Source: an uncultured Desulfovibrio sp.
GTDB lineage: Bacteria > Desulfobacterota > Desulfovibrionia > Desulfovibrionales > Desulfovibrionaceae
NCBI RefSeq assembly: GCF_944324525.1
Contig: NZ_CALUWS010000016.1
Span: 1-53,453 of the forward strand
DNA length: 53,453 nt
Reading direction: 5' to 3'
Under the pieces are notes generated by a model. It worked only from the letters and a program-made list of their open reading frames with translations, made no database searches and was not told the origin of the DNA. Of the stretch, positions 1 through 53,453 are shown in pieces; the first letter of the stretch is position 1, and each line of letters begins with the position of its first letter. The position numbers and the translations under genes are program-made.

Positions 1-75
1 AACCCGCCTATGGCGCGGCTCGTTAGAGCCGCTACCGATAGGAATCCCCCGACTTTAGGCGGGGGAGGATGTCAA
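1..75 (+). mobile_element. Right end of an IS200/IS605-family element (omega-RNA scaffold end), truncated by window start
   Basis: A stable hairpin (TCCCCCG at 45-51 pairing with CGGGGGA at 60-66) is followed by GGATGTCAA at 67-75. This layout, a C/G-run hairpin with an ACTTTA-type loop followed by GATGTCAA, is the usual 3' end of IS605-type tnpB elements and of the omega RNA transcribed from them. The tnpB body would lie upstream of base 1. One frame (from base 2) reads to a TAG at 56-58 and could be the tnpB tail, but it is too short to prove. The end lies only a few bases before the ribosome binding site of the next gene. What is seen is the hairpin and terminal motif; the element identity is inference from family pattern. 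Confidence 0.6.
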
Positions 76-93
76 CGTCTTCCGAGGAGATGC

Positions 94-825
94 ATGCACG
101 AGCTGCCGCAGAATAATGCACAGGATCGCTGGATGTGGACCTGCTGTACGGCTGCTCTTCAGGCCAATATCGCCTCATGGCGGAGACGCAACACTCGCCT
201 GTTGGAAATAAACTGCGGCAGGGGGCTTTGCCTGCAAATGCTTTGGGAATGCGGCTTTGATGTGACAGGTTCCTCCGCTTTGCCAGAGGAACGAAGCGCT
301 GCCTTCGTCAACGCGCCGCACGGTACCGAGATTCTCGCGGCTTCCGACGATGACATTCCTGTGGAGACGGATGCATTTGACTGGGTCATTCTGCATCTTG
401 GCCAGCATGATGTTCGGCGGATGCGCCTTGCCGTGCAGGAAGCCATGCGCATAGCGTCTCGCGGCCTCGTTATAAGCTTCTGGAACAGGAGCTCGCTGCT
501 TCGGCCTCTGCATGCATTTGGTTGTACGCGGTTTACGTTGCCATGCAGGGGGCTTTTTGTCTGGCAGGTGCTGGGAGCCGTTCGCGATTTTCCAGGGAAG
601 AAGCGGCTGAGCGGCTGTTTGCCACTGCCGTTTGTTTCCGGCTTGTTCAGCCTATTGGGCGGAGCAGGACGCATTTGCACGGCTCTGATGGGGGCATGGA
701 CAATGCTCCGTATCAATCTGGATCCTGCGGCCAGCGGTACGCCCCTTGGCGTGCGCTCCGGACACGCTGCGGCGCTGGCGCAAGGGGCTGCAGTAATGGA
801 ATGTCGCGCCGGCGGCAAGAACTGA
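94..825 (+). CDS. Class I SAM-dependent methyltransferase (type 11-like), substrate unknown
   Basis: A 243-residue soluble protein. The SAM-binding motif I appears near residues 35-50 as LLEINCGRGLCL, followed by an acidic loop and a DAFDWVILHL segment, the usual motif IV/beta-4 region of methyltransferase type 11. No residues betray the substrate. The start at 94 is chosen because GAGGAG lies just upstream (84-89); a longer frame from base 10 would run through the IS end and has no Shine-Dalgarno site. It is 15 bases upstream of the next gene, so the two are probably co-transcribed. Base composition of this first 2.6 kb looks less GC-rich than the rest of the window, and an IS end abuts it, which hints at an acquired segment. 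Confidence 0.7.
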   Translation: MHELPQNNAQDRWMWTCCTAALQANIASWRRRNTRLLEINCGRGLCLQMLWECGFDVTGSSALPEERSAAFVNAPHGTEILAASDDDIPVETDAFDWVILHLGQHDVRRMRLAVQEAMRIASRGLVISFWNRSSLLRPLHAFGCTRFTLPCRGLFVWQVLGAVRDFPGKKRLSGCLPLPFVSGLFSLLGGAGRICTALMGAWTMLRINLDPAASGTPLGVRSGHAAALAQGAAVMECRAGGKN

Positions 826-840
826 AAAAGGATGAACGCT

Positions 841-1890
841 ATGTCCCTGATGGAAAACCTGCAGAAAGCCAAGCTGAAGATCGCGCTTGTGGTGCTGGTC
901 ATTGCTCTGGCTTACGGCGGCTGGGAAGGCTGGAAGCACTACCAGTATCTCCAGAGCAGTCAATATGCCTTTGACATGCTGAAAGAAAACCTCAAAAGTA
1001 TCGATGAGGAGCAGCTTTCGGTCCAGGTGAACTTTCCTGCCATGAGCCAGCGCATAGCGCAAAGCGTAGCGCAATATTATCCTTTCATCGAGCAGGGGGC
1101 CAACCAGCAGCAAGCCATTATGCAACGTCTGCAAGCCTATCTGCAAGAGCGTCTCCTTGCCAAGGAAAAGGGCAAGCAGCGAGAGCTGACGCCTGAGGAA
1201 GCTCTTGAGCAGCCACTTGAGATTTTGCCGCCGGATTTTGTGAAGCAGCTGCAGCACAGCCTAGCCCTCAATACCACTGGGACGGGCAATCCCGATTTGG
1301 CCTTCGTTTCGGCGACGCTTCATCATCCCCAGTTCGGCAAGGACTTCAATTTGATTTTTCTTTTGCAACGTACGCCGTCCGGCTGGGTCATAACAGATCT
1401 TGCCAATGCACAAGAGCTTGTCGCCCAGTTCCGGGACGCACAGCTTAAGCGCAATGAGGCCAAGCGCCTGCAACTTATCAAGAAAAATGAAGTCACGCAG
1501 CAGCGCATGAATGCCACACTGCCCATCCAGTCATGTGAAGCTGCTGCCGGCGTGATCTCCGACAATAAGACGCTGCTGGTTCGCGTCATAGTGGTTGGCC
1601 GCAACGCTACTGCTGAGCGTGTCAACGGCTACAGTCTGCATGTGACGATTCTTAATGAGGCGGGTAAACCAATCCTTGACCGTTATCTTGACAAGGCGGC
1701 CCCTCTCCAGCCGGGTGAGCCATTCAAGCAGGGATGGACCATTGAGATGGCTGCTGATTCCGAGACCGGTAAGGCTCTGCTGGCCGGCGGCAAGCTGAAG
1801 TGTCTGACGCGCTGGCAGACGCAAGCGTTGAACAGCGGTGACGTACTGTACATCCGCGAAGTCAAGCAGATCCCGGAAGATTTCAAATAA
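841..1890 (+). CDS. Membrane-anchored protein of unknown function
   Basis: A 349-residue protein not assigned to a family. A single hydrophobic segment at about residues 12-29 (IALVVLVIALAYGGWEGW) follows a short basic N-terminus, so a signal anchor with most of the protein outside the cytoplasm is likely. Residues 35-130 are helical and charged, with a KEKGKQRELTPEEALEQPLE linker; residues 185-205 (AQFRDAQLKRNEAKRLQLIKK) look coiled-coil-like. The C-terminal part (about 210-349) has alternating beta-type sequence with two Cys and could be a small beta-sandwich. The ATG at 841 is preferred to that at 832 because AAGGA lies 8 bases before it. A hairpin at 1930-1956 ends the unit. Confidence 0.6.
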   Translation: MSLMENLQKAKLKIALVVLVIALAYGGWEGWKHYQYLQSSQYAFDMLKENLKSIDEEQLSVQVNFPAMSQRIAQSVAQYYPFIEQGANQQQAIMQRLQAYLQERLLAKEKGKQRELTPEEALEQPLEILPPDFVKQLQHSLALNTTGTGNPDLAFVSATLHHPQFGKDFNLIFLLQRTPSGWVITDLANAQELVAQFRDAQLKRNEAKRLQLIKKNEVTQQRMNATLPIQSCEAAAGVISDNKTLLVRVIVVGRNATAERVNGYSLHVTILNEAGKPILDRYLDKAAPLQPGEPFKQGWTIEMAADSETGKALLAGGKLKCLTRWQTQALNSGDVLYIREVKQIPEDFK

Positions 1891-1929
1891 GCTGCTGACA
1901 CGCCATATCGCTGCTTGTCGTTTGAAATG

Positions 1930-1962
1930 CCTCCATTGCCATTCTGGTGATGGGGGCTTTTG
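1930..1962 (+). terminator. Probable intrinsic terminator after the 841-1890 gene
   Basis: An 11-base-pair stem including several G-U pairs (CCTCCATTGCC at 1930-1940 with GGTGATGGGGG at 1946-1956), loop ATTCT, followed by CTTTTG. Confidence 0.5.
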
Positions 1963-2084
1963 CTTTGGAGCCAAGGTTGCTTAGAATGCCATGTGCGCGA
2001 ACAGAGCGGTATGCTCCCAACGGTAGCGCGTGCCTGTCCTGGCGACCTATGCGTATTTAAGAAATTCTCGTGGAGGAGGCAGCT

Positions 2085-2600
2085 ATGACACATAGAGCGC
2101 ATTGGGTGCCGTGTTCAGCTAATGAGGCATGGCAGGAGCTCAAGCGATTTCTTGCAACGCATCCAGCTACCTACCGGACCCGTCTTAGAGGATTTCCAGT
2201 TTGAAACGCTTTGCGTTTCAAACCATACGGCCTGGCGTTTCGCGGAAAAAAACGCGGTTTTTCCGCTCACTTTCGGCCGGGCGGCGCTGTATCGCCGCCT
2301 CGCGTTTCACCTTTATCAAAGGTGAAACGCTCTAAAAACGGTGGCAGTGGAGCGCGCTTCAGGGCTGAGATCACAAAGGAAGGACACGTTCGTGTGACTT
2401 TGCAAAAAGGGCAACAGCATGTCCTGCCGGAGCGTGACTTTGCCGATTTGTATGCCTTGTACTTTCGGCGTGAGAAGGGAGAGGCTGTCTCTGGACGAGC
2501 TCAGGCGGTCAGCCATTACAGCAGTTATTTCTGGGGACTCATCTACTGGTGTCAGGTGCGGAAGGAAGTGCCCGACTCGGAAGCGGAGCTGCAGCTATAG
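2085..2600 (+). pseudogene. Small hypothetical gene interrupted by a 147-bp MITE-like insertion
   Basis: A good ribosome binding site (GGAGGAGG) precedes ATG 2085. The frame codes 33 sensible residues (starting MTHRAHWVPCSANEAW), then enters the repeat at 2187 and stops at TGA 2202-2204. After the repeat, from 2335, the same frame resumes without a stop to TAG 2598-2600 (GGSGARFRAEITKEGHVRVT and onward). Deleting 2187-2333 and keeping one TA rejoins the halves in frame, giving an ancestral protein of 122 residues. The rejoined protein is not a family I recognise; it is neither membrane-spanning nor secreted. The insertion is a multiple of three, so only the stop codon inside the repeat breaks the frame. 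A chimeric product could start at ATG 2211 within the repeat, but this is unlikely to be functional. Confidence 0.7.
2187..2333 (+). repeat. Family A dispersed repeat (MITE-like), copy A1
   Basis: A 147-base element with ends AGAGG.../...AACGCTCT, flanked on both sides by TA (T2186-A2187 and T2333-A2334), as expected for a TA-targeting IS630/mariner-type MITE. Internally it folds into consecutive hairpins: GAAACGCTTTGCGTTTC, GCGGAAAAA...TTTTTCCGC and GGCGGCG...CGCCGCC. Three more copies occur in the window. It encodes no transposase. Confidence 0.75.
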
Positions 2601-2665
2601 CGCGCTTGAGCAAGGTTTTGGGTGACGCACAGCAATAGCCGAGAGCTTCAGAGATGAGATGCAGA

Positions 2666-2697
2666 AAGGCGGCCGGAATGATCCGACCGCCTTTTTT
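2666..2697. terminator. Terminator between convergent genes
   Basis: AGGCGG-CGGA pairs with TCCG-CCGCCT around one mismatch, followed on the plus strand by a T6 run. It lies between the broken plus-strand gene and the minus-strand Fe-S protein gene and can serve the plus-strand side best. Confidence 0.6.
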
Positions 2698-2735
2698 CCA
2701 GTAATGCCCTAAGCAGCTTGGACTGCTACACAGCA

Positions 2736-4127
2736 TTATTCCTGAGGATTATGTTCGATATTGTCGGGGATCTGGATCATGTCCACGAGCAGAGGCTTGA
2801 GGAAGGACCACTTGATGTTGTGGACTTCATACTCTTCCATCATGTCGCGGATGGCGTCCCAGCAGTTGTGGCAGGGGGCGATGACCAGTTCAGCGCCCGT
2901 ATCCTGGATCTGCTTGAGCTTCATCTTCAGACCCACGTTACGCTGCTTGCGGTACAGGCCCACGCCGTTGAAGCCGCCGCCACCGCCGCAGCAGTAGTTG
3001 TGGTCGCCGCAGGAGGACATTTCCACAAAGTCATCGGCAATGTAGCTCATGATTTCGCGGGTGTACTTGCCCAGACCGTTGTTGCGCACATAGTTGCAGG
3101 AGTCCTGCAGGGTGCAGCGCACCTTGATCTTCTTGGCAGGGTCGATCTTGAGCTTGCCGGTGCGCAGCGCCATGGCCACCCATTCCACGTAGTGCATGAA
3201 CTTGACCGGCGGGTCGCCATCAGGCTGGCCGGCCCAGTAGGGGCCTTCCACCACGGTGGCGCGGTGGGCATGGCCGCACTCGGTGCCGACCACGGTCTTG
3301 GGACGCAGCTTCTCCACGGATTTGTAGATGCGCTTGACGTTGTTGGCCGCGCCTTCCCAGTCGCCGGCGAACATGGTGAGGGAGGTATTCTCCCAGCCTT
3401 CGCTCGGCACGGTCCAGTTTTCGCCGGCCACATGGAAGAGGATGGCGGCCTTGGCGATGTCGTCGGGATAGTGCTTCACTTCGCGGGCATTGAGGATATA
3501 CATGATATCCGCATCTTCCTTGTCCACAGGGATTTCCAGCCCGGGCCATTCGTCGGAGTTTTCGTCCACCATCCACTCGCAGGTGTCGAGCCAGTCTTCC
3601 TGGCTGACGTCCATCTGCGCGCCGTAGACGCGGTGCATGCCGGAACCGATCTTCAGTTCCCACGGCACGAAGCCATGCTTGAAGAGCAGGCCGCGCAGGA
3701 TGCTGATGAGCACGCCGGTGTCGATGCCGTGCGGGCAATAGAGCGAGCAGCGGTTACAGCAGGTGCACTGGGACCAGGCGACTTCCATGCAATGCAGCAT
3801 GAACTCGGTATCCACCTGCCCCTTGCGGCGCACCAGTTCGCCGAGCGTGCTCTGGAACTTGTAGGAGGGCACCTGCTTGGGATCCTGTTCGTTGGCCTGA
3901 TAGAGGAAACAGCTTTCGGCGCACATGCCGCAGCGGGCGCAGAGGCTCAGCCACGTGCGGGTACGGGAAGACTTGCAAGCCGCTTCCACATCGCGGGCAA
4001 GGGCTTCCGTGTCCACCTTCATCTGTTTCATCTGGGCATAATATTTGGCGCCGCCCTTGTCCTGCAGAAGCGTATGGATTTCTTCCTTGGTGGTCAGCGG
4101 CTTTGGGGTGCAAAGCATTTCAGACAT
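2736..4127 (-). CDS. tmcB: HdrD-like iron-sulfur protein of a Tmc/Hmc-type transmembrane redox complex (TmcB/HmcF family)
   Basis: 463 residues, near the size known for HmcF and TmcB. Two [4Fe-4S] motifs are visible: C63-x2-C66-x2-C69-x3-C73 and C121-x2-C124-x2-C127-x3-C131 followed by P. The C-terminal half carries cysteine-rich CCG-type motifs ([30 protein letters not shown]), the heterodisulfide-reductase HdrD signature that binds a catalytic-type [4Fe-4S] cluster. No transmembrane helix, so it is a cytoplasmic-face subunit. In Desulfovibrio these proteins pass electrons from periplasmic cytochromes to the cytoplasm for sulfate/sulfite reduction. It ends a three-gene unit with a membrane cytochrome b and a small cytochrome c. 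AAAGGAG precedes the start. The choice between TmcB and HmcF rests on context (small cytochrome, no 16-haem HmcA). Confidence 0.8.
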
Positions 4128-4169
4128 TAGAGGCTCCTTTCAAAGGAAAAGAATGCTGGGTTGGCCCTA

Positions 4170-4856
4170 CTACCAGGGGAAAGCGCCGCCACGGGCAGCG
4201 CCGCCGCGCTTGATGGCATAGTCCATGCCGATCTGGGCACGGGACATGAAGAACAGCGCGATGTGCGAAAGCTTGGTGAAGGGCGCGAGGATGAGGAAAA
4301 GTTCGCCAAAGAGCACATGGGCCAGCATCCAGCCTTCATAGTTGCCGCACAGCTCGAAACGGGCGACGATGCCGGTAAGGAAGGGCATGATGGTCAGGAA
4401 GAGGATGAACCAGTCGCCGGCGGTGGTCAGGATGCGCAGCTTGGCCAGACGGATGCGGCGCACGACCAGCAGCACCAGAGCCACCAGGCTCAGGATGCTC
4501 AAAAGGTCGGCCAGACCGGCGGGCAGAGCGGGCAGGGAGATGCCGAACCAGGAATTTTCGAGGACGACGGTATGCCCGAGCAGGAAAAGGGGCACGAGCA
4601 CAGCGCCGAAGTGCAGCAGGAAGAAGAGGACGGCCGCTACCGGCTGGGCACGCCAGCCGCGGCTGCCGCCGGGGATGAGCCATTTGATGATGGACGCGAA
4701 GATGCCGGGGATGGAGCGATCCGTGTGCGCGCGGTAGGCGATGCGGTCGGCCTTGCCGTCAAGACCGACGACATACGCGACCATACGGAAAATGAGACCC
4801 AGCACGAAAACCGCAAGCGACAGGGTGAACAGCGGGCCAGTCACGAAATTGATCAT
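4170..4856 (-). CDS. tmcC: Membrane cytochrome b subunit of the Tmc/Hmc-type complex (TmcC/HmcE family)
   Basis: 228 residues with about five hydrophobic segments: roughly 5-30, 70-95, 112-132, 145-165 and 180-205. It resembles the NarI/DsrM-like membrane cytochromes that carry b haems and exchange electrons with menaquinone. Histidines in or near the helices (for example LLHFGA, LLGHTV, LAHVLFGE, LSHIALF) are candidate haem ligands. HmcE and TmcC have nearly the same length. It lies 42 bases upstream of the Fe-S subunit gene and 54 bases downstream of the cytochrome gene. The product would be the integral membrane link between the periplasmic cytochrome and the cytoplasmic Fe-S protein. Confidence 0.78.
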   Translation of the reverse strand: MINFVTGPLFTLSLAVFVLGLIFRMVAYVVGLDGKADRIAYRAHTDRSIPGIFASIIKWLIPGGSRGWRAQPVAAVLFFLLHFGAVLVPLFLLGHTVVLENSWFGISLPALPAGLADLLSILSLVALVLLVVRRIRLAKLRILTTAGDWFILFLTIMPFLTGIVARFELCGNYEGWMLAHVLFGELFLILAPFTKLSHIALFFMSRAQIGMDYAIKRGGAARGGAFPW

Positions 4857-4910
4857 GTGGAGATGCCTCCTGAAGGACGAAAGTTGACTGTGCGTGAACG
4901 GATGCGGCTG

Positions 4911-5300
4911 CTACTTCGCTGCAGCGGCGCCCTGCTGCGCGGCGATGGAGGCGCTGTGGCAGGAACGGCATTCGGTAAGACGCGGGCCCTTGTTGTACTT
5001 GATGTGGCAGGCCGTACAGGTCTCGTGCATGTACTTGACACGCTTGCCTTCGGGCTGGGCCGCCACGTCAAGGAACTGTTCAGGGGTCTCGTCGCGGTGA
5101 CAGGCGGCGCAGTCTTCCTTGGCGTATTCCACATGCTTGTCATGGGTAAAGAAGACCTTGGGCATCTTTTCGCCGCTGATGCCGGTGCTCTTGAAGGGGA
5201 TGAACTCCTCGGCCGTGGCGCCGGAAGGCAGGGCAAGGCCCAGCGTCAGCAGGCACGCGGCACACGCCATAACCATCTGTTTCGTGTTTGGGGCTTTCAT
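4911..5300 (-). CDS. Periplasmic triheme (c7-like) class III cytochrome c, TmcA position
   Basis: 129 residues with a signal peptide (positively charged start, hydrophobic 10-27, cleavage near ATA-EE at 30). It has exactly three CxxCH haem sites, at 64-68, 95-99 and 111-115. Three other histidines (53, 56 and 92) give just enough axial ligands for three bis-His haems. Class III cytochrome c3, including the TmcA I know of from Desulfovibrio vulgaris, has four haems; here the haem II site that should fall between residues 69 and 94 is absent, as in triheme cytochrome c7. It heads the redox operon, so it should accept electrons from periplasmic hydrogenase or formate dehydrogenase via c3. The start at 5300 is chosen for AAGGA upstream; the frame extends further but without a signal peptide. 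Confidence 0.8.
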   Translation of the reverse strand: MKAPNTKQMVMACAACLLTLGLALPSGATAEEFIPFKSTGISGEKMPKVFFTHDKHVEYAKEDCAACHRDETPEQFLDVAAQPEGKRVKYMHETCTACHIKYNKGPRLTECRSCHSASIAAQQGAAAAK

Positions 5301-5554
5301 ACAAGTCCTTGTCAAAGGGGCTGAAAATTGTAGCCGGACGGCCCATGCCGCCGCTGGAAGCACGCTGCATCACCGACGTGCGCCCAGTACCCGCCTGGAT
5401 CCACTGCATCCTGCGAAACTCCCCTTGTACAACAGCAAACAGGCAAGGCCGGAGCCATTGCCGGAAACCGTGCGCGAGCATGCTGCGGGAAGGCCGATAG
5501 GCGCCCGCAGAAACAGAGCTCCTGCGGGGAGTTGCAAAGACATGATGCGTCTTG

Positions 5555-5583
5555 CCTATAGCACAGGGATGGCGGCTAGGCAA
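5555..5583 (-). promoter_or_regulatory. Candidate sigma-70 promoter for the cytochrome/redox operon
   Basis: On the minus strand TTGCCT (5583-5578), a 17-base spacer, and TATAGG (5560-5555). Position and direction suit the redox operon that starts at 5300. Confidence 0.45.
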
Positions 5584-5667
5584 GCATCTTTTGCGCGGCA
5601 AGGGGATGTTGCCGCCAGACTCGCCGGACTTGGCCCGGCAGCGGTCGCCCGCAGCGCAAGCGACGTA

Positions 5668-5695
5668 AAAAAGCCCCCGGCAGAGCCGGGGGCTT
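5668..5695 (-). terminator. rpoC intrinsic terminator
   Basis: Perfect 11-base-pair stem AAGCCCCCGGC / GCCGGGGGCTT with a three-base loop, followed by TTTTA on the minus strand, 18 bases after the rpoC stop. Confidence 0.9.
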
Positions 5696-5713
5696 GGTCT
5701 TTTCAGGAAAGGG

Positions 5714-9883
<4,170 letters not shown>

Positions 9884-9946
9884 ATAGCTACCTTGCTTGT
9901 CAAAAGCTCGTTACAGTCCTTGCCTCTGCCGACGGATGAGCGGCGG

Positions 9947-14170
<4,224 letters not shown>

Positions 14171-14456
14171 GCTGTACCTCAAGTGGGTAGCGGTTGCGCT
14201 TCGGTTCCTGACGCCGGGTGGGGTGGCCCCGTGCCGCCGGGCGGACGCACGCTCTGCGGGCGACGCCAGTCTGCCGCTGTCCGAAGCGTAGTTCCCTTGG
14301 GTTTCTGGTCAAAGACGCAACAAAGGACAAACGGGCGCACCCCTCTTTGCGGGGCGTTCCGTTTGCCTGCCTGAAAAAATCTATGCCGTGCGTGTGCGTT
14401 TTGCCGTAATGACCAGAGTATCCCCCAATGCATTATAGGAATCAATGCTCATATCC
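14171..14456 (-). promoter_or_regulatory. rpoB upstream region with possible promoter
   Basis: On the minus strand an exact TATAAT (14437-14432) lies about 260 bases before rpoB, but no good -35 hexamer sits 16-18 bases upstream of it. A short GCCCC...GGGGTGC hairpin follows in the leader. No remnant of rplL is seen. Confidence 0.35.
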
Positions 14457-15506
14457 CTACTTTTGCTTTTTGGCAAGTCTTTTTTCCGGCAGCGTGAGGG
14501 GGACGGGCGGCGGGCGAAAGGCAAGCCCCTCCTTTCCGGTGTGCGGCGGAAAGAAGGGGCCGGGGGGCGCTGTCGACTGGAGGCTGCCATGACCGGCAGG
14601 ATGCCTTTCAGGAGTTTGGGTATGCCTGGAAAATGGGTTGTTGCCTGAGAGCGTGCCCCGTCCGGGCCGTTCTCGTTTTGGCCGCCGCCGGGGGTGAGGA
14701 GGCTCCCGGCGGCGGCGTGCGGGGATGTCCTCTCGTATGTCGGGGCATGCGACATGGGGAGCGAACGCCTCGACGAGACAGCGCGCCAGAACGCGCGTGG
14801 GATCCACGAGAGGAGTCCCCTGAAAATCCTTGCCTTCCAGCGCCAGCGGCAACTCGGTGCAGCCGAGCAGGATGACGTCCGCCTGCCGGGAACGCAGGCT
14901 TTCGGCCTGGGCCTCGATGGCCCCGCGCGCCTGTGCGGTGACGGGCTGGGAAAAGGCCTTGATGCCGAAATCCGGGTCGCTGATGGCATGCTGCAGGGCG
15001 TCGCGTCCGGCGTCATCGGGATAGATGACCTCCAGCCCCGCCGGCTGGAAATGCTGGGTGAACACCTGCGAGGCGTAGGCTCCCTGCGTGCAGAGGACGC
15101 CGATCCGGCGGGCCTCGGGGAAGGTCTTGCGCAGGTAGTCCGCGGTGGCCGTGATCATATGGATGAAGCGCCCCGTGAAGCCGGACTTTTTCAGGCGTTC
15201 AAGGGCCACGTCCAGCATGGGCGCGCTGTGCGCCGTATTGCAGGGCATGCCGATGACGGTGGCCCCGGCCTGCGCCAGCCGTACCATGATGTCCCCCATG
15301 GCGTGGCCGGGATTGTCCGGGCTGCTGCCCAGCAGGAATTCCACCCGGGGCGGGATCTCGTTGGGGAAGGAGTAGAGCATGACGGGCAGGTGATCCTGAT
15401 CCCGGTGGGCGGGGCAGCAGTCGAAGATCTTGTGCACCAGATCGAGCCCGGCATAGGGGCCGAGACCGCCGAGGACGCCGATGGAGGGAGGCAGCTGGGT
15501 AGACAT
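14457..15506 (-). CDS. Aspartate/glutamate racemase-family protein with an abnormal 100-residue tail
   Basis: Residues 1-248 are a complete Asp/Glu racemase fold: N-terminal GVLGGLGPYAG, first catalytic cysteine C89 in MPCNTAH, second catalytic cysteine C216 in GCTELPL, and the closing DPTRVLARCLVEA helix. These enzymes invert amino acids without cofactor by a two-cysteine mechanism. Family members end there (230-260 residues). The remaining 100 residues are Pro/Arg-rich and look like translated non-coding DNA, suggesting a lost stop codon. The start at 15506 (ATG with AGGA 9 bases upstream) is preferred to the one 9 bases earlier. It is the last gene of the permease-hpsN-DegT-cuyA unit, 57 bases after cuyA, so it may interconvert D- and L-forms of an amino acid (perhaps cysteate or aspartate) used there. 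Confidence 0.75.
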   Translation of the reverse strand: MSTQLPPSIGVLGGLGPYAGLDLVHKIFDCCPAHRDQDHLPVMLYSFPNEIPPRVEFLLGSSPDNPGHAMGDIMVRLAQAGATVIGMPCNTAHSAPMLDVALERLKKSGFTGRFIHMITATADYLRKTFPEARRIGVLCTQGAYASQVFTQHFQPAGLEVIYPDDAGRDALQHAISDPDFGIKAFSQPVTAQARGAIEAQAESLRSRQADVILLGCTELPLALEGKDFQGTPLVDPTRVLARCLVEAFAPHVACPDIREDIPARRRREPPHPRRRPKRERPGRGTLSGNNPFSRHTQTPERHPAGHGSLQSTAPPGPFFPPHTGKEGLAFRPPPVPLTLPEKRLAKKQK

Positions 15507-15563
15507 GCGGTTCATTCCTGAGGCTGCCGGGACGGCGGCCGCCGTCCCGGCAGGTTGTGGGGC

Positions 15564-16565
15564 TTACTTGCGGAAGGTGTCAAGGTAGGCGTACAGGGCC
15601 GGGGAGCCGCCGGTGTGCAGGAAGAGCACATTGCTGCCGTCGGCGAAATGGCCCTTGCGCACCAGGTCGATGAGGCCGGCCATGGCCTTGCCGGAGTACA
15701 CCGGGTCGAGCAGGATGCCTTCGGTCTGGGCCAGCAGCTTCACGGCTTCCACCATGCTGTCGGTGGGCAGGGAGTAGCCGGGGCCCACGTAATCGTCGAA
15801 GGCCACCACCTTTTCGGCGGGCAGGGTCACGCCGGCGCCGATGTAGTCCAGCGTTTCCTGCGCCAGCTTGTGCACGGCCGCTTCCTGCACGGGCTTGGGA
15901 CGGTTGACGCCGATGCCGGTCACCGGGATGCCAGCATTATTGCCGTACATGCCCGCGATGATGCCGGCGTGGGTCCCGGCGCTGCCGCTGGGCACCACCA
16001 TGTGGTCGATGCGGATGCCCTTGTCGAAGAGCTGGCGCAGGGTCTCCTCGGCGCAGTTCACATAGCCGAGCGCGCCGATCTTGTTGGACGCGCCGCCGGG
16101 CACGATGTAGGGCTTTTTGCCCTGCGCCTTGAGGCTTTCGGCCACCTTGCCCATCTCTTCCAGCATGTTGCTGCCGCCGGGGACGACGGTGATGCTCTTC
16201 ACGCCCAGCAGCTGGAAGAGGAAGTTGTTGCCGGAGGCTTCGGGCTTGTAGCTGTTCTTCACGCGCTCTTCCAGCACCAGGTGGCAGTCCAGCCCTTCCT
16301 TGACGGCCCAGGAAAGGGTCAGGCGGCAGTGGTTGGACTGGACGGCGCCGCAGGTGATGATGGTGTCGGCGCCCTGCGCCAGAGCGTCGGCCATGACGAA
16401 GTCCAGCTTGCGGGTCTTGTTGCCGCCGGCGGTGCCGGGCAGGAGGTCGTCACGCTTGATGTAGATGTTGACCTTGCCGCCCAGCGCCTTGGTGAAGTTG
16501 GGCAGGAATTCGAGGGGGGTGGGTTCGGTGACGTAGCCGCGACGGGGGAACTTGGCGAGATTCAT
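15564..16565 (-). CDS. cuyA: PLP-dependent L-cysteate sulfo-lyase / D-cysteine desulfhydrase family enzyme
   Basis: 333 residues of the fold-II PLP family that includes CuyA, DcyD and ACC deaminase. The PLP lysine is K50 in GGNKTRKLDF; other family motifs are CGAVQSNHCR, VPGGASNKIGALGYVNC, SGSAGTHAG and the C-terminal HTGGSPALYAY. CuyA cleaves L-cysteate to pyruvate, ammonia and sulfite; DcyD cleaves D-cysteine to pyruvate, ammonia and sulfide. The sequence alone does not separate them for me. The neighbour hpsN-like gene and the sulfite-using lifestyle favour cysteate. It lies 66 bases after the DegT gene and 57 before the racemase, so it belongs to the operon. GAGG precedes the ATG. Confidence 0.7.
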   Translation of the reverse strand: MNLAKFPRRGYVTEPTPLEFLPNFTKALGGKVNIYIKRDDLLPGTAGGNKTRKLDFVMADALAQGADTIITCGAVQSNHCRLTLSWAVKEGLDCHLVLEERVKNSYKPEASGNNFLFQLLGVKSITVVPGGSNMLEEMGKVAESLKAQGKKPYIVPGGASNKIGALGYVNCAEETLRQLFDKGIRIDHMVVPSGSAGTHAGIIAGMYGNNAGIPVTGIGVNRPKPVQEAAVHKLAQETLDYIGAGVTLPAEKVVAFDDYVGPGYSLPTDSMVEAVKLLAQTEGILLDPVYSGKAMAGLIDLVRKGHFADGSNVLFLHTGGSPALYAYLDTFRK

Positions 16566-16631
16566 GCTGAAAACCTCAATGAGTGGGTTAGAGGATGAAA
16601 GACAGGGAGCGAAAACGGACTTTACGGCGCG

Positions 16632-17834
16632 CTAGCGCAGGCCCATTTCCGTAACGACCTCGGCAATGATGTCGGCGATGACGTCGCAGTCCTCGACGGA
16701 GAAGGTGAGGGGCAGGCGCATGTCGCACATGGTGGCCAGCACGCGCCGCGTGGTGGGCAGGTCGAGCGTGGCCAGGTAGGGGAAATACTGCCAACTGTCG
16801 TAGGCGCTGGTGAAGCCGTTGGGTTCCTTGTTGCCGAACCACTTGACGGAGACGCCGCGCTCGGCGCACTTGGCGATGAAGGTCTCGATGTCGGCATAAC
16901 CGGCCTTGGGCAGGTTCCACTGGATGGAGCTGCCCACATAGCCTTCGCGGGGGTCGCGCTGCGGGCAGACCACGCCGGGGATGGCCTTGAGCCGGGCGGC
17001 CATGTGGTCATGCAGCACGTTCCAGCGGCGGCACTGCTCGTCGAGGATCTTCAGCTGCGGCAGCAGGAGCGCGGCGCGCAGATTGTCCATGCGCGAACTG
17101 AAGTTCGGCGTGACCTTCTTGACCTTCTCGAAGACCGAGGCGTCCGGGCGGGCCGTATGCGCCGTGTAGAGCATGTAGGAGCCGGAGTACATGATGGCGC
17201 GGGCCATGACCAGATCGTCATTGGTGATGAGCAGGCCGCCCTCGCCGGAATTCATGTGCTTGTAGGTCTGGGTGCTGTAGCAGGCCGCATGGCCGAAGGT
17301 GCCGCTCTTTTTGCCGTCCCAGCTGCCGCCCATGGTGTGGGCGCAGTCTTCCAGCAGAATGAGGTTATGCTTGCGCACCACCTCCATGACCTTGTCCATG
17401 TTGGCCATATGGCCGCGCATGTGCGAGAGCAGGAAGAAGCGCGCGCCGGTCCTGGCGGCCTTGGCGTCCAGGTCGTCGATGTCGATGGTGTAGTCATCGG
17501 TGATCTCGACGAGCTCGATCTTGCCGCCCGCATTCTCGATGGCCCCGGGCACGGGGGCCAGGGTGTAGGCGTTGCAGAGGACGGTATCTCCGGCCTGCAC
17601 GCCCAGGCTCTTGAGGGCGATATAGAGCGCGCTGCCGCAGGAAGCGCAGGCCAGGCAGTAACGGGAGCCCATGTAGGCGGCGAAGGCCTCTTCCAGCTCC
17701 GCGGCATAGCCCTTCTCGCCGGGCATGGTGTTGTAGCGGTGCAGGCGGCCGGTCTGCATGACGCCGAGCGCCAGCTCGATGCCTTCCTGAGGAATGGGTT
17801 CCTGCAGGGTGAAATCCTTGGTGAAAGTCTTCAT
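16632..17834 (-). CDS. DegT/DnrJ/EryC1/StrS-family PLP aminotransferase
   Basis: 400 residues of fold-I PLP aminotransferase. The Schiff-base lysine is K192 in QTYKHMNSGEGG; the cofactor-stacking segment is LEDCAHTMGG (about 162-170); the glycine-rich region ACASCGSALYIALKSLG (62-78) holds the phosphate-binding residues. Family members usually aminate keto-sugars, but no sugar nucleotide genes are near. In this operon a role in moving an amino group between a sulfonated keto or aldehyde intermediate (for example sulfopyruvate/cysteate) and a donor is plausible; this is inference from context. ATG 17834 has AAGGAG 7 bases upstream. The frame is open further upstream only because it crosses repeat copy A2. 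Confidence 0.72.
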   Translation of the reverse strand: MKTFTKDFTLQEPIPQEGIELALGVMQTGRLHRYNTMPGEKGYAAELEEAFAAYMGSRYCLACASCGSALYIALKSLGVQAGDTVLCNAYTLAPVPGAIENAGGKIELVEITDDYTIDIDDLDAKAARTGARFFLLSHMRGHMANMDKVMEVVRKHNLILLEDCAHTMGGSWDGKKSGTFGHAACYSTQTYKHMNSGEGGLLITNDDLVMARAIMYSGSYMLYTAHTARPDASVFEKVKKVTPNFSSRMDNLRAALLLPQLKILDEQCRRWNVLHDHMAARLKAIPGVVCPQRDPREGYVGSSIQWNLPKAGYADIETFIAKCAERGVSVKWFGNKEPNGFTSAYDSWQYFPYLATLDLPTTRRVLATMCDMRLPLTFSVEDCDVIADIIAEVVTEMGLR

Positions 17835-17900
17835 GTCGGACTCCTTGCCGGGTTGTGGCGGCAGGCGGGACGTCCTGCCTGCCGCCGTCGTTCGCATATG

Positions 17901-18046
17901 AGAGCGTTTTCCGTTTGAAACGCTTGGCGTTTCAAACCATACGGCCTGGCGTTTCGCGGAAAAAACGCGGTTTTTCCGCTCACTTTCGGCCGGGCGGCGC
18001 TGTGCCGCCGCCTCGCGTTTTGCCTTTTTCAGCGGCAAAACGCTCT
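17901..18046. repeat. Family A dispersed repeat, copy A2
   Basis: Same element as A1, with the clearest terminal inverted repeats: AGAGCGTTTT (17901-17910) and AAAACGCTCT (18037-18046). It sits inside the operon between the hpsN-like and DegT genes. Two bases of the hpsN stop codon (minus-strand TAG, 18047-18045) fall in the repeat end. Confidence 0.8.
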
Positions 18047-19355
18047 AGTACTTGGGATGCTCGTACACGGGGAAGTCCCATTCGCGGCCGGGATAGAACT
18101 TCCGCAGACGCCAGTCGCAGGCGCGTGCGTGGCCTTCCATGCCCTCCACGCGGGACAGGCGGGAAGCGGCGCCGCCGATGACGTCGTTCTTGTCGGGGTC
18201 GATGTGCTGATACGTGCAGATCTTGAGGAACTTGTGCACATTGAGGCCGCCGCTGTAGTAACCGGCCTTCTTGGTGGGCAGGATGTGGTTGGTGCCGGAA
18301 CACTTGTCGCCGTGCGGCACGGTGCTGCCCTCACCCAGGAAGAGCGAACCGAAACAGCGCAGGCGGGTACGCCACCAGTCAAGGTCCTTGGCGATCACCT
18401 GGATGTGTTCGGGAGCGTACTGGTCGCTGACGGCGGCCATCTCTTCGCGGTCGTCGCACAGGACGATCTCGCCGTAGTCGCGCCAGGCGCTCAGCGGCAC
18501 ATCGGGATTGGGCATGTCGGCGCAGAGCTTGGGCATGAGCTCAAGCACCTTTTGGGCCAGCGCCTCGCTGGTGGTGAAGAGCCAGACCGGCGAGTTGTAG
18601 CCGTGCTCCGCCTGAGACACGAGGTCGATGGCCACCGTCATGGGATCGGCCGTTTCGTCGGCGATGATGCCGGATTCCGTGGGGCCGGCGAACACGTCGA
18701 TGCCGCAGAGGCCGGAACCGCTCAACAGGGCCTTGGCTTCGGCCACATAGGCGTTGCCGGGGCCGACCAGGATGTTGGCCGGCTTGCCGGTGAACAGACC
18801 GTAAGCCATGGTGGCGATGGCCTGCACGCCGCCCATCTCAAGGATGATGTCCGCGCCGGCGATGTGCATGGCGTAGCAGGTGGCGGGGTCGATGTGGGTG
18901 CCGCGCGGCGGGGTGGCGGCCACGATGAAGGGCACGCCCGCCGCCTTGGCCGTGGCCACGCTCATCAGGGCCGAGCAGGCATGGGCAAAGCGGCCGCCGG
19001 GCACATAGCATCCGGCCACATCCATGGGGATGATGCGCTGCCCCAGCACCACGCCGGGCGTCACTTCGGTTTCAAATTCCTGGATGCTCTCGCGCTGGGC
19101 CTTCGCGAAACCGGCAACCTGCTTGTGGGCGAATTCCAGGTCGCGCTTGACGCTTTCGGGCACCATGGCGATGAGTTCCTGCCGCTTGGCATCGCTCAGG
19201 ATGAAGTCCTGATCCCAGTTGTCGAACTTCTTGGCCAGCTGGCGGACGGCATCCTCGCGGCCGGCACGGATCTCTTCCAGCATCTGTTCGACGGCGACAC
19301 GGGCCTGCTTGCTGTTGTCTTCAGCGGACTTGGTGGCTTGCTTGAGGTAACGCAT
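18045..19355 (-). CDS. hpsN: HpsN-type sulfopropanediol dehydrogenase (histidinol dehydrogenase family)
   Basis: 436 residues, full-length histidinol dehydrogenase fold. The zinc site and catalytic residues can be placed: Q248 and H251 (LVSQAEHGYNS), E316-H317 (YAPEHIQV), D350 (PHGDKCSGTNH) and H409 (VEGMEGHARA). It is not in a his operon. Its neighbours are a CuyA-type lyase, an aminotransferase, an amino acid permease and a GntR regulator, which suits HpsN, the NAD-dependent enzyme that oxidises 2,3-dihydroxypropane-1-sulfonate in two steps to sulfolactate. Features such as the WDQD and KAGYYSGGLN segments are typical of the non-histidine branch as I remember it. AAGGAG lies about 8 bases before the ATG. 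Alternative: another amino-alcohol dehydrogenase, or true HisD; the latter is unlikely by context. Confidence 0.75.
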   Translation of the reverse strand: MRYLKQATKSAEDNSKQARVAVEQMLEEIRAGREDAVRQLAKKFDNWDQDFILSDAKRQELIAMVPESVKRDLEFAHKQVAGFAKAQRESIQEFETEVTPGVVLGQRIIPMDVAGCYVPGGRFAHACSALMSVATAKAAGVPFIVAATPPRGTHIDPATCYAMHIAGADIILEMGGVQAIATMAYGLFTGKPANILVGPGNAYVAEAKALLSGSGLCGIDVFAGPTESGIIADETADPMTVAIDLVSQAEHGYNSPVWLFTTSEALAQKVLELMPKLCADMPNPDVPLSAWRDYGEIVLCDDREEMAAVSDQYAPEHIQVIAKDLDWWRTRLRCFGSLFLGEGSTVPHGDKCSGTNHILPTKKAGYYSGGLNVHKFLKICTYQHIDPDKNDVIGGAASRLSRVEGMEGHARACDWRLRKFYPGREWDFPVYEHPKY

Positions 19356-19383
19356 GATCCTGCTCCTTGATGATTTATGAATT

Positions 19384-19395
19384 ATTTCATGAAAT
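19384..19395. promoter_or_regulatory. Palindromic operator-like box ATTTCATGAAAT upstream of hpsN
   Basis: Perfect 12-base palindrome in the 44-base gap between the permease stop and the hpsN start. Near-identical boxes (ATTTTATGAAAT, ATTTTATGAAAA) stand in tandem upstream of the permease at 20985-21008, so it is a candidate binding site for the divergent GntR regulator. Confidence 0.5.
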
Positions 19396-19399
19396 TTTT

Positions 19400-20878
19400 C
19401 TAGCGAAAAATTTTCCCTTCGGTGAACAGCAGCGGGCGGGCCGTATCGCCCAGCAGCATGAACTGGAGACGCTCCGTGGAGATGGCGCTGAGCTCAGGGG
19501 CGCGGCGGCGGTAGAGCAGCGTGCCCAGCACGCACCAGACCAGCAGCAGGCCCCAGGATTCCGCGCTGATGGCGGCGGGGGAGCCGGGCACGGCCAGGAG
19601 GAAGAAGCTCGCGACGGATATGACGCAGCCGAGGAAGGCGATCTGCCGGGCAAAGGGCAGGGTGACCCGATCCGCATGCCGCAGGCTGTAGCGGTAGGCG
19701 CTGTAGCAGGTGAAGAAGTAGCTCAGGGCGGCGCTCAGGGCACAGGTATCCGTCAGCCAGACCAGCACGGGACGGCCGAACCAGGGCGCCAGCAGGGAGA
19801 AGAGCAGCACGAAGAGAATGGCGTTGACCGGGGTCTTGTGTTCAGGATGGATGCGCTCGAACCAGGCCGGGATGAACTTGCTGCGGCCCATGCTGAAGAG
19901 GATGCGGGTCGAGGCGATGAAATAGCCGTTCATGCCGCTGAAGATGCCCGCCAGCACCGGCACCGCCAGGATGACGCCGCCCCACTTGCCGAAGGCCATG
20001 CCGGCCACCGCGCCCGTCAGCCAGGGATGATCGGCGGCAAGCAGTTCAGGATACGGGCGGATGACCGCCACGGCGACCAGCACGAGCGAGTAGAGCACGC
20101 AGCCGCAGACGATGGAGACGACCATGAGCATGGTGGACTTGTCATGGCTGAAATTGAACTCTTCAGCCGTTTGCGGGATGGTGTCGAAGCCCTGATAGAG
20201 GAAGGGGGCCAGGGCCACAACGGAGATGATGCTGACAAGCAGGCCGGTCTGTTCGTTATACAAGGGCTCGAGGTTGGCGATCCCCGCGCCATCGTCGATA
20301 CCGGAACCGACGGCCAGAGCCACCACGCCGGCGGCCAGGGAGAGCGAAAGCCACAACTGCACGGTATTGGCGCAGTTGCTGCCCCGGTAATTCATGAAGG
20401 CAAAGAAGAGGATTATCAAGGAGATGAGGATGATCTCCCCGGCATAGACGTTCCAGCCCGCCAATGTATAGAGGTGTCCCGTCTCGAAGGCCCCGGGCAG
20501 GAGGAAGCGCGTCAGCAGGAGGATGGCCGTGGCGTTGAGCGAGATGACGCAGCTGTAGCTCAGCGCGAGCCCCCAGCCGCACACCACGGCCGCCAGCCGT
20601 CCCAAGCCGACGAAGGCGTAGGCAAAAGCGCCGCCGGCCACGGGATAGCCCTTGATCATGATGCCGTAGCACAGAGCGACGATACAGAGTGCTGCCGCTC
20701 CTGCGGCTAGGCCGATGAGGCTTGCCAGCGGCCCCGAGACGGGGAGGAAGCGGGTTCCGGGCAAAATGAAGCATCCCCAGCCGATGATGGCGCCCACCGC
20801 CAGCGCCCAGGCCTGGATAGGCAGGACGGTCTTCCCGAGCTCATGCCGGTGGTGTGTCTGCTGATGTTCATGGTGCAT
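19400..20878 (-). CDS. APC-superfamily amino acid permease
   Basis: 492 residues, about twelve transmembrane segments. The first helix carries the APC substrate-site pattern (AVGAIIGWGCFILPG), helix 2-3 the PVAGGAFAYAF motif, and the middle the FNFSHDKS/AEEF loop typical of APC amino acid permeases. The N-terminus is histidine-rich (MHHEHQQTHHRHELGK), which is unusual and could bind metal. It is the first gene of the minus-strand operon leading into hpsN, DegT, cuyA and the racemase, and so is the likely importer of the operon's substrate; an amino acid-like or zwitterionic sulfonate such as cysteate fits better than a diol. ATG 20878 is chosen for AAGGAG 6 bases upstream; an upstream in-frame ATG at 20983 lies in the promoter. 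Confidence 0.78.
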   Translation of the reverse strand: MHHEHQQTHHRHELGKTVLPIQAWALAVGAIIGWGCFILPGTRFLPVSGPLASLIGLAAGAAALCIVALCYGIMIKGYPVAGGAFAYAFVGLGRLAAVVCGWGLALSYSCVISLNATAILLLTRFLLPGAFETGHLYTLAGWNVYAGEIILISLIILFFAFMNYRGSNCANTVQLWLSLSLAAGVVALAVGSGIDDGAGIANLEPLYNEQTGLLVSIISVVALAPFLYQGFDTIPQTAEEFNFSHDKSTMLMVVSIVCGCVLYSLVLVAVAVIRPYPELLAADHPWLTGAVAGMAFGKWGGVILAVPVLAGIFSGMNGYFIASTRILFSMGRSKFIPAWFERIHPEHKTPVNAILFVLLFSLLAPWFGRPVLVWLTDTCALSAALSYFFTCYSAYRYSLRHADRVTLPFARQIAFLGCVISVASFFLLAVPGSPAAISAESWGLLLVWCVLGTLLYRRRAPELSAISTERLQFMLLGDTARPLLFTEGKIFR

Positions 20879-20954
20879 GGTCTTCTCCTTGTGGAAAAAG
20901 GTTGAGCTGCCATGTGCCTGCGGCCCGTGGAGGTTTTCCTGTGCCGTTGGATCC

Positions 20955-20983
20955 ACTCTAGGGGTTCCGTTCGAGGAAGTCAA
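20955..20983 (-). promoter_or_regulatory. Sigma-70 promoter of the permease-hpsN-cuyA operon
   Basis: Minus strand TTGACT (20983-20978), 17-base spacer, TAGAGT (20960-20955), about 75 bases before the permease ATG. The tandem ATTTTATGAAAT boxes lie directly upstream of the -35. Confidence 0.65.
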
Positions 20984-20984
20984 T

Positions 20985-21008
20985 ATTTTATGAAATATTT
21001 TATGAAAA
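20985..21008. promoter_or_regulatory. Two tandem 12-base ATTTTATGAAAW boxes
   Basis: ATTTTATGAAAT (20985-20996) and ATTTTATGAAAA (20997-21008) stand head to tail, adjoining the -35 of the permease promoter. One mismatch separates the first from the perfect palindrome at 19384-19395. Their position suggests activator or repressor binding; AT-rich UP-element action is the simpler alternative. Confidence 0.5.
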
Positions 21009-21087
21009 ATTGTCTGTCATCAAAAAAGGTCTGTCAGCCGCCGTCCGCGGCTCTTGCGAGGCAGCCGCCGGAGCCTGCATGCCCGTA

Positions 21088-21123
21088 TTGACCCCTGTGA
21101 TATGTCAGGGTATAATTTTCGCA
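21088..21123 (+). promoter_or_regulatory. Promoter and operator of the GntR gene, apparently giving a leaderless mRNA
   Basis: TTGACC (21088-21093), exactly 17 bases, TATAAT (21111-21116). The expected +1 is at about 21123, the A of the regulator's ATG. The spacer holds an interrupted palindrome CCTGTGATATGTCAGG (21094-21109), suited to autorepression. No Shine-Dalgarno site exists before the ATG. Confidence 0.6.
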
Positions 21124-21788
21124 TGAACGCCACAGAAAAACAGCGGAATAGCGCGACAAAATCACATGTCGCCTATGAGATGATTCGTGACATGATCATG
21201 CGGGGGGATGCCCTGCCGGGCACGCGCCTTATCCTCACGGAGCTTGAGCAGCGGCTCGGCGTCGGCCGCGGGCCCATTCGCGACGCCCTCCTGCTGCTGG
21301 ACAAGTCGGGACTGGTGCAGAATATCCCGCACAAGGGCGCCATCGTCATGCTCCCTCCGGGGTTCCGTGAGATGAAGCTCATTTACGAGCAGCGCTGCAG
21401 CCTGGAGCTGGCGTTGGCCGAGGAGGCCATGCTGCAGGCCACGCCCGCCGAGCTGGATGCCCTGGAAAAGACGGCGCAGGAGATGGAGTCCGCCGGAGAG
21501 GAGACCTACTTCTTCCATATGGACAGGGAATTCCACCGCAAGCTCTATGAGCTCTCACGCATGCCGCATCTGGTCGCCGTGGTGGAGCATCTCATGGACT
21601 TCGTCCAGGCCTTCCTGACCTTGCGGGCCTATTCCGTGGAGCATAAGGAACTCTTCAACCAGCAGCACGCCACCATCATTGCCGCCCTGCGCAACAAGGA
21701 TGCCGTACAGCTGCGCGCCACGCTGGAAAAGAACATCATGATCGGCCTTGAGCTCGTGCATGAGGAGATGCAGCGCTTCCGGCGTTAG
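21123..21788 (+). CDS. GntR-family transcriptional regulator, FadR/FCD subfamily
   Basis: 221 residues. The N-terminal winged helix-turn-helix (about 15-75) shows the GntR pattern: SHVAYEMIRDMIMRGDALPG, LTELEQRLGVGRGPIRDALLLL, GLVQNIPHKGAIV. The C-terminal all-helical FCD domain (about 85-215) has the metal/ligand pocket pattern MDREFHRKLYELS and HATIIAALRNKD. It is divergent from the permease-hpsN-cuyA operon, so it likely senses a sulfonate or amino acid and controls that operon and itself. The ATG at 21123 sits 6 bases after the -10 box and lacks a ribosome binding site, so leaderless translation is inferred. The frame is open upstream but those starts fall inside the promoter. Confidence 0.82.
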   Translation: MNATEKQRNSATKSHVAYEMIRDMIMRGDALPGTRLILTELEQRLGVGRGPIRDALLLLDKSGLVQNIPHKGAIVMLPPGFREMKLIYEQRCSLELALAEEAMLQATPAELDALEKTAQEMESAGEETYFFHMDREFHRKLYELSRMPHLVAVVEHLMDFVQAFLTLRAYSVEHKELFNQQHATIIAALRNKDAVQLRATLEKNIMIGLELVHEEMQRFRR

Positions 21789-21796
21789 GGTCTGTC

Positions 21797-21915
21797 AATA
21801 CTATTCGCTGCCTTTTGGGGGGAAGGGAAACCCCTCCGCCTGCGCTGGAGGTGTTCCCCTTCCCCCCAAGCCCCCCATCCCTTCCCCAGCGCGCTTTTAC
21901 CGGGGAAGAGTCGGG
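21797..21915. repeat. Family B dispersed repeat (long hairpin after a stop codon), copy B1
   Basis: Begins ACTATTCGCT about 10 bases after the GntR stop. Core is a 21-base-pair imperfect palindrome (left arm 21817-21837, right arm 21847-21867), then CCAAGCCCCCCA...CCAGCGCGCTTTTACCGGGGAA. Copy B2 near 23228-23346 is an inverted copy. Placement after a stop in both cases suggests a REP/BIME-like 3' element. Confidence 0.65.
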
Positions 21916-22012
21916 GACACGTGGTAGCCCCGTCCCCAAAAGCAAGCGGAGCCTGTATCGCTTTTTCGTCTTAGTTTTTGAAGTTTTGTGACATTTGAGT
22001 TGATGTGCCCTG

Positions 22013-22150
22013 TCCGTTTTGCCATTGAAAAAGGCAAGACGTGAGGCGGCAGCGCCTGCCGTCCGGCCGGGATCTAGCGGAAAAAACACGCTTTTTCCGC
22101 GAAACGACAAGGCAGTATGGGGTGGGGCGCAAAACGCTTCAAACGGAAAA
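22013..22150 (-). repeat. Family A dispersed repeat, copy A3 (reverse orientation, degenerate ends)
   Basis: Reverse complement of the A1/A2 sequence: GCCATTGAAAAAGGCAAGAC, GCGGAAAAAACACGCTTTTTCCGC and GCAAAACGCTTCAAACGG are recognisable. The outer AGAGCG ends are lost. Confidence 0.65.
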
Positions 22151-22288
22151 TGCTTTTGGAACAGCCATCTTCCTGGGCAAGGCGGCCGTTTCTCACAGGA
22201 AGCATTGTGTCGCTTGTCTGATCGTTTTGCCGTGCGCAGCAAGAAAAATGGATTTGCCTGGATGGCGCTATGCTGCCTGATGTAAGAA

Positions 22289-22323
22289 AAAAGCCCTTCC
22301 GCGTATGCGGAAGGGCTTTTTTT
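22289..22323 (-). terminator. Bidirectional terminator after cheW
   Basis: AAGCCCTTCCGC / GCGGAAGGGCTT stem with a four-base loop, flanked by an A-run on the left and T-run on the right, 21 bases after the cheW stop. Confidence 0.85.
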
Positions 22324-22343
22324 CCATTGTGTGGAGGTTGCGA

Positions 22344-22820
22344 CTACAGGCAGCTCAGGGCTTCCATGTCTTCGCTGGAAAGCAGGCGGTCCAGATCCAG
22401 CATGATGAGCAGACGGTCCTGCAGTTTGCCGACGCCGCTCACATAGTCGGATTCCACACCGGCGACCACCGGCGGCGGCGGTTCCACCGTGCTGGCCGGT
22501 ATGCGGAGCACCTCCGAAACGGCATCCACCACAAAACCCACAATGATGTTATTGATTTCGATGACGATGATGCGCGTATTCTTGTCATGCCCACGAGGCG
22601 CGAGCCCAAACCGGCGACGCAGGTCGATGATGGGGATCACCTTGCCGCGCAAATTGATGACGCCTTCCACAAAGTCGGGCGCACGCGGCACCTTGGTGAT
22701 TTCCATGGTGCGGATGATCTCCTGCACCTTCAGGATGTTAACGCCGAACTCTTCCTCGCCTATGCTGAACGTCACGAGCTGGAGGAGCTGGTCATCCTGC
22801 TTTTTCTGATTCAAATCCAT
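22344..22820 (-). CDS. cheW: Chemotaxis scaffold protein CheW
   Basis: 158 residues, a single CheW domain. The motifs are QLVTFSIGEEEFGVNILKVQEI, VPRAPDFVEGVINLRGKVIPIIDLRRRFG and the VDAVSEVLRIP segment that contacts CheA and receptors. It is a cytoplasmic adaptor joining CheA to methyl-accepting receptors. No other che genes are in the window, so this is an isolated copy. The start has AAGGAG upstream and the gene has its own terminator, so it is monocistronic. Confidence 0.95.
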   Translation of the reverse strand: MDLNQKKQDDQLLQLVTFSIGEEEFGVNILKVQEIIRTMEITKVPRAPDFVEGVINLRGKVIPIIDLRRRFGLAPRGHDKNTRIIVIEINNIIVGFVVDAVSEVLRIPASTVEPPPPVVAGVESDYVSGVGKLQDRLLIMLDLDRLLSSEDMEALSCL

Positions 22821-23352
22821 AGCTGCTCCTTGTGGGAAAAGCGTACCTTACCTTTGCTTTTTCTTATCGTCAGCTGTGGGCAAAGGCATAGGGCTCTTGC
22901 AAAAAATAATCCTTTCCCGGGCAGGGGCCTCCCGCAGGAGGCAAAAAGCGGCGGCACGCCAGGGCATGCCGGCATGGAGACAGACGACATCCCCAGTGGT
23001 GCATGAGCCTTTGTTTTTTATGGAATGCTTGTCAGCTCCTTCACCCCGCATGGAAAAAGCGCGCGCTGGGTAAGGGGGAGAACCCCGCTCCCGCGCCGGC
23101 AGCGACCCGACGGGCGGCCTTTAGGCAGTGTCTGTCAGTCTTTCAACAAAAATTATGAATAATCTCAGTGAAGAGGATTCAGGCCGTATGCATTTCGCTT
23201 GCTTTGAGGAAGTGGTCGTCTCCCGTCCCTGGTTCTTTCCCCGGTAAAAGCGCGCTGGGGGAAGGGTGGGGGGCTTGGGGGGAGGGGAACCCCGCTCCCG
23301 CGCCGGCGGAGGGGGTTCCCCTCCCCCCAACAAAGCGAATAGTGCCGTCAGC
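22821..23352. other. Gene-free region between cheW and ddh
   Basis: It contains the cheW leader, a partial G/C-rich repeat around 23060-23100 resembling part of family B (AGAACCCCGCTCCCGCGCCGGC), and the full repeat B2. I see no supported gene. Confidence 0.65.
23228..23346. repeat. Family B dispersed repeat, copy B2 (inverted relative to B1)
   Basis: Reverse complement matches B1: ACTATTCGCT, GGGGGG-AGGGGAACCCC...GGGGTTCCCCTCCCCCC, AAGCCCCCCA, CAGCGCGCTTTTACCGGGGAA. It follows the ddh stop (minus strand) as B1 follows the GntR stop. Confidence 0.65.
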
Positions 23353-24276
23353 CTACACCATGCGCGTGATGATATCCATGCGCTCGCCGGGCAGCAGCTT
23401 GATGGGCGGCACGTCGATAAGCGTGTGGCAGCCGACTTCCATGCGCGTGGCGGCACGCGCGCAGGAAACGAGGACCTGCGCCGTGAGGGCGGGGTTGTTG
23501 ATGCGCATGTCGAACTTGAGGATCTGGTTGTCCGTCATGCCGGATGCGCCGGTGCGCTCCATGAGGACGCCGTGGGACTGGTCGGCCACAAAGGAGAGTT
23601 CCTGCCGGTCGCGGCACTGCCGCACATCCAGCGGGTCATGGGCGAAATAGTCGTCGGCCTTGATGCGGGCCGTGACGTCGGCCAGGTTCTGCCCTTCTTC
23701 CAGCACCACATAGACGAGGCGCGAATGCCGGCCGCCGCCCACGGGGATGGTGATGGACACGGCATCGGCCACGCCCTCGATGGCGCGGGCGGCCACGGAG
23801 TGACCCATGCTGCGGCCACGGCCGAAATTGGTGAACGTCACGCCCGTGGGGGCCATCGCTTCAAAAAGGGCCCGCATGACCGAGTCCGTCCCGGGGTCCC
23901 AGCCCGCGGCGGTGATGCTTACGGCCTTGCCGCTGTGGGCCGCCTTGTCCAGACGGGCCACGCTCTGCGGGATGTCGGTGTGGACGTCGAAGCTGTCCAC
24001 ACAGTTGTACCCCTTGAGGAGAAAGGCTTCGGCCGTGTCGGGGATGCTGCGGGAGGGACCGCAGAGGGCGATGACGTCCGGGCGGCCCTGGGCCGCTTCC
24101 AGATCGGCAAGGCTGGCGTATTCCGGCAGTCCGCGCAGGTCCTGCGCGCGGGTTCCCAGCGAGTCGGCACGGCGGATGACGCCGAGGCAGCGGCAGTCAG
24201 GAGCCGCAAGGGCGGCCTCCACCACCTTGCAGCCGATGTTGCCCAGACTGTGCACGGCAAGCGTAAATTCTTTCAT
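23353..24276 (-). CDS. ddh: meso-Diaminopimelate dehydrogenase
   Basis: 307 residues. The Rossmann start is VHSLGNIGCKVVEAAL, followed by the family segments SFDVHTDIP, ITAAGWDPGTDSVMRALFEA, GRGRSMGHSVAAR and ILKFDMRINNPALTAQVLVSCARAA (shown in parts), which parallel the Corynebacterium enzyme. It reductively aminates L-tetrahydrodipicolinate with NADPH and ammonia straight to meso-DAP, bypassing the succinylase route of lysine and peptidoglycan precursor synthesis. AAAGGA precedes the ATG. It stands alone, with gene-free stretches on both sides. A slightly short C-terminus versus about 320 residues is within family range. Confidence 0.88.
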   Translation of the reverse strand: MKEFTLAVHSLGNIGCKVVEAALAAPDCRCLGVIRRADSLGTRAQDLRGLPEYASLADLEAAQGRPDVIALCGPSRSIPDTAEAFLLKGYNCVDSFDVHTDIPQSVARLDKAAHSGKAVSITAAGWDPGTDSVMRALFEAMAPTGVTFTNFGRGRSMGHSVAARAIEGVADAVSITIPVGGGRHSRLVYVVLEEGQNLADVTARIKADDYFAHDPLDVRQCRDRQELSFVADQSHGVLMERTGASGMTDNQILKFDMRINNPALTAQVLVSCARAATRMEVGCHTLIDVPPIKLLPGERMDIITRMV

Positions 24277-24428
24277 GGTCGTTCCTTTGGAAAAAAGTCG
24301 AAAAATCCCGCCGGGCGGCGGAAAGTTTTTTGTAGGGGCAAGAGCCGTACCGCGTCAAGAGCCGGAAAGGGCCGGCCCCTTGAAAGAGGAAGCGGGGAGC
24401 CGTCCGTCGGACGGGCTCCCCGCAGGGA

Positions 24429-26879
24429 TCACAATGTCGTGGCTTCGGGCTCCCCGGCCGCAGGCGCGGGGGCGTTTGGCTCCGGAGCCGCCGGAGCCGT
24501 CTGTTCTTCCGTTGCCGGCCTGTCGGGAGCAGGGGCCGCTTCCTGTCGCGGCGGTACGGGCGCGGCCTCGACCGGAGGCGTCACGGAGGTTGCCGGCGTC
24601 CGCGTCTCAGGCGCGGCGAAGGCCGCCCCCGCTGTGCCGTCTCCCCTGAGGGCTGAAGCGGGCTGTCCGGCGTTCCTGCCGTCCGGCGTCGGGACGGGCG
24701 CGACAGCGGGCCGCTCCGGCGCGGCGGGGGCTTCGGCAGCCGGTTCTACCGTCGGTTCATCCGTCGACTCGTCCGTCGGTTCGTCCGTCGGCTCGGTGGT
24801 CGCTCCCGTTGCCGGTTCGGCAGCCGGGGCAGCTTCGGCGGGCTTGTCCGCATTGTCCGCGCCGTCGGACGCGGCCGGCGTATCGGTGACCGGTCCCGTT
24901 TCCTGTCCAGCGGCCGGGGCCGGTTCATCCGCGCTGCCGGTTGCGGCAGGGGCATCCTCGTTCAGGGACTTGAGGTCGATGGGCGCGGGATACCACGGCG
25001 GCAGCGGCTTTTCGTTCCGCTGGGTCAGGAAGGCCTGCAGTTCCGCCGCGCCGGGCAGGGGGACGGAGGGCTGTTCGCCAAGCTGCGGCGAGAGCAGGAG
25101 ATGCACGGGCTGGGCAAGGAGACAGGCCAGCAGGCTGCAGACCAGCAGCGCGCCGCCGGGCCAGGCCCGGCGCACCAGCCGGGTGACGGTGACGGCGCAG
25201 AGGATGCCGAGGATGCCCAGCACGGGCAGGCCGTTCAGCTGCAGCACCATCCGCTGCTGCTCCGGCGTCAGCTTCAGCGAAGTGAAGTTGACGAGCCAGT
25301 CCAGCGTCACGTTGAAGCCGCAGGCCGTGAGCGCCATGCCCGCGTGCAGGAAGAGCAGCGCGACCACGAGATAGAACACCCGGCTCCCCAGATCCGAAAG
25401 ACGCAGCAGTGCGCGGCCCAGCAGGATGGCCAGCAGACAGAGCAACGGCCCGGCCCCGCTGACGCCGGGAGCCAGCAGGCTCAGCACGGCCGCGAGCACG
25501 AGCGCGATCCAGAGGAAGGACGCGCCGCAGGTCTCATGCCGGCTCGCGGCCAGGGCATGCGGCGCCTGACGCAGCACGCGCGTCCAGGAGACGAAGGGGA
25601 TAAGGGCAAGCCAGGGGGCCATGCCCAGCACGCCCGCCGCCAGAGGCAGCCACCACTTGCCCGTCAGGGGCAGGGGCCAGTGCCAGAACTGCCTGACCAC
25701 GGACTGCAGATAGGTGTCGGCCCCGACGAGGATGATGAGCGCCAGCAGCCAGACGGCAATGACCAGCAGCATGAAGAGGAAGCCGAGCACGGCATCCAGC
25801 CGCTGGGCCCGGCCAAGGCGCAGCCGCCAGAACAGCCAGACGAGACTGGTGAGGGGCGGCAGGGCCACGTAGGCCAGTCCTCCCGTCAGGCCGGCCAGCC
25901 CCGCCAGCACGAAACCGAGCGGCAGGAGCAGGGAAGTGGAAGTGCTCTGCCAGCCGCGGCAGAGACAGGCCAGAGAGAGCAGCGTCAGGGCCGTGGCCAG
26001 CGGCGGCGGCCCCATGAAATGGGCGAAGAAGGGGAAGAGCAGGCTGCTCAGCAGCATGAGCCCGGCGGCAAGGGCGGATTCCCGGTCATTGCCCGTGGCC
26101 CGGCTCAGCGTCCAGGTGGCCAGCAGAGCCAGCGCGCCGCAGATGGCCGAAGTGACGGGGAACAGCGTCAGGTCGGGCAGCCCGGCCAGGAGCAGCAGCT
26201 GATGCAGACCGCCCATGAGCCAGAAAAGCAGGGGCAGCTGGGCCCCCTGCGGCCCGCTGGGGCAGAGCCATTGCCCGTCCTGCAGACTGGTGAGCGCGGC
26301 CAGCACGCTGGGCCATTCCGCCGGACAGAAACGCCCGCCGGTCAGGAAGATGGGCCAGATTTGGACGGCCAGCAGCACAAGAAGCGCAAGGGGGCCTGCC
26401 ACGGCCAGACGCTGGAAGAGCTGCTGCGCCCGTCCTGCCGGGCGGCTGCGCCCTGTGGCCGGAGCCACTTCCAGAACGGGGATGTCTTCGTCATCGGGGA
26501 CCGGATCGATGTGGGCCGTGGTGCCCCGCACGGCGGTTGCGCCTGCGGCGGACGTCCCGGACCCCGCGGCCTGTCCGGCATCGTCCGCGCCGTTCTCCCG
26601 GGCGGGAGCGGCGACGTCGGGATCGCCGGGAGCATCGGGGGCGGCAGCGCCGCCGTCGACAGAGAAGGGCGTCAGCATGTCCGCCGAGGACATGGCGCCG
26701 TCAGGGGACGCGGCATGGGGTGCGGGCTCCGGGGAAGATGGGGCGGCCGTGGCGCCGTCCGCGGGCGACGCAGCGGACGTATCGGCGGCAAGGGGCTTCT
26801 CGGGGGTGGGCCGGGTCGGGACGCCCGTATCGCAACGGATGTCGTTGTCCGACTGCTGGCCGGGGTAATATTGACTCAT
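24429..26879 (-). CDS. Polytopic membrane glycosyltransferase-like protein (GT39/ArnT-like) with long disordered tails
   Basis: 816 residues in three parts. Residues 1-150 are Pro/Ala/Asp-rich and disordered. Residues about 155-620 hold roughly a dozen transmembrane helices, with a first extracytoplasmic loop (GGRFCPAEWPSV...DGQWLCPSGPQGAQLPLLFW) and long loops like those of lipid-linked-sugar GT39/GT83 transferases; the acidic catalytic residues are not obvious to me. Residues 640-816 are again disordered, with TEPTDEPTDESTDEPTVEP-type repeats and many Pro/Ala. ATG 26879 has AGGAG 6 bases upstream. It lies 9 bases after the lipoprotein gene, so both act together, probably in envelope glycan synthesis. 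The transferase assignment is tentative. Confidence 0.55.
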   Translation of the reverse strand: MSQYYPGQQSDNDIRCDTGVPTRPTPEKPLAADTSAASPADGATAAPSSPEPAPHAASPDGAMSSADMLTPFSVDGGAAAPDAPGDPDVAAPARENGADDAGQAAGSGTSAAGATAVRGTTAHIDPVPDDEDIPVLEVAPATGRSRPAGRAQQLFQRLAVAGPLALLVLLAVQIWPIFLTGGRFCPAEWPSVLAALTSLQDGQWLCPSGPQGAQLPLLFWLMGGLHQLLLLAGLPDLTLFPVTSAICGALALLATWTLSRATGNDRESALAAGLMLLSSLLFPFFAHFMGPPPLATALTLLSLACLCRGWQSTSTSLLLPLGFVLAGLAGLTGGLAYVALPPLTSLVWLFWRLRLGRAQRLDAVLGFLFMLLVIAVWLLALIILVGADTYLQSVVRQFWHWPLPLTGKWWLPLAAGVLGMAPWLALIPFVSWTRVLRQAPHALAASRHETCGASFLWIALVLAAVLSLLAPGVSGAGPLLCLLAILLGRALLRLSDLGSRVFYLVVALLFLHAGMALTACGFNVTLDWLVNFTSLKLTPEQQRMVLQLNGLPVLGILGILCAVTVTRLVRRAWPGGALLVCSLLACLLAQPVHLLLSPQLGEQPSVPLPGAAELQAFLTQRNEKPLPPWYPAPIDLKSLNEDAPAATGSADEPAPAAGQETGPVTDTPAASDGADNADKPAEAAPAAEPATGATTEPTDEPTDESTDEPTVEPAAEAPAAPERPAVAPVPTPDGRNAGQPASALRGDGTAGAAFAAPETRTPATSVTPPVEAAPVPPRQEAAPAPDRPATEEQTAPAAPEPNAPAPAAGEPEATTL

Positions 26880-26888
26880 GGGCAACTC

Positions 26889-28970
26889 CTATGGGGCAGA
26901 AGGGGCGGCGTGGGTATCCATTACCAGATGACGCGACTGATGCGCCGCAAGGTCCAGAGAAAGACGACGGCCGGCGCTGAAGCTCTGGCCGCTGAAGATG
27001 TCGAGCAGGTCGCCGCCGGCGGGGAGCTGGACGGAGAATTCGCGTTCCCGGCCGGAAAGGTTGATGACGGTCAGCCAGTAGCCGCCCTCCGGCAGGGAGG
27101 AACAGAGCGCGAGACAGCCGCCCGACTGCTGGACGGAAACGAGCTTCCCCTGCGCCAGACCGGCCGCCTGACGGGCCAGCAGCAGCCGGGCCGTCAGCAT
27201 GAGGAAGCTGTCCTGCGCGGCCATCTGTTCCCGCAGGGGGCCGAAGGCCAGCGGCGCGGGCGGCACGGCGCCGCCGTGGACGGAACTGTCGGGCAGGGGG
27301 ACCATCCCCCGGCTGGGCAGGATGTCCCGCGAGACGCTGCGCGGCACGTCGAGCGCGCCGGTCAGCTCTTGCAGGCTGATGAAGAGCGGGCCGGGCAGCC
27401 CGGCCCGGCAGGCCAGCAGAGCCAGAGCGGCGCGGCGCAGCCCTTCGGCATGCTCCGGACGCAGGGCCGCCTCGGCGTCCAGACCGAGCGCGCGGGCCGC
27501 CAGCGAGGCAGGCGTCGTCCAGAGGCGGAAATCCTCGCCATCCAGCCCGCTCAGGCGCTGCGCTTCGCGGGCGAGGCGCTCCCCGTCGGGCAGATCGCGC
27601 AGCAGCCGCCAGTCCACGCCCTGCCAGCCGTGCAGGCCCCGGGCAAGGCGGGTCTGATCCAGTCCGCTTTCCTGCGCCTGACGCAACAGGCGGGCCAGCG
27701 GCGCGGCATCGCCGCTGAGCAGGGCATACTCCGCGGCGGGCGCGGTGAGGCCGTCCCGCGAGAAATCCACGCCCATGCGCAGTACCGGAGCCAGCAGGGA
27801 GGGGGGCAGGGCATCGGCCTGCACGGCCCAGCCGCCATAGCGGTGCACTTCACGCGCGGCGGCGGCCAGCGCGCCGTAGCCCGGCGTCAGCCGGTCCGAC
27901 AGGGAGGCGGCCCCGCCTTCGCTGGCCGGAGGCGGCACATCAAGGCCGAACAGGGCTTCCAGCCGCAGCCCGGCCAGCGCCTGCCCCTGCAGGCCCGTAT
28001 GACGGATGATGGCGGCGGAAAAAATGCGCCGGGCCTGGCCTGACGGGTCCTGCCAGAGCAGGACGGGCCGCTGGGGATCGTCCGCAAAGCGGTAGACCCA
28101 GCGCCGGATCTGGCCGTCCGTGCCGCGCACCTCGCCCGTGGCGGCCCAGCCGCCGGGCTGCGCCCAGTCCAGTTTTTGCCGCAGGAGCGTAGGCGGCAGC
28201 AGGCCCCTGGCCTGCAGGGCGTTCACCGCTTCCGGCCGCAGGGCCAGACAGTCCCACTCGCCGGGAACGGAGGGCAGACTGCTCCAGAGATCGCGCGGGA
28301 CGCTGATCATGGCGTACAGGCCGTCAAAGCGGGGCGCATGGCGGGCCTGCAGGATGAAATCCGGGCCGAGGCCCGTGGCCGCGGGCGGCAGGTCGCCGCC
28401 GAGCTGGATGTGCGCGGCCTCAAGACGCTCCTGGAGACGGGCGAAGTCCTCGTCCGTGCCGGCGGCCTTGTCGAAATGCAGGGCGGTCACGTTGTCGGGC
28501 GTGCCGACGCGCGGGGCCTCCTGCCAGATGTCGCCCTTTTCGCCCGTGGGGGCGACATACAGCCCGCCGATCCCCAGCTGCGGCAGCAGGGCGGACAGCC
28601 CGCCGCCCAGAGCGGCCAGGACGCTGCCGGAAGCGCCGGCGGTATGCGGGTCGATCTCCAGCCAGTTGGGCGCGGCGGTCAGCAGCAGGGAGCGGTTCTT
28701 GCTCTGGGCGCTGTTGCTCCAGATGCGTTCCGTCCCCGATACCTGGCCCGCCAGCAGCGGCGCGGCCCCCAGCATGGACTGGCGCTCCAGCCACTGCACA
28801 TAGCCCGGATCGGCGCGCGGCAGGCGGGCCTCCGGGCGTACGGCGGCCCCTGCGCCCCTGCCCGGCGTTCGGCCAGCCGTGCAGGCCGTCAGCAGCAGGG
28901 CCGCCATGAGCAGGGGGAGCAGCATGAGGCCGCACATGGCGCGGCGTCCGGACAGGGGGAGGGCGTCCAT
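26889..28970 (-). CDS. Large lipoprotein with a GH13-like (trehalose synthase/amylase-related) fold
   Basis: 693 residues. The N-terminus is a lipoprotein signal with lipobox LTAC, Cys30. After it, YVQWLERQSML, NWLEIDPHTAG and LLPQLGIGGLYVAPTGEKGDIW resemble the beginning of trehalose synthase/alpha-amylase TIM barrels, and the C-terminal VINLSGREREFSVQLPAGGDLLDIFSG resembles the all-beta domain that closes GH13 enzymes. I do not see clear catalytic Asp/Glu motifs, so it may be non-catalytic. It would sit in the periplasm or outer membrane. It is placed 2 bases after the mazG stop and 9 bases before the membrane glycosyltransferase-like gene, a tight operon. The family is uncertain. Confidence 0.5.
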   Translation of the reverse strand: MDALPLSGRRAMCGLMLLPLLMAALLLTACTAGRTPGRGAGAAVRPEARLPRADPGYVQWLERQSMLGAAPLLAGQVSGTERIWSNSAQSKNRSLLLTAAPNWLEIDPHTAGASGSVLAALGGGLSALLPQLGIGGLYVAPTGEKGDIWQEAPRVGTPDNVTALHFDKAAGTDEDFARLQERLEAAHIQLGGDLPPAATGLGPDFILQARHAPRFDGLYAMISVPRDLWSSLPSVPGEWDCLALRPEAVNALQARGLLPPTLLRQKLDWAQPGGWAATGEVRGTDGQIRRWVYRFADDPQRPVLLWQDPSGQARRIFSAAIIRHTGLQGQALAGLRLEALFGLDVPPPASEGGAASLSDRLTPGYGALAAAAREVHRYGGWAVQADALPPSLLAPVLRMGVDFSRDGLTAPAAEYALLSGDAAPLARLLRQAQESGLDQTRLARGLHGWQGVDWRLLRDLPDGERLAREAQRLSGLDGEDFRLWTTPASLAARALGLDAEAALRPEHAEGLRRAALALLACRAGLPGPLFISLQELTGALDVPRSVSRDILPSRGMVPLPDSSVHGGAVPPAPLAFGPLREQMAAQDSFLMLTARLLLARQAAGLAQGKLVSVQQSGGCLALCSSLPEGGYWLTVINLSGREREFSVQLPAGGDLLDIFSGQSFSAGRRLSLDLAAHQSRHLVMDTHAAPSAP

Positions 28971-28972
28971 GT

Positions 28973-29776
28973 TCAGGCCTTCCCGGCTGTTTCTTCCGCC
29001 TTGGCCTGAGTCCACAGTTCGTCCTTCTCGTCCAGCGAGAGGGCGGCAAAGTCCCGGCCCTGCGAGCGCGCGAGCTCTTCCATGCGCGCGAAGCGCCGGA
29101 GGAAACGGGTATTGGCGTCGTCCAGCGCCTCGCTGGCCTTGATGCCCTTGCGCCGTCCCAGTTCGGCGATGCTGAAGAGCAGATCGCCCAGTTCATGCCG
29201 CTGGGCGTCCGTATCGTCCCCGGCCGCCACGTCCAGCCATTCCAGCCATTCGGCCTCCACCTGCTGCTCCACTTCCTCGTCCTCCTGCCAGGTGAAGCCC
29301 ACACGGGCGGCCTTGGAGTGGATGCGGTAGGCCTTGGTCAGGGGCGGCAGGCTGGCGGGCAGGCTGTCGAAGAGCCCCTTGGGACGGCCCTCGGCGTCGG
29401 CGTGTTCGGTCCGCTTGATCTGTTCCCAGGTCTTGAGCTGTTCGTCCCGCGTGTCGAAATGCGCGTCACCGAAGACATGCGGGTGGCGGCGGATCATCTT
29501 GGCGCAATTGTGCGCCAGGGCGTCATCCAGCGAAAATTTCCCCTGCTTTTCGTAGAGCCGGGCCACGAAGAGAAGCAAAAAGGCCACATCGCCCAGCTCT
29601 TCGCAGACGTCGGCGTCCGTGCCGGAACGGATGGCGCTGACAAGTTCGTGGCTCTCCTCGATGATGTACTCGGCAAGGGTGCGGGGCGTCTGCTCCTTGT
29701 CCCACGGGCAGCCGCCTTCGTCGGCCGTCAGGCGGTCAAGGACCTCCTGCAATCGTTCCAGTGCGCTTTTTTCCAT
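28973..29776 (-). CDS. mazG: Nucleoside triphosphate pyrophosphohydrolase MazG
   Basis: 267 residues with two MazG domains. The first has GGCPWDKEQTPRTLAEYIIEE, EESHEL and EELGDVAFLLLF; the second has QVEAEWLEWL and HELGDLLFSIAELGRRKG. The EExxE...ExxD acidic sets bind Mg2+ and cleave NTPs to NMP and PPi, a house-cleaning and stress role in the cytoplasm. The length matches E. coli MazG. It is the first gene of a three-gene unit with the lipoprotein and membrane protein. The stop codon is 2 bases from the next ATG, suggesting translational coupling. Confidence 0.93.
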   Translation of the reverse strand: MEKSALERLQEVLDRLTADEGGCPWDKEQTPRTLAEYIIEESHELVSAIRSGTDADVCEELGDVAFLLLFVARLYEKQGKFSLDDALAHNCAKMIRRHPHVFGDAHFDTRDEQLKTWEQIKRTEHADAEGRPKGLFDSLPASLPPLTKAYRIHSKAARVGFTWQEDEEVEQQVEAEWLEWLDVAAGDDTDAQRHELGDLLFSIAELGRRKGIKASEALDDANTRFLRRFARMEELARSQGRDFAALSLDEKDELWTQAKAEETAGKA

Positions 29777-29900
29777 ATCTCATTCCTTTATTGATGCGGC
29801 ATGCCCCGCCCGCAGGCCGTGCGGCCCGCCGGAGCGTTCCCGGGAGGGCGCGCGGCAGGGACGGAAAACGTCCGTGAGCGGCGTCCCCGCATGCTTTCGG

Positions 29901-30389
29901 TCAGATGTTGAGCCAGCTCAGCACGTCCGGCGGCAGCCAGGCCCGGATCTGTTCGATGAGGCTGGTGAAATAGGGCAGGGCGCGCGAGTTCTGGAGAAAG
30001 GCCATGTCTCCCATGAGCTTCCGCAGCACGAGCAGCACGATGGAACAGAGCAGCAGCCCCTTGGCCAGGCCCAGGATGCCGCCCGCCAGTCTGTCCACCC
30101 AGGTGACGAAACTGAAGGACAGGACTTTCTGGAGGATGCGGGCCAGCACGGCCACCAGGATGAGCGTGCCGACGAAGATCAGCACATAGGCGGCGAGCTG
30201 CCGCCAGGCCGGTTCGCTGATGAAGGTCAGGTGTTCGGACAGGAGGGGGTGGAAGTTGTGCGCGGCCCAGAAGCCGCCCACGAGGGAGACCAGCCCGGCC
30301 ACCTCGCCCACAAAACCGTTCCAGAAGCCGCGCAGGGTAAAAAAGACCAGCACCAGCACGACGATGACGTCAAAGATATCCTGTCCCAT
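29901..30389 (-). CDS. cvpA: CvpA family membrane protein
   Basis: 162 residues with four hydrophobic segments (about 5-22, 28-45, 63-85 and 100-122) and the CvpA hallmark FDVIVVLVLVFFTLRGFWNG at the start and WVDRLAGGILGLAKGLL in the last helix. CvpA is an inner-membrane protein linked to colicin V export and to envelope homeostasis; its molecular function is not settled. It lies 124 bases upstream of mazG in the same direction and may be co-transcribed. Confidence 0.85.
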   Translation of the reverse strand: MGQDIFDVIVVLVLVFFTLRGFWNGFVGEVAGLVSLVGGFWAAHNFHPLLSEHLTFISEPAWRQLAAYVLIFVGTLILVAVLARILQKVLSFSFVTWVDRLAGGILGLAKGLLLCSIVLLVLRKLMGDMAFLQNSRALPYFTSLIEQIRAWLPPDVLSWLNI

Positions 30390-30540
30390 AGATCCCTCGA
30401 AAAAGCCTCGGAAAAGAAGTGCCGACAGCCTAGCAGAAGGCGGCCTTCCTCACAAGAGCGCGCCCCGCCTGTTTTTTCCGGCTGGGAGAGCGGGGGCGGC
30501 ATGGCTGTACAGCGGGGGGGCAATAGGCTATGCTGAGGAG

Positions 30541-31275
30541 ATGGAACGGACTTTTGCCTCATCTTCCGCATGCGGCGGCGTGCCGCAGGCTGCGGAAACG
30601 CCCGAAGACCGCGCCCGTATCGAAGTGACGGCGTGCGGGCGGCGCTGGGAACTGCTGCGCGCCGCCAATCTGGAAGAGCTCTGGGAGGCCATGACGGAAG
30701 ACCCCCGGAATTTCGAGGATGAACGGCTCCCTTACTGGACGGAGCTCTGGCCGTCCAGCCTGGTGCTGGCCCGCTGGCTCGAACAGCGCCGCGAGGAGCT
30801 GGCCGGGCGGCGCTGCCTCGATCTGGGCTGCGGGCTGGGGCTGACCGCCCTGGTGGGGGCCTGGCTGGGGGCGCGGGTGCTGGGGCTGGACTACGAGATG
30901 GACGCCGTGCGCTTTGCCGCGCGCAATGCCGCGCACAACGGGATCCGCCCCGGGCCGCTCTGGGCCGTCATGGACTGGCGGCGGCCCGCGCTGCGGCCCG
31001 GCAGCATCGAGCGGATCTGGGGCGGGGACATCATGTACGAAAAGCGGTTCGTGGCGCCGGTCATGCGCTTTCTCGCGCATGCGCTCGCCCCCGGCGGCGT
31101 GGCCTGGGTGGCCGAGCCGGGCCGCAGCGTCTACGACGCCTTCCTGCAGGCGCTGCACGGCGGCGGCTGGCAGGGGCGGCGGGTCTTCAGCGCGGAAGTG
31201 GAGCCCCTCTATGCCCAGCCCGTGCCCGTTACCGTACACGTCTGGGAGATCAGCCGCCGGACGGCGGCATGTTGA
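30541..31275 (+). CDS. Class I methyltransferase, lysine methyltransferase-like (METTL20/Nnt1 type)
   Basis: 244 residues. Motif I is [19 protein letters not shown], preceded by [18 protein letters not shown], an arrangement typical of the methyltransferase-16/ETFB-lysine methyltransferase group; a [12 protein letters not shown] segment follows, where this group has a D/N-x-x-Y motif. It probably methylates a protein side chain or small molecule. The start is uncertain: GAGGAG directly abuts ATG 30541, leaving no spacing, but the next in-frame Met would cut into conserved sequence. It is followed 28 bases later by the nikR gene. Confidence 0.65.
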
Positions 31276-31303
31276 GTCTGACGGCGGGAGAGGAGCTGGG
31301 CGC

Positions 31304-31723
31304 ATGGGCAAGCTGACACGCTTTGGCGTTTCGCTGGATGAAGAGCTGCTGGAACCCTTTGACGAGCTGTGCCGCCGCAAGGGGTACGGCAACCGTTCGG
31401 AGGCCATCCGCGATCTCATCCGCAAGGCGCTGGTGGAGGAGGACTGGCGCAGCGCCGATGCCGAGGCGGCCGGAACGCTGACGCTGGTCTACGATCACCA
31501 CAAGAACGATCTGGCCCGCAAGCTGACGCGCATGCAGCATGACGATCACGACATCATCATCACGACGCTGCATGTGCATCTGGATCATCATAATTGTCTG
31601 GAAGTGCTGGTGCTGAAGGGGGACGCGGGCCGGGTGCGCGCCCTTGCCGACCGCCTTGTCTCCTGCAAGGGAGTGAAGCACGGCACGTTCAGCGGAACAA
31701 CGACAGGACAGGACCTTGCCTGA
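31304..31723 (+). CDS. nikR: Nickel-responsive ribbon-helix-helix regulator NikR
   Basis: 139 residues. The ribbon-helix-helix domain (4-45) reads [17 protein letters not shown] and [13 protein letters not shown]. The ACT-like domain has the full square-planar nickel site: H79, H90, H92 and C98 (matching E. coli H76, H87, H89 and C95) in QHDDHD and [10 protein letters not shown]. With nickel it should bind palindromic operators and repress uptake genes. No GTATGA-type NikR operator is visible nearby. The ATG at 31304 is the one that begins the conserved domain; AGGAG lies upstream. The stop is one base before folE2. Confidence 0.93.
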
Positions 31724-31724
31724 T

Positions 31725-32501
31725 ATGGAAGATGTGCAACGTCATGCGCCGCAGGTGGCGCTGCCGATAGATACGGTTGGGGTGCGGGGCATCACCATGC
31801 CCCTGCTGGTACGCGACAAGGCCGAGGGCAGCCGGCAGACCGTGGCCCGCGTCGATATGGGCGTGGATCTGCCCGCCGCCTTCAAGGGGACGCATATGAG
31901 TCGCTTCGTGGCGGCTCTGGAAGAATGGAACGACGCCATCAGCTATCAGTCCGTGCGGCGTCTGCTCGCCGCCATCAAGGAGCGCCTCGAGGCGCGGCGG
32001 GCCTATGTGCATTTCTGCTTCCCCTATTTCATGCGCAAGGCCGCGCCGGCCTCCGGCAGCGAGAGCCTCGTGGCCTACGAATGCCGCCTGACCGGCGAAC
32101 TGACCGACGAGGGGCAGTCGTTCTCGCTGGACGTCAACGTGCCGGTCATGACGGTTTGTCCCTGCTCCAAGGCCATCAGCCGGGAAGGGGCGCACAGTCA
32201 GCGCACCATGATCAGGCTCTCCGTCCGCATGACGCATTTCAGCTGGATCGAGGACTTCATCGAAATGGCCGAGGCGTCGGGCTCGTCGGCCGTGTATACC
32301 CTGCTCAAGCGCGAGGACGAGAAATATGTGACCGAACACGCCTTCGCCCAGCCGACCTTTGTGGAGGACGTGGTGCGCAACGTGGCGCAGCGCCTGCTGG
32401 AACACGGGCAGATATCGTGGTTCCGCGTGGAGGTGGAGAGCATGGAGTCCATCCACAGTCACAACGCCTTTGCCTGCATCGAACGGCATCTGGACGCGTG
32501 A
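31725..32501 (+). CDS. folE2: GTP cyclohydrolase IB (type FolE2)
   Basis: 258 residues. The family signature [13 protein letters not shown]...GAHSQR (about 140-160) contains the metal-site cysteines (C145, C147); other family segments are GTHMSRF and the C-terminal [14 protein letters not shown] with its catalytic Glu/His. It converts GTP to dihydroneopterin triphosphate, the first step of folate or pterin synthesis, using a metal other than obligate zinc. A TTG start at 31716 is possible, but ATG 31725 is preferred. It begins one base after the nikR stop, so the genes are translationally coupled. Confidence 0.93.
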
Positions 32502-32537
32502 GGCCGGGGATGAGCGGCAGACTCCCGCCGTCTCACG

Positions 32538-32561
32538 GGCAAAAAAGTCTTTTGCCTTTTG
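32538..32561 (+). terminator. Possible terminator after folE2
   Basis: GGCAAAA / TTTTGCC stem with a five-base loop, followed by TTTTG, 37 bases after the folE2 stop. Confidence 0.5.
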
Positions 32562-32601
32562 AAGCGGTTTGTGCTAAAAACAGGAAAAGGGGAGTGATAC
32601 T

Positions 32602-33015
32602 ATGAGCATTTCAAGCAGCATGAGCATCGCCTCGTCGGCTCTTTCCGCTTTTGGCGCAGGCATGCAGACGACGACGCACAACGTCGCCAACGTGAATACG
32701 GCTGGTTTCAATCCGCAGCGTGCGGAATATTCGGATATCTCCGGCAATAACGGGACGCGTCTGGATGCCGTCTTTCAGGGCGATGGCCTTGCCGGACAGG
32801 AAGGCACGCGCATTTCCTATGACGAACTGCGTCAGCGTGCCCGCGATATGGGCGCCGGTGAAGGCGCGCCGCTGGAAAGTCTGTTCCCCAGCGGAACGAG
32901 CCTTGAGCGGGAGATGACCGAGCTTGTGGCCATGCCCCACACCTATGAGGCCAACGCGCAGGTCGTCCGGACCTCGGACGACATGCTGGGCGTCATCCTG
33001 GATATGAAGGCCTGA
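32602..33015 (+). CDS. Orphan flagellar basal-body rod-domain protein (FlgC-like)
   Basis: 137 residues. The N-terminus has the flagellar rod motif ALSAFGAGMQTTTHNVANVNTAGF, and the C-terminus the rod/hook C-domain motif EMTELVAMPHTYEANAQVV (shown in part). The length matches FlgC. FlgB, FliE and other rod genes are not next to it, so it is either a relocated flgC or a paralogue. Such proteins are exported by the flagellar type III system without a signal peptide. GGGGAG precedes the ATG. Upstream TTGCCT-17-TAAAAA could be a promoter. It ends in hairpins at 33032-33070. Confidence 0.75.
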   Translation: MSISSSMSIASSALSAFGAGMQTTTHNVANVNTAGFNPQRAEYSDISGNNGTRLDAVFQGDGLAGQEGTRISYDELRQRARDMGAGEGAPLESLFPSGTSLEREMTELVAMPHTYEANAQVVRTSDDMLGVILDMKA

Positions 33016-33031
33016 CATTTCCTGTGGATAT

Positions 33032-33070
33032 ACGGGTCCGGCCCGTTTTTTCAACCCGCGCAAGCGGGTT
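33032..33070 (+). terminator. Hairpins after the FlgC-like gene
   Basis: A short ACGGG/CCCGT hairpin followed by a T-run (33032-33051), then AACCCGC-GCAA-GCGGGTT (33053-33070). The first is terminator-like. Confidence 0.5.
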
Positions 33071-33090
33071 TACCCTTGTCTGGAGAACGA

Positions 33091-34002
33091 ATGCGGCAAG
33101 CACTCAATCTGCTGACCCTTTTTCTGATTTCCGCCGTGCTGCTCGGCTGCACGGCGCGCAAGCAGCAGGATAAAGATCTGCTGATCCGCTACCGGGCCAA
33201 CGTGGAAGATGTCCTGGACCGGCAGGAGGACGCGCGCAACCGCGCATCCGGCCAGTCCGTGGTCAAGACGGCCCGCTCGGCCATCGGGACGCCCTATGTG
33301 CGTGGCGGACGCAATCCGGGCGGTTTTGACTGTTCGGGACTCGTACAGTGGGCCTATCAGAGCGTCGGGGTCAAGCTGCCCCGTACGGCGCGGGAACAGT
33401 CGTCCATCGGGCAGCGCATCGGGCGCGTGGAAGACATGCGCGCGGGCGATATCGTGGCTTTCCGGCATCCGCGGCGGGGCTACCATACGGGCATCTATGT
33501 CGGGGACGGCAAATTCGTGCACAGTCCGCGCCGGCGGAGCTCCGTCAAGATCAGCTCCCTGGATGACCCTTATTTCAACAATACGTTCCTCGGGGCGCGA
33601 CGCGTCAGCATGAGCGCCGCCGACGGACAGGATCTGGCGGCCCAGGCGGAAAGCCGTATGGCCCAGTATACCGAAGAGCGCGCGGTCCGCGATATGGAGC
33701 GATCCCGCAAGGCGCGTCAGGAGGCCGCCGCCGAAAGCCGCAAGAAGGGCAAGCAGTCGGCGCAGGTCTCCTCGCAGCGGAAGAAGGATCAGGTGCGCAA
33801 ACCTTCCGAACAGCGCCGGAAAAGCCGTGACAAGGCCACCTCTTCCCGCAAGGGCGGCAAGAGCAAGGAAAAGGCCGCCGCAGCATCGCGTCAGGGCAGC
33901 AAGAGCAAGACCAAGGCCCGCGCGTCGTCCCAGCAGCAAAAGAAGAAGGACAAGGGGACAGCACGTTCGTCCCGCAAGAGTTCTTCTTCCAAGAAGAAAT
34001 AA
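33091..34002 (+). CDS. NlpC/P60 family lipoprotein peptidase with Lys-rich tail
   Basis: 303 residues. The lipobox is LLGC with Cys20. The NlpC/P60 domain (about 58-172) has the catalytic cysteine C81 in GGFDCSGLVQWAY and histidines H132 (GYHTGIYVG) and H144 (FVHSP). It would cleave stem peptides of peptidoglycan from the periplasmic face. From about residue 185 to the end the protein is a Lys/Arg/Ser-rich tail (KSKTKARASSQQQKKKDK and similar) with no fold, which could bind wall polymers, LPS or nucleic acid. GGAG lies 6 bases before ATG 33091. Confidence 0.85.
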   Translation: MRQALNLLTLFLISAVLLGCTARKQQDKDLLIRYRANVEDVLDRQEDARNRASGQSVVKTARSAIGTPYVRGGRNPGGFDCSGLVQWAYQSVGVKLPRTAREQSSIGQRIGRVEDMRAGDIVAFRHPRRGYHTGIYVGDGKFVHSPRRRSSVKISSLDDPYFNNTFLGARRVSMSAADGQDLAAQAESRMAQYTEERAVRDMERSRKARQEAAAESRKKGKQSAQVSSQRKKDQVRKPSEQRRKSRDKATSSRKGGKSKEKAAAASRQGSKSKTKARASSQQQKKKDKGTARSSRKSSSSKKK

Positions 34003-34053
34003 ATACCTGGTGTGAGCAGAAGTTTGTCTTTCCCCCAACCAAAGTGAGGTCAC

Positions 34054-34569
34054 ATGCTGCCGTCTCTTAGCCCTGTCGAAGTCTACAAGCGCCTGCAGGC
34101 CGGGGAGATCCGCCTGATCGATGTGCGCGAAGCCGATGAACTGGCTGTCGTTTCCGTCCCCGGGGCCGAAGCCGCGCCCCTTTCCGCGCTGCCGTTCCTG
34201 AAACTGGAGCCCGCCAGCGCCGAGAAGCCCATCGTGTTCATGTGCAATTCCGGTTCCCGCACGCGGGACAATGCCGATGTGCTGGAACGCGTGGCCGCCG
34301 GGCCCGCCTGGCTGGTGCTTGGCGGCGTGAGCGCCTGGGAAAAGGCCGGCCTGCCGGTGGAGCGGCATGAAAAATGTCCTCTGCCCATGAATCGTCAGAT
34401 CCAGATCGGAGCCGGTGCGCTGGTGCTGTTCGGCCTGCTGGCCTCCTGCGTCTTCCCTGTCTTCGTCTGGTTGAGCGCCTTTGTGGGGGCCGGGCTCATC
34501 TACGCCGGGCTGACCGGCGTCTGCGGCATGGCCAAGCTGCTGGCCAAGATGCCCTGGAACAAGAAGTAA
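34054..34569 (+). CDS. Rhodanese-domain membrane protein (YgaP-like)
   Basis: 171 residues. Rhodanese domain 1-105 with LIDVREADEL and catalytic Cys64 in MCNSGSRTR, followed by a DUF2892-type region with two transmembrane helices (about 115-135 and 138-158). This is the same order and length as E. coli YgaP, a membrane sulfurtransferase that moves persulfide sulfur at the cytoplasmic face. It starts 51 bases after the NlpC/P60 gene. Confidence 0.85.
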   Translation: MLPSLSPVEVYKRLQAGEIRLIDVREADELAVVSVPGAEAAPLSALPFLKLEPASAEKPIVFMCNSGSRTRDNADVLERVAAGPAWLVLGGVSAWEKAGLPVERHEKCPLPMNRQIQIGAGALVLFGLLASCVFPVFVWLSAFVGAGLIYAGLTGVCGMAKLLAKMPWNKK

Positions 34570-34740
34570 GGATACGGTTTTCTGACACGGGATCCGTGAG
34601 CCGCCGGGAGGCCTGGAGCGTTCCGGCAGCCTTGCGGAAACGGAAAACAGCCGTGCCGGCATCAGCGGGGACGCATCGCTCGTCTGAGGATGCTCCCCGT
34701 TTTGCGTATGGCGCGGCGAAGCCCGTACGGGGCGGACACG

Positions 34741-35793
34741 ATGACACAGACCGCGCACCTCGAGCCCGGCATCCGGGGCCGTCTGGCCCCCAGCCCCACG
34801 GGCTATCTGCATCTGGGCAATGCCTGGGCCTTCCTCATGGCTTGGTGGGCCGCCCGGCAGGCGGGCGGGCGCATCGTGCTGCGGCTGGAAGATATCGACC
34901 CCCAGCGTTCGCGTGACGAGTACGCGCTGGCGGTCATGGAGGACCTGCGCTGGCTGGGCATGGACTGGGACGAAGGGCCGGAGCTTCCCGCTGTCGGGAG
35001 CGGCGCTCCCCTGTCGGAGCGGGGAGAGTGCGGCCCCTATGTGCAGAGCCGTTGTTCCGCCATCTATGCCCGGGCCCTGCAGCGGCTCCAGCGGCAGGGC
35101 TGCCTCTATCCCTGTTTCTGTACCCGCAAGGAGCTGCGAGCCCTGGCCGGCGCGCCGCATGTGGACGACATGGGGGCTCCCTATCCCGGGACCTGCCGCG
35201 AGCTCAGCGAGGCGCAGCGGGCGGCGCTGCGGCAGGCCGGGCGGCGGGCAAGCCTGCGCTTTCATGGGCCGGCGGGAGCCATCAGCTTCTGTGATGCGGT
35301 GCAGGGGCAACAGTGCTTCACTCTGGAGGACTGCGGCGGAGATTTTGCGGTACAGCGCTCGGACGGTGTGATCGCCTACCAGCTTGCCGTGGCGGTGGAC
35401 GACGGGCGTATGGGCGTCAATCAGGTGGTGCGGGGGCGCGATATCCTGCCCTCCACGCCTCGTCAGATTGCCCTTTTACGGCTTTTGGGCTATGAGATAC
35501 CGACGTATGCGCATGTTCCCCTGCTTTGCGACACGGAGGGGGAGCGCCTTGCCAAGCGGCACAACAGCCTTGCCCTGCGCAGCCTGCGCGCGGAAGGCGT
35601 GCCGCCGGGACGCATCGTCGGCCTGCTGGCCTGGCTCGCCGGGGCCAACCCGGGCCGCCGGGAGGCTTGCGCCGCGGAGCTGACGCCGTCATTCCGGCTG
35701 GACAGGCTGCCGCGGCAAGACTGCCGCCTTGACGGCCTGCTTTTGGACTGGCTGCGGCATGGCGCGCCCTCGGGCGGGATCGCATACGCATAA
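34741..35793 (+). CDS. gluQ: Glutamyl-Q tRNA(Asp) synthetase
   Basis: 350 residues, class I aminoacyl-tRNA synthetase catalytic core without an anticodon-binding domain. HIGH-type motif HLGN (24-27) follows GRLAPSPTG; the zinc site is C125, C127, Y148 and C152; the KMSKS equivalent is RLAKRHNS. GluQ attaches glutamate to the queuosine base of tRNA(Asp). It is a little longer than E. coli GluQ because of an insertion around residues 80-100. The start is uncertain: no strong Shine-Dalgarno site precedes ATG 34741, and an in-frame ATG at 34690 exists. Confidence 0.85.
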   Translation: MTQTAHLEPGIRGRLAPSPTGYLHLGNAWAFLMAWWAARQAGGRIVLRLEDIDPQRSRDEYALAVMEDLRWLGMDWDEGPELPAVGSGAPLSERGECGPYVQSRCSAIYARALQRLQRQGCLYPCFCTRKELRALAGAPHVDDMGAPYPGTCRELSEAQRAALRQAGRRASLRFHGPAGAISFCDAVQGQQCFTLEDCGGDFAVQRSDGVIAYQLAVAVDDGRMGVNQVVRGRDILPSTPRQIALLRLLGYEIPTYAHVPLLCDTEGERLAKRHNSLALRSLRAEGVPPGRIVGLLAWLAGANPGRREACAAELTPSFRLDRLPRQDCRLDGLLLDWLRHGAPSGGIAYA

Positions 35794-35917
35794 ATGGCGG
35801 GCCTGCGGCCTGCCGGTACTGTCACGCAGCGATGGGGTGGACGGGGCGGCCGGATGCGAGGGCATCCGGGCCGTCGGGCTGCGTTCCGGCATCATGCACA
35901 AATGCAGTGGAGGAAAC

Positions 35918-36286
35918 ATGGTTCTTGATCAGGCTTTTCTGGATACGGTTTTTCCCGCGGAACGGACGGACGCCTTTTTTGATGCGCTTTTCGGCGGTGC
36001 CGAGGAAGGCGCGTACGATATCCGCCTGGTGTGCCGCAACGTCAGCGCCGACAGGGCGGAGCTGGCCTTTGAGCTGCATCAGCGTCCGGGCAAGTGCCTG
36101 GTGTGCAACCTTACCTACGGGCTGCCGCAGGTCTTCCAGCGTCACCCCGTGCTGAACGTGGCCGGCGTGGCGCGCGCGGTTGCCGAAAAGCTGGGCTGGG
36201 CTGCCGGTAGTCCCTGGAAGCTCGGTTCCACACAGGAAAAAAGCCGCGAGCTGCATTGCATCCCCTTTGTCATTGAACGGGCCTGA
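35918..36286 (+). CDS. Small protein of unknown function, Desulfovibrio-type
   Basis: 122 residues, soluble. It has a helical start (DQAFLDTVFPAERTDAFFDAL), an Arg/Val beta segment (YDIRLVCRNV), a CLVCNLTYGLP motif with two cysteines, and a C-terminal KSRELHCIPFVIE. I believe related proteins occur in desulfovibrios under misleading names, but I know of no function. GGAGG lies 6 bases before the ATG. Confidence 0.7.
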   Translation: MVLDQAFLDTVFPAERTDAFFDALFGGAEEGAYDIRLVCRNVSADRAELAFELHQRPGKCLVCNLTYGLPQVFQRHPVLNVAGVARAVAEKLGWAAGSPWKLGSTQEKSRELHCIPFVIERA

Positions 36287-36564
36287 TCCCCGCGACGGCC
36301 CGGGCTGCAGGAGCGGCACGCCGTCAGCCGGCATGCCGCGCCCGCTGTACTCGCTTCCTCCGGGGAGTGGGGCGGACGGCGAGGACGCCTTTTCGCGTAT
36401 CTTCAGGGCATGACGGCTTGTCGTGCCCTTTTTGCGGCAGGGGGGCAGCCTCCCCGCCGGCGTCGCGCGCGGCGGGACAACCGCTCTGGAGCTTGGGCGA
36501 GACCAAGCGGGACGAGCCTTCCCGCGCAGCGGGAAAAGCGGACGACCGTCCGCAAGGAGCACAG

Positions 36565-37680
36565 ATGACTACTCCCCCTTCCCGTCTGGAGAACAATGCC
36601 TTCCTTGGTCTGCTGCTGCTGGCCACCCTGGCGTTCCTCTGGATGCTTCGGCCGTTTTTCGACAATATTTTCTGGAGCCTCGTCATCGGCCTGCTCTTCA
36701 TGCCCTTGCGGCAGCGGCTGCAGCAGCACGGGCTGGGGGGCAATGCCGCCTCGCTCTGCACGGTGCTGGTCAGCCTGGCCTTCATCATCCTGCCTGCGGG
36801 CTATCTGCTGTATACCTGCCTGTCCGAACTGGCGCAGCTCTATACGCGGCTGTCCGGCAATGCGGATGAGATAGGCGTCATGGTGGAGAAGCTGCGGCAG
36901 GCGCTGCCGGCGGCCGTCGAATGGCTGGAAAAATTCGGCTACGGGCCGGAGAAGATCAAGGCGGCCCTCTCATCCGCCGCCGTGACCGTCAGCGGCTATC
37001 TGGCGCGGCAGACCATGGCCATCGGCGGCGGCACCGTCAACTGGTTCATCGATCTGGCCATCGTGCTCTATCTGGCCTTCTTCCTTCTGCGGGATGGCGA
37101 GCGCATCCGTCAGCTGCTTATCCGGGCCCTGCCGTTCGGGGATCACCGTGAAGAGCTGCTCTTTGCCCGCTTTGCGCTCATGCTGCGGGCCACGGTGCGC
37201 GGCACGCTGCTGGTGGCCGTGGCGCAAGGGGCCTTGGGCGGCATCATATTTGCCGTGCTGGGGCTGCGTGCGCCCGTGCTCTGGGGCGTCATCATGACCC
37301 TGCTTTCCCTCATCCCCGTCGTGGGGGCGGCGGTGGTCTGGCTGCCCGCGGCGATCTACCTGCTGCTGACGGGCGAGGTCGTTTCCGGGGTGGTGCTCAT
37401 GGTCTACGGGGTCTGCGTCATCGGACTTGCGGACAATGCCCTGCGGCCCATTCTGGTCGGTCGCGACACCAAACTGCCGGATTTCATGGTACTGCTTTCC
37501 ACGCTGGGCGGCTTTGCCCTCTTCGGACTGGACGGTTTCATCACCGGCCCGGTGCTGGCGGTGCTCTTCGTGACCCTGTGGCAGATCTTCATGGAAGAAT
37601 TCTCTTCCGGAGAGGCGGCAGCGCCCGCTGCGTCGGACGTAGAGGACGGCGGCGCGGCGGGGGGACGCCCGGCGGACTGA
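36565..37680 (+). CDS. AI-2E family membrane transporter
   Basis: 371 residues with about eight hydrophobic segments, including the paired N-terminal helices and the typical GTVNWFIDLAIVLYLAFFLLRDG and PVVGAAVVWLPAAIYLL stretches. The C-terminus is a short Ala/Gly/Glu-rich tail. The family includes TqsA (AI-2 export) and Na+/H+ exchangers, so the substrate cannot be given. AAGGAG precedes ATG 36565; the upstream frame extension is not supported. Confidence 0.85.
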   Translation: MTTPPSRLENNAFLGLLLLATLAFLWMLRPFFDNIFWSLVIGLLFMPLRQRLQQHGLGGNAASLCTVLVSLAFIILPAGYLLYTCLSELAQLYTRLSGNADEIGVMVEKLRQALPAAVEWLEKFGYGPEKIKAALSSAAVTVSGYLARQTMAIGGGTVNWFIDLAIVLYLAFFLLRDGERIRQLLIRALPFGDHREELLFARFALMLRATVRGTLLVAVAQGALGGIIFAVLGLRAPVLWGVIMTLLSLIPVVGAAVVWLPAAIYLLLTGEVVSGVVLMVYGVCVIGLADNALRPILVGRDTKLPDFMVLLSTLGGFALFGLDGFITGPVLAVLFVTLWQIFMEEFSSGEAAAPAASDVEDGGAAGGRPAD

Positions 37681-37727
37681 GGCCGTCCGTATCCGACCTT
37701 TCCTTTCATCTGATAGAAGGAGACCGT

Positions 37728-39059
37728 ATGGCCGCCGCGCGCGATCATTTCTCGTCCCGTCTCGGGGTTCTGGCAGCAACCCTCGGTTCCGCCGTGGGCC
37801 TCGGCAACATCTGGAAATTCCCGGCCCTTGTGGGTCAGAACGGCGGGGCGTCCTTCCTGCTCGTCTATATTCTTGCCACGCTCTGCATCGGTCTGCCGCT
37901 CATGATCGCCGAGCTGGCCATCGGCCGGGCCGGACGCCGCAACGTGGTGGACGTCTTCCGTACCGTTGCCCCTCGTTCCGGCTGGTGGCTCATCGGTATG
38001 GGGGCCATCCTGAGCTGCATCGTGATCCTCGGGTTCTACTCCGATGTGGCGGGCTGGGTCTTTGCCTATATCTTCAAGTCCGCCCTGGGCGGCACAGCCT
38101 CCGCCGATCCGCAAACGGCCTGGCATACCTTCAACCAGCTCACGGGGGATCCGCTGGCCTCGCTGGGCTGGCAGTGGGCCGTCCTTATCCTGACGGGCGC
38201 CATCATCATGCGCGGGGCGTCGAAAGGCATCGAAAAGGTGACGCGCGTGCTCATGCCGCTGCTTTTTCTCCTGCTGGTCGGCATCTGCCTGCGCAGCCTG
38301 ACCCTGCCGGGAGCGGGGGAGGGCCTGCGCTTCCTCTTCATGCCGCAGTGGGACCGCATCTCCGGCGAGGTCATCCTGACGGCCATGGGGCTGGCCTTTT
38401 TCAAGATGTCCGTGGGTATGGGCTGCATGCTCATCTACGGCAGCTATTTCAAGGAGGAAGTGAATATCCCGGCCACGGCCCTGCGGGTCATGGTCTGTGA
38501 CCTGCTGGTCTCCCTGCTGGCCGGCATGGCCATCTTCCCGGCCGTGTTCAGCTTCGACTTCGAGGTCACACAGGGGCCTGCGCTGCTGTTCATGACCATC
38601 CCCGCGGTCTTTGCCTCCCTGCCCGGGGGGCATCTGCTGGCCACCGTCTTCTTTGTCCTGTCGGGCATCGCCGCCACAGGGGCCATCCTTTCCCTGCTGG
38701 AAGTGCCGGTGTCCTGCCTGGCGGAGCGCCTGAGCTGTTCGCGCGCAAAGGCCGTGCCCGCCGTATTGGCCGGGCTGATGCTGCTGGGCGCGCCGGCCGC
38801 GCTCTCGCTCGGCATCTGGAAGGATGTGCAGGTGTGCGGCATGACCTTCTTCGACCTGTACGACGCCTTGTCCTCCATGCTGCTCATGCCGGTGTGCGGC
38901 ATAGCCACCTGCCTGTTCGTGGGCTATTCGGCCGCCGGCGGGCAGGTGCTTGCGCGGCTCGGGAACGGCCGTGCCCCCCGTGCCGTGCTCTTTCTCTGCC
39001 GCACCGCCACGCCGCTGCTCATCCTGCTGGTGCTGCTGCACGGGCTCGGGCTGATCTGA
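37728..39059 (+). CDS. Neurotransmitter:sodium symporter (NSS) family amino acid transporter
   Basis: 443 residues, about eleven to twelve helices. TM1 has the NSS sodium/substrate-site motif LGSAVGLGNIWKFP; TM6-TM7 region GLAFFKMSVGMGCMLIYGSY also fits the LeuT pattern. It imports an amino acid or amine with sodium. AAGGAG lies 7 bases before ATG 37728. It is 47 bases after the AI-2E gene and may share its transcript. Confidence 0.9.
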   Translation: MAAARDHFSSRLGVLAATLGSAVGLGNIWKFPALVGQNGGASFLLVYILATLCIGLPLMIAELAIGRAGRRNVVDVFRTVAPRSGWWLIGMGAILSCIVILGFYSDVAGWVFAYIFKSALGGTASADPQTAWHTFNQLTGDPLASLGWQWAVLILTGAIIMRGASKGIEKVTRVLMPLLFLLLVGICLRSLTLPGAGEGLRFLFMPQWDRISGEVILTAMGLAFFKMSVGMGCMLIYGSYFKEEVNIPATALRVMVCDLLVSLLAGMAIFPAVFSFDFEVTQGPALLFMTIPAVFASLPGGHLLATVFFVLSGIAATGAILSLLEVPVSCLAERLSCSRAKAVPAVLAGLMLLGAPAALSLGIWKDVQVCGMTFFDLYDALSSMLLMPVCGIATCLFVGYSAAGGQVLARLGNGRAPRAVLFLCRTATPLLILLVLLHGLGLI

Positions 39060-39119
39060 GGCCGTTCCGCGTCAACGTAGGGAAAAGAACGGACAGTACA
39101 GAAAAACGTACTTTTTTTC

Positions 39120-39148
39120 TTGACACGCTGCCTGATTTGACGCATTAT
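39120..39148 (+). promoter_or_regulatory. Promoter of tRNA-Thr
   Basis: TTGACA (39120-39125), 17 bases, CATTAT (39143-39148), ending 9 bases before the tRNA. Confidence 0.65.
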
Positions 39149-39157
39149 TCCCTTCGC

Positions 39158-39233
39158 GCCAGCTTAGCTCAGTTGGTAGAGCAGCTGATTCGTAATCAGC
39201 AGGCCAAGAGTTCAAGTCTCTTAGCTGGCTCCA
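39158..39233 (+). tRNA. tRNA-Thr (anticodon CGU), CCA encoded
   Basis: Full cloverleaf: acceptor GCCAGCT/AGCTGGC, D-arm GCTC AGTTGGTA GAGC, anticodon stem GCTGA/TCAGC with loop TTCGTAA (anticodon CGT), T-arm AAGAG TTCAAGT CTCTT, then T and CCA. Confidence 0.97.
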
Positions 39234-39242
39234 GAGAAAACA

Positions 39243-39276
39243 AGGACTTACGGGTAATGCCGTGAGTCCTTTTTTC
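39243..39276 (+). terminator. Terminator after tRNA-Thr
   Basis: An 11-base-pair stem AGGACTTACGG / CCGTGAGTCCT followed by TTTTTT begins 9 bases after the tRNA. Confidence 0.88.
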
Positions 39277-39342
39277 GTCTCCGGCGGAGATTGTCCCCCA
39301 TCTTGCCGCATGGGCAGCCTGTCGGGGACGGCATGTCTCGGC

Positions 39343-39561
39343 CTAGCCGCCGCAGATCTTGCAGGCCCTGAATCCGGCGGCGCGTGCCTCCTGGGCGGAG
39401 GCAAAGATCACGGTACAGTTCCGGCAGGTGTAGTAACGGCACGAGCTGTTGTGGTAGATGCGGCTTTTGGCGTTGCCGTGCAGTTCGCCCGCAGCCATGA
39501 CGGCGCAGGTCATGCCCAGCACCAGCAGCAAGGCGGGCAGGAGGCTGTAGCATTTTTTCAT
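39343..39561 (-). CDS. Small secreted Cys-rich protein with Ada-like zinc-binding domain
   Basis: 72 residues. A signal peptide (KKCYSLLPALLLVLGMTCAVMAAG) is followed by about 48 residues: IYHNSSCRYYTCRNCTVIF and AGFRACKICGG. The Cys pairs (C41/C46/C49 and C67/C70) match the layout of the Ada metal-binding fold that also caps secreted nucleases. Here it is alone, so a periplasmic metal-binding or adhesive module is likely. AGGAG precedes the start. Other small Ada-like proteins in anaerobes have no settled function. Confidence 0.7.
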   Translation of the reverse strand: MKKCYSLLPALLLVLGMTCAVMAAGELHGNAKSRIYHNSSCRYYTCRNCTVIFASAQEARAAGFRACKICGG

Positions 39562-39820
39562 CTGTGCTTCTCCTGGACTCTGACGTGGGCTGTCCGGCAG
39601 AGAAAGGCAGCCGGAAGGATCGTGTTCCTCCTTTTTTCTCTACGCCATGTGCGGGAAAAGACAAGAGTCGGCGATGCACGCGGCGGCGTGCAGTGAGCCC
39701 CCCAGCCGCAGGCAGGGGAGGAGAGGGCTGCTCAGGCACAGCGCTCACTGGCGGGAGTGGCCGCACCTGCTCCGCGATGCGGCCACTGCGGCGTGCGGGC
39801 AGCGATGGCGCTGCGTCGGA

Positions 39821-40423
39821 TCATGCGAGACAGGCCCGCTTTTCCTGCGGCGTCATGTCCGCGACGCTTCGGATGAACCGGGCGGGCGTGCCCGCCACGA
39901 TGCAGCCCGCTTCCACATCCCGCGTGACCACGGCTCCGGCGGCCACGATGGCGTTCTCGCCGATGGTGACGCCGGGCAGGACGACGGCCCCCGAGCCGAT
40001 CCAGACGTTCCGGCCGATGACGATGGGAGCTGGGCGACAGCTCGAACGTTCTTCCGGCAGGAAACCATGATTGATGGTGGCCAGCACGACCCGGTGACCG
40101 ATCAGCGCACCGTCGCCGAGCGTGATGCCGCCCTGATCCTGGAAGCAGCAGCAGGCATTGATGAAGACATTTTTTCCGATGGTGATGTTTTTGCCGAAGT
40201 CGCTGTAGAAGGGCGGGAAGAGGGTAAAACTGCCGTCGATGGGCTTGCCTGTGAGTTGCGACATGAGTTCGCGGATTCGCTCAGGCGAATGATAGGCCGT
40301 ATTCAGCTCAGCCGTGATGCGCATGGCGTCATTGCTGCATTGCAGCAGCAGATCATGCTCCGCCGTACCGGGCGTTACGCTTTTTCCCTGATTGAAATGC
40401 TGGATGAGCTGTTCCGTATCCAT
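39821..40423 (-). CDS. Hexapeptide-repeat O-acetyltransferase (maltose/galactoside type)
   Basis: 200 residues. The N-terminal MAC domain (about 30-60, SNDAMRITAELNTAYHSPER) precedes left-handed beta-helix hexapeptide repeats (ITIGKNVFINACCCFQD, ITLGDGALIGHRVVLATINHG, VWIGSGAVVLPGVTIGENAIVAAGAVVTRDV in pieces). The catalytic His is in TINHGF. It transfers acetyl from acetyl-CoA to a sugar hydroxyl; the natural acceptor is not known. GAGGGAG precedes ATG 40423. It lies 79 bases after the hydrolase gene, same strand. Confidence 0.9.
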   Translation of the reverse strand: MDTEQLIQHFNQGKSVTPGTAEHDLLLQCSNDAMRITAELNTAYHSPERIRELMSQLTGKPIDGSFTLFPPFYSDFGKNITIGKNVFINACCCFQDQGGITLGDGALIGHRVVLATINHGFLPEERSSCRPAPIVIGRNVWIGSGAVVLPGVTIGENAIVAAGAVVTRDVEAGCIVAGTPARFIRSVADMTPQEKRACLA

Positions 40424-40502
40424 GACGTGCTCCCTCGTGTGATCTATTATTTCATGGCGGCCGGAGATGCGGTCTCCGTTCTCCGGCCTGTGCCGAATGC
40501 CC

Positions 40503-41591
40503 TTACTGCAGGTGGGCCCTGAAAAAGCGCTCCATCTTGTCCCAGGGGATGACGTCCAGCCTGTCGTACAGATCCACATGACTGGCCTGGGGGATGAGCA
40601 GCAGTTCCTTGTTGTCGCCCTGGAGTTTTTTGAAGGCATCTTCGCTGAAGTAGCGGGAATGGGCCTTTTCGCCGTGGATGAGCAGGACGGCGGAGCGGAT
40701 TTCCCCGGCATAGGCCAGCAGGGGCATGGTCATAAAGGACAGGGCCGAGGTGGCGTTCCAGCCGCTGCCGCCGTTGAGGGAGCGGGGATGATAGCCGCGC
40801 GGCGTCTTGTAGTAATCGTAGTAGTCCTTGACGAAGGCGGGTTCGTCGCCGGTCAGCCTGTCGGGGAGGCCGCCGGCGGCGGCGATGCGGCCGGAGCGGG
40901 CATCCGCGGTGCGCTGTTCGTTCAGCCGGGTGCGCAGGGCATGGCGCTCGTCCGCGGTCATGGCGTCAAAGTAGCCATTGGCGATGACGCGGCTCATGTC
41001 GTACATGGTGGAAGCGACCGTCGCCTTGATGCGGGTATCCATGGCGGCCGCATTGATCCCCATGCCGCCGAAGCCGCATATGCCGATGATGCCGATGCGC
41101 CCGGCGTCCACATCCTCGCGGGTGGTGAGGTAATCCACCGCCGCGCAAAAATCTTCGGTATTGATGTCGGGCGAGGCGACATGACGCGGCCGGCCGCCGC
41201 TTTCGCCGGTAAAGGACGGATCGAAGGCCAGCGTGATGAAGCCGCGTTCGGCCATGGTCTGGGCGTAAAGGCCGGAAGCCTGTTCCTTGACCGCGCCGAA
41301 GGGGCCGCTGACGGCGATGGCCGGCATTTTGCCCGTGCCCTGTGCGGGACGGTACAGATCCGCCGCCAGGGTGATGCCGTAGCGATTCTGGAAGGTTACT
41401 TTCTGATGCCGTACCTTGTCGCTTTGCGGGAAGGTCTTGTCCCATTCCTGTGTCAGATGCATGGTCGTACCATCCTTTGCGGGGGTGGCGGTCGATGCGG
41501 GGGCGGCCGCCGGTTCCCGGACAGAAAAAAGGACCAGACTCCCCAGCACGAGGCCGGTGGTCAGCAAACCGCGCAGAGCCGGCATGGACAT
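40503..41591 (-). CDS. Secreted alpha/beta hydrolase with Cys in the nucleophile elbow (YcjY/DLH-like)
   Basis: 362 residues. Signal peptide or anchor at 5-30. The alpha/beta hydrolase core begins near residue 62 (RYGITLAADLYRP). The nucleophile elbow reads GIIGICGFGGMG, so Cys172 stands where serine is usual, as in dienelactone hydrolase. A late Asp and His are visible in LLIHGEKAHSRYFS and PQASHVDLYD. Substrate unknown, perhaps an ester or a lactone. AGGAGG precedes ATG 41591. It is divergent from the sigma-54 regulator gene. Confidence 0.78.
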   Translation of the reverse strand: MSMPALRGLLTTGLVLGSLVLFSVREPAAAPASTATPAKDGTTMHLTQEWDKTFPQSDKVRHQKVTFQNRYGITLAADLYRPAQGTGKMPAIAVSGPFGAVKEQASGLYAQTMAERGFITLAFDPSFTGESGGRPRHVASPDINTEDFCAAVDYLTTREDVDAGRIGIIGICGFGGMGINAAAMDTRIKATVASTMYDMSRVIANGYFDAMTADERHALRTRLNEQRTADARSGRIAAAGGLPDRLTGDEPAFVKDYYDYYKTPRGYHPRSLNGGSGWNATSALSFMTMPLLAYAGEIRSAVLLIHGEKAHSRYFSEDAFKKLQGDNKELLLIPQASHVDLYDRLDVIPWDKMERFFRAHLQ

Positions 41592-42016
41592 GGCGCACCT
41601 CCTGTTTGTTCGTGTTGCGGGACCGCTACCGGGCCCGTGTGTTGCGTCTGCCGGTACGGTAGACAGGGATGCGATGAATAGCAAATACTTATACTGAATA
41701 CTTTTCTATGCTTTTTTATTATGGAAAAGCGCAGGCGGGAGCCCGGCCCGTGGTCTGTGCGGGCTCCCGACGGGGCGGACACGGAGGGAGCCGTAACCTG
41801 CAAAGCCTCTTTATTCCGGGCGTCATCTCCTGTAGAAGAAAGGCGTGCGGCAGGGCGCGGCGCGGACGTTCCCGTTGCGGGCGTGCCGGCCACGACAGGG
41901 CCAACGGCCGTAAGCCTGCTGTTCTGGCGCTGCGTGCGGTTGTGGACGGCCGTCCCTGCCCGGCGTCTTTTGCTCTGAGGCCCGGTTTTGTGCGAACTTC
42001 CTCTCCGGTGTAGCTC
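41592..42016. other. Divergent intergenic region between the hydrolase and the sigma-54 activator
   Basis: 425 bases without a supported gene. It has an AT-rich patch at 41670-41730 with three ATACT direct repeats (AATACTTATACTGAATACTT) and a perfect 10-base inverted repeat CGGGAGCCCG (41736-41745) / CGGGCTCCCG (41760-41769). These are likely promoter and operator sequences for one or both genes. Confidence 0.5.
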
Positions 42017-43492
42017 ATGAATGAAATTCTCCCTCTCCAGGCGGGCGGCGGTTCCTTTGACGTCTGCTCCATGCTCAATATCGCCATCATGAATCTGCCG
42101 ACCGGCCTGTTCATTTGCGACAGGAACGGAGTGATCGTCTTTATCAACAAGGCCTATGCCGGATACCTGAATATCGAGCCGGAGCAGGCCATCGGACGGC
42201 ATATCACGGAACTCATCCCCGATTCGCGCATCCCCGACGTACTGCAGAACGGAGAGCCGGATATCGGGGCCATCCGGCTCATCAGCGAGACTTCGAGCCG
42301 CATCCTGACCAACCGTTATCCGCTGTACAACGCGCAGGGCCAGCTCATGGGCGCCATGTCCATGGTGGTGCTGGACAAACCGGAGCAGCTCCACATCCTC
42401 CAGCGGCAGATCGATTCCCTCGGACGCAAGGTCAGCCGCTATGCCCGCCGCATCAAGACCGCGCTTGAGGCCCGCTATACGCTGGACTCCCTCGTGGGTT
42501 CCTCGCCGGCCATGCTGTCCTTCAAGCAGCTTTTGCTGCGCTTTGCCCGGACGGACGGCACCGTACTCATCAACGGCCAGACAGGCACCGGCAAGGAGCT
42601 GGCGGCCAGCGCCATCCATAACGCCAGCAGCCGCAGCGGCGGCCCCTTCGTCAGTCTCAACTGCGCGGCCATCCCGCAGGAACTCTTTGAGAGCGAACTT
42701 TTCGGCTACGCGCCGGGGTCGTTTTCCGGCGCGCGCAAAGAGGGCAAGGAAGGCCAGATCGAACTGGCGGACGAGGGGACGCTCTTTCTGGATGAAGTGG
42801 GGGATCTGCCGCCCGGGGCGCAGGTCAAGCTGCTGCGCGTCATCGAGGAGCGGGCCGTCCGCCGGGTGGGGGACAGTACGCCCCATCCGGTCAACTTCCG
42901 GCTGGTGACGGCCACCAACCGCGATCTGGGCAAGATGGTGGCCAACGGCACCTTTCGGGAAGACCTCTATTACCGCATCAATTCCATGCTGCTGACCCTG
43001 CCGCCGCTGCGGGACCGGCGGGAGGACATCCCCGCCCTGGTGGAACACATGCTGGAGCGGCAGGGGAATATCCGCTGCAGCGCGGAAGTGATGGCCGTTT
43101 TTCTCCGCTACACCTGGCCGGGCAATGTGCGCGAGCTCAAGAACGTCCTTTCGCATGCGCTCAGTCTGGCGGAAGGGGAGGTCATCACGCTGGACGATCT
43201 GCCGCCGTCGTTGCTGATGAGCGCTTCCCTGCCCGAAGACGACCGGCCTACCGGCGGCGAGCAGCGCCTTGGCGCCATCCGGGACAACAGCGAGCGCAAC
43301 GCCATCCTGGTCGCTTTGCGGGAAAACCGCTGGAATGTCTCGCGTACGGCGCAGGCGCTCGGCATCTCGCGGGCCAATATGTATGAGAAGATGCGCAAAT
43401 TCGGCATCAGGCGGCATGCGGAGGGCGCCGGACGTCCGTCGCGCGGGACAGCCGGCGGAGATATGTCTGGATATACGGACAAGCTGTCTTGA
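42017..43492 (+). CDS. Sigma-54-dependent transcriptional activator with N-terminal PAS domain
   Basis: 491 residues. PAS domain 18-125 (LPTGLFICDRNGVIVFINKAYAGYL). AAA+ domain about 155-385 with Walker A NGQTGTGKE, Walker B GTLFLDEVGDL and the arginine-finger segment. The sigma-54 contact loop, normally GAFTGA, reads GSFSGA here. The C-terminal Fis-type helix-turn-helix (NRWNVSRTAQALGISRANMYEKM) binds upstream enhancer sites. Two sigma-54 promoters lie downstream (43614 and 45087), at the solute-binding protein and DASS genes, so it most likely activates that cluster in response to a small ligand seen by the PAS domain. The ribosome binding site before 42017 is weak. Confidence 0.9.
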   Translation: MNEILPLQAGGGSFDVCSMLNIAIMNLPTGLFICDRNGVIVFINKAYAGYLNIEPEQAIGRHITELIPDSRIPDVLQNGEPDIGAIRLISETSSRILTNRYPLYNAQGQLMGAMSMVVLDKPEQLHILQRQIDSLGRKVSRYARRIKTALEARYTLDSLVGSSPAMLSFKQLLLRFARTDGTVLINGQTGTGKELAASAIHNASSRSGGPFVSLNCAAIPQELFESELFGYAPGSFSGARKEGKEGQIELADEGTLFLDEVGDLPPGAQVKLLRVIEERAVRRVGDSTPHPVNFRLVTATNRDLGKMVANGTFREDLYYRINSMLLTLPPLRDRREDIPALVEHMLERQGNIRCSAEVMAVFLRYTWPGNVRELKNVLSHALSLAEGEVITLDDLPPSLLMSASLPEDDRPTGGEQRLGAIRDNSERNAILVALRENRWNVSRTAQALGISRANMYEKMRKFGIRRHAEGAGRPSRGTAGGDMSGYTDKLS

Positions 43493-43613
43493 GTGTCCGC
43501 CCCGGCAGACAAGAGAGCAGGGGAAAGCGCCGTCCGCCGCTGCGGGGCACGCTTCCCGTCAGCATTGCCGCGGGCGGAAGATGCCGCCGCGGCGGCCTGG
43601 AGGCGGGTGATGC

Positions 43614-43629
43614 TGGCATGTAACTTGCT
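43614..43629 (+). promoter_or_regulatory. Sigma-54 promoter of the solute-binding protein gene
   Basis: TGGCATG-TAAC-TTGCT: GG at -24 and GC at -12 with exactly the expected spacing, close to consensus TGGCACG-N4-TTGCW. It is 32 bases before the ATG. Confidence 0.8.
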
Positions 43630-43660
43630 CAGCGCGTGGAAAACCCTTCAGGAGGTCGTT

Positions 43661-44698
43661 ATGCGAACTGTGCTTTCTACGCTTCTGGCCTTTTTGCTGC
43701 TGGCAAGCCTGCCGCAGTCCGCCTACTGCGAAGCGCCATATACGCTCAACACCGCATGGCTGGTGGAGCATGAGGCCTTTGCCGCGTGGTACGCCCGCCA
43801 GAACGGCTGGGATGTGGAGGCGGGTTTCCGGCTCGATATGAAATTCTATGCGTCGGGCCGGGAACTGATGGCCGACATGCAGCGCGCGCCCTGGCAGATC
43901 GCCGCTTGCGGCGCCTTGCCCGCCCTGACGGCCTCCCTGGAAAATGCGGCGGAGATCATCGCCATCGGCAATGACGAGTCCCTGGCGACCGGCATCTATG
44001 TCCGCAAGGACAGCCCCATGCTGGGCCATACCGGCTATAATGCGCTCTATCCCGAAATGGCCGGCACGACCGGGACGGTACGCGGCAGGACCATCCTCTG
44101 CACGCTGGGCTCGTCCGCCCATTATACGGTGCACAAGTGGCTTGCGGCGCTCGGGCTGACGGAAAAGGACGTCATCCTCAAGGATATGTCGCAGGAAGAG
44201 GCGTTGCGCGCCTTTCTTGCCGGGGAGGGGGATGCCGTGGCGCTCTGGGCTCCCTACACGCTGGAGGCGGAACGCAACGATCTCCAGCCGGTGACGCTTT
44301 CCAGTCAGTGCGCCGCCAGTCAGCCGACGCTCATCCTGGCGGACAAGGCGTTTGCCCACCAGCATCCCGAGCGCGTCCGGGCCTTCCTGAGCATGTACTT
44401 CCGGGGGATCGCCGCCCTGCAGGAGACCCCGCGCGAAAAGCTCCTCGCGGCCTATGCCGACTTCCAGAAGCAATGGACGGGCAAGCACCTGCCGCCGCAG
44501 GATGCCGCCTGGGAACTGGCGCGCCACCCGATATTCGGGCTTGACGGACAGCTTGCCCTCTTTGCCGGAAAGGATCAGCGGCTACAGGGCTGGCTGCGCT
44601 CCCTGACCGATTTTGCCGGCGGCGCAACCCGTCTTGGAGATGTGACGGATCAGTATTTGCGTGCGCTTGCCGGCGAAGCGCAGCCTGCGCAGAAGTAG
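43661..44698 (+). CDS. Periplasmic solute-binding protein (SsuA/TauA/NMT1-like), copy 1
   Basis: 345 residues with a signal peptide (1-23, ending AYC-EAP). The body starts YTLNTAWLVEHEAFAAWYA and includes WQIAACGALPAL and TILCTLGSSAHYTVHKWLAALGL (shown in parts), which fit the two-lobed binding proteins for sulfonates, nitrate or thiamine precursors. No ABC permease or ATPase genes lie beside it. A paralogue, broken by a stop codon, closes the same cluster at 50285-51331. AGGAGG precedes the ATG and a sigma-54 promoter precedes that. It may present a sulfonate to the DASS transporter downstream or to a distant ABC system. Confidence 0.8.
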   Translation: MRTVLSTLLAFLLLASLPQSAYCEAPYTLNTAWLVEHEAFAAWYARQNGWDVEAGFRLDMKFYASGRELMADMQRAPWQIAACGALPALTASLENAAEIIAIGNDESLATGIYVRKDSPMLGHTGYNALYPEMAGTTGTVRGRTILCTLGSSAHYTVHKWLAALGLTEKDVILKDMSQEEALRAFLAGEGDAVALWAPYTLEAERNDLQPVTLSSQCAASQPTLILADKAFAHQHPERVRAFLSMYFRGIAALQETPREKLLAAYADFQKQWTGKHLPPQDAAWELARHPIFGLDGQLALFAGKDQRLQGWLRSLTDFAGGATRLGDVTDQYLRALAGEAQPAQK

Positions 44699-44700
44699 GT

Positions 44701-44740
44701 CCGTCCGGCAGGTCGGCCTGACGGCCTGCCGGACGGAGCC
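44701..44740 (+). terminator. Hairpin after the first solute-binding protein gene
   Basis: A 12-base-pair perfect stem, 3 bases after the stop; a T5 run follows at some distance (44746-44750), so termination efficiency is uncertain. Confidence 0.5.
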
Positions 44741-44962
44741 GCCCGTTTTTCTCCACCAGTCCCTCTGGCCGGGCGCGGCCCATTTCGCCTCCGCGTTGCC
44801 GTTTGTCCGGCTCCTCCACACGGTCTGCCGCTCTCCCGCCGGCAGGCAGTACGACGACCCCGACGACAGTTCGTCGGGGTCGTTTCGTATCGGCCGTCTG
44901 AAGCGGCGCATAGTTTTTCCCTGTCAAATATTATTTTCACAAATTGTATGATTTTTAAGACA

Positions 44963-45028
44963 TTCTGTCGTTCTGTCTTTTTTCAAAGACAACATTTCGG
45001 ACAATTTCGCTGTGAAACTTAGCGAAAT
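44963..45028. promoter_or_regulatory. Enhancer-like repeats upstream of the DASS sigma-54 promoter
   Basis: Direct repeats TTCTGTC (44963-44969 and 44971-44977) and an inverted repeat ATTTCGCT (45004-45011) / AGCGAAAT (45021-45028). The latter is centred about 70 bases upstream of the -24 element, a typical place for an activator site. Confidence 0.5.
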
Positions 45029-45086
45029 ATTGTATAACTAGTTATATTTATAGATATTTTTTCATATGCGACACGTTTTCATACGC

Positions 45087-45102
45087 TGGCACGCATCTTG
45101 TA
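45087..45102 (+). promoter_or_regulatory. Sigma-54 promoter of the DASS-aldehyde dehydrogenase-CoA ligase operon
   Basis: TGGCACG-CATC-TTGTA: a perfect -24 half with correct spacing; the -12 half has GT in place of GC. It is 63 bases before the transporter ATG. Confidence 0.7.
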
Positions 45103-45164
45103 CTAAATAGCACAAATAAACGCGCGTTAGCATATCTCGTCATTATCAGCATGGAGACAGTGTT

Positions 45165-46673
45165 ATGAGTCGTCTGAACAACTGCCTGACAGCCATATGT
45201 GGCGACAGAGTGCCGCTGGAAACAGCGCGCAAGACCTTTTTCTTTCTCCTGGGCATCGGCATCATGCTGCTGGTCATAGCCCTGCCCACGCCTCCGCCCT
45301 TCTATAAGGGGGAAGAGGTCATCCCCCTGACGCAAAATGCCAAAATCGTCATGGGCGTTTTGTGTTTCGCCGTCATCATGTGGATGACGGAAGCCATCCC
45401 CTTTCCCGCCACGTCCCTGAGCCTCATCGTGCTGCTGCACATCATGAACGTCGATTCCTTCGGCAACCTCGTCAAGGCGGGCCTGGGCAATCAGTCCATT
45501 CTCTTTCTCATGGGGGCCATGGGGCTTTCCGCCGCCATGACGGAATCCGGCCTCGCCCGGCGTTTCATGCTCTGGATGCTGACCAGGGTCGGCCGCCGCA
45601 CGGATCGCATCGTGCTGGCTTTCATGCTGGTGGGTACGCTGGTATCCATGTGGGTGACGGATATGGCCGTGGCCGCCATGCTGCTGCCGCTGGGCATGAG
45701 CATCCTGCAGGGCAGCGGCTGCAAGCCGCTGGAAAGCAATTTCGGTCGAGCCCTCATGATCGGCATCGTCTGGGGCAGCCTCATCGGCGGCACGGCCACG
45801 CCCGCCGGCTGCGGCGCCAACGTGCTGGCCATGCAATATGTGCGCGACATCGCCAAGCTGGACGTCTCCTTTGCCGAGTGGATGGCCGTGGGCGTGCCCG
45901 GCGCGCTGCTCATGGTCCCGCTTGGCTGGTTCTGCCTTATGAAGATATTTCCGCCGGAACTGAAGGAAATCCCCATGTCCCTCGACAGCATCCGTGATGA
46001 ACTGCGGGCTCTCGGCGGTCTCAAGGCCAAGGAAATCCGTACGCTCGTGGTGTTCGTGGTGATGGTGGCCCTGTGGCTCGGCGGATCGCATGTCGCTCCC
46101 ATCCTGGGCTTCAAGGCTCCGGAAGCCTTCGTGGCCCTGCTGGGCTTCGTGCTCCTCTTCATGCCCGGCCTGCGCGTGTTCGAAGACTGGAAGGACGCTT
46201 CCCGCAGCATCGACTGGGGCGGCCTCATCCTGATCGCGGGCGGCATTTCGGCCGGCATGCTGCTGGCCAGCACCGGCGCGGCCCGCTGGATCGCCTGGGG
46301 GGCCCTGTCCGAAGTGGGCAGCCTGCATCCCGTGTTGCGGGTCCTCGCGGTCATCACCCTCGTGGAGCTGCTCAAGATCTTCTTCTCCAGCAACAGCGTC
46401 ACCGGCGCGGTGATCATGCCGCTCATCATCGCCCTGGCCATGGATATCGGCATGAACCCCTGGGTGCTGGCCGGTCCTGCAGGCATCGCCTCCAGCATGG
46501 CCTTCATCATGGTGACCTCCAGCCCCACCAACGTCATCCCTTATTCATCCGGCTATTTCACCATTGCCGAGTTCGCGAAGTCCGGTGTGGTGATGACCAT
46601 CATCGCCATCTGCTGCGTCACCCTCTCGGTGTCCGTCTTCGGAAGTTTCGCCGGAATGGACATCTGGCACTAA
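45165..46673 (+). CDS. DASS family anion:Na+ symporter
   Basis: 502 residues, about eleven to twelve helices. Family motifs include MWMTEAIPFPATSLSLIVLL, the VTDMAVAAMLLPLG and GGTATPAGCGANVLA loops, and SSNSVTGAVIMPLIIALA near the C-terminus, matching the SNT-type sodium/carboxylate motifs of SLC13 proteins. These carry di-anions such as dicarboxylates, sulfate and, in some, C2 sulfonates. It is the first gene of the operon with the acylating aldehyde dehydrogenase and CoA ligase, so sulfoacetate is a reasonable substrate. The start is the ATG after GGAGACAGTGTT. Confidence 0.88.
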   Translation: MSRLNNCLTAICGDRVPLETARKTFFFLLGIGIMLLVIALPTPPPFYKGEEVIPLTQNAKIVMGVLCFAVIMWMTEAIPFPATSLSLIVLLHIMNVDSFGNLVKAGLGNQSILFLMGAMGLSAAMTESGLARRFMLWMLTRVGRRTDRIVLAFMLVGTLVSMWVTDMAVAAMLLPLGMSILQGSGCKPLESNFGRALMIGIVWGSLIGGTATPAGCGANVLAMQYVRDIAKLDVSFAEWMAVGVPGALLMVPLGWFCLMKIFPPELKEIPMSLDSIRDELRALGGLKAKEIRTLVVFVVMVALWLGGSHVAPILGFKAPEAFVALLGFVLLFMPGLRVFEDWKDASRSIDWGGLILIAGGISAGMLLASTGAARWIAWGALSEVGSLHPVLRVLAVITLVELLKIFFSSNSVTGAVIMPLIIALAMDIGMNPWVLAGPAGIASSMAFIMVTSSPTNVIPYSSGYFTIAEFAKSGVVMTIIAICCVTLSVSVFGSFAGMDIWH

Positions 46674-46730
46674 GGAACGCCCGGCGCGTCCGCAATCTTG
46701 CACATACCTAATTTTCCGGGAGGAAAATCC

Positions 46731-48125
46731 ATGAAGACCATCAGTGAACAAATGGAACTGGCCCGCAAGGCGCAGGAAGCCATCAACGACTATACTCAGG
46801 AGCAGGTCGACGAGATGTGCCTTTCCGTGGGCTGGGAAGTCTATGAAGACGAAAATATCGCCAGGCTGGCCCGCATGGCCGTGGAAGAAACGGGCTTCGG
46901 CAATGTGGAGAGCAAGATCATCAAGCACAAGCGCAAGGTGGGCGGCGTGCTGCATGACATCCGCGGCGCCAAGAGCGTGGGCTGCATAGAGCGCGACGAG
47001 AAGAACGGCATCTCCAAGTATGCCAAGCCGGTGGGCGTCATCTGCGCCATCCTCCCGGCCACCAACCCCACGTCCACCTGCGGCGGCAAGGCCGTGGGCA
47101 TGCTCAAGTGCCGCAATGCGGTCATCTTCAAGCCCAGCTCGCGCGCGCTGAAGTGCACCACCGAGGCCATCAACATGATGCGCAAGGGCCTGAGACGCGT
47201 GGGCGCGCCCGAGGACCTCATCCAGGTGGTGGAGGACAACAGCCGCGAGGCCGTGGCCGAACTCATGAAGGCCAGCGACCTTGTGGTGGCCACCGGCAGC
47301 GGCGCGGTGGTGCGCGCGGCCTACTCCAGCGGCACGCCGGCCTACGGCGTGGGGCAGGGCAACGCCGTGCCCATCGTGGCCGAGGATGCCGATGTGGCCG
47401 AGGCGGCAAAGCTCATCTGCGGCAGCAAGCTCTTTGACTACGCCACTTCCTGCTCGTCCGAAAACGCCGTGGTGCCGGTGGAGGCCATCTACGATCAGTT
47501 CATGGCCGAAATGAAGAAGAACGGCTGCTGGCTCGTGGAAGGCGAGGACCGGGAAAAGCTCAAGAACTACATGTGGAAGATCAATGCCAAGGGCAAGCTG
47601 GCCCTCAATCAGGACGTCATCGCCAAGTCCGCCCGCGTCATCGCCGAGGCCGCCGGCATCAGCATCCCGGACGGTACGGAGATCCTGCTCGTGGAAGGCA
47701 CGCAGCCCATCCGTGAGGACAAGTTCCATGACGAGAAGATCTCGCCGGTGCTGACCGTCTACAAGGCCAGGGACTTCATGGACGCCTACCGCATCCTGAC
47801 CGAGCTGACCAGCCTTGTGGGCCGCGGCCATTCCTGCGGCATCCATACCTACAAGCGGGAATACATCGAGTATCTCGGCGAACATATGAAGTCCTCCCGC
47901 GTGACGGTGCGTCAGGCCATGAGCGCGGGCAACGGCGGTCATCCCTTCAACCGCATGCCCTCCACGGCCACCCTGGGCTGCGGCACCTGGGGCGGCAACA
48001 TCACGACGGAAAATGTGCACTGGAAGCATTTTATGAACGTGACCTGGGTCAATGAGCCCGTGGAACCGTGGAGCTTCAGCGACGAGGAAATGTGGGGAGA
48101 ATTCTGGAAGAAGCACGGCAAGTAG
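46731..48125 (+). CDS. CoA-acylating aldehyde dehydrogenase, candidate sulfoacetaldehyde dehydrogenase (SauS-like)
   Basis: 464 residues of the acylating aldehyde dehydrogenase group (EutE/SucD/SauS). The catalytic cysteine is C241 in YATSCSSENAVV; the NAD-binding and CoA-side motifs include VGVICAILPATNPTSTCGGKA (shown in parts) and GVGQGNAVP. Reaction: acyl-CoA + NADH to aldehyde + CoA, reversible. With the ADP-forming ligase next door it could turn sulfoacetate into sulfoacetaldehyde, the branch known from Cupriavidus (SauS) and proposed for sulfite-reducing gut bacteria. Succinate semialdehyde dehydrogenase (acylating) is the main alternative. GGGAGGAAA precedes the ATG; 57 bases separate it from the transporter. 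Confidence 0.75.
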   Translation: MKTISEQMELARKAQEAINDYTQEQVDEMCLSVGWEVYEDENIARLARMAVEETGFGNVESKIIKHKRKVGGVLHDIRGAKSVGCIERDEKNGISKYAKPVGVICAILPATNPTSTCGGKAVGMLKCRNAVIFKPSSRALKCTTEAINMMRKGLRRVGAPEDLIQVVEDNSREAVAELMKASDLVVATGSGAVVRAAYSSGTPAYGVGQGNAVPIVAEDADVAEAAKLICGSKLFDYATSCSSENAVVPVEAIYDQFMAEMKKNGCWLVEGEDREKLKNYMWKINAKGKLALNQDVIAKSARVIAEAAGISIPDGTEILLVEGTQPIREDKFHDEKISPVLTVYKARDFMDAYRILTELTSLVGRGHSCGIHTYKREYIEYLGEHMKSSRVTVRQAMSAGNGGHPFNRMPSTATLGCGTWGGNITTENVHWKHFMNVTWVNEPVEPWSFSDEEMWGEFWKKHGK

Positions 48126-48197
48126 GTTGACCGGCGGCCCGCAGGGGCCGCCCCCCCCTGCCAAGACGGCGCGCAAAAGCGCGCAAAAGGATTGACC

Positions 48198-49319
48198 ATG
48201 AAGCTGTTTGAATATCAGGCGAAAAATATTTTCCGGGAAAAGGGCATCACCACCCCCAGAGGCATACTTATCCGCAATATGGAGGATCTGGATGCCGCCG
48301 TTGCCGACATCGGCCTGCCCTGCGTGCTCAAGTCGCAGGTGCTGCGCGGCGGACGCGGCAAGGCCGGGCTCATCCGGCTGGTGAAGGACGCCGAAAGCGC
48401 CCGCAACGAGGCGCAGGAGCTCTTTGCCTCCGAGCATAACGTCCATATGATCCTGGTGGAAGAGGCGGTCAGCATCGCCAGCGAGATTTATCTGGCCGTC
48501 ACCGTGGACGCCGTGACCTCCACCGCCATGCTCATCGGCTGCGCCGAGGGCGGGGTGGAGATCGAAAAGCTGGCCGCCACCGCCCCGGAAAAGATTGTGA
48601 CCGTCAAGGTGGATATGTCGCACGGGCTCGGCGGCTTCCACGTCAACAATCTTGTGTACGGCATGGGGCTGCCCACGGAGCTGATCAAGCCCGTCAGCGC
48701 CGTCGTCCGCAATCTCTACAAGACCTTTACGGCCTACGATGCCCAGCTGGCGGAGATCAACCCCCTGTTCATCACCACGGACGGCACGCCCATTGCCGGC
48801 GACGGCAAGCTGATCATCGACGACAACTCCGAATGGCGGCATCCCGACTATCCGCTGAGCCGCGAGCAGTTCGACTCGCAGGTGGAATTCGAGGCCGCGC
48901 AGGAGGGCATCCCCTATCTGGTCTTCGACGGGGACGTGGCCCTGATGTGCGCCGGAGCGGGGCTCACGACCACGGTCTTCGACCTCATCAACGATGCGGG
49001 CGGCACGGTGGCCACCTATGTGGAATTCGGCGGGGCCAACTACACCAAGGCCGTGCGGACCATGGAACTCTGTCTGGAAACGCCCAGCAAGGTCATCCTG
49101 GTGGTGACGTTCGGCACCATCGCCCGCGCGGACGTCATGGCGCAGGGGCTGGTGGAGGCCATCAAGACGCACAAGCCGCAGCAGCCCATCGTGACCTGCA
49201 TCCGCGGCACCAACGAGGAAGAGGCCTTCAAGATCCTGCGCGAAGCCGGACTTGAACCGTTGACCAATACTGAAGAAGCTGTGCAACGTGCGGTGGACAT
49301 CGCCGCGGGGAGGGCCTGA
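48198..49319 (+). CDS. ADP-forming acyl-CoA ligase beta subunit (SucC-like)
   Basis: 373 residues, succinyl-CoA synthetase beta family. The ATP-grasp start is KLFEYQAKNIFREKGI, then VLRGGRGKAGLIRLV, the metal-site AEINPLFIT and the C-terminal flavodoxin-like domain with FGGANYTKAVRTMEL and TIARADVMAQGL. A true SucC has GGRGKAGGVK at the nucleotide loop; here the loop ends GKAGLI, a divergent residue pattern that suits a substrate other than succinate. ATG 48198 has AAGGA 7 bases upstream. It overlaps the alpha subunit gene by one base. In this context a sulfoacetate-CoA ligase is likely. Confidence 0.78.
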   Translation: MKLFEYQAKNIFREKGITTPRGILIRNMEDLDAAVADIGLPCVLKSQVLRGGRGKAGLIRLVKDAESARNEAQELFASEHNVHMILVEEAVSIASEIYLAVTVDAVTSTAMLIGCAEGGVEIEKLAATAPEKIVTVKVDMSHGLGGFHVNNLVYGMGLPTELIKPVSAVVRNLYKTFTAYDAQLAEINPLFITTDGTPIAGDGKLIIDDNSEWRHPDYPLSREQFDSQVEFEAAQEGIPYLVFDGDVALMCAGAGLTTTVFDLINDAGGTVATYVEFGGANYTKAVRTMELCLETPSKVILVVTFGTIARADVMAQGLVEAIKTHKPQQPIVTCIRGTNEEEAFKILREAGLEPLTNTEEAVQRAVDIAAGRA

Positions 49320-50200
49320 TGAGCATTTTCGTCAACAAGCAGTCGCGCGTCATCGTGCAGGGCGTCACGGGCAAGGAAGGGGCCTTCTGGGCGAAACACA
49401 TGAAGGACATGGGCACGCAGGTGGTGGCGGGCGTCACCCCCGGCAAGGAAGGCCAGAACGTGGACGGCATACCGGTGTATCACTCGGTACGGCGCGCCAC
49501 GGCGGAACATCCGGCGGACGTCTCCATGCTCTTCGTGCCGCCCAAGTTCACCAAGGATGCGGTATTCGAGGCGCTGGACGCCGGCATCCGCAAGATCTGC
49601 ACCATTGCCGACGGCATCCCCCTGCATGACGCCATCGAGATTCGGCGTGCCGCCATGTCCTGCGGCGCCATGGTCATCGGCGGCAACACGTCCGGCATCA
49701 TCTCCGCCGGAGAAGCCATGCTGGGCACGATCCCCTATTGGATCGAGCGCGTGTACCGTAAGGGACATGTGGGCGTCATGACCCGCAGCGGCTCCCTGAC
49801 CAACGAGGTGACGGCCGAGATCGTCAAGGGCGGCTTCGGCATCACCACGCTCATCGGCGTGGGCGGCGACCCGGTGCCCGGCACCCGCTTTGCCGAGCTT
49901 CTGCCCCTGTATGAAGCCGACGACGATACGCATGCCGTGGTCATCATCGGCGAACTGGGCGGCACCATGGAAGAGGAAGTGGCCGAAGCCAGGGAGGCCG
50001 GCATCTTCACCAAGCCCCTTGTGGCTTTCATGGGCGGACGTACCGCTCCGGAAGGCAAGCGCATGGGTCATGCGGGCGCCATCGTCACCGGCGGCCGCGG
50101 TACGGTCAAGGGCAAGACGGCGGCGCTCATCCAGGCCGGAGCCAAGGTCGCCAAGCGGCCCAGCGAGGTCGGCCCGCTGCTGCGGTCCTTCCTTGGATAA
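49319..50200 (+). CDS. ADP-forming acyl-CoA ligase alpha subunit (SucD-like)
   Basis: 293 residues. The CoA-binding domain begins FVNKQSRVIVQGVTGKEGAFWAKHM; the phosphorylated active-site histidine is H251 in RMGHAGAIVTGG. It receives phosphate from ATP and makes an acyl-phosphate for CoA transfer. The start codon overlaps the beta-subunit stop (TGATG), a sign of a coupled complex. Position before a second solute-binding protein and after the aldehyde dehydrogenase supports a role in activating the imported anion. Housekeeping succinyl-CoA synthetase is the alternative but the operon partners argue against it. Confidence 0.8.
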   Translation: MSIFVNKQSRVIVQGVTGKEGAFWAKHMKDMGTQVVAGVTPGKEGQNVDGIPVYHSVRRATAEHPADVSMLFVPPKFTKDAVFEALDAGIRKICTIADGIPLHDAIEIRRAAMSCGAMVIGGNTSGIISAGEAMLGTIPYWIERVYRKGHVGVMTRSGSLTNEVTAEIVKGGFGITTLIGVGGDPVPGTRFAELLPLYEADDDTHAVVIIGELGGTMEEEVAEAREAGIFTKPLVAFMGGRTAPEGKRMGHAGAIVTGGRGTVKGKTAALIQAGAKVAKRPSEVGPLLRSFLG

Positions 50201-50284
50201 GGAGTAAGGCCGGCCGGGGGCGTTCGTGCCTCCGGCCGGCTGGCGAGCCGCGGGTGGCTGTCACATCAACTCACGAGGTCGTCT

Positions 50285-51331
50285 ATGAGAATTCGCATCG
50301 CGCTGCTGCTGACCCTGCTGTTGGGATTGCTTGCCGCCCCGGTTCACGCGGAAATAGCGCTCAAGACCGCATGGCTTGGCGAACACGAAGCCTTTGTCGC
50401 CTGGTATGCCAAGAAGATGGGCTGAGACAAGGAGGCGGGACTGAGCCTGACCATGCTGCAGTTCGGCTCCGGCGACAAGATCATGTCCACCCAGCAGGAG
50501 CATGATTGGGCCATTGCCGCCTGCGGCGCCGTCCCTGTGGTCGTGTCTCCCCAAATCGACAATGTGTACATCATCGGCCTTGCCAATACGGAAACCGAAG
50601 CCAACGCCATCTACGCCCGGGAAGGTGGCCCCATCATGCAGGCAAAGGGCGCCAATCCCCAGTTTCCCGACGTGTTCGGCAGCGCGGAAAGCCTGCGCGG
50701 CAAGACCATACTGTGTCCGGTCAACACCTCGGCGCACTACCTGCTCGACAGGTGGCTGACCATCCTTGGCCTGACGGAAAAGGACGTCAAGGTGAGCAAC
50801 GTGCTGCCCGGCCCGGCCATCGACATGATGAGCAAGGATTTTGGCGATGCCGCCGCCCTGTGGTGGCCCGCCAATGCCCGCGCCGCCAAGGCGGGGCTGG
50901 TGGAAGCCGCCTCGTCCAAGGCCTGCGGCGTGGAACATCCCATCGTCCTGGTCGTCAAGCGGGATTTTGCCCATCAGCATCCCGATCAGGTCATCATGTT
51001 CCTGCGCCTCTACCTGCGTACCGTGGCCGAGATGCAGCGTCTGGGGCCCGACACGCTTGTGGAGCAGTACCGCATCTTTGCCCTGCAGTGGTACAAGCAG
51101 GATATGAGCCGTGAGGATATTCTCGAGGATTTGCGTCTGCATCCCATCTACAACATCGATCAGCAGATGGCGCTTTTTGACGACAAGGAAAAGGGCCTGC
51201 CCGCCTGGATCAGTCAGATCGCCGATTTTTATGCCCGCAGCGGATCCCTTTCGCCTGAAAGAAGGGCCGAGCTCGGCCGCCTGTCCTTCCTCAATCCCCA
51301 TTTCCTCAAGGCCGTCTGGCTGACGCGGTAG
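50285..51331 (+). pseudogene. Solute-binding protein copy 2, interrupted by an in-frame UGA at codon 47
   Basis: The frame opens with ATG 50285 (signal peptide, IALLLTLLLGLLAAPVHAE) and matches copy 1 residue by residue: IALKTAWLGEHEAFVAWYAKKMG. At 50423-50425 there is TGA where copy 1 has Trp (GWD). It continues in frame as DKEAGLSLTMLQFGSGDK and on to TAG 51329-51331. The change is TGG to TGA. Either the gene is a recent pseudogene, or the base is a sequencing error. Selenocysteine is unlikely because the paralogue has Trp and no clear SECIS hairpin follows. An internal start at 50453 would give a protein without a signal peptide. It is 84 bases after the ligase alpha gene, in the same operon. 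Confidence 0.75.
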
Positions 51332-51347
51332 ATGCCATACCTACGGC

Positions 51348-51400
51348 GGCATGAGGGAAGGAACGCCTCCTGTACGAACCATGTTTCCTTCCCTCATGCC
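51348..51400 (+). terminator. Long hairpin at the end of the sulfonate cluster
   Basis: GGCATGAGGGAAGGAA (51348-51363) pairs perfectly with TTCCTTCCCTCATGCC (51385-51400), loop 21 bases, then a C/T-rich tail. Probable transcription end or mRNA 3' stabiliser. Confidence 0.6.
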
Positions 51401-51651
51401 CCTCCTTTCTCTCCCGTTGCGGATGTGGAGTCGACGGTCCGCCGCTTTTAAGGAGCGCAAAGGCCGCGGCGCGGGGAGCATGGAGCGAGCAGCCGTGGCA
51501 ACGCTACGCCTCCGCCTGCTCCCGGAACAGTGATGAACCGGGATCAGGCAAAAGAAGCGTGCCGTCATCCTCATATGTGGTGGGCACATGCCGCCTGCCG
51601 CATGGCAGCCGCCAGCGGTACAGCCCTTTTTGACAGCACGCTCTCCTCCTG

Positions 51652-51692
51652 GGCGCTTCCGGGGCCATCACTCCCCCGGGAGCGCCTTTTTG
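51652..51692 (+). terminator. Terminator-like hairpin
   Basis: GGCGCTTCCGGGG pairs with CCCCCGGGAGCGCC around an eight-base loop, followed by TTTTT. Confidence 0.5.
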
Positions 51693-51763
51693 GGGGCTTG
51701 CGCATGCGGCAAGTCCCCATTTTCAGGCTTTTGCAAAAGTTTTCGCAGGGAAAGCCCGTCAGG

Positions 51764-51908
51764 AGAGCAATTTCAGTTTGAAACGCTCTGCATTCCAAAC
51801 CACACGGCCTGCCATTTTGCGGAAAAAACGCGGTTCTTTCGCCTGGTTTTGCCCGGCGGCGCTGTGCCGCCACCTCACATCGTCCCTTTTTCAAAGATAA
51901 AACGCTCT
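51764..51908. repeat. Family A dispersed repeat, copy A4
   Basis: Starts AGAGCAATTTCAGTTTGAAACG and ends AAAACGCTCT (51899-51908); the central GCGGAAAAAACGCGG and CGGCGGCGCTGTGCCGCC segments match A1 and A2, with more substitutions. Confidence 0.75.
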
Positions 51909-52155
51909 ATTGCTTGTTCGTGGGGAAGGATACCCCTTCGCCTTGCTGTCGATGCCGGCATGGGCTTTCATCTGCGGCACACCGGCAGCACGTGCCCAGA
52001 CGGCAACATGCCGCACCGATGCCTGACGCCTTGCTGACCGGCTCTGCGTCAGGATGGCTTGCCAAGCAGCCCTTTCGTGCTGATAGTATCTGAAGGAGCC
52101 GGTGCGGCATGTGGCCCTGCCGGATGATCTTTTCTCTTGTCATCGGAGGTTGCCG

Positions 52156-53453
52156 ATGTTGCAGCACCTTTTGAAGATAGTGGCCGCTCTTGTCATGCTG
52201 GCGGTTTTGGTTTTGCTCGTCCAGCTCAACGGGCTGGCCCGCGAGCTGACGGAACTCTTTGCGCCCGGCTGGGGCAGGATCGCCTGGCTGGCCTGCGCCG
52301 GTCTGGAACTTGTCGCGCTGATCTGGCTGGGACTGGCCTGCTTTGCCCGTCCGTCCCGCCTGCTGCTGCGTGAGGATCCCAGCGAGGCGGAACGGCAGGC
52401 CTTTGCCGCCGAGCTGACGCACCGGTTGAGCGCGAACCGTCTGGTACGGCAGGCCGGACTTGATCCCGCCGCGGAGGATTTTCTGCCTCAGGCGCTGGCC
52501 CTGCTGGACAAGAAGGCGGATGCCATCATCCGCAGCGACGCCAAAAAAGTGTTTCTGGGCACGGCGCTTTCCCAGAACGGACGGCTGGATGCGCTCATCG
52601 TCTTTGTGGCGCTCTGCCGCATGGTCTGGAAGGTATCGGCCATTTATAACCAGCGGCCTTCGCTGCGGGAGGTGTGGAGCGTCTATCACGCGGTCTCTTC
52701 CGCCACTTTTCTGGCCTTTTCCATCGAGGCGCTGGATATACCCCGCACGGTGACGGAAAGCATGAGCGCGCTTGTTCCGGCGGCGGCCCCTTCTCTGGCC
52801 ACGGCTTCCGTCCCGCTGGTGGGGGCCTCGGTACAGTTCTTCACTACGGCGGCCATCGACGGCGCGGCGAACAGTCTGCTTGCCATCCGGGCGGGCATGA
52901 GCACCAAGTATGCCTTTCGTCATGCGGCGCTGGATGAGGAGGACGCGCGGCAGGCAGGCATTCGGGACAGCGCGGCCATGCTGCTGGCCGTATCCGGCGA
53001 ATGCCTGAATGAAGTGGTGAATGCTCTGCGCGGTCAGATCTGGCAGATGGGGAAGTCGGCTGGCGGATCGTTGCGCCATGCGGCAAGCAGCGTGAGCGAA
53101 GGCGTATGCGCGGCAGGCTCTGCGGCGGCCTCAGCGGTGACGCGGAGCAGCGGTGCGGTGGTGGATGCGGTGGACAACGGCATCTCGGCGACGCTGAAGG
53201 CGGCGGGCACGGCCACCAGCGCCACGGTGGGCGCGGTAAGTTCGGCGGCGTCGGCCGTGGGCAGCGGCGTGCGGAACGCGGCAAGCAGCGTGAGCGAAGG
53301 CGTATGCGCTGCGGGCTCGGCGGCGGCCTCAGCGGTGACGCGGGGCAGCGGTGCAGTGGTGGATGCGGTGGACAATGGCATCTCGGCGACGCTGAAGGCG
53401 GCGGGCACGGCCACCAGCGCCACGGTGGGCGCGGTGAGTTCGGCGGCGGGAAC
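52156..53453 (+). CDS. DUF697-like membrane protein with tandem repeats, truncated by window end
   Basis: At least 432 residues and still open at the last base. Two transmembrane helices lie at about 5-23 and 38-60. The middle (about 75-285) has the DUF697 (YcjF-type) pattern: helical NRLVRQAGLDP, FLGTALSQNGRLDALIVFVALCRMVWKVSAIYN (shown in parts), RPSLREVWSVYHAVSSA and VPLVGASVQFFTTAAIDG. From about residue 309 it becomes an Ala/Ser/Val/Gly-rich repeat of 66 residues, with at least two nearly identical copies. DUF697 proteins often partner with a small GTPase; none is in the window. CGGAGG precedes ATG 52156. Confidence 0.75.
   Translation, partial: MLQHLLKIVAALVMLAVLVLLVQLNGLARELTELFAPGWGRIAWLACAGLELVALIWLGLACFARPSRLLLREDPSEAERQAFAAELTHRLSANRLVRQAGLDPAAEDFLPQALALLDKKADAIIRSDAKKVFLGTALSQNGRLDALIVFVALCRMVWKVSAIYNQRPSLREVWSVYHAVSSATFLAFSIEALDIPRTVTESMSALVPAAAPSLATASVPLVGASVQFFTTAAIDGAANSLLAIRAGMSTKYAFRHAALDEEDARQAGIRDSAAMLLAVSGECLNEVVNALRGQIWQMGKSAGGSLRHAASSVSEGVCAAGSAAASAVTRSSGAVVDAVDNGISATLKAAGTATSATVGAVSSAASAVGSGVRNAASSVSEGVCAAGSAAASAVTRGSGAVVDAVDNGISATLKAAGTATSATVGAVSSAAG
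53080..53453 (+). repeat. 198-bp in-frame tandem repeat within the DUF697-like gene
   Basis: Unit 1 is 53080-53277; unit 2 starts at 53278 and is cut by the window end after 176 bases. A handful of substitutions separate them. Each encodes 66 residues, beginning AASSVSEGVCAAGSAAASAV, then DAVDNGISATLKAAGTATSA. Confidence 0.9.

Follow-up and report, generated by a model that had tools for sequence, protein, structure and literature searches.

A probable module for sulfoacetate respiration with a dedicated sigma-54 activator in an uncultured Desulfovibrio

The window analysed here, a stretch of 53,453 nucleotides from an uncultured Desulfovibrio sp., carries a gene cluster at positions 42017–51331 with the following features.

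42017–43492, plus strand: PAS/AAA+ sigma-54 activator with Fis-type HTH (domain matches)
43464–43481, no strand assigned: enhancer copy TGTC-N10-GACA, overlapping the 3' end of the activator gene (predicted, motif)
43494–43511, no strand assigned: enhancer copy TGTC-N10-GACA (predicted, motif)
43614–43628, plus strand: sigma-54 -24/-12 promoter of the SBP1 gene (predicted, pattern and conservation)
43661–44698, plus strand: SBP1, TauA/SsuA-like periplasmic binding protein (profile match)
44974–44991, no strand assigned: enhancer copy TGTC-N10-GACA (predicted, motif)
45087–45101, plus strand: sigma-54 -24/-12 promoter of the DASS-sauS-sauCD unit (predicted, pattern and conservation)
45165–46673, plus strand: DASS-family sodium/anion symporter, probable sulfoacetate carrier (profile match)
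46731–48125, plus strand: SauS-like CoA-acylating sulfoacetaldehyde dehydrogenase (NCBIfam match)
48198–49319, plus strand: SauC-like ADP-forming CoA-ligase beta subunit, with TIA in place of the GIV loop
49319–50200, plus strand: SauD-like CoA-ligase alpha subunit, with Asn for Tyr and the phospho-His motif kept
50285–51331, plus strand: SBP2, second TauA-like binding-protein gene, with an in-frame TGA at 50423–50425

The identities and positions of the activator, TauA-like binding protein, DASS, SauS-like and SucCD-like genes agree with a preliminary description of this DNA, which gave 51331 as the end of the cluster; this is the end of the SBP2 gene, a gene missing from that description. 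In a profile search, the first gene product matches PAS, Sigma54_activat (219 bits) and Fis HTH_8 models. The Sigma54_activat domain, the Fis-type HTH and the Walker A sequence GQTGTGKE place it among the bEBPs. Of the 18 loci whose SauS is at least 55% identical, 12 hold a relative (44–93% identity); several of the remaining six are incomplete. The DASS carrier scores 240 bits against TIGR00785 (cut-off 199). SBP1 is of the SsuA/TauA type, scoring 60 bits where the TIGR01728 cut-off is 163.5, and is 100%, 88% and 87% identical to its counterparts in the related loci L043, L041 and L042, respectively. The top NCBIfam model for the dehydrogenase is NF047625 (SauS); at 504 bits the match lies below the curated cut-off of 600, and the protein is therefore named SauS-like. 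A CSSEN motif is present in 9 of the 11 SauS sequences checked, the exceptions being the less similar proteins of L052 and L026.

The dehydrogenase gene adjoins the genes of an ADP-forming CoA ligase. This adjacency of sucC and sauS is seen in all 12 family genomes with a SauS of at least 55% identity (the genome of the window and L004–L014), and in neither of two loci with a SauS of 42–44% identity (L015 and L016). The beta subunit scores 316.9 bits against TIGR01016 (cut-off 375.55), and the alpha subunit scores 322.7 against TIGR01019 (cut-off 353.2) and 335.2 against NF004230 (cut-off 336). Succinyl-CoA synthetase contacts succinate through two motifs, a Tyr in the alpha subunit and GIV in the beta subunit, as described in PMC11489063. 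Both are replaced in 19/19 ligase sequences, including that of the window (Asn and TIA), although the phospho-histidine motif is retained. With both subunits below their cut-offs and both contacts replaced, a canonical succinyl-CoA synthetase was rejected. The His (HpfZ) and GIN (HpfY) signature of the 3-sulfopropionate-CoA ligase HpfYZ is likewise absent from all of these sequences, and this candidate was also set aside. The genome contains no second SucC over or near the cut-off (next match, 23 bits). The pair is a putative sulfoacetate-CoA ligase.

Both sigma-54 promoters previously proposed (43614 and 45087) appear to be real, as they are conserved in an alignment with L041, L042 and L043. 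They are the sole exact matches to TGGCAYGNNNNTTGY in 53 kb (0.17 expected), and two exact matches were reached in 2 of 100 shuffles, the pattern having been fitted to these same sites. When two mismatches are allowed, sigma-54 consensus matches are no more frequent than chance predicts (28 against an expected 29.2), so we relied on conservation instead. The 43614 site is invariant across the three loci and the 45087 site shows C/T changes at two positions only, both being set in diverged DNA; since L043 hardly differs from the window in this region, the weight of this conservation rests on L041 and L042. The element TGTC-N10-GACA is common to 21 of the 26 upstream regions of units in such clusters, being absent upstream of DASS in L042, tctA in L045 and sauS in L046, L096 and L104. 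A sigma-54 match is absent from the tctA upstream regions of L045 and L047. Upstream of xsc in L093–L096 and L106, the element is accompanied by a sigma-54 match of 11–12/12; in L106, xsc follows tctAC and the activator gene. We infer that the element is an enhancer to which the PAS activator would bind, ∼100–140 bp upstream of the two promoters, switching on SBP1 and DASS-sauS-sauC-sauD.

The preliminary description proposed that sulfoacetate is converted to sulfoacetaldehyde under one sigma-54 activator, and that isethionate is then formed and cleaved by a lyase. The first half is well supported by the ligase motifs and by the clustering of xsc with sauS-sauCD in five relatives (L093, L094, L095, L096 and L047; directly upstream of sauS in the first three), a linkage that points to sulfoacetaldehyde as the intermediate. 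The second half is not supported for this genome. A search for PFL-like glycyl-radical enzymes, positive for three of 14 control genomes, gave nothing in it (estimated completeness 100), and an IslA-type query had no relative there at E 1e-50; the isethionate lyase, without which that description did not expect its route to hold, was thus not found. No Fe-ADH reaches the SarD cut-off of 700, the two proteins over the Fe-ADH cut-off scoring 253 and 146 bits. The complete pathway of Bilophila wadsworthia is therefore not seen here, as IslA/IseG was not found and no Fe-ADH-type SarD/TauF exceeds the cut-off, and an isethionate/IslA end was rejected for this strain. The genome does encode Xsc (TIGR03457, 775 bits, cut-off 676) on another contig than the sau cluster (G000:C15:31306–33009), and dsrA is present twice. 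A further contig (C18) carries an aminotransferase, Ald and a TauA-like binding protein; none of the entries returned by a PDB search with this aminotransferase bears the name of a taurine enzyme, and its designation as Tpa-like rests on its neighbours.

We regard it as likely that the cluster serves sulfoacetate respiration and is controlled by the sigma-54 activator encoded within it, with Xsc releasing sulfite in this organism. Sulfoacetate would be imported by the DASS carrier and joined to CoA by SauCD at the cost of one ATP; SauS would then use NAD(P)H to reduce the resulting sulfoacetyl-CoA, giving sulfoacetaldehyde. The unlinked, TPP-dependent Xsc would convert this to acetyl phosphate, which could repay the ATP spent by SauCD, and sulfite, which Dsr would reduce to sulfide. 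Xsc probably has a second role in taurine use, via the Tpa-like aminotransferase and alanine dehydrogenase. The substrate, the direction of the reactions and the involvement of Xsc in this strain's sulfoacetate metabolism are read from sequence and gene content. The strain's own xsc (locus L053) has no enhancer in the 19 kb around it and lacks a sigma-54 match in the upstream region, so this gene was rejected as a member of the regulon; being unlinked as well, Xsc may serve taurine only.

Among 149 genomes of the family, Xsc is present in 8 of the 12 with a SauS of at least 55% identity and in 16 of the 137 without such a SauS (Fisher p 5e-5, uncorrected for kinship). IslA and HpsG are not told apart by any NCBIfam model, and NF048011 scores both types; genomes were therefore classed by identity to an IslA-type protein. 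Its best solved matches are 5ymr, with 1521 bits, and 7kq3 ("isethionate sulfite-lyase"), with 1403, both ahead of 6lon (1208). The NF048011 check covered 10 of the 20 glycyl-radical loci, the others being L072, L073, L075, L078, L082, L085 and L087–L090. Cleavage of isethionate by IslA, as reported for B. wadsworthia in PMC12890257, gains some ground from an IslA relative (at least 70% identity) in 10 of the 20 genomes with a SauS of at least 55% identity, four of them without Xsc. Yet the closest sisters tell against it for this branch, as does the genome itself: Xsc is found in all four of G149, G150, G151 and G153 and IslA in none, and the fifth sister, G152, has neither; the best match to IslA is 34–35% identical in four of the five and lacking in one (completeness not given). 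The isethionate route is thus very improbable here, and sulfur release in this species is probably via Xsc rather than an oxygen-sensitive radical enzyme. Neither protein was found in G062 (58% complete) or in the spirochaete G155; these two genomes, G152 and the four with IslA but no Xsc count against the Xsc reading.

Somewhat less remote, though still unlikely, is a module running in reverse, in which taurine-derived sulfoacetaldehyde is oxidised to sulfoacetate with formation of ATP and DASS acts as an exporter. SqwD/SqwKL operate in this manner in a sulfo-TK variant, according to PMC12890257, and in the spirochaete locus L050 SauS-SauCD-DASS lie near a transaldolase gene. Among the relatives, however, the module is paired with tctA/tctC, and also with xsc in one cluster. 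The TctC receptor marks an importer, and a genome with Xsc and Dsr would gain an electron acceptor by uptake. A C3 or C4 substrate, either 3-sulfopropionate in the manner of HpfX/HpfYZ or succinate yielding succinate semialdehyde, is hardly more probable than the isethionate route. It is favoured by 8cei, an acylating succinate-semialdehyde dehydrogenase that ranks second among the solved structures matched by the SauS-like protein, and by the growth of B. wadsworthia with 3-sulfopropionate (PMC11489063), by a route that PMC12890257 calls unclear; the absent succinate and HpfYZ signatures argue against it, as does the Xsc linkage, which points to sulfoacetaldehyde.

The module has several known counterparts. 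The SauS-SauT pathway of Cupriavidus necator H16 ends in Xsc. The present type of cluster shares the SauS step of this pathway, which is named in PMC12625764, but has a SucCD-type ligase, DASS or Tct instead of SauU, and a host with dsrA. B. wadsworthia uses a SauCD-SauS-TauF-IseG pathway with a putative SauXYZ (TTT) transporter (Liu X. et al. 2023, as related in PMC12890257 and PMC12625764), so the pairing of these components had been overstated as unusual. It shares with the present system the SucCD-type ADP-forming ligase, SauS and a sulfonate as the source of electron acceptor, and its TTT transporter has a parallel in the tctA/tctC relatives that are present in ten of the loci compared and replace the DASS carrier in several. 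The present system differs in having Xsc in place of IslA/IseG and of a SarD/TauF over the cut-off, a DASS carrier in the window and the sigma-54 enhancer code; no such code was found in the parts of the literature covered, and the word sigma-54 is absent from the papers searched for it. Taurinivorans muris, which respires taurine through Tpa-Ald-Xsc (PMC10507020), is also a member of the Desulfovibrionaceae with Xsc, without SarD and IslAB, and with sulfite reduced by Dsr; a Tpa-like protein and Ald are shared too. The present genome differs in its predicted sulfoacetate entry through SauCD-SauS. The word sulfoacetate is absent from that paper, which mentions Desulfovibrio MAGs with tpa-xsc. 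In fermenters, SqwD/SqwKL and HpfX/HpfYZ likewise pair an acylating dehydrogenase with an ADP-forming ligase (SqwKL likened by description), but run oxidatively and form sulfoacetate and 3-sulfopropionate. SauCD and Xsc genes occur together in a sponge-symbiont MAG (PMC12625764), and literature searched mostly at title and abstract level yielded no paper pairing sulfoacetate with Xsc in Desulfovibrio. SauCD-SauS and Xsc-based taurine respiration are thus known from Bilophila and Taurinivorans, while their joint occurrence in a Desulfovibrio type that carries dsr appears to be new, as do the enhancer code and the DASS/Tct swap.

Sulfoacetate arises when sulfoquinovose and taurine are degraded, and it can be converted to H2S by sulfidogens, Bilophila among them. 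If the Xsc route is correct, the oxygen-sensitive radical enzyme is dispensable for sulfoacetate respiration, and a Desulfovibrio branch would link sulfoacetate to a TPP enzyme, with one sulfoacetaldehyde hub shared with taurine. In that case islA would fail as a marker here, and sauSCD, xsc and the TGTC-N10-GACA enhancer would be better ones.

The orphan SBP1 and DASS, both under predicted sigma-54/enhancer control, might form a binding-protein-dependent sulfonate importer; if so, an SBP1-dependent carrier would represent a DASS system of a new kind. We consider this highly doubtful, and the presence of DASS without SBP1 in L046 and L048 counts against it. The block 43490–46730 is 98–100% identical to L043, compared with 91% for the activator before it and 94–97% for sauS-sauD after it, so that SBP1 and DASS lie together in one apparently exchanged block, a point in favour of such an importer. 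SBP2 is probably a pseudogene, or its in-frame TGA a sequencing error; uninterrupted homologues are present in L044 and L045.

The genome containing the window is a 2.9-Mb draft in 93 contigs, in which the window is contig C16; the tool puts its completeness at 100 and its contamination at 0.87. Every gene of the predicted sulfoacetate cluster lies on the plus strand. Their functions are predicted from sequence, and family models give the following assignments:

42017-43492, plus strand, PAS/sigma-54 activator
Plus strand, TauA/SsuA-like binding protein (SBP1)
Plus strand, DASS carrier
Plus strand, SauS-like acylating dehydrogenase
Plus strand, SucC-like and SucD-like ligase subunits
50285-51331, plus strand, second TauA-like binding protein (SBP2), with an in-frame stop

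The match to these families, together with conserved promoters, bears out the preliminary description of a gene cluster with two sigma-54 sites. The best NCBIfam model for the dehydrogenase is SauS (504 bits, under the curated cut-off of 600), and no second SauS-like protein was found in the genome, where all other matches reach at most 29 bits. The activator loop reads GSFSGA (42716-42733); in most sigma-54 activators the loop motif is GAFTGA.

Linkage to xsc is stronger evidence than any score that the dehydrogenase acts on sulfoacetaldehyde. A SauS with 55% identity or more occurs in 12 of 149 genomes of the family (this genome and loci L004-L014), and sucC adjoins sauS in all 12. A single strand of L093 (genome G051) carries xsc-sauS-sauC-sauD-tctA-(tctB)-tctC-phnX, and in L094 (G029) and L095 (G032) xsc immediately precedes sauS-sauC-sauD-tctA...tctC. 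The sauS-sauCD-tctA...tctC genes, the activator and xsc share one strand in L096 (G056). In L047 (G157) one xsc, with phnX, is next to the activator, and another, cut by the contig stretch, lies beyond sauD. In L093-L096 and L106, xsc is preceded by the TGTC-N10-GACA enhancer (see below) and a sigma-54 match (11-12 of 12). Of the 12 named relatives, nine bear the label Desulfovibrio or Desulfovibrionaceae with no more precise genus, one is an Avidesulfovibrio and two are spirochaetes; some of the names suggest chicken droppings or reindeer.

According to excerpts of PMC11489063, Tyr167 of the alpha subunit and a GIV motif of the beta subunit anchor the far carboxylate of succinate in succinyl-CoA synthetase, and are replaced by His and GIN in the 3-sulfopropionate ligase. 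The corresponding positions are Asn and TIA in 19 of 19 sequences from the window and 18 related loci (TVA in L093), compared with Tyr and GIV in E. coli SucCD; all 19 retain the phospho-histidine motif GHAGA. Judged by these signatures, the enzyme is neither an ordinary succinyl-CoA synthetase nor an HpfYZ-type ligase, and it is predicted to take sulfoacetate. No second SucC was found in the genome (next match, 23 bits).

The xsc linkage and the ligase signatures thus support the pathway of the preliminary description as far as sulfoacetaldehyde. Its last two steps, isethionate formation and C-S cleavage by a lyase, are not supported for this genome, where a search for PFL-like enzymes gave none of any kind (3 of 14 control genomes gave matches) and Xsc is present instead (775 bits, cut-off 676). 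The xsc gene is on contig C15 beside phnX, with neither the enhancer nor a sigma-54 match. A gene could be missing from the draft assembly; the presence of Xsc and absence of IslA are repeated in four sisters, whose completeness is not given. No PFL-like enzyme was found in sister G150, and sisters G149, G151, G152 and G153 each have one, 34-35% identical to IslA.

Both ends occur among the 20 genomes compared, all with SauS at 55% identity or more, when relatives at 70% identity or more are scored as IslA. Xsc alone is found in seven (the present genome, which is G000, as well as G086, G051, G149, G150, G151 and G153), both enzymes in six (G029, G032, G056, G107, G137 and G157, the last with its Xsc taken from L047), IslA alone in four (G012, G053, G073, G154), and neither in three (G062 at 58% completeness, G152, spirochaete G155). 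G156 (SauS 44%), outside this count, also has neither. The one glycyl-radical enzyme of G051 is 64% identical to the IslA query. Since second copies at 63-64% accompany a 71-76% relative in each of G073, G137, G154 and G157, it is probably of the HpsG type.

Contig C18 holds a likely taurine locus (L117 4206-9754) with an alanine dehydrogenase, a Bmp-type binding protein and a Tpa-like aminotransferase, which scores 486 bits against the cut-off of 488 for a broad subfamily. A third TauA-like binding protein in this locus shares 37% identity with SBP1. Two full-length dsrA genes are present (C17:36885-38141 and C7:12362-13621; 643 and 642 bits). With Xsc, this content resembles that of Taurinivorans muris, which, in the excerpted text of PMC10507020, uses Tpa-Ald-Xsc-Dsr and has neither SarD nor IslAB; here sulfoacetate would feed the same hub by a second route. 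B. wadsworthia 3.1.6 differs, as do two previously studied Desulfovibrio strains: excerpts of PMC6386719 describe them as lacking Xsc and using IslA.

The promoters at 43614 and 45087 are the only exact pattern matches in the window (0.17 expected; two reached in 2 of 100 shuffles), for a pattern fitted to these same two sites; with two mismatches allowed, the consensus is at chance level. Amid diverged DNA in the alignment with L041, L042 and L043, the 43614 core is invariant and the 45087 core shows C/T variation at two positions only. As L043 hardly differs from the window there, the weight rests on L041 and L042. The same alignments revealed a recurrent element, TGTC-N10-GACA, in 21 of 26 upstream regions of cluster units (17 loci), with 31 sites in 11 kb compared with four in the other 321 kb. 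It is found in 14 of 18 regions once the four discovery loci are left out, and is absent upstream of L042 DASS, L045 tctA and sauS of L046, L096 and L104. The regions were intergenic stretches, limited to about 500 bp and extended by 35 bp. Because they were defined after the sites were listed and some loci are close kin, the binomial p is only a guide. In the window, 104-141 bp separate the site centres from the -24 element downstream of them, a normal enhancer distance.

Relatives of tctA and tctC replace DASS in L044, L045, L047, L093-L098 and L106 (Tct families confirmed for L044 only, with TctB below its cut-off). DASS is found in the window, L041-L043, L046, L048, L051 and spirochaete L050, and neither carrier within the short contigs of L049 and L104. 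The Bilophila TTT transporter is named SauXYZ in the excerpted PMC12625764. Positions 43490-46730 are 98-100% identical to L043, between less similar neighbours (activator 91%, upstream hydrolase 88% [1005 of 1182 bp], sauS-sauD 94-97%, downstream gene 86%), so that this transport block looks recently exchanged between related species. The SBP2 gene reads TGA in frame at 50423-50425; related loci have a tryptophan codon there, and SBP2 is probably a pseudogene or the stop a sequencing error. It is uninterrupted in the tct-type L044 and L045 and was not found in L041-L043, and looks like a decaying remnant.

The xsc and phnX (phosphonoacetaldehyde hydrolase) genes occur together in L053 8125-11037 (C15), L047, L059-L062, L064, L065 and L093; phnX scores above its cut-off in L053 and L093. 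In L093 it closes the fetched stretch, behind tctC of the sau operon. The cluster-linked Xsc of L094 (8817-10532) and L095 (7165-8880) exceeds the Xsc cut-off, is 47% identical to that of this genome and forms a second lineage. Spirochaete L050 (1733-10042) combines transaldolase, a DeoR regulator, SauS, SauCD and DASS, and perhaps works in the sulfoacetate-producing direction of sulfo-TK/TAL type. Directly 3' of the cluster, a gene for an Ala/Ser-rich repetitive protein (52154-53451) runs off the contig end; one is likewise downstream in L041-L045. A very long open frame of 2855 aa spans 5807-14374.
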